Below, one piece after another: positions 1 through 24,959 of a stretch of 24,959 nt of DNA. Source of the stretch: a virus; the IMG/VR virus record IMGVR_UViG_3300025645_000427, positions 1 through 24,959 of that record, one strand, 5' to 3'. The notes beneath the pieces are model-generated. The model saw only the letters and a program-made list of their open reading frames with translations, did no database searches and had not been told where the DNA came from. Each line of letters opens with the position of its first letter. Positions within the stretch are counted from its first letter, which is position 1. The position numbers and the translations under genes are program-made.

Positions 1-1
1 T

Positions 2-238
2 ATATTAGATTTGTTTATACCATCACCTAGTGGAACTTTTAACGGTTTATTTATAGAACTTAAAATCGAAGGAACTAAACTAACCAAAAAGGATGGTAGT
101 ATGTTTGCAGGTGCTAAAGGTATTCACATTAATAATCAGGTGAGCGAAATGAATAGGTTAAAACAGTTAGGCTATTACGCTACATTCGGAATAGGTTACG
201 ACCACTGTACAAGTATTATAGATGCTTATTTAAAATAA
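2..238 (+). CDS. VRR-NUC domain nuclease, 3' part (5' end outside window)
   Basis: The reading frame is open from the window edge and ends at 238. The first in-frame TTG (11) is not a credible start because coding sequence runs upstream of it. The segment shows the core of a PD-(D/E)xK nuclease of the VRR-NUC type: an Asp in LDLFIP, then IELK (the ExK catalytic pair), then QVSEMNRLKQLGYYA and FGIGYDH, which match the family's C-terminal half. Such small phage proteins are stand-alone nucleases, often placed among replication or recombination genes, and probably cut branched or structured DNA. The next gene starts directly after its stop codon, so the two are probably cotranscribed. The family call is strong; the substrate is unknown. 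Confidence 0.8.
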   Translation: MLDLFIPSPSGTFNGLFIELKIEGTKLTKKDGSMFAGAKGIHINNQVSEMNRLKQLGYYATFGIGYDHCTSIIDAYLK

Positions 239-460
239 ATGGAACTACAAGAAGCTAATAGTATATTAAGCCGTAATGGTGTTAAAGTATATCCTATAAA
301 TGTAGGAGGTAAGTTTAAAATAGTTACAGAGTTAAACGGTAAAAAGAAAACATTTAATAAGTTGTTAACCGAGAAAGAACTAAATATACAAACGAATAAA
401 AACCCTTTAGTATTAACTATAATTCATTTAGCAAAACAAATAAGAGAAAATAACTATTAA
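239..460 (+). CDS. Hypothetical protein, 73 aa
   Basis: The ATG follows the stop of the VRR-NUC gene with no gap, which suggests translational coupling. The product is small, basic and soluble, with a predicted beta-rich N-terminal half (VKVYPINVGGKFKIV) and a helical C-terminal half. I recognise no domain. It is the last gene before the promoter at 465-495, so it probably closes the upstream operon. Confidence 0.6.
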   Translation: MELQEANSILSRNGVKVYPINVGGKFKIVTELNGKKKTFNKLLTEKELNIQTNKNPLVLTIIHLAKQIRENNY

Positions 461-462
461 AA

Positions 463-480
463 AGTTTGTTATATCAAACT
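463..480. repeat. Inverted repeat overlapping the -33 box (possible operator)
   Basis: AGTTTG (463-468) and CAAACT (475-480) are perfect inverted copies around a 6-nt AT-rich centre. The left arm contains the TTTG used as the -33 box of the promoter at 465-495. A dyad across a promoter element is a typical repressor-binding layout, but no cognate repressor is identifiable here. Confidence 0.45.
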
Positions 481-495
481 AAAGTGTTATCTTAG
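465..495 (+). promoter_or_regulatory. Bacteroidota-type promoter (TTTG-N19-TATCTTAG)
   Basis: TTTG (465-468), a spacer of exactly 19 nt, and TATCTTAG (488-495) match the Bacteroidota -33/-7 consensus TTTG-N19-TAnnTTTG with one deviation in the -7 box. It lies between two genes and about 22 nt upstream of the next ATG, so it probably drives the small-gene operon starting at 518. Confidence 0.65.
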
Positions 496-517
496 TGTAA
501 CAATTAAAACAAAAACT

Positions 518-607
518 ATGATACGTACTACTTCATTAAAGCACTACAAAGAATTAAAAGCAAAAGGTATTAATGCTCAATTAGTAACTAAACAAGATTT
601 AAACTAA
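518..607 (+). CDS. Hypothetical micro-protein, 29 aa
   Basis: This short ORF begins about 22 nt after the -7 box of the promoter at 465-495 and ends 4 nt before the next ATG. The peptide begins MIRTTSLKHYKELKAKGI, is basic and is predicted to be mostly helical. Support is positional: it fills the space between promoter and next gene in the same tightly spaced style as its neighbours. Function unknown. Confidence 0.45.
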   Translation: MIRTTSLKHYKELKAKGINAQLVTKQDLN

Positions 608-611
608 AACT

Positions 612-773
612 ATGGAAGAAGAAACAACACACTGTATAGAATGCGAAGGTACAGGAATAGTAGAAGATTACGCTAAGTGTAGTGTAAATGCTGATGACTG
701 TTGTGCAAGTTGTACGGTAGAAAAAGACTGCTACGAGTGTAGCGGAACTGGATTAGTAACAATAGAATATTAA
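612..773 (+). CDS. DnaJ-type Cys-rich zinc-finger mini-protein, 53 aa
   Basis: The product has two copies of CxxCxGTG (CIECEGTG near residue 8 and CYECSGTG near residue 40) flanking CCASC. These are the zinc-binding repeats of the DnaJ central domain. Two paired CxxC knuckles suggest at least one bound zinc. No J domain or other module is present, so it is a free-standing finger. Such mini-proteins recur among small early phage genes, probably as protein- or nucleic-acid-binding adaptors. The motif is clear; the role is unknown. Confidence 0.65.
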   Translation: MEEETTHCIECEGTGIVEDYAKCSVNADDCCASCTVEKDCYECSGTGLVTIEY

Positions 774-778
774 TAGAT

Positions 779-1024
779 ATGAGCAAAGCAAGAGAAGAAG
801 CCGAAAGGTTGATAAATTTAATGAGTTCTCAAACATATACATATCAACCTTATGCAGGAGCACACCAGCAAGAAGAAGAGATAGGCGATGAAGCAGGTAA
901 AAAATGTGCTTTAATTTGTGTAGATATGATAATGAATGTTGAAATGTATGATATTACTGGAGGTAGGCAAATGCTACATAAAGAATATTGGCAAGAAGTA
1001 AAACAAGAACTAAATACTTTATAG
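779..1024 (+). CDS. Hypothetical phage protein, 81 aa
   Basis: The ORF starts 5 nt after the preceding stop. The sequence is mainly helical: an amphipathic N-terminus (MSKAREEAERLINLM), an acidic middle, AGKKCALICVDMIM, then YWQEVKQEL at the C-terminus. The combination of a KCALICVD-like segment and a C-terminal YW(Q)xVKxE motif recurs in small proteins of Bacteroidota phages, but I know of no assigned function. It sits inside the small-gene operon. Confidence 0.6.
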   Translation: MSKAREEAERLINLMSSQTYTYQPYAGAHQQEEEIGDEAGKKCALICVDMIMNVEMYDITGGRQMLHKEYWQEVKQELNTL

Positions 1025-1026
1025 AT

Positions 1027-1209
1027 ATGATACATTGGGGGATAGTAATATTACTAGGAATAATGTCCTTTACTTTTGGAATAAGAGTAGGGATAGGTAA
1101 TGATAAAGGGGAGTGCACAGATAAGTGTAGAGTTAAAGAGTTAGAACTACAAAAGGAGATTGATGAGTATAAGTGGAGATATGAATTAGTAAACGATATT
1201 AAGAATTAA
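1027..1209 (+). CDS. Small membrane protein, 60 aa
   Basis: I place the start at the ATG at 1027, two bases after the previous stop, rather than at an in-frame TTG at 988 inside the preceding gene. The product has one N-terminal transmembrane segment (roughly residues 5-23, WGIVILLGIMSFTFGIRVG), then a short charged domain with a CxxxC motif and a helical tail. Topology is probably N-in with the charged part on the other side of the membrane. Function unknown; superinfection exclusion or envelope modification are possibilities only. Confidence 0.6.
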   Translation: MIHWGIVILLGIMSFTFGIRVGIGNDKGECTDKCRVKELELQKEIDEYKWRYELVNDIKN

Positions 1210-1308
1210 CGTTTAGGCTAAGGTTAGTAGCCTTAATTACTGACCATTAAAATTACAACAAGACCTAGTGAGGCTATTAACTTTAGACATTGTTAGGCAC
1301 AGTTAATT
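1210..1308. other. Intergenic leader with short hairpin
   Basis: This 99-bp gap holds a small stem (GGCTA / TAGCC around 1216-1232) and, at its right end, the left arm of the inverted repeat that brackets the next ORF. I see no canonical -33/-7 promoter in it. Confidence 0.35.
1291..1306. repeat. Left arm of 16-nt inverted repeat bracketing an ORF
   Basis: TGTTAGGCACAGTTAA is matched in inverted orientation by the segment at 1520-1535 with one mismatch. The left arm ends 2 nt before the ATG of the enclosed ORF. Confidence 0.7.
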
Positions 1309-1533
1309 ATGACAACACGAAAATTAGTAAACTTGATGATGCGTTCATCTGATACAAATCCTTATAGCGGAAAATTAACAAAAAAGCAGAATGTTTTGTG
1401 TGCTATTGAACTTGCAAAACTATGTAAAGAATTTGCAGATACAGGACAAACTGCCGAGGCAATGGATATTGAAAGCACACAATGGGTAGAGGTAATAAGT
1501 AAGTTAGAAAGCAAGAGCCTTAATTGTGCCTAA
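1309..1533 (+). CDS. Hypothetical protein, 74 aa, bracketed by inverted repeat
   Basis: The ORF lies between two arms of a 16-nt inverted repeat: the left arm ends 2 nt before the ATG and the right arm contains the stop codon. The protein is helical and soluble (ARG/LYS-rich start, then AIELAKLCKEFADTGQ and TQWVEVISKLESK) with no recognised domain. It differs from its neighbours in having intergenic gaps of about 100 bp on both sides, where surrounding genes abut. That suggests a separately acquired unit, or a gene controlled by long-range pairing of its mRNA ends. Function unknown. Confidence 0.55.
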   Translation: MTTRKLVNLMMRSSDTNPYSGKLTKKQNVLCAIELAKLCKEFADTGQTAEAMDIESTQWVEVISKLESKSLNCA

Positions 1534-1535
1534 CA
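1520..1535. repeat. Right arm of 16-nt inverted repeat, spanning a stop codon
   Basis: TTAATTGTGCCTAACA is the inverted counterpart of 1291-1306 (15 of 16 positions complementary) and contains the TAA stop of the enclosed ORF. Confidence 0.7.
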
Positions 1536-1589
1536 CCAAAATACTAATCGTTTTAATGATTTGTATTGACTGTTAAAATAAATAAATAG

Positions 1590-1617
1590 ATGCTACCCGC
1601 ACGAATGAGGGTAGCAT
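1590..1617. other. Strong 9-bp hairpin upstream of a membrane-protein gene
   Basis: ATGCTACCC (1590-1598) and GGGTAGCAT (1609-1617) form a perfect 9-bp stem around a 10-nt loop. On the + strand it is followed by an A-rich run, not a T-run, so it does not look like an intrinsic terminator. It ends 14 nt before the next ATG and may act in mRNA processing, stability or translation control. Confidence 0.6.
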
Positions 1618-1631
1618 AAAAAACAAATAAG

Positions 1632-1808
1632 ATGAAGAAAACAATAATAAAAACACTTATACTGCTTGTATTTATAAGCAGTGTAACATTAACAGTAATA
1701 ACATTTGATACATTTGAGCCAATAACAATATTATATTATGTATTAGGTTGGTGGAAAGTTTATGAGTTAATAGACTATGCTACTAATTGGTTAACTAAAA
1801 ACAAATAA
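1632..1808 (+). CDS. Small membrane protein, 58 aa
   Basis: The start ATG lies 14 nt after the hairpin at 1590-1617, and the stop is one base before the next ATG. A hydrophobic stretch follows the basic N-terminus MKKTIIK (about residues 5-24, ILLVFISSVTLTVITF), with a second, weaker hydrophobic aromatic region (about 30-42, ILYYVLGWW). It could be a one- or two-pass inner-membrane protein, or the first segment could be a signal peptide. Family not recognised. Confidence 0.5.
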   Translation: MKKTIIKTLILLVFISSVTLTVITFDTFEPITILYYVLGWWKVYELIDYATNWLTKNK

Positions 1809-1809
1809 G

Positions 1810-2178
1810 ATGAGATTAAGCGAGTATGTAAAAGAATTGTTGTATAGTACTAAATTTACTGTTGATGAAAAGTACGTGATAATTAATAAATATGTACATT
1901 TTATAACCCAACCTTTAACATTATCAATGTTTATTCCTGCAAAGTTAGTTAACGGTAAATGGGTTGTTTTGGAAGAGCCTAATTATTTTGTTAATTATTT
2001 ATGGAGCGACCCTAAAGAGTTAGGTATGAAAGAAGCCACAATTAAGGAGTGTGATGAATACAAAAAGGCTTTAGACAATGTTATATTTAAAGGGTGTAAA
2101 ATATATAAAAGACATAACGATTTTATATTGGATGATGTATCAATAACGGAATTAAAAAAGCAGGATTATGAAAGATAA
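1810..2178 (+). CDS. Hypothetical protein, 122 aa
   Basis: Soluble mixed alpha/beta protein. The N-terminal helix MRLSEYVKELL is followed by a beta-rich stretch around residues 35-60 (FIPAKLVNGKWVVLEEP), where the alternation of aromatic and acidic residues looks structured. It overlaps the next gene by 11 nt, indicating coupled translation. I do not recognise the family. Confidence 0.6.
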   Translation: MRLSEYVKELLYSTKFTVDEKYVIINKYVHFITQPLTLSMFIPAKLVNGKWVVLEEPNYFVNYLWSDPKELGMKEATIKECDEYKKALDNVIFKGCKIYKRHNDFILDDVSITELKKQDYER

Positions 2179-2386
2179 AATCAAATTAACAAGAGCAGAA
2201 GTACAAAGTAATTATAATAGACAAGAATGGGCAGAGGGATTGATATTACAATTACCAAAAGAACATGAAGGTAGGAATAGTTGGTTACTTAATTATGGAA
2301 AGCTAAAAGAAGCCGAGGAATTAAGAAAAAAAAGAAAGCTAAAATTCAGTAAAAAACATCAATCCTGTGAAACTATAAAAAGTTAA
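2168..2386 (+). CDS. Hypothetical phage protein, 72 aa
   Basis: The start lies 11 nt inside the previous gene. The central GRNSWLLNYG motif followed by a charged helix (KEAEELRKKRK) recurs in small proteins of Bacteroidota phages. The C-terminal third is very basic, consistent with nucleic-acid contact. Function unknown. Confidence 0.55.
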   Translation: MKDKIKLTRAEVQSNYNRQEWAEGLILQLPKEHEGRNSWLLNYGKLKEAEELRKKRKLKFSKKHQSCETIKS

Positions 2387-2418
2387 CAGATAAGAAAACT
2401 AATTAAATATAAATAGAG

Positions 2419-2619
2419 ATGAAATACATTATAAGACTAATAACACTACCATTTGTATTGTCTATAAATACAATAGGAATGATAAGAAAAATGTTTAAAA
2501 TATCTAAATGTTGGTTATTATATGGTGGAGAAGCAATAACATACCTACATAAAGACGAAAAAAAAATGATAGCTGATATTTATTCAGAAACAGTTAATCA
2601 AAAATATTATAAAAAATAA
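2419..2619 (+). CDS. Small membrane-associated protein, 66 aa
   Basis: The N-terminal hydrophobic segment (residues 3-22, YIIRLITLPFVLSINTIGMI) is flanked by basic residues, followed by a second moderately hydrophobic part (WLLYGGEAITYL) and a charged tail. It probably sits in the inner membrane with a small cytoplasmic domain. It ends 4 nt before the next gene. No family recognised. Confidence 0.5.
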   Translation: MKYIIRLITLPFVLSINTIGMIRKMFKISKCWLLYGGEAITYLHKDEKKMIADIYSETVNQKYYKK

Positions 2620-2623
2620 AACA

Positions 2624-3403
2624 ATGGAATACAAAGGAGATTTAAAAGAATTCCCACAAGAGGTGGTTGAATGGATGTGCGACCAACAAGAAGCACAAGG
2701 TAATAAAAGAGATGTTAGTGTGTTTGAGAAGGATAAAAAATCTAATAAAGAACAGGGCGGGTTTGATTGGATAAAAGCTGATGATGATATAGGAGTAGAT
2801 GATTTTAGCTGGGATATAATACTTTCAAAAAACTTCGATTTATTCTTTAAACACTTCCCTAAAAAAGAAAACATAAACGATATACTAGAAGAGTGTAAAA
2901 GGAGGTTTCCGAAAGGGAGTAAGGTTTTTAGTCCTATGACTGGAGATAAATTTAAAGTTTGCCTAGAAAACACATTCTCTAATAATGACATACACTTTAC
3001 TAGTGGCACGGCAGTAATGGCTCTTTTAGATGATGGAATGGATTGTAATGCTCTATACTATAATGGCAAATACGCTACCTTAGTGGAAGAAGAACAAGAA
3101 CAACCATCAGGATTACAATTTATGTTTGAAGAAAAAGAAGAGGAACAAGACTACCCTAAAGTTATGTGGTGCTGGGATGATGATGTTAGTGAATGTAACG
3201 AATGGCTTGTTATAGGTAAGTTAAATGATTTTTATATGGGTGTAAGTGATACTTACAAAGATAAATTTAATAATGAACTAAAATCATTAGGAGTATTTAA
3301 TGGGTATATAAACTTTTTCAAAAACGCTTCACTAACTAAACCAGTTAAAGAATACACAAGAGAACAAGCTTTAAAGGAATTTAACATTAATATAGTAGAT
3401 TAA
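2624..3403 (+). CDS. Acidic hypothetical phage protein, 259 aa
   Basis: The largest gene of the small-gene block. The N-terminus carries FPQEVVEWMCDQQEAQGNKR, followed by DVSVFE, a motif I associate with the N-termini of several otherwise unrelated phage proteins of Bacteroidota, probably a small interaction module. After it come repeated short patches resembling beta-domains (FPKGSKVFSPMTGDKFKV at about 94-111) and a very acidic linker (about 150-173). The composition suggests a modular, flexible cytoplasmic protein with no catalytic motif. It is the last full gene before the promoter at 3473-3503. Function unknown. Confidence 0.6.
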   Translation: MEYKGDLKEFPQEVVEWMCDQQEAQGNKRDVSVFEKDKKSNKEQGGFDWIKADDDIGVDDFSWDIILSKNFDLFFKHFPKKENINDILEECKRRFPKGSKVFSPMTGDKFKVCLENTFSNNDIHFTSGTAVMALLDDGMDCNALYYNGKYATLVEEEQEQPSGLQFMFEEKEEEQDYPKVMWCWDDDVSECNEWLVIGKLNDFYMGVSDTYKDKFNNELKSLGVFNGYINFFKNASLTKPVKEYTREQALKEFNINIVD

Positions 3404-3411
3404 ATAATTAA

Positions 3412-3459
3412 GCAAGAACAAAAGCAATAGAGAAGTTAAACGAAATAATAAATAAACAG
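3412..3459 (+). pseudogene. Possible C-terminal coding remnant
   Basis: Just after the preceding stop, another frame reads ARTKAIEKLNEIINKQ then TAA. It resembles a helical phage-protein tail and follows EQALKEFN in the preceding gene, as if two alternative C-termini lay side by side. It has no start codon. This is a weak call; chance in AT-rich DNA is possible. Confidence 0.2.
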
Positions 3460-3472
3460 TAATAATAAACTA

Positions 3473-3503
3473 TTTGTATTGTAACTTTTTTTTACTATCT
3501 TCG
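3473..3503 (+). promoter_or_regulatory. Bacteroidota-type promoter for the sigma-like gene
   Basis: TTTG (3473-3476), a 19-nt spacer containing a T8 run, and TATCTTCG (3496-3503) match TTTG-N19-TAnnTTnG. The ATG of the next gene begins only 7 nt after the -7 box, about where transcription should start, so the message is probably leaderless or nearly so. The promoter probably begins the terminase/structural transcription unit. Confidence 0.75.
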
Positions 3504-3510
3504 TATCGTA

Positions 3511-3999
3511 ATGAGTATAACAGAATTAATAATAAAAGATAAAGTTTGTATTAACTATGCTAAAAGTTTAGCAGGAGATGACTACAAAGACTTACTTAGT
3601 GATGCTATCGAGAAGATACTAAGCCTAGAGAATAAAGGAAAGGTATTTAACAATAAGTATAAAAGTTATTTTTATCTAACTCTTAAAAGTGTATTAAACG
3701 ATAAGTACAGAAAAAAGAAAGTTAAAGAAGTTGAGTTAAAACAACAACACCTAGAAATGAAAGAAGAAACAAATAGTATAAGCATACATCAAAAGGTATT
3801 GGAAAACTTTTTATCTACTAAGTTCAAAGACGAGAAAGAACAGTTAGCACAAGTAATAACAGAGCTTAGTCTTAGAATGGATAAAAAAGAAATAGCCGAA
3901 AGAACTGGATACTCTAAAGAGTTAGTTTATCAATACCTAAACATAGCAAAAGAACTAATTAAAGATGAATACAATAGAGTTATATTTAATAAGCGTTAG
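3511..3999 (+). CDS. Phage sigma-70-like factor, 162 aa
   Basis: The protein has the two-part layout of a small sigma factor. Residues about 12-70 resemble region 2 (NYAKSLAGDDYKDLLSDAIE, then an aromatic/basic YKSYFYLTLKSVLNDKYRKK stretch). After a charged linker, residues about 118-152 form a helix-turn-helix like region 4 (MDKKEIAERTGYSKELVYQY). It probably binds host RNA polymerase and directs it to phage late promoters. It begins a transcription unit from the canonical host promoter at 3473-3503, so the host enzyme can transcribe it first. The ATG at 3511 is preceded by only 7 nt after the -7 box. Its 3' end overlaps the next gene by 35 nt. Anti-sigma or other RNAP-binding roles are alternatives. 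Confidence 0.65.
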   Translation: MSITELIIKDKVCINYAKSLAGDDYKDLLSDAIEKILSLENKGKVFNNKYKSYFYLTLKSVLNDKYRKKKVKEVELKQQHLEMKEETNSISIHQKVLENFLSTKFKDEKEQLAQVITELSLRMDKKEIAERTGYSKELVYQYLNIAKELIKDEYNRVIFNKR

Positions 4000-4234
4000 T
4001 ATATCTATAATATGGTTTGATGTTTTATATATACAAACTTACATTAAGAAGATACTAGGATATAAAGAACACGACTTCATAAAGCCTTTTGACTGCCGTT
4101 ACTGTACGTTCCACCACTTAGGTTTATTAGTTGGGTTAGTTTACTTTTTACCTAGCTTAGAATACATTGAGTTAATTAAATACGCTTTAATAAATTACGC
4201 ACTTACAAACATAATTACTAAACAATGGGATTAG
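3965..4234 (+). CDS. Membrane protein with FDCRYC motif, 89 aa
   Basis: The gene overlaps the sigma-like gene by 35 nt and the next gene by 10 nt. The product has an N-terminal hydrophobic segment (residues 4-24), a CxxC-bearing PFDCRYCTFHHLGL motif at about 41-54, then one or two hydrophobic segments (about 52-64 and 70-83). CxxC motifs between transmembrane helices of this form are common in small Bacteroidota phage membrane proteins, but no function is established to my knowledge. Probably an inner-membrane protein. Confidence 0.6.
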   Translation: MNTIELYLISVSISIIWFDVLYIQTYIKKILGYKEHDFIKPFDCRYCTFHHLGLLVGLVYFLPSLEYIELIKYALINYALTNIITKQWD

Positions 4235-4599
4235 AAGATATACACAACCTCAAAGCAATAGATAAAGAAATAGAAACAAAACTATTATCTATAAGAGGTA
4301 AACTAAAACAGAATACTAAACTAAGCCAAGAGGACAACCATATTGCAAAAGTATCGTATAAAGCTATTACAGGTAGAAAACCGAATACAGGTTGTCAATC
4401 GTGTAACAATATGATTAAGATACTTAACAACTGGTTTATTAGTTACTACGATAAACAAACAAAAGGAGAAACACTAACTCAAGTAAACGAAACTAAACAA
4501 CCTAATTACTTTGAACTATTAAAGATGGCAAAGGATAAAGGTTTTGAAATAAAAGGAAAACCAAACAAACAACAATTAATTGAATACTTAAATAAATAA
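4225..4599 (+). CDS. Hypothetical protein with C-terminal SAP-like helix pair, 124 aa
   Basis: The N-terminal two thirds are helical and charged, with a GCQSCN motif near residue 57. The last 33 residues (NYFELLKMAKDKGFEIKGKP, ending LIEYLNK) resemble the helix-extended-helix SAP or HeH fold that binds DNA or nucleoprotein. Lying just before the terminase genes, it might assist packaging or act as a capsid/DNA-associated protein; this is inference from position. It overlaps the upstream gene by 10 nt. Confidence 0.5.
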   Translation: MGLEDIHNLKAIDKEIETKLLSIRGKLKQNTKLSQEDNHIAKVSYKAITGRKPNTGCQSCNNMIKILNNWFISYYDKQTKGETLTQVNETKQPNYFELLKMAKDKGFEIKGKPNKQQLIEYLNK

Positions 4600-4601
4600 T
4601 T

Positions 4602-4700
4602 ATGACAGTAGTATATTGGATAGTAGGACTTGCAATAGCAGTAACAATTTTAGGAATGTTTAATCCAAAAGTAGAAGATGGGAACGAAGAAGGGAAATAG
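4602..4700 (+). CDS. Single-pass membrane micro-protein, 32 aa
   Basis: This short ORF starts 2 nt after the upstream stop and overlaps the start of the terminase small subunit gene by 23 nt. The peptide is one hydrophobic helix (VVYWIVGLAIAVTILGMF) followed by a charged tail. The placement suggests a real, translationally coupled gene. Function unknown. Confidence 0.4.
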   Translation: MTVVYWIVGLAIAVTILGMFNPKVEDGNEEGK

Positions 4701-5103
4701 TAAATATATTGAAACTCCTGAAAAGCTTTGGGAATACTTTAAAGACTATGTAAAACACGAACAAGAAAACCCTATGTATAAGGTTGAATATGTTGGTAGG
4801 GATGGAGCGAAAGAGAAAACACCTTTAGAAACTCCTATCACTTTTATAGGCTTTGAATGTTATTTAGCAGATAGAGAAATCATAAACGATTTAGGAGATT
4901 ATAGAAAGAATGATGACAATAGATATGCAGATTATGCCCCTATCATTACACGTATAACAAACAATTGCTTTGCTCAAAACTTCAAAGGGGCAAGTGTTGG
5001 TTTGTTCAATGCAAACATAATAGCACGTAAACTAGGATTAGTAGAGAAACAACAAACAGAGATTAAAGCAGAGCCGAGAGTATTTAATATACCGAAAGAC
5101 TAA
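4678..5103 (+). CDS. terS: Terminase small subunit
   Basis: Residues 12-30 (ETPEKLWEYFKDYVKHEQEN), the ETPITFIGFECYLADREIIN stretch and the C-terminal RKLGLVEKQQTEI are characteristic of small terminase subunits of Bacteroidota phages. The protein recognises phage DNA at the packaging start site and delivers it to the large subunit as a ring oligomer. At 141 aa it is near the usual size. The stop codon directly precedes the ATG of the large subunit, the classic terS-terL pairing. The start at 4678 overlaps the upstream micro-ORF; no better in-frame ATG exists near it. Confidence 0.82.
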   Translation: MGTKKGNSKYIETPEKLWEYFKDYVKHEQENPMYKVEYVGRDGAKEKTPLETPITFIGFECYLADREIINDLGDYRKNDDNRYADYAPIITRITNNCFAQNFKGASVGLFNANIIARKLGLVEKQQTEIKAEPRVFNIPKD

Positions 5104-6279
5104 ATGCCTTTAGAAGTAACTACATCATTAAAAAAAATGTTATCCCTGCATAAGCCTATAAAACTTGTGCAGGGTGCTACTTCTTCGGGTAAGACATACG
5201 GTATTATACCAATACTTTATGATAGGGCTTTAGAAACTCCTAACACATTAATAACGGTAGTTGCCGAAACGATACCTAGTTTAAAAGATGGGTGTGTTAA
5301 GATATTCAAAGACTTTATGTATGATGAAGGTAGATGGCGTGATGACTGTTGGTTAGGTAACCCTATGCAATACACACTTCCTAACCGTTCAAAGATACAA
5401 TTTAAAAGCTTTGATAGTGAGGGTAAGGCTAAGGCTAGTGGTAAACGTGAAATACTATTTATTAATGAAGCAAACCACGTTCCTTTTAAAATTGCTGATG
5501 CTTTAATAATTAGAACAACCAAAGAGGTTTGGTTAGATTTTAATGCAGATAGTGAATTTTGGGGACATACCGAAGTACTAAAAAGTAATGATGCCGAACT
5601 ATTAAAGTTAACGTACTTAGATAATGAAGCAATACCAAAAGGAACTCTATTGAAGATGCTAGACCGAAAGGCTAAAGCAGAAGAAGAAGAAGCTAAAGGA
5701 GAGCGTGGTTACTGGTGGAATTGGTGGAGGGTTTACGGACTGGGAGAAGTAGGTAGTTTACAAGGGGTTGTTTTTAATAATTGGAAACAAGTTAAAGAAA
5801 TACCTCAACAAGCAAAACTATTAGGATATGGAATTGACTTTGGATATACAAATGACCCTACTACGTGTGTAGCAGTTTATGAGATGGATAACCAATACTA
5901 CTATGATGAAGTTCTATATTCAACAGGATTAACAAATCAAGATATAGCAGTTAGGTTGTTACCGATAATAGGAGGGGAAATAGTATATGCTGATAGTGCC
6001 GAACCTAAAAGTATTGAAGAGTTACGTAGGGAGGGAATGAGAATAATAGGAGCAGAGAAAGGAGCAGACAGTATTATGTATGGTATTAACAAGATGCAAC
6101 AAGATACATTTTACGTAACAGAAAAGAGTACTAACCTAGTTAAAGAGTTAAGGAACTATACTTGGTTAACAGATAAAGAGGGTAGAACAGTTAATAAACC
6201 AGTAGACGCACATAATCACTTGATAGATGCTATTAGGTACTTCTTAACCTCACAGAATAAATACGATGGAACTTATTAA
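5104..6279 (+). CDS. terL: Terminase large subunit (ATPase-nuclease)
   Basis: The packaging motor. Residues 24-31 (GATSSGKT) form the Walker A loop and 117-124 (ILFINEAN) the Walker B/catalytic Glu region, giving the ATPase that drives DNA into the prohead. The C-terminal RNase-H-like nuclease shows acidic residues at D245 (GIDFGYTNDPT), D297 (VYADSAEP) and D375 (HNHLIDAIRYFL), which cut concatemers into unit genomes. The length of 391 aa is slightly short but complete for the PBSX/Terminase_3-6 type. It acts with the small subunit encoded directly upstream and the portal encoded about 12 kb downstream, an unusually large separation. Confidence 0.93.
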   Translation: MPLEVTTSLKKMLSLHKPIKLVQGATSSGKTYGIIPILYDRALETPNTLITVVAETIPSLKDGCVKIFKDFMYDEGRWRDDCWLGNPMQYTLPNRSKIQFKSFDSEGKAKASGKREILFINEANHVPFKIADALIIRTTKEVWLDFNADSEFWGHTEVLKSNDAELLKLTYLDNEAIPKGTLLKMLDRKAKAEEEEAKGERGYWWNWWRVYGLGEVGSLQGVVFNNWKQVKEIPQQAKLLGYGIDFGYTNDPTTCVAVYEMDNQYYYDEVLYSTGLTNQDIAVRLLPIIGGEIVYADSAEPKSIEELRREGMRIIGAEKGADSIMYGINKMQQDTFYVTEKSTNLVKELRNYTWLTDKEGRTVNKPVDAHNHLIDAIRYFLTSQNKYDGTY

Positions 6280-6290
6280 GATATAGATAA

Positions 6291-6542
6291 ATGAAAAGAT
6301 ACATAGAAATAATAGACAAGAAATTAGAAGTGGGTTTAGAGTATGATTTTACTCGTTATGAAAAGTCAGGTATGTATGAGATAAATGGGCATATATACTA
6401 CGCTAACCTAATAGAAAATATGGTGTACTTCTTGGGTGTTTTAGATAAAAGAATAACAATCGAAAAAGAAGTATCTACATCAGGAACTATAAATGAAGGT
6501 TTCGTACTTAAATTATCGGAAGTTTTAACACGTAAACAATGA
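6291..6542 (+). CDS. Hypothetical protein, 83 aa
   Basis: A small, soluble, probably beta-rich protein (RYIEIIDKKLEVGLEYDF; later INGHIYYANLIENMVYFL). It starts 11 nt after terL and ends in an ATGA overlap with the next gene, so the pair is translationally coupled. The position between terminase and the chaperone-like gene suggests a virion-assembly role. No family recognised. Confidence 0.6.
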   Translation: MKRYIEIIDKKLEVGLEYDFTRYEKSGMYEINGHIYYANLIENMVYFLGVLDKRITIEKEVSTSGTINEGFVLKLSEVLTRKQ

Positions 6543-7132
6543 ATATAAAGATACCAAAAACAATAGATGGACTAAAACTTAAACACGTAGAAGCGTTTGA
6601 GTTGCTAAGAGATACCGAGTACATACCTGTAAAAGATAAGATAAAAGTAATATCTATTATTACAGGTTATTCAGTTGAGAAACTAAGCCAATACGAATGG
6701 GGAAACCTTAAAAAAGTGTTTAATAAGATAGTTGAGTGTTTAGGCACGTACAAAGAAAATGAGTTACCCCTAAGCATAGAGTTTAACGGTAGTGAATATG
6801 AGTTAGTACAAAAGTTAGACAAGCTTCCTGCTAGTTGGTTTATAGATGCTGATACAGTTGAGTTAGAGAAACATCCAGAAGTACTTGCTTCACTTTGCTA
6901 CATTGAAAAAGGTATGGAGTACTGCGAAAAGGATAAACATAAGAATATTAAAAACCCTATTAAACCAAGAGCAGAAGTCTTTAAAGAGCATTTACCACTT
7001 AGTACATTTTTAGATTTGTCCGCTTTTTTTTTGCAGAAACACAAGCAATACAAAACTTCCTTAGTAATGATAAACCAAGCAAGGGAAAAACTAAGAGAAA
7101 AGAAAGAAAAGCGTTTGAGTGGGAAGAAATAA
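6539..7132 (+). CDS. Putative tail-assembly chaperone, 0-frame product, 197 aa
   Basis: The start is in an ATGA overlap with the previous gene. The product is mostly alpha-helical; residues about 155-165 (STFLDLSAFFL) contain an aromatic run encoded by the T9 tract. This DLSAFF-type motif occurs in a conserved helical protein of Bacteroidota phages. The 0-frame tail after the T9 run is short and lysine-rich (33 residues, ending EKKEKRLSGKK). A second frame opens at the T9 run and continues for 75 more residues. That is the hallmark of G/GT-type tail chaperones, where a short and a frameshifted long form together help load tail-tube protein on the tape measure. The tape-measure gene lies 5.8 kb downstream, farther than usual, so the chaperone function is an inference. 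Confidence 0.55.
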   Translation: MNIKIPKTIDGLKLKHVEAFELLRDTEYIPVKDKIKVISIITGYSVEKLSQYEWGNLKKVFNKIVECLGTYKENELPLSIEFNGSEYELVQKLDKLPASWFIDADTVELEKHPEVLASLCYIEKGMEYCEKDKHKNIKNPIKPRAEVFKEHLPLSTFLDLSAFFLQKHKQYKTSLVMINQAREKLREKKEKRLSGKK

Positions 7133-7260
7133 TACACGCTATGTCTAAGGAATATGATTGTGATTGGGACACTATAACAAGCCTAAATATAATAACCTTT
7201 AACCATAGACTTAAATTCCTAGAGCATAAGATTAATGAAATAAAAAAAAGTAAGAAATAA
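6539..7260 (+). CDS. Frameshifted long form (G-T-like fusion), about 240 aa
   Basis: A -1 slip on the T9 tract joins residues 1-164 of the upstream frame to an open frame that ends at TAA 7258-7260. The added 75 residues begin AETQAIQNFLSNDKP, pass through a basic linker and end in a helical domain (FEWEEIIHAMSKEYDCDWDT, then LKFLEHKINEI). The last in-frame stop before the slip site is TAG at 7000-7002, and the first ATG in this frame is only at 7141. So most of the open frame can be reached only by frameshifting. An independent 39-aa product from ATG 7141 is the main alternative. Confidence 0.6.
7024..7032 (+). other. Programmed -1 frameshift slip site (T9 run)
   Basis: GCT TTT TTT TTG in the 0 frame provides a T TTT TTT heptamer, so Phe tRNAs can re-pair fully after a -1 slip. 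The -1 frame is open from 7003 to 7260. No strong downstream hairpin is visible by eye. Transcriptional slippage on the same run could give the same fusion. Confidence 0.6.
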
Positions 7261-7274
7261 ACGTATAACTAATA
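7260..7274 (+). repeat. 15-nt direct repeat, copy 1 (before the tail module)
   Basis: AACGTATAACTAATA occurs here, 2 nt before the ATG at 7277, and again at 14997-15011, 4 nt before the ATG at 15016. Both copies sit in the only real gaps at the two module boundaries. It may be a phage-specific promoter, a translation-initiation element or a module-exchange junction. Confidence 0.6.
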
Positions 7275-7276
7275 CA

Positions 7277-7825
7277 ATGGCTAAAGATTTAACTTCATTT
7301 CTTAAAACGACAGGGCAACTTAAAAAGGAGTTTAGGTTTAAAGCTAATTCAGAGTTAGAGCAAACTGTCAAAGAGTGGATTGAAGAACGTAGGTTAGTAG
7401 CAGAACAGATTTTAAAAGACAAAGGAAATTATAGTACTGGTGCTTTGGCTAACTCAATAGTGCCGAGAACAAAGGAATTAGATGGCGGTGGTTTATTGGT
7501 TGAGGTGTTAGCTGATAGTTATTGGAAGTTTATGGATAAAGGGGTTAACGGAGTCTTTAATAACTTAGGTAGCCCTTACTCTTTTAGAAACTTAGGAGTA
7601 GGTTATGAGATGCATAGAAGCTTTAGCAACTTTATAAAAAATAAAGGCATAACAGTACGAGATAATCAAACCTATGAGGGTTTAGCTTATGCACTTGCAA
7701 AGTCCGTTAAGAAGGAAGGTATAAAAGGGAATGAGTTTATGAGTGTAGCCTATTCAAATGAAGCGATAGCCGAACTTAGCCAAAGGTTAGAAAAAGATGT
7801 AGCACGAGTATTTAATAGTTTATAA
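7277..7825 (+). CDS. HK97 gp10-like head-tail/tail completion protein, 182 aa
   Basis: The N-terminal helix is followed by GNYSTGALANSIVPR and a strand-rich part with ADSYWKFMDKGVNG. A Ser/Thr-Gly-x-Leu-x-x-Ser-Ile segment followed by a YxxFxxxG motif is typical of HK97 gp10-type (tail completion/neck) proteins, where it forms the beta-sandwich of the connector ring. It is the first gene after the direct repeat and overlaps the next gene by one base (TAATG). A minor tail protein is the alternative. The assignment rests on motif shape, not on a search. Confidence 0.5.
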   Translation: MAKDLTSFLKTTGQLKKEFRFKANSELEQTVKEWIEERRLVAEQILKDKGNYSTGALANSIVPRTKELDGGGLLVEVLADSYWKFMDKGVNGVFNNLGSPYSFRNLGVGYEMHRSFSNFIKNKGITVRDNQTYEGLAYALAKSVKKEGIKGNEFMSVAYSNEAIAELSQRLEKDVARVFNSL

Positions 7826-8997
7826 TGGCAGTAACAATAACACAAAATCCGCAACTATACACACCTAGTGATAACCCAGTAGTATGGGTTTTTAGTAGCG
7901 ACCAAACGGCACAAGCAAACTTTTACTTTTTAGTTGAGGTTTATATTAGTGGTAACTTAGTTGAGAACCACAAAGTATATCCTGAAAACGGAAACTATGC
8001 ACACTTTAACGCTCAAAGTATTACAGAAAGGTATGCAAGTGTAATAGATACTAACATTACTTTTGAAACAGAGGTTAACAATAATGTAGAGTCTTACATT
8101 AAAGTTATTGAGTATTACGGCACTACGCCAACTGCACAAGCGAACGCAACAACTTCAACTATAAATGTATTTAAAGCAAGGTTAAAACGCAAAGACTTTG
8201 TATCTTATGATTATTTAGATTATAAACTTACTGCAAGTTCTTTAGTAGGCAAAGCATTAACCTCATTCCCTAGCAATTCAAAAAGGCTATGTGCATTAGA
8301 TGAGTTGATTTATGGTACATTCTTAGTAGATGGGTTATATACTAATATAAGTATTGCAACCTATGAAGCTGGTAATGTTGTCCCTATTCAAAACTTTTCT
8401 AGTACTGCAACAACAAGCACGGACAAAGTAATGGGGTTTGATTTGTCTCCTATTGCTATGGAAACTTTATTTCCTACATTAAACTTAACAGGAATAGATA
8501 GTTATATTATAACTGTATTTAATGGGTTTACTGGATATACTAATCCGTTTACTGTTTATATCGATAGTAGTTGTGAATACTCAACTAAAAAGCGTTTACA
8601 TTTTCTTAATTCTTTAGGAGGTATTGATAGTTTTACTTTCGGTTTAATAGGTAGAGAAAGTACAAGTATTGAAAGCTTTGGTTATGAAAGACAGTTCGGG
8701 GGGTTTAACGGCTCTAACGATTGGGAGTATAGTTTAAATGAGGGTACAGTAGTTGATTACTTAAAGAAGTTTAATAGTAAGTTAGATTTAACTAGCGACT
8801 GGTTAACACAAGATGTACAAAATTGGTTAAGTAGTGAGTTATATACTTCTCCTGTTGTTTGGATTGAAGAAGATGGAGAACTAAATAGAGTTAAGGTAAC
8901 AAACAAAGGTTACGATAAGAAGATACAAGAGAATGATATGTTGTTCCAAGAGGTTGTATCTATTGAATTAGGAAACGATTATAGTGTTAACGTATAA
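7825..8997 (+). CDS. Structural tail/baseplate protein, 390 aa
   Basis: Beta-rich throughout with many Thr/Ser/Asn residues, as in phage structural proteins. A block at about residues 255-290 (KKRLHFLNSLGGIDSFTFGL) is a signature I associate with tail-tip proteins of Bacteroidota phages and prophages. The C-terminus has regular strands (VVWIEEDGELNRVKV). It starts in a TAATG overlap with the previous gene and ends in another with the next, so three tail genes are translationally coupled. It probably forms part of the distal tail or baseplate; precise role unknown. Confidence 0.6.
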   Translation: MAVTITQNPQLYTPSDNPVVWVFSSDQTAQANFYFLVEVYISGNLVENHKVYPENGNYAHFNAQSITERYASVIDTNITFETEVNNNVESYIKVIEYYGTTPTAQANATTSTINVFKARLKRKDFVSYDYLDYKLTASSLVGKALTSFPSNSKRLCALDELIYGTFLVDGLYTNISIATYEAGNVVPIQNFSSTATTSTDKVMGFDLSPIAMETLFPTLNLTGIDSYIITVFNGFTGYTNPFTVYIDSSCEYSTKKRLHFLNSLGGIDSFTFGLIGRESTSIESFGYERQFGGFNGSNDWEYSLNEGTVVDYLKKFNSKLDLTSDWLTQDVQNWLSSELYTSPVVWIEEDGELNRVKVTNKGYDKKIQENDMLFQEVVSIELGNDYSVNV

Positions 8998-11348
8998 TGG
9001 AGCATCAACTATACATAAATGATTACTTAGTAGACTTATCAGAGGACATACCGTTCCCTATTACGTTCTCTATTGCTGATATTAAAGAGCCTGAAAATAG
9101 GAAAAGGAGTGTATCTAAAACTATTACTTTAAAAGGTACACAAAATAATAAGCAAGTATTTAGTGGTGCTTATCAGTTGAGCCTTTCGGATGATGGTTTT
9201 GGTTTAGGTTTTGCAATAGACCCTAATAAGAGAGTAGAAGCAAGGTATGTAAAGAACAGTAGAGAGGTTTTTAGTGGGTTGTGTCAATTAATGCAGGTTA
9301 ACCTAGATAATGAAGCTTACACCTTTGAAATAGTTTTGTTTTCAGACTTTGTAAACTTGTTTCAGAAGTGGGATGAGATAACAGTAGGGGAATTAGGTTG
9401 GAATGAATACGACCACGATTTAAACATTACTAATATAGAGAACAGTTGGGAAACTTCTGTTATTAAAAATAGTGTTGCTACTTCTAATTTTACTACTGGT
9501 GTTCCTGATGGGTTTGGATATGTTTATCCTTGGATTGATTTTGGTTATAATAACAGTAGCAGAACGATAGAGATTAATGACTTTGTACCTTATGTGTATG
9601 TAAAAGAGGTAATGCAGAAAGCCTTTAGTTATTTAGATTACAATATAGATAGTACTTTCTTTGATACTGATTTATTTAAAAGTCTTGTGTTTGGTTTTGG
9701 TGGTGGAAAGAAAACAATGCTTAATCCAACAGATAAAAGCAATAGGCAAGTTAACTATTCATTTGATGGTACGTATTCAAACGATATAAGTCCTATACCT
9801 TTAGCCTTCTATACAAATGGAGATGTGTATTATCAAGCATTATCTAATATAGATTTACCACTAAGTCAATTTACTGAAACTTTAATAAGTGATGGGTACA
9901 CTCAGTACGATAATGTAAGTAACAATATCGTAGTTAAAAGGTCAGGAACATATAAGTTAAATGTAGATTTTGACATAGATATGAGTGCAGATTTCGACAT
10001 AGGCACTAGTAACGGAGGGACACAAAGGGCGATATTTCAAGTAAAAAAGAACGGAATAGTAATAGGAAGTTCCAATACTTTTTCAATACAAACTACAACT
10101 ACAAACTTTGCATTTGCTAAAGATTTTGATTTGAATTTAAAGTCAGGAGATTACATAGAGTTAGTTTTTGCTTTGCAGATAAATAGGTTTAGCTTTTCTT
10201 CACTACCTAATACTTACACGGTAGATTTTAATTTAAACAATGATTTTGCCTTTGATTTAACAAGTAGTGAGGGAATATATTTAGAAGGGGATAACATAAC
10301 CCTATCGAGGTTTTTACCTAATATGAAAGTAAGTGAGTTTGTTAAGGGTGTTATAACTATGTTTAACTTATACATAGATGATTTAAACGATAGCACTTTT
10401 AAGATTGAACCGTTAAGTACTTTTTATGCTCCTAATAGTGATGCGGAAGATTGGACTAATAAATTAGACTTATCAAGAAAGCAAGAGATTAAACCAGCAT
10501 CAGCAATTAGTGGTAAGTCTTATGAGTTCGAGTTTGATAAAGACAATGATTATTATAATAACTTTTACTTAGATAAATTTAACGAGGGTTATGGTAATTA
10601 CTCTTATGATGTTTCTAACTCATACCAAAAAGGTTCTAAGAAGTTTAAAGTACCTTTTGCGGTTGGAGTTCCTGTTGAGGAGAGTGCAGGTTTTGTAAGG
10701 CCTAGATTAATTAATATAGATATACTTTCTAATACAGTAACACCATACAAGGGAAAGCCTAAGATGTTTTTTTATAATGGATTAAAGACTGGAAGTGTAA
10801 ATGTTAATTACTCAGGAGGTATTTATACAACTGCATCATATCCTCAAGTTCATCATAGTTTTGAGGATATTGAAAACCCTACTTTCGACTTATTGTTTTC
10901 TAAACCTAGAGAGGTTTTTTATAATTACACAAACTATAACGAGCAAAATATATTCAACAACTATCACAGAACATTCACAAGAGAGTTGAGCGAAAGAGAT
11001 GCTAAACTATACACGGCTTACTTTAAGTTAGATGATTTAGATATTGAAAAGGGAATGTTCAGAAACTTAGTTAAGATAAACGGCGTACTATTTAGAAAGA
11101 ATATAGTAGTAGATTATGATGCTACTGGGCATAGCACAACAAAAGTAGAATTATTAAAGGTATTGGAAACAACAGAAGTACAAACTAATAATCCTGTAAT
11201 AACTTTAGGAACCGGATTAGGCGGTAGTGTTGGCGGTGTTGTGTTTTCTCCTAATGGAGTTGGACAAGGTTCGAATGTAATAAGTGGAGGTTTGAATAGT
11301 GCTTTAAGAACAACAAAAATAATGACAGGATATGGCAATAGAATTTAA
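8997..11348 (+). CDS. Large tail-tip/baseplate protein, 783 aa
   Basis: The largest gene of the window. The N-terminus (LYINDYLVDLSEDIPFPITF, then IKEPENRKRSVSKTITLKGT) matches a domain shared by structural proteins of many Bacteroidota phages: a short strand pair followed by an N-x-R-x-x-S-K-T-I-x-L segment ahead of asparagine (GTQNN). The middle and C-terminal parts are Tyr/Asn/Asp-rich and beta-structured. The last 50 residues form a Gly-rich tail (GTGLGGSVGG). Together with the upstream 390-aa protein and the fibre genes downstream, it probably forms the tail tip that contacts the cell. It overlaps the next gene by 17 nt. Confidence 0.62.
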   Translation: MEHQLYINDYLVDLSEDIPFPITFSIADIKEPENRKRSVSKTITLKGTQNNKQVFSGAYQLSLSDDGFGLGFAIDPNKRVEARYVKNSREVFSGLCQLMQVNLDNEAYTFEIVLFSDFVNLFQKWDEITVGELGWNEYDHDLNITNIENSWETSVIKNSVATSNFTTGVPDGFGYVYPWIDFGYNNSSRTIEINDFVPYVYVKEVMQKAFSYLDYNIDSTFFDTDLFKSLVFGFGGGKKTMLNPTDKSNRQVNYSFDGTYSNDISPIPLAFYTNGDVYYQALSNIDLPLSQFTETLISDGYTQYDNVSNNIVVKRSGTYKLNVDFDIDMSADFDIGTSNGGTQRAIFQVKKNGIVIGSSNTFSIQTTTTNFAFAKDFDLNLKSGDYIELVFALQINRFSFSSLPNTYTVDFNLNNDFAFDLTSSEGIYLEGDNITLSRFLPNMKVSEFVKGVITMFNLYIDDLNDSTFKIEPLSTFYAPNSDAEDWTNKLDLSRKQEIKPASAISGKSYEFEFDKDNDYYNNFYLDKFNEGYGNYSYDVSNSYQKGSKKFKVPFAVGVPVEESAGFVRPRLINIDILSNTVTPYKGKPKMFFYNGLKTGSVNVNYSGGIYTTASYPQVHHSFEDIENPTFDLLFSKPREVFYNYTNYNEQNIFNNYHRTFTRELSERDAKLYTAYFKLDDLDIEKGMFRNLVKINGVLFRKNIVVDYDATGHSTTKVELLKVLETTEVQTNNPVITLGTGLGGSVGGVVFSPNGVGQGSNVISGGLNSALRTTKIMTGYGNRI

Positions 11349-11856
11349 AAGAATAGTAACAAAGATAAGTAATACTGCTAGTGTAGTTCCTACTATACCG
11401 ACAACTAACGACCATAGTGATGGGAGTTGGTTATCTACGGATATATACAAAGGAGAACTTTTTTTTAATAGTGAGGATGCTACATTGTATACTAGAGATG
11501 AGAATGATAATATAGTTACTTTAAACGGTAGTGCAGGTAGTGGAGATTTAGATGGAGTGGAAACAATCGAACTTGATAGAACTTTTATTTTGACAGACTC
11601 AAACAAGATAATAAGACTAAATGGGTCTGCCGACAGAGTATGGACTGTACCACCTAATAGTAGTGTAGCGTTTCCAATAGGTACGCAGATATTATTAGAG
11701 AGAATAAACACGGCAGAGTTAGACGTAGTAGCAGGTGCAGGAGTTACGGTTAATAGTGCAGATGGTTTTTTAAGTTTAAACAAGAGGTATAGTGGTGCGG
11801 TGTTAGTAAAGACTAATACTGATACTTGGGAATTATTCGGAGATTTAAAAGCTTAA
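11332..11856 (+). CDS. Tail fibre / receptor-binding protein, 174 aa
   Basis: Residues about 30-62 contain IYKGELFFNSEDATLYTRDE, then NDNIVTLNG. This is the 'GEL-x-x-N-x-x-D-x-x-LY-x-x-D-x-x-G' repeat at the base of many trimeric phage tail fibres and tropism determinants. The rest is regular beta-structure (GTQILLERINTAELDVVAGA, then GVTVNSADGFLSLNKRYSG), compatible with a trimeric knob. It is short for a fibre, so it may be an adaptor carrying the LamG-like protein encoded next. It starts inside the large tail-tip gene (17-nt overlap). Confidence 0.65.
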   Translation: MAIEFKRIVTKISNTASVVPTIPTTNDHSDGSWLSTDIYKGELFFNSEDATLYTRDENDNIVTLNGSAGSGDLDGVETIELDRTFILTDSNKIIRLNGSADRVWTVPPNSSVAFPIGTQILLERINTAELDVVAGAGVTVNSADGFLSLNKRYSGAVLVKTNTDTWELFGDLKA

Positions 11857-11859
11857 TTT

Positions 11860-12552
11860 ATGTTAGCAAGTGTAACAGGAATATTAGAAAGTAGTAAGAG
11901 TGATGGCGGATATGGTTTTGTAACTAGGGGTATTGTTACGGCTTTAGACTCTAGGCAGACAGATAGTTATTCAGGTAGTGGTACTACTTGGAGTGATTTA
12001 AGTGGTAATGGTAATGATGCCGTACTTAGCGGAGGAATAGTTCAAGACGTAGATAATAGCTTTATATTTGATGGTGTTAATGATGTATCTACTACTTCAA
12101 TTTTAACCTCTGTTTTCTCAAGTGGTAATGCTAGCTTATGTATTTATCTTAAAAACTTCTCGGCATCTTCGAATACTCAAAATAACGTACTAGCTTATGG
12201 AGATGGAGTTGATGCGTTTCTATACGCTTATGGTAATGGACTTGGATATATAGGTACTTTTAGAAGTGCAAGAGTTGATTCAATAGCCTTATCAGGTTCG
12301 GTAACACGAACTAACTTCCATCAATTAACATTCACTACTGCAAACGGTGGGAATTGGAATATGTATCAAAACAACATTTTAGTTAAGACAGTAAGTGCAG
12401 AGGCTACCGTTAAGTTTTTAGACCAATACATAGGAAGAGACCCAGTAAATGTCAATAAGTATAAAGGGAATGTTAGTTCTTTATTAATATATAATGTAGA
12501 ACTAACTACGGCAGAAATAGCAAGTAACTTAACATATAATCAAAGTTTATAA
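11860..12552 (+). CDS. LamG/concanavalin-like lectin domain protein, 230 aa
   Basis: Residues about 20-75 (GIVTALDSRQTDSYSGSGTT, WSDLSGNGNDAVLSGG and FIFDGVND) are the opening of a LamG-like jelly-roll of the type found in phage adhesins and secreted bacterial lectins. The remaining strands (HQLTFTTANGGNWNMYQNNI, then YIGRDPVN and KGNVSSLLIYNVELTTAEIA) complete the single domain, with the typical 'G-x-I-x-x-x-x-I-Y-x-x-x-L-T-x-x-E' end. It probably binds surface glycans and so helps set host range. It starts 3 nt after the fibre gene. There is no catalytic motif, so binding rather than cleavage is likely. Confidence 0.75.
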   Translation: MLASVTGILESSKSDGGYGFVTRGIVTALDSRQTDSYSGSGTTWSDLSGNGNDAVLSGGIVQDVDNSFIFDGVNDVSTTSILTSVFSSGNASLCIYLKNFSASSNTQNNVLAYGDGVDAFLYAYGNGLGYIGTFRSARVDSIALSGSVTRTNFHQLTFTTANGGNWNMYQNNILVKTVSAEATVKFLDQYIGRDPVNVNKYKGNVSSLLIYNVELTTAEIASNLTYNQSL

Positions 12553-12560
12553 TAAAAAAT

Positions 12561-12956
12561 ATGGGAACAATAAGTAAAGAATTAAGCGTAAACTCTAAGG
12601 AGTTAATTAAAGGAAGTACAGAAAAATATCAAGTAGGAAACTTAATAGAGAACTGTGAGAATATTAAAATAGAGATAACCAATGCTAATAGGCTAAAGGT
12701 ATCTTATAGCAAGTATTACTATGATGGTAATGGAGAAGTTATGGATATTAAGCCAATGGTTAAAACTTTATTTATAACTGATGAAGCCGAAGAGGGTACG
12801 GTTGATTTAGATGAAAACCTAAGCGAAGTACCTAACACTTATGTAAAAAATAAAGATGAGGTTTTAAATATAACTAACATCAAAACTCAATTAGATACTA
12901 TTATACAATTAGCTATTGACAAAGTAAAAGTAAAAGAGGGTTACGATAAATTATAA
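12561..12956 (+). CDS. Hypothetical protein upstream of tape measure, 131 aa
   Basis: A small acidic protein with an N-terminal beta-rich half (ISKELSVNSKELIKGS; IKIEITNANRLKVSYSKYYY) and a C-terminal helix (IKTQLDTIIQLAIDKVKVKE). It ends 2 nt before the tape-measure gene. Position suggests a tail protein or tail-assembly partner. I do not recognise the family. Confidence 0.55.
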   Translation: MGTISKELSVNSKELIKGSTEKYQVGNLIENCENIKIEITNANRLKVSYSKYYYDGNGEVMDIKPMVKTLFITDEAEEGTVDLDENLSEVPNTYVKNKDEVLNITNIKTQLDTIIQLAIDKVKVKEGYDKL

Positions 12957-12958
12957 TT

Positions 12959-14980
12959 ATGGCACAAGAAGTAGCAATAAAACTAAACTTTGATGCAGGT
13001 AATTCGGTCAAAGAGATTGAACGTATTGATAATGTTTTAAAAGACATTAAAAAGAATACTAATGTAGATAACGTAAACGACCAATTTGCTAAGTTAAATG
13101 CTACTATTGATAAAGGTGGTAATAGTGCAGAGGACTTACAAAGGGCGGTTAAGTCTTATCAAACTATTGCGTTAACTGCTGGTCGTACTTCTCCAATAGG
13201 GCAGGAAGCACTTAAAAGGTCGGCTATGCTTAAAGACCAAATGACCGATTTAGATAATGAGGTTAAGAGGTTAGCAAACGACCATAAGAACTTACAAGGT
13301 GCTATGGAGATAGGTAGTTCAGTTATAGGTGGTTACTCGGCTTTTCAAGGTGTTACTGCTATGCTAGGCACAGAGAATGAGGAGTTAATGAAAACTATGG
13401 TTAAGCTTCAAGGAGCTCAATCCGCTCTAACTGGTGTAATGCAATTAAAAACGGCACTAGAGAAAGAGAGTAGTGCTATGATGTTAGTTCAAAATATACG
13501 TACTAAGGTTGCTACTGGGTTACAGTTGGCATATAGTACAGTAATAGCAGGAACAACAGGAGCATTGAAGCTTATGCGTATGGCTCTTATTGCAACTGGG
13601 TTAGGTGCTATTGTTGTTTTAATAGGTACTTTAGTTGCTAATTGGGATAAGTGGAAGGATACCATAATATTAAGTATTGAGCAAGGGTTAAAACCTTTGA
13701 TAGATATACTTAGACAGTTAGGTATTATGGAAAGTGAGAACGCTAAGATACTAAGAGAAGCAACCGAGCAAAGAATAGAGTTGTTATTAAGAGAGCAGGA
13801 TATACTTAAAGATAGGTTAGATTTAGTTACAAGTAATTACGATAACGAAATTAAGCTATTGAAAGCAAGTGGTAAAGAAACTTTTGATATTGAAAAAGAA
13901 AAGTTACAAGCCGTTTATGAAAACACAAGGCAACAGGCTTTAAGACTTCAAGAGTTAGCAAGTTTAAGAACTGATTTAACCGAAGAAGAAAAACAAGAGC
14001 AAAGAGAGAAGTTTAAAGAGTTTGCTATACTACTTAAAAAACAAAAAACAGACATTGAAGCTTTTGAGGAAACTCACAACACTAAGATGAGGGAGAAAGC
14101 TAAAAAGCATAGTGAAAAACTTGTATCTATAAAAGAAAAAGAAGAGCAAGAAAAATTAGCATTAAAGCAAAGGTTTGAAGATTTAGCAATAGCAAACATA
14201 GAAGATGATGCACAAAGAGAGTTAATGGCTTTGGATATTAAGCATCAGAGGGAGATGGAAAAAATGATTGAGCAGTACGGAGAGAAAACCGAACTTATTG
14301 CTCAACTAGAAAGAGTGCAAGAAACTGAAAGGTTAAAAGCTATAAACGACATACAAGAGTTGCAGAAAGAAAAAGATGACTCGGCAACAGAAGAAAAGAA
14401 GAAAAAAGAAAGTACATATAATCAGTTTGTTTCTGATATGTTTAAAAAGACAAGTGATGAAATTGCACTAAGTACACAACAAAGAGATGAAGCAATAGCA
14501 GAAAGTAAAAAGGCTTTAATGAGTTCTACACAAAATGCTATCGGTATGATGATAAACCTAGCAGGAGAACAAAGTAAGTTTGGTAAAGCTTTAGCAGTTA
14601 CACAGGCTGGAATTGATACGGCTATGGCTATATCCGCTTTAGTTAGATATTCACAAGCTAACCCAGCCAATGCGGTAACTGGTGGTGTTGCTGGTGCTAT
14701 TCAGTATGCTAGTGGTGCTTTACAAATTGCTACCTCTATGAAGAAAGTATATTCGTTACTTAAATCAGGTTCTAATGTTTCTGTACCTAGTTTTAGTGGG
14801 GGTGGTTCAGGAGGTGGAAGTTCAACAAACACAAGAACAAGTCAACCAACAGAAACTAATACTAATGATGTAGGGCGTACAGAGTTTGTGCAAAACGACA
14901 ACAGAGTAGTTTTAGTAGAAAGTGAGGTAAATGCTATGAGAATGAGAGCTAATCAAATTGACGTAATAAGCTCAATATAA
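12959..14980 (+). CDS. Tail tape-measure protein, 673 aa
   Basis: Long helical protein. Heptad-rich regions (about residues 15-110 and 270-480) flank a hydrophobic segment at about 205-228 (MRMALIATGLGAIVVLIGTL), the standard tape-measure layout. The segment around 112-165 (QGAMEIGSSVIGGYSAFQGV, then MLGTENEELMKTMVKLQGAQ) is typical of tape measures from Bacteroidota prophages. The C-terminus is Gly/Ser-rich and flexible. It sets tail length as a scaffold for tube polymerisation and may help deliver DNA. At about 0.15 nm per residue, 673 residues would fit a tail near 100 nm, which supports a long-tailed virion. It is followed by the second module boundary. Confidence 0.8.
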   Translation: MAQEVAIKLNFDAGNSVKEIERIDNVLKDIKKNTNVDNVNDQFAKLNATIDKGGNSAEDLQRAVKSYQTIALTAGRTSPIGQEALKRSAMLKDQMTDLDNEVKRLANDHKNLQGAMEIGSSVIGGYSAFQGVTAMLGTENEELMKTMVKLQGAQSALTGVMQLKTALEKESSAMMLVQNIRTKVATGLQLAYSTVIAGTTGALKLMRMALIATGLGAIVVLIGTLVANWDKWKDTIILSIEQGLKPLIDILRQLGIMESENAKILREATEQRIELLLREQDILKDRLDLVTSNYDNEIKLLKASGKETFDIEKEKLQAVYENTRQQALRLQELASLRTDLTEEEKQEQREKFKEFAILLKKQKTDIEAFEETHNTKMREKAKKHSEKLVSIKEKEEQEKLALKQRFEDLAIANIEDDAQRELMALDIKHQREMEKMIEQYGEKTELIAQLERVQETERLKAINDIQELQKEKDDSATEEKKKKESTYNQFVSDMFKKTSDEIALSTQQRDEAIAESKKALMSSTQNAIGMMINLAGEQSKFGKALAVTQAGIDTAMAISALVRYSQANPANAVTGGVAGAIQYASGALQIATSMKKVYSLLKSGSNVSVPSFSGGGSGGGSSTNTRTSQPTETNTNDVGRTEFVQNDNRVVLVESEVNAMRMRANQIDVISSI

Positions 14981-14996
14981 AAAAATATAAACAAAT

Positions 14997-15011
14997 AACG
15001 TATAACTAATA
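14997..15011 (+). repeat. 15-nt direct repeat, copy 2 (before the head module)
   Basis: Identical to 7260-7274 (AACGTATAACTAATA) and again placed just before an ATG, here 4 nt upstream of the prohead protease gene. The two copies bracket the 7.7-kb tail module. Confidence 0.6.
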
Positions 15012-15015
15012 AGAT

Positions 15016-16098
15016 ATGATACCATTTTATAAAATACAAATAGACGAAGATATAGAGGGAATGGACTTTATAGCTTTAGTAGATGTTCCTGCTCACTTAA
15101 AGGGGTTTGAATATTTTAATGATACTAAGAAACCTGTTAAAATGGTTTTCAATGAGGAGAAGCGTATCGTTACTGGAGTTGCTATTGCTACCGATATTCC
15201 TATTTACAGAAATAGTGAGGATATAGGAGAACATTATGTAGTATTTAACAAAGAAGAAACTTTTAAAATTGCACAGAAAATGATGCAAAACGGTTTTTTT
15301 CACAATGTTAACGAAATGCACGATAGCAATAAACAGTTAGATGGCGTTTACTTAATTGAATCTTACTTTATAGATACTAAAAGGGGTGTAAAAGAGCCTA
15401 ACAATTTCGATAATCAAAACCTAAAAGATGGAACTTGGATAACTTCATACTATGTTAAAAATGACAAAGTATGGGATGATATTAAAAAGGGGAAGTTTTA
15501 CGGTTTTAGTGTTGAGGGTTGGTTCGATAAGACTCCTATTAATATAAAAAACAATAACCAAAAAAAAGAAAAACAAATGAGTGAAAAAAAGAGTATCAAA
15601 GATAGGGTTCTCGAAATTTTTGCATCAGAAGAAATAAGTAAGTTTGGCGAAGCTATGACTACTGATGGAGTTTCTGTTGTATGGGATGGAGAAGAACTAA
15701 TCGAAGGTGTAGAACTTAGAGTAGTTACCGAAGAAGGCGAAATATTAGCACCTGATGGAGAACACGCTATACAAGTTGAAGAAAGTATTTTTGTTGTAGT
15801 TACTGAAGCTGGTATTATTACCAATATTGTAGCACAAGAAGAAGAAGTTATGAATGCTGAACCTACAGAAGATTTAGGAGAAGTGGTTATAGAGTTTTCT
15901 AAAACTGTTAACGATAAGTTCGCGAAACAAGAGTTAGCATATAAGGAAGATATTAAAACATTGAAAGAAGAGATTAAGTCTTTTTCTGAAAAGTTTGATG
16001 CTTTTGTAAATGCAACAGAAGAAACAAAAAGAAAGTTTAACAAAACAACAAGTGCTAAAAAAGAAGAGGTAGCAGGTTGGAAAAAATACAGTAAATAA
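15016..16098 (+). CDS. Prohead protease (XkdF-like) fused to scaffold, 360 aa
   Basis: Residues about 40-172 form an XkdF/S78-type serine protease. RIVTGVAIATDIPIYR opens the fold, H102 in NVNEMHD is the likely catalytic His, and S165 in YGFSVEGWF the likely nucleophile. From about residue 188 the sequence becomes acidic and coiled-coil-like (VVIEFSKTVNDKFAKQELAY), ending in a basic tail, which fits a capsid scaffold. Such fusions guide capsid assembly, then cleave the scaffold and themselves. An in-frame ATG at 15577 may also start a free scaffold. It overlaps the major capsid gene by one base (TAATG), as expected for protein partners made together. Confidence 0.78.
   Translation: MIPFYKIQIDEDIEGMDFIALVDVPAHLKGFEYFNDTKKPVKMVFNEEKRIVTGVAIATDIPIYRNSEDIGEHYVVFNKEETFKIAQKMMQNGFFHNVNEMHDSNKQLDGVYLIESYFIDTKRGVKEPNNFDNQNLKDGTWITSYYVKNDKVWDDIKKGKFYGFSVEGWFDKTPINIKNNNQKKEKQMSEKKSIKDRVLEIFASEEISKFGEAMTTDGVSVVWDGEELIEGVELRVVTEEGEILAPDGEHAIQVEESIFVVVTEAGIITNIVAQEEEVMNAEPTEDLGEVVIEFSKTVNDKFAKQELAYKEDIKTLKEEIKSFSEKFDAFVNATEETKRKFNKTTSAKKEEVAGWKKYSK
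15577..16098 (+). CDS. Possible nested scaffold protein from internal start, 173 aa
   Basis: M188 of the protease-scaffold gene (MSEKKSIKDRVLEIF) sits exactly at the junction of the protease and scaffold regions. It is preceded by an A-rich, structure-poor leader (an A7 run, then GAAAAACAA) like those before other starts in this phage. Starting here would give the scaffold alone, as in the lambda C/Nu3 arrangement. No Shine-Dalgarno is present, as is normal in this clade. This is inference. Confidence 0.4.
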   Translation: MSEKKSIKDRVLEIFASEEISKFGEAMTTDGVSVVWDGEELIEGVELRVVTEEGEILAPDGEHAIQVEESIFVVVTEAGIITNIVAQEEEVMNAEPTEDLGEVVIEFSKTVNDKFAKQELAYKEDIKTLKEEIKSFSEKFDAFVNATEETKRKFNKTTSAKKEEVAGWKKYSK

Positions 16099-17072
16099 TG
16101 AAAAATTTAAAAGAAATAGTAAAAGATAAATACTCTTGGGATGTAACTGCATTACCTGCTTATGTAGATGAGCAAAATGAAGAAATATATTCAGACTTAC
16201 TTTATTCAAGTGGTTTAACTTCAAGAATTAACGTGTTAGAGGGTGTTAAAGGTTCTCAAACAATTAAGTTATTGAATGGAGATATGGCTTTACAAAGTGC
16301 TACTAACTGTACTTATACAGATGATGGTAGTATCGTATTTGATGGGGTTGATATTTCAACTAAAAGATTATATGTACAACAGTCTTTATGTAATGAGAAC
16401 TTAATTGATACTTGGGCTCAAATGCTTTTAGCTATTGGTGCAAATAGACAAGATAGAGATATGCCAAGAGAAGATATTATTACGGCTTACTTAATCAAGA
16501 AATCAAGAAAGAAAAACCAAGACTTAATGTTCTTAGGGGATACTGGTTCGGGTAATGCTGATTTAGTACACTATGATGGATATGTTAAGTTGTGGGATGC
16601 AGATGCTTCTTTAGTATCGGCAACAACTACGGAAACGGCTATCACTTCTGCTAATGGGTTTGATATTGCTAAGACTGTTTTTAATGCTATTCCTACTGTA
16701 TTATTTGAAAATGAGTCTAATGTAGAAATCATTACAGGATATACAGAAGCTAGAGCAATTATAGACCAAGTTTATGCAGATAAAGACTTTGCATCTTCTA
16801 TTGAAGTAACTGAGGATGGTTCTGAAATATCTTTTATCCTACCTACTACTAATGTTAGAGTAAGAAGTTATACTCAATTAAACGGACTAGAAAAAATGTA
16901 TGCAGTACCGTATAACTATATGTTCTTTGGAACTGATGTAGAAAGTGATATTGATGGATTAGAAGTTAAGTACTTAGAAGAAAGCGATAAGTTAAGACTT
17001 AGTAACAAGTGGAGAAGTGGTATCCAATATGTATACCCTGAGTACTTTGTTAAATTAGTTTTAACAGTGTAG
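16098..17072 (+). CDS. Major capsid protein, 324 aa
   Basis: The position directly after the protease-scaffold gene, the length and the motifs support an HK97-fold capsid protein. The N-terminus MKNLKEIVKDKYSWDV is short and helical, followed by a region corresponding to the N-arm/E-loop (INVLEGVKGSQTIKLLNGDM). The signature DLMFLGDTGSGNADLVHYDG and KLW at about 144-167, and a C-terminal beta block (YAVPYNYMFFGTD, then WRSGIQYVYPEYFVKLVL), match capsid proteins of Bacteroidota siphophages. It builds the icosahedral shell. An intrinsic terminator lies 15 nt after its stop, which could set its high expression relative to the genes that follow. Confidence 0.85.
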   Translation: MKNLKEIVKDKYSWDVTALPAYVDEQNEEIYSDLLYSSGLTSRINVLEGVKGSQTIKLLNGDMALQSATNCTYTDDGSIVFDGVDISTKRLYVQQSLCNENLIDTWAQMLLAIGANRQDRDMPREDIITAYLIKKSRKKNQDLMFLGDTGSGNADLVHYDGYVKLWDADASLVSATTTETAITSANGFDIAKTVFNAIPTVLFENESNVEIITGYTEARAIIDQVYADKDFASSIEVTEDGSEISFILPTTNVRVRSYTQLNGLEKMYAVPYNYMFFGTDVESDIDGLEVKYLEESDKLRLSNKWRSGIQYVYPEYFVKLVLTV

Positions 17073-17087
17073 TACAAACAATTAATA

Positions 17088-17122
17088 GGGGGGTTTAATT
17101 ACCTCCCTTATTTTTAACTTTT
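17088..17122 (+). terminator. Intrinsic terminator after the major capsid gene
   Basis: GGGGGGT (17088-17094) pairs with ACCTCCC (17101-17107; one G-U wobble) around the loop TTAATT, followed by a T-rich tract to 17122. Read-through would be needed for downstream genes unless a further promoter exists, so it is probably an attenuating terminator. Confidence 0.65.
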
Positions 17123-17135
17123 AAATAATAATAAT

Positions 17136-17654
17136 ATGTGTGAATTAACAGCAGGTTATACTAAGCAAAACTGTGCTTCTGTTGGAGGTGTTAAATCAAT
17201 CATTCTTTATGGTATAGAGAATAGAGCGAGTTATACACAAACGGCAAATGAAGTAACTGCTCTTACAATGGAGTCAGGTAAGCAGGGTTTTAAGTTTTCA
17301 GTAGACCAACAAAGTGCATCATTTACAGAAACTCAAACTAGAGCAAGGGAAAACAATTCTTTGTTTTATGAAGTTGCAGGAGTGATAATGGTAAAAGATG
17401 ATGAAGATGCTACAAGAGATTTAATTGCCTTAACTGGTGGTGGATTCTTAGGAGTAATTGCAGAGAAAGAGAGTGGTAAGTATATCCATTACGGAATAAT
17501 TAACGGCTTAACTGTTTCAACTACTGAAATAGTAACTGGTCAAAATTATGAAGATATGAATGGAGCAACTATCAACCTAACGGGTAGAGAAAAAGCGATA
17601 GCACCGTACTTAGATAGTACTATTGCAGATGGTATTTTAACACCAGCACCTTAA
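17136..17654 (+). CDS. Putative major tail tube protein, 172 aa
   Basis: A small, strand-rich structural protein. The N-terminus MCELTAGYTKQNCASVGGVK, then SIILYGIEN, resembles a family of abundant virion proteins in Bacteroidota phages with a 'C-x-L-T-x-G-x-x-x-x-C-x-x-x-x-GG' opening. The rest alternates hydrophobic strands with Thr-rich segments, compatible with a tail-tube barrel. It is set apart from its neighbours by hairpins on both sides (17088-17107 and 17660-17681), as expected for a gene expressed at its own level. Capsid decoration is the main alternative. Confidence 0.55.
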   Translation: MCELTAGYTKQNCASVGGVKSIILYGIENRASYTQTANEVTALTMESGKQGFKFSVDQQSASFTETQTRARENNSLFYEVAGVIMVKDDEDATRDLIALTGGGFLGVIAEKESGKYIHYGIINGLTVSTTEIVTGQNYEDMNGATINLTGREKAIAPYLDSTIADGILTPAP

Positions 17655-17659
17655 TAATT

Positions 17660-17681
17660 AACCCTCTTTAATTAGGGGGTT
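17660..17681 (+). other. Hairpin after the tail tube gene
   Basis: AACCCTCT (17660-17667) pairs with AGGGGGTT (17674-17681; one G-U wobble) around the same TTAATT loop seen at 17095-17100. It lacks a T-run, so it is more likely an mRNA-stability or processing hairpin than a full terminator. Confidence 0.5.
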
Positions 17682-17699
17682 ATAATTAAAAAAATAATT

Positions 17700-17903
17700 A
17701 TGGAAATAAAAGAGAAATTTAAAGGCTCTTTTGTTTTTGTTAAAAGCCTTGATAAACTAATTGAGGTAACAGATAAAAACATTGAAGCTATAAAAGAATA
17801 TAAGCATTTATTCAATGATATACCTAAAAAAACAAAGCGTAAATACGATAGGAGTAACGGCAAAGGAGATGACAACAATGGAAACTCCGAACTATCTATT
17901 TAG
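17700..17903 (+). CDS. Hypothetical protein, 67 aa
   Basis: A short basic protein: MEIKEKFKGSFVFVKSLDKL, a helical middle (NIEAIKEYKHLF), then a basic linker and a Gly/Asn/Asp-rich tail. It overlaps the next gene by 26 nt if that gene begins at 17878. A role in head-tail assembly is suggested by position only. Confidence 0.55.
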   Translation: MEIKEKFKGSFVFVKSLDKLIEVTDKNIEAIKEYKHLFNDIPKKTKRKYDRSNGKGDDNNGNSELSI

Positions 17904-18180
17904 ATTTTTTAATATACAGAAAAGACAAAATAATTTTGTATATTTGGATAAGCTTAACTCTACATCTAATAGGTTCGACTTATTTAGTTTAGATTTACCA
18001 AACGAATTAGATATTAATACAGGAAGTTATAAGTATTTTATTTATGAAAGTGCTGATGATGTTAGTACTGATTACGAAAATATGGTATTACTAGAAGAAG
18101 GCAGGGCAGAAGTTGTAAAAGACTTTCCCGAAAGTAAGTTTTATACGATAAATACAACAGATAATATAAATTATGTCTAA
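17878..18180 (+). CDS. Hypothetical virion-assembly protein, 100 aa
   Basis: The frame is open from 17815, but the ATG at 17878 (METPNYLFRFFNIQKRQNNF) is a more likely start. It reads directly into the structured part and is preceded at 9 nt by GGAG, one of the few Shine-Dalgarno-like sites here. The protein has a beta-rich pattern (FDLFSLDLPNELDINTGSYK) seen in small proteins encoded next to portal genes in Bacteroidota phages. It overlaps the portal gene by 8 nt. Possibly a connector or tail-associated protein; function unproven. Confidence 0.5.
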   Translation: METPNYLFRFFNIQKRQNNFVYLDKLNSTSNRFDLFSLDLPNELDINTGSYKYFIYESADDVSTDYENMVLLEEGRAEVVKDFPESKFYTINTTDNINYV

Positions 18181-19975
18181 TAACAGTAACGCAGGTTTTT
18201 CGGTATTCAAGAAAACAAACATACCTAAGCCAACAGAGGTAGAAGATAAGAGAAAAAACATCTACAAATGGGGTGCAAATAATCTATATCCTAACTTTTT
18301 AAACGGCTTATTTCAAGAGAGTGCTATTCAAAGCGGAATAGTTAGAAGTAAAGTACATTATACAGTTAGTGGAGGTTTAGAGTATGAGGGTGCAGACCGT
18401 GTTAAGTGGGATTTATTCTTTAAGAATGGCAATAGTGACTATACTATTGAGGAAGTTTATAGAAGTGCTTGTTTAGATTTTGATTTATACAATGGTTTTT
18501 TAGTGTTAGTGTATTGGAATTTAGCCAATAGAACTATATCAAAGATTGAAGCAGGAGATTACGATAAACACAGAAAGGTTATAGGTTCAAATAATATACT
18601 TTATTCGGAAGATTGGAGCGATAGTAAAATAGAGCCTACAACATTAAGTCCATATAATCCTAATAAAAAGGATGAAAGGGTAACATATTTAATATACGAA
18701 GAAAAGCCTAAACAAGTACTAACTAAGTTAGATAATGGTAGAGTGTCAGGCTCTAACTATCCTTTACCCCCTTATAGTGGTGCTATTACTTCATTATTAA
18801 CTGATGTTAAAATTACTAACTATCAACTAAATGAGATAGCAAATAACTTTAGTATGGGTACTATTCTTAACTTAAACAATGGTAAACCAAAGGATAAAGA
18901 AACAAAAAGACTTTTAGAAAAAGAGATAAAAGATAATGCAACTGGCGAAGATAACGCTGGGGGTATGATGATTTTATATAACAATGGTAAAGATGCAGAA
19001 AGTAGTGCAATAAACATTAACGGAAACGATTTAAAAGATAGGTATTTAGCACTATCACAAGATGTTAGAAATAATATTTTATTAGCACATTCTGTTACTA
19101 CTCCTATATTATTTGGAGTTAAGACAGAGGGTAGTTTAGGTAATGCGACAGAGTTAGAGGTAGGTTATAACATAATGAACCAAAACTACTTTGCAGGTAG
19201 AAGAAAGGCTTTAACAGATAGCTTAATGTATTTAGCTAGTACAGGAGTTAATTTACAGGGAGATATATTTTATAAGAATGTAGAACTAGGGATTAACTTA
19301 GTTAACAAAAGCGAGAGTGAAGAAGTTGGAGATGTTGCAGAAAATGTAAATATTGAAGAACTAAGATTTTCAGAAGAAACAAAAGTACTAGACTTATTTA
19401 AGCAATACGGAAGAGAGAGAAGTAAAGAAACTGTTTTTAGTAGAGTATTAAAAAATGATTTTGATGCTGATGTAGAGATGACTAACTGTTTAGAGGACTT
19501 TAAAAAACAAGCCTTTGAAGTTTCTAAAGATGTAGAAATAAAAGTACTTAAATTAATTGCAGAGGGTAACGATTTTAAAAGCATAAGACAAGCATTAAGT
19601 TTAAACCCTAGTGAATTAGCTGGGTTGTTTAAAAAGTTTAAAGGTTTAGATTATTTAGATGAAAACTTTAAGTTAACTAATATAGCTAGGGGTAGAATTG
19701 CACAAAGTGATACAAGTGTAGTAGATATAGTTTTTAGTTATGATTTAAGTCCTACTGCTCCACCTCTTTCTATTGGTGGTAAGAGTAGAGATTTTTGCAC
19801 TCAATTAGTAGAGTTATCTAAGACTAGAGTATGGACAAGAGAAGATATAGAGAGTATAAGCGGTTTTGTTGGTTACAATGCTTTTAGTTATAGAGGTGGT
19901 TGGTATCATAACCCACAAACAAACAAGAATACCCCTTGGTGTAGGCACATTTGGAAACAGGAAATAGTATTTTAA
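18173..19975 (+). CDS. Portal protein with fused C-terminal Cys/His domain, 600 aa
   Basis: Residues about 1-370 follow a portal layout: IYKWGANNLYPNFLNGLFQE, the SxxHxTVSGG-like core and NILLAHSVTTPILFGVKTEG with GNATELE in the stem/wing region. The portal forms the dodecameric ring through which DNA enters and leaves. The C-terminal part (about 537-600) is extra: FC at 541-542, WTREDIESIS, GYNAFSYRGGWYHN and WCRHIW at 589-594. This resembles the C-terminal module of MuF-type minor head proteins, with Cys/His residues that could bind a metal. So the gene may combine portal and minor head protein. It lies downstream of the capsid and tape-measure genes, not next to terL. Confidence 0.75.
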   Translation: MSNNSNAGFSVFKKTNIPKPTEVEDKRKNIYKWGANNLYPNFLNGLFQESAIQSGIVRSKVHYTVSGGLEYEGADRVKWDLFFKNGNSDYTIEEVYRSACLDFDLYNGFLVLVYWNLANRTISKIEAGDYDKHRKVIGSNNILYSEDWSDSKIEPTTLSPYNPNKKDERVTYLIYEEKPKQVLTKLDNGRVSGSNYPLPPYSGAITSLLTDVKITNYQLNEIANNFSMGTILNLNNGKPKDKETKRLLEKEIKDNATGEDNAGGMMILYNNGKDAESSAININGNDLKDRYLALSQDVRNNILLAHSVTTPILFGVKTEGSLGNATELEVGYNIMNQNYFAGRRKALTDSLMYLASTGVNLQGDIFYKNVELGINLVNKSESEEVGDVAENVNIEELRFSEETKVLDLFKQYGRERSKETVFSRVLKNDFDADVEMTNCLEDFKKQAFEVSKDVEIKVLKLIAEGNDFKSIRQALSLNPSELAGLFKKFKGLDYLDENFKLTNIARGRIAQSDTSVVDIVFSYDLSPTAPPLSIGGKSRDFCTQLVELSKTRVWTREDIESISGFVGYNAFSYRGGWYHNPQTNKNTPWCRHIWKQEIVF

Positions 19976-19976
19976 T

Positions 19977-20486
19977 ATGGAATATTTAGTAGATTTAGAA
20001 ACATTAAAACATTATTCTTTCGTAGAGGGAGATGTTAATGATGAAAAGCTTTTAGTAACCTTAAAAAGGGTGCAGGATACTTATATTGAGCCTATATTGG
20101 GAACACCTTTATACAAGAAGTTACTTAGTGACATTGAAAACGACACTTTAATAGGTGCTTACGTTACATTAATGACTTATGTATTAGATTGTGTTTATAT
20201 TGCTTGTGATATGAAGGCAGTAACACACCAAAACTTTAAGATACGTAACAAATATACAGGAACGGTAAGCGACCAAAACGGTAGGTCGAACTCGGTAGAA
20301 GAAAACAATAGACTACAAGATAGTTTAGATGCTGATTTTGCTTTTTATAAGAATAGGTTAATAGGCTTTATAAAGGATAACGAGAGCGACTATCCAGAGT
20401 ATTGTGAAGTAGGCGGAGATAAGCACGAAGAAATAAGACCCGAAGATAAAGGAACAAATTATAACGATAAGATAAGTTTTATATGA
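19977..20486 (+). CDS. Head-tail connector (adaptor)-like protein, 169 aa
   Basis: A predominantly helical protein beginning 1 nt after the portal stop. The motif VQDTYIEPILGTPLYKKLLS is typical of the connector family of Bacteroidota phages related to gp6/gp15-type adaptors, which dock under the portal. The middle (LIGAYVTLMTYVLDCVYIAC) is hydrophobic and helical. Its place directly after the portal gene supports the role. It overlaps a small ORF by 4 nt (ATGA). Confidence 0.6.
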   Translation: MEYLVDLETLKHYSFVEGDVNDEKLLVTLKRVQDTYIEPILGTPLYKKLLSDIENDTLIGAYVTLMTYVLDCVYIACDMKAVTHQNFKIRNKYTGTVSDQNGRSNSVEENNRLQDSLDADFAFYKNRLIGFIKDNESDYPEYCEVGGDKHEEIRPEDKGTNYNDKISFI

Positions 20487-20593
20487 AAGGTAAAAAAGCA
20501 AATTTAGAAGTATTTAAGAGGTTACTAAAACAAGAAGAAGAAAAAATTAAGAAACGTGCAAATAACACTAAAACAAATAGACAAAGAGCTTAG
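20483..20593 (+). CDS. Basic micro-protein, 36 aa
   Basis: A short Lys/Arg-rich helical peptide (MKGKKANLEVFKRLLKQEEE) in an ATGA overlap with the upstream connector gene and overlapping the next gene by 38 nt. Coupling supports translation. It may be a real peptide, or its translation may mainly carry ribosomes to the non-ATG start of the next gene. Function unknown. Confidence 0.4.
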   Translation: MKGKKANLEVFKRLLKQEEEKIKKRANNTKTNRQRA

Positions 20594-21014
20594 AGAAATA
20601 GCAACAAAGCACACGCAAATACAAAGTTATTATTTCGGAGAGGAGTTAGAAATTCAAGAAGCTAACAAACTTGATAACTGTACTCTATTTGCTAATGTTA
20701 ATGATGCTAATATTTCTACAAGCTTTGTAACTCTTAATTTAATCATAGCGGTATTAGATAAGATTAACACGGATAAAAGTAATTTGCTTGATGTAGAGAG
20801 CGACACGTTACAAATAGTTAATGATATATACCACGTATTACAATACTCTAACAGGTGGCAGGAATGGGGTATAGTTGACCAAGTAGGAAGTACACAAAAA
20901 CTATACGAGCATACCGACAGTATTTTAGGTGGCTGGAGTATTACTATTAACTTAAAGATAAAAGCAAATAAAGGTATTTGCGATACTGCTTTTAACGGAT
21001 ATAATTTTGACTAA
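20556..21014 (+). CDS. Putative tail terminator/completion protein, 152 aa
   Basis: The start is a GTG at 20556: no in-frame ATG lies upstream before a stop, and the next protein feature begins right away (MQITLKQIDKELREIATKHT). A helical N-terminus with HTQIQSYYFGEE leads into a beta-sandwich-like part (FVTLNLIIAVLDKINTDKSN, then DTLQIVNDIYHVLQ). This pattern fits small tail-completion proteins of Bacteroidota phages. It overlaps the next gene by one base (TAATG). Assignment is moderate. Confidence 0.45.
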   Translation: MQITLKQIDKELREIATKHTQIQSYYFGEELEIQEANKLDNCTLFANVNDANISTSFVTLNLIIAVLDKINTDKSNLLDVESDTLQIVNDIYHVLQYSNRWQEWGIVDQVGSTQKLYEHTDSILGGWSITINLKIKANKGICDTAFNGYNFD

Positions 21015-22399
21015 TGGCAAGTGTAATAATAAATACAATAGACTCTAACACATTCTCTATTAATACAACTGGAGTAACTAGGTTTTACCCTAGAAACTTT
21101 ATAATAAGTATTACTAATACGCTTGTATCTATAAGTAATAATTTTTTTGAAAAGAACACGCCAATAGTTAAAGAGGATTTTACAAACTTCACTATTAACG
21201 GAACTACTTATATAGATTTGTCTTTGTTTCAATTTGATTTACTAGCAGTTATAAATAACAAAGATATAAATGCAAATTATCAAAAATCTATTACATCAGA
21301 ATTAAATAGTTCAGAAATACCATTAAATAATAATATTGAATTTACAGGAGTTGCAGAGCTTAACGATTTTGAGGATGTTATGGTACAAGTTGCAACAGAC
21401 CAAAACGGAGTGTTGTATTGTGAGTTTAGTGCAGATGGTGTAAATTGGGACACATCTTTATCTTTTCAATATGATACAAGTAGAATAAACCCACCTCATA
21501 TATTAGTCAAAGCAGAAAGATACTTTAGAGTTAGATTTATAAATAATAGCGGAAGTAATCAAACTTATTTAAGATTAAATACTTATTATGGTTCTTTTAA
21601 CAAATTAACTGCTCCTATAAACGGAACTTTATCAGAAAACTATGACGCTTTAGCAACTAGACCAACAGATTATAAGTTAGAAGTAGCAAGTGGTAAAAGA
21701 CAAGGGCGTTCTTTGTGGAATAAGTTTGGATATAATAATGATATTGATGCAGGTACAGAGGTTATAGCCTCTTGGGGTGGAACATTTAATCCTTTAACGA
21801 CTGCAACAACTTTAAATATAGTTTCAACATCTGCAAATGACACAAATGGAGGTACAGGTGTTAATTCTTTAGTTATATATGGAATAGACGAAAGCAGAAA
21901 TGAAGCTATTGAGGTTGTAACAATGAACGGAACGACACCAGTATTAACAGTTAGTAATTGGTTAGGAATTAATAGAGTTGCTATGTTTTTATGTGGTAGT
22001 TCACAAGGAAATGAGGGAACTATAAATATAACTGCAACAACTGGAGGCTCACAAATGGCTCAAATGCCTTTAGGTGGTGGTGTTACTCAACAATGTATAT
22101 TTCATATACCTAATAATTATAATTTCAATACTGAATGGTTATGGATTAACGTAATTAATAAAGGTAAAAATGCAGAATTAATTATTAAGTTTTGGGTTTA
22201 TTCAGAAGTTAATAATGGAAATCAAGAGGTTTTTAAAATAGATGTAGACACAGCGGTAACTGGAGAGCCAATACAAGTCAATCCTAGTTTACCATTTCCT
22301 ATAAGTGAGAAATCAGTATGTTGGTTGGAGTGTACAAGCGACACGGCAAACGTAACTGTTAACGCTAGGTTTTCAGGAATATTAGAAAGAATTAGATAA
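21014..22399 (+). CDS. Capsid or tail fibre/adhesin protein, 461 aa
   Basis: A beta-rich protein with several separate domains. Residues about 135-205 (VLYCEFSADGVNWDTSLSFQ; ERYFRVRFINNSGSNQTYLR) look like an Ig-like or jelly-roll surface domain. Residues about 230-335 (SLWNKFGYNNDIDAGTEVIA; TTLNIVSTSANDTNGGTGVN; IYGIDESRNEAIEVV; MNGTTPVLT) match a domain common in marine phage structural proteins. It is probably exposed on the virion, as a capsid fibre or adhesin. It is the last structural gene before the lysis cassette; both of its borders are TAATG junctions. Confidence 0.6.
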   Translation: MASVIINTIDSNTFSINTTGVTRFYPRNFIISITNTLVSISNNFFEKNTPIVKEDFTNFTINGTTYIDLSLFQFDLLAVINNKDINANYQKSITSELNSSEIPLNNNIEFTGVAELNDFEDVMVQVATDQNGVLYCEFSADGVNWDTSLSFQYDTSRINPPHILVKAERYFRVRFINNSGSNQTYLRLNTYYGSFNKLTAPINGTLSENYDALATRPTDYKLEVASGKRQGRSLWNKFGYNNDIDAGTEVIASWGGTFNPLTTATTLNIVSTSANDTNGGTGVNSLVIYGIDESRNEAIEVVTMNGTTPVLTVSNWLGINRVAMFLCGSSQGNEGTINITATTGGSQMAQMPLGGGVTQQCIFHIPNNYNFNTEWLWINVINKGKNAELIIKFWVYSEVNNGNQEVFKIDVDTAVTGEPIQVNPSLPFPISEKSVCWLECTSDTANVTVNARFSGILERIR

Positions 22400-22875
22400 T
22401 GATTAAGAGTGAATTAAAAGAGTGGTTTTATAACTTTTGTGTAAGTTTTAAAAAAGAAGTTTCTATATTAATAGTAACTATAATAACATTTTTAAGTCCT
22501 ATACACGGCTTATTTATAATAGTGGGTAGTATGGTTATGATTGATACTTTTTACGGAGTGTATGCAAGTATAAAGCTTAAAGGGTTGAGGTCCATTACAA
22601 GTCATAATATGTTTAATTTAGCCGTTAAAACTTTCTTTTATATGGGTTCTATATTAATTGCTTTTTTAATATCAAAGTATATGTTTGAAAGTAAGCTTAT
22701 GGGTATTTCTTACTTAGTGCCTAAAGCCTTGTGTGGTTTTTGGGTTCTAATGGAGTTAAAGAGTATTGACGAAACGAGTATAAAACTAGGACATAAGCCA
22801 GTTATAGACATTATAAAAGATATAATAGCAAAAGCAAAGAGTTTTAAAAAGGATTTAAACGAACTGAAAAAGTAA
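22399..22875 (+). CDS. Holin, 158 aa
   Basis: The product has about three membrane segments: residues 22-40 (ILIVTIITFLSPIHGLFIIV), about 42-56 (SMVMIDTFYGVYASI), and about 78-96 (FFYMGSILIAFLISKYM), possibly with a fourth weak one near 105-118. A conserved phage-holin-family feature is the MxDTxxGxxAS...LK...S segment (residues 48-66). It is followed by a charged, lysine-rich cytoplasmic tail. It would permeabilise the inner membrane at lysis. It sits directly before the DUF5675 gene and spanin-like pair, consistent with a lysis cassette. Confidence 0.72.
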   Translation: MIKSELKEWFYNFCVSFKKEVSILIVTIITFLSPIHGLFIIVGSMVMIDTFYGVYASIKLKGLRSITSHNMFNLAVKTFFYMGSILIAFLISKYMFESKLMGISYLVPKALCGFWVLMELKSIDETSIKLGHKPVIDIIKDIIAKAKSFKKDLNELKK

Positions 22876-23360
22876 TGTTAAGCAAACTTATAAAACAAGC
22901 ATTAAAAGGATTTAAAAAGCCTATGATATTAAAGGTAGTTAGATACAGACATTTAAAAGACCGTACAATAGGTAAACTTTATATTAATGATGTTTTTGAG
23001 TGCTACACTTTAGAAGATGCGGAAAGAGAGGTTAAGGTATGGGGGGAAACTTGTATACCTTTAGGGACTTATGAATTGAAGTTAAGACAAGAGGGAAGCT
23101 TTAATATAAGATATACTAAGAAATTTCCAGACTTTCACAAAGGTATGTTGCACGTTACTAACGTAGACAACTTTAAATATATACTTATTCATATAGGCAA
23201 CTTTATTAAAGACACTGCTGGTTGTTTATTAGTTGGCAAAGAGGTTAACGAATTAGAGAATTTAAGCCGTTCAACAGATGCTTATAAGCAAATGTACCAA
23301 AAGGTTATTAAAGGCTTTGAGAACGGACAAAAAGTATATATAACTTATGAAAACGAGTAA
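22875..23360 (+). CDS. DUF5675-family protein, probable lysis cassette enzyme, 161 aa
   Basis: Motifs of DUF5675 are clear: RTIGKLYINDVFECYTLEDA, GETCIPLGTYELKL, then ILIHIGNFIKDTAGCLLVGK. The conserved His, Asp and Cys in IHxGNxxxDTxGC are reminiscent of L,D-transpeptidase-like catalytic arrangements. The family occurs in phage and prophage lysis regions, but its reaction is not established to my knowledge. Located between the holin and the spanin-like genes, it is the only candidate endolysin here. It overlaps the next gene by 14 nt. Confidence 0.7.
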   Translation: MLSKLIKQALKGFKKPMILKVVRYRHLKDRTIGKLYINDVFECYTLEDAEREVKVWGETCIPLGTYELKLRQEGSFNIRYTKKFPDFHKGMLHVTNVDNFKYILIHIGNFIKDTAGCLLVGKEVNELENLSRSTDAYKQMYQKVIKGFENGQKVYITYENE

Positions 23361-23577
23361 CATTATAATCTTAGTTTTAGTATTGTTTAATATTTATTTG
23401 CTATTTTCGATAAGTAATAAAGAAACTACAACAGTTATTAATAATCATTACACTATCCAAAAGGATAAAATACTCAAAGAATATGAAGTTAAAAAAGACA
23501 GTATTAAAAACTATGTTATGCCTTTGCCTAGTGATACCGTTTACAAGTTATACTCAGAGTGGCTTAATAACAGATAG
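23347..23577 (+). CDS. i-spanin-like small membrane protein, 76 aa
   Basis: One N-terminal transmembrane segment (IIILVLVLFNIYLLFSI, residues 6-22) is followed by a roughly 50-residue, charged, coiled-coil-like periplasmic part (YTIQKDKILKEYEVKKDSIK) ending WLNNR. The layout equals that of Rz-type inner-membrane spanins, at the usual place after the endolysin-type gene. The start of the next gene lies inside this one in another frame, again as in Rz/Rz1. No sequence family was recognised, so the call rests on topology and position. Confidence 0.5.
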   Translation: MKTSNIIILVLVLFNIYLLFSISNKETTTVINNHYTIQKDKILKEYEVKKDSIKNYVMPLPSDTVYKLYSEWLNNR

Positions 23578-23821
23578 TATAAAAACATATACCTTTACAG
23601 ATGTACAAATTAGTAAAATGTTTATTGCAAGTTTGGAGCTTGATGCTTGTAATAAGACAGTGGTTGATTTATCTAACTTAATAGACTCAGCACAATTAAA
23701 GATTAATACTTTAGATTACGTTATACACGAGAAGAGTAAAAAGATAATAACCTTAAAGAAGTGGCGTTCTATTGGTTTAAGTTTTGGAGTGGTTGGATTA
23801 TTATTTGTTATATTCACATAA
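23483..23821 (+). CDS. Secreted/membrane protein overlapping the i-spanin-like gene, 112 aa
   Basis: The gene starts 95 nt before the end of the upstream gene, in a different frame. It has an N-terminal signal peptide (KKTVLKTML, a Cys/Leu/Val core, then IPFTSYTQ, cleavage likely near residue 25). A periplasmic helical region follows (about 26-90) and a C-terminal transmembrane helix (WRSIGLSFGVVGLLFVIF, about 94-111). It lacks a clear lipobox, so it is not a classic Rz1 lipoprotein. It may be the partner of the i-spanin-like protein in disrupting the envelope. The strong RNA promoter at 23804 overlaps its last codons. Confidence 0.5.
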   Translation: MKLKKTVLKTMLCLCLVIPFTSYTQSGLITDSIKTYTFTDVQISKMFIASLELDACNKTVVDLSNLIDSAQLKINTLDYVIHEKSKKIITLKKWRSIGLSFGVVGLLFVIFT

Positions 23822-23834
23822 ATAGTTATATTTG
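23804..23834 (+). promoter_or_regulatory. Perfect Bacteroidota promoter (TTTG-N19-TATATTTG)
   Basis: TTTG (23804-23807), exactly 19 nt, then TATATTTG (23827-23834) is a full match to the consensus TTTG-N19-TAnnTTTG and the strongest promoter in the window. No ORF follows; it probably drives the RNA from about 23838. Confidence 0.8.
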
Positions 23835-23837
23835 CAT

Positions 23838-24262
23838 AACAGTAATTACAATACCTCTTAATAATGTGTCCCAGTGTAATTCTTTTAACTAAATGCTCTT
23901 TGATTATATGATTAACAAGATTTAAAACCATACGGGGCTGGTAGGTCGTTTGCATAATTGGCATCTAGTGACTAAAGGAAATTTAAAACTGATTCAGCAG
24001 TTAGTTAATTAATAGATGTAAGTCGAAAGGAGTTACCACAGTTGCAACTGTAATAAGCGTAAACCTTACCCTACTGAAAAGGCAAAGAGCATTTTATTTT
24101 GTTTATTAAATAATTATACATACCTTCACAAAGTCATCACGTAGTCCTTTCATAAGACTTGAAAGATTAACTACTAGGTAGGGTAATTAAATACCTTAGA
24201 TATTTTTTTATGTAACTCTACTGTTATACTGCCCTAGTCATTAAATTGGTTAGGGTTTTTTT
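23838..24262 (+). ncRNA. Large structured noncoding RNA of unknown class (about 420 nt)
   Basis: A 477-bp stretch without a credible ORF starts just after a perfect promoter and ends in an intrinsic terminator. Complementary segments: 23836-23844 with 24219-24227 (9 bp, closing the ends), 23844-23850 with 23875-23881 (7 bp), 23891-23902 with 24083-24094 (12 bp, enclosing 180 nt), 23987-23991 with 23998-24002 (5 bp), the 14-nt palindrome at 24038-24051, and 24066-24074 with 24178-24186 (9 bp). The last crosses the 12-bp helix, so it is a pseudoknot or an alternative fold. The exact start is inferred from promoter spacing. I cannot match it to tmRNA, RNase P RNA, group I intron or a riboswitch. 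Confidence 0.7.
24232..24262 (+). terminator. Intrinsic terminator of the structured RNA
   Basis: CCCTAGTC (24232-24239) pairs with GGTTAGGG (24248-24255; two G-U pairs) around the loop ATTAAATT, followed by seven T residues (24256-24262). It works on the + strand only; the opposite strand has no T-run after the stem. Confidence 0.75.
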
Positions 24263-24298
24263 CGTACGATATATAAATAAAAATTAAAAATAATACAG

Positions 24299-24850
24299 TT
24301 AATACCCTGCTCTTTCCTTATGTTTATTTATATAATTATCTTTACCTGTCAACTTATTAAATTCTTTAAGGATACTTAATACTGATTTAATACTTGCATT
24401 TCTTCCCTTTTCAATTTCGGAAATAGAACTTCTGCTCATACCTGTTTTATTAGCTAAATCGGTTTGAGATATATTATGAAGTATTCTATTATTTTTTATT
24501 ACCGAGCCTATATCTTCTAAATCTTTTATCAAGTCTACATAAACATCTTTTAATTTTATATATTCAGAGTAGTGTTGTTTATTTAATATATTAGGGTTTA
24601 TTTTACATTGGTAATCTATATGTTTTATTTCTAATTCTATTAAATTATTTATATCATCTGTTTCCTCTAATATTATTATTTTAGGAAAAACGAATATAGA
24701 CTTTAAGCTATCAACCCAATCATTTACTTCTTTAGAATGAGAGTTTGTTAAATGACTTAATGGTCTATCAATACCAATAGAGCTTTTACCTACATAATAA
24801 CACAAATCTGTTCTCGGGTCAAATAGACCGTAAATTATATTTTTTCGCAT
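24299..24850 (-). CDS. GIY-YIG nuclease fused to XRE-type HTH, 183 aa
   Basis: The N-terminal part (residues 1-80) is a GIY-YIG nuclease: IYGLF (residues 6-10) for GIY, YYVGKSSIG (18-26) for YIG, R29 in DRPLSH as the likely catalytic Arg, and a Glu in ELEIKHI (73-75). Residues about 115-165 form an XRE-family HTH (ISQTDLANKTGMSRSSISEI, then EKGRNASIKSVLSIL). The protein would bind a defined DNA site through the HTH and nick or cut nearby, a homing-endonuclease-like design, and could also regulate itself. It is on the opposite strand to the rest of the phage, 36 nt past the RNA terminator. The upstream ORF overlaps its start by 16 nt. Confidence 0.72.
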   Translation of the reverse strand: MRKNIIYGLFDPRTDLCYYVGKSSIGIDRPLSHLTNSHSKEVNDWVDSLKSIFVFPKIIILEETDDINNLIELEIKHIDYQCKINPNILNKQHYSEYIKLKDVYVDLIKDLEDIGSVIKNNRILHNISQTDLANKTGMSRSSISEIEKGRNASIKSVLSILKEFNKLTGKDNYINKHKERAGY

Positions 24851-24959
24851 ATTTTATTTATTTGTTTTTTCCAATTATTTTTACCAAAGCACCAAATGCC
24901 TTTTGTTTTTGTTTGTGAGTTTATTAAATTATTCTCGTAATTATCATCATCTAAATGGA
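24835..24959 (-). CDS. Partial ORF, HNH/AP2-like C-terminus (5' end outside window)
   Basis: The frame is open to the window edge. It ends with HLDDDNYENNLINSQ, then KGIWCFGKNNWKKQI and a short tail before TAA. The H-L-D-x-D-x-x-x-N-N-x-I-N pattern resembles the HNH fold of homing endonucleases (H-x-D-G-x-x-x-N-N), and KGIWCFGKNNWKKQI resembles the W-rich AP2-type DNA-binding tail found after it. It overlaps the GIY-YIG gene start by 16 nt, so both may be cotranscribed. Only about 40 residues are visible. Confidence 0.4.
   Translation of the reverse strand, partial: HLDDDNYENNLINSQTKTKGIWCFGKNNWKKQINKICEKI

Follow-up and report, generated by a model that had tools for sequence, protein, structure and literature searches.

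Untranslated RNAs are ordinary in flavobacteria: Flavobacterium psychrophilum has 586 transcribed regions located 3' of coding genes, with a median length of 108 nt, and 85 independent ones, with a median of 176 nt (PMC9723704). The −7 box of flavobacterial promoters, TAnnTTTG, is located at −12 to −5 (PMC9723704). The segment described here, from a virus whose host group is inferred solely from the promoter type and distant relatives, resembles the 3' and independent (Indep) classes of these small RNAs (PMC9723704) in that it is non-coding, follows directly after a coding gene, has a sequence match to a sigma-A-type TAnnTTTG promoter of its own at the end of that gene, and finishes in an intrinsic terminator; limited conservation is also common to both. 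It differs in that it belongs to a phage, is predicted from sequence, and, at ~424 nt, is longer than either median.

A second point of comparison is provided by the large RNAs ROOL and GOLLD of phages and prophages, which, like the segment, are non-coding stretches in phage genomes outside the structural genes. These RNAs often occur near tRNA islands. The segment is the shorter, as one example of ROOL measures 659 nt and many GOLLD RNAs exceed 800 nt (PMC12286853), while tmRNA and RNase P RNA are of similar length to the segment (about 350–450 nt). Unlike any of these classes, the segment has no match in Rfam: a cmscan search of the segment to an E-value of 10 returned no ROOL, GOLLD, tmRNA, or RNase P RNA, and a permissive search of both the segment alone and the entire virus record returned sub-threshold matches only, of which those at the 3' end were driven by the terminator. 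The original prediction, which proposed an unrecognised structured RNA, had named such a search as its check, and no known class was found. As a control, an Rfam-type model, which recognizes the conserved catalytic core, recovered RNase P RNA in 20 of 20 Bacteroidia genomes. ARAGORN identified neither a tRNA nor a tmRNA, with its tRNA-like domain and tag reading frame, in the 24,959-base virus record, the whole of which was analyzed and is referred to as the window; the window has no end repeats and is therefore probably a fragment.

The gene order of the window runs from a packaging, head, and tail block to a holin (PF05105), a DUF5675 protein, and two small overlapping ORFs, after which the rightward lysis genes face a leftward gene across a long gap (Table 1). 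All other gaps in this otherwise tightly packed phage are 160 nt or less, based on the layout of ORFs of at least 50 aa. The packing is thus unusual at this one position, and something besides protein is probably encoded or needed there.

Table 1. Features of the segment and its flanking genes, in window coordinates
Feature	Position	Strand	Remarks
112-aa gene ending the late/lysis block	23483–23821	+	From the ORF list; overlaps the preceding small ORF
Bacteroidota-type promoter consensus, TTTG-N19-TATATTTG	23804–23834	+	P 0.0086 against shuffles of the surrounding sequence
Non-coding gap between convergent genes, 477 nt	23822–24298		Between rightward lysis genes and leftward gene
Predicted untranslated transcript, ~424 nt	23839–24262	+	Predicted from promoter and terminator
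Domain closed by perfect 12-bp helix (23891–23902/24083–24094)	23891–24094	+	P 0.03; pair probability 0.67–0.98
Perfect 14-nt palindrome, ACAGTTGCAACTGT	24038–24051		Near middle of gap; chance level
Intrinsic terminator, 10-pair stem, 6-nt loop, T7	24231–24262	+	Stem probability 0.82–1.0
Convergent gene, 183 aa	24299–24850	−	C-terminal HTH_3 (PF01381, E 5.6e-11)

Several observations can be made for the neighboring proteins. The overlapping small ORFs (76 and 112 aa; 23347–23821, plus strand) occupy the spanin position and have membrane-like N- or C-termini, and neither has a family match, which for the 112-aa protein covers Pfam, PHROG, and NCBIfam; the order after the holin and the DUF5675 protein suggests that the 112-aa protein is spanin-like. 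The DUF5675 protein itself (22875–23360, plus strand) is placed between the holin and these ORFs. In the same region the syntenic relatives carry, as judged by eye, an amidase-like protein (L097) and a peptidase-like protein (L065), both putative cell-wall enzymes, which suggests that the DUF5675 protein acts as a lysis enzyme. The N-terminal half of the convergent 183-aa protein resembles, by eye only, a GIY-YIG nuclease domain, and searches of viral contigs with this protein and the 112-aa protein identified no relatives. Upstream of the terminase genes, a 162-aa protein (3511–3999, plus strand) weakly resembles sigma-70/ECF factors (TIGR02937, E 1.1e-7, below the cut-off) and is a candidate phage sigma factor for the late genes.

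The absence of a credible ORF over about 420 nt, as originally proposed, was confirmed. The longest plus-strand stop-to-stop frames within the gap are 21–40 aa, the longest frame with a start codon beginning inside the gap is 20 aa, and six pieces of 28–82 aa had no credible match in Pfam. A hidden gene was rejected on this basis, and the same lack of family matches argues against the remains of a decayed gene. Decayed-gene remains or an element acting at the DNA level, such as an operator for an HTH protein, a packaging site, or a recombination site, together form the least probable explanation considered, at a very low likelihood. The palindrome noted in the original prediction is present, and its position, combined with the HTH gene that adjoins the gap, would be in keeping with such an element. 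However, it is not improbable by chance as had been assumed, since 8.5% of shuffled versions of the gap contain a 14-nt palindrome and the window has 2 versus 3.1 expected; even with up to 3 mismatches allowed, the window contains no further copy, and the HTH gene has its own start at the far side (24850).

The promoter-like sequence and the terminator were both found as originally described. The TTTG element is located at 23804–23807 and, after the 19-nt spacer, TATATTTG is located at 23827–23834, such that the −33 box falls within the last codons of the 112-aa gene; based on the position of the flavobacterial −7 box, the start site would be ~23839. A plus-strand match with a spacing of 18–20 occurs in 0.86% of 20,000 shuffles of the surrounding 200 nt. 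At the other end, the terminator hairpin (24231–24256) is followed directly by T7, and it is the sole terminator in the window to pass a strict filter that requires 6 or more pairs, 4 or more G-C pairs, and T6. A promoter-to-terminator non-coding unit spanning most of the gap is thus plausible.

The best-supported reading, which we consider moderately probable, is that the late operon has its 3' boundary and terminator in this segment, which plausibly also gives rise to a lineage-restricted untranslated transcript, either independent or of the 3'UTR type. The terminator would end rightward late transcription (structural and lysis genes) before the leftward HTH gene, and the predicted sigma-A-type promoter overlapping the 3' end of the last lysis gene could start a separate transcript of ~424 nt that uses the same terminator. 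Polymerase arriving from upstream would make the segment part of the late mRNA as well, as its 3' UTR. This reading is supported because the promoter match has the appropriate place and strand (P 0.0086), the terminator is the only strong one, the segment is non-coding, the next gene is convergent, and the folding is shuffle-like. Weighing against it, a promoter match of this type is expected by chance about once per 25 kb (both strands, spacings of 17–21), the 12-bp helix has a P of 0.03, and a plain terminator region would be expected to occupy a shorter gap. What the sequence itself shows is the promoter-like sites, the terminator, and no credible ORF in between; transcription of the segment, separate from that of the late mRNA, and any role for the RNA are what we infer.

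The first of these reservations bears directly on a simpler explanation, in which the segment only provides the late mRNA with a long 3' UTR and a terminator; the promoter match would then be accidental, with no separate RNA produced. We regard this as the less likely account, but one with an appreciable chance of being correct. With spacings of 17–21 on both strands, the whole window has 3 promoter matches versus 1.2 expected (a count reached in 14 of 100 shuffles), the other two lying within coding sequence or at its edge, and a generic sigma-70 scan of this part of the window shows no excess (16 versus 16.7). The nearest relatives by gene order, L097 and L065 (capsid protein 64–66% identical), have different lysis enzymes and reach a same-strand gene 42 and 78 nt, respectively, after the gene in the spanin position, with the segment absent. 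Conversely, an accidental match would have to fall directly at the border of the largest gap and on the right strand, and 400 nt of untranslated sequence is unneeded in a compact phage. As the segment is lacking in L097 and L065, it is outside the shared core of this phage group.

The original prediction went further and interpreted the segment as a new class of functional RNA that is large, folded, pseudoknotted, strongly expressed, and closed at its ends, and we consider this very improbable. A long non-coding stretch with a promoter and a terminator would be in accord with such an RNA, but the stability of the fold is not. The minimum free energy of −84.1 kcal/mol corresponds to a z-score of −0.33, with 29 of 100 shuffles at least equally stable, whereas the mean z-scores of control genes from Bacteroidia were about −1.9 for tmRNA (10 genes) and −2.9 for RNase P RNA (8 genes). 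Only 2 of these 18 controls have a z-score as high as the candidate, and the other 16 surpass it in stability when each is compared with its shuffles. The control is informative, but not sharp, and across 14 phage windows the z-scores ranged from −3.6 to +0.7, with 8 below the candidate. Local 110-nt windows were at the phage background except for the terminator (−2.6). Folding of a single sequence does not take pseudoknots into account and overlooks some real RNAs (2 of the 18 controls), and the structured-RNA reading is therefore unsupported as opposed to disproved.

The long-range pairings on which that reading was built are present as inverted repeats at 23836–23844/24219–24227, 23891–23902/24083–24094, and 24066–24074/24178–24186, though the argument that they are unlikely by chance was not upheld. 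In 300 dinucleotide shuffles of 23837–24262, at least two helices of 9 bp occurred in 22.7% and the longest helix reached 12 bp in 3%; among 116 phage windows, a 12-bp helix occurred in 2 and the count of 9-bp helices was matched in 14. The 12-bp helix, spanning a distance of 180 nt and stable in the ensemble, is mildly unusual, having been found after looking at many features, and it is the feature that most favors a folded RNA. The repeat proposed to join the 5' and 3' ends has uncertain pair probabilities of 0.42–0.56 and retains 6 bp inside an RNA starting at ~23839 (7 bp with the start of 23838 given originally); part of this helix is upstream of the predicted start, and it therefore cannot close the RNA as drawn. 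The crossing helix at 24066–24074/24178–24186 has a pair probability of 0.02, in a nested model that cannot combine it with the 12-bp helix, and the best duplex between the two halves of the segment is ordinary (P 0.56).

The search for relatives of the segment was similarly without result. Nucleotide searches returned pieces of 22–45 nt in phages and plasmids, pieces of 14–28 nt in 50 viral records reached via terminase, portal, capsid, and tail proteins, and matches of up to 34 nt in 395 Bacteroidia genomes and three orders. A covariance model of the most stable sub-domain (23938–24039) gave no credible matches in 55 fetched loci or 198 genomes. A 17-mer, AAGTCGAAAGGAGTTAC, suggested by a 33-nt match in L135, was dropped because its only match in a viral contig was on the antisense strand of a coding gene. 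ROOL and GOLLD RNAs have extensive covarying secondary structure; for the segment, with no homologues to align, the comparison is confined to single-sequence folding, which is no more stable than that of shuffles. It should be noted that failure to find the segment elsewhere carries little weight, because the collections lack close relatives of this phage and the genomes are only a sample of the class; the lack of homologues in the collections searched, which the original prediction had named as counting against it, does so in a weak sense only. A version of the folded reading that allows for this, in which a new class of ~424-nt phage RNA with long-range helices, the pseudoknot at 24066–24074/24178–24186, and its own late-infection promoter would occur in one unsampled lineage, is very improbable. 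A folded new RNA class is possible, with its positive support limited to the helix at P 0.03; the large, end-closed, pseudoknotted, strongly expressed RNA as first proposed is unsupported when the shuffle-like folding, the ordinary long-range pairing, the lack of homologues, and the syntenic relatives without the segment are combined.

Returning to the late-operon boundary with a possible untranslated transcript, any action of the RNA would most likely occur through base pairing, or as antisense to the convergent transcript, and not as a large folded machine. The longest perfect complementarity to the mRNAs from the rest of the phage is 13 nt, equal to the sense-strand control.

The earlier case for a structured RNA fails under shuffling, and the analysis serves as a caution that, in 400 nt of AT-rich sequence, perfect inverted repeats of considerable length come close to chance expectation. 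Should the transcript exist, it would be another orphan untranslated RNA in a phage of the Bacteroidota, a group in which phage RNAs have been little mapped.
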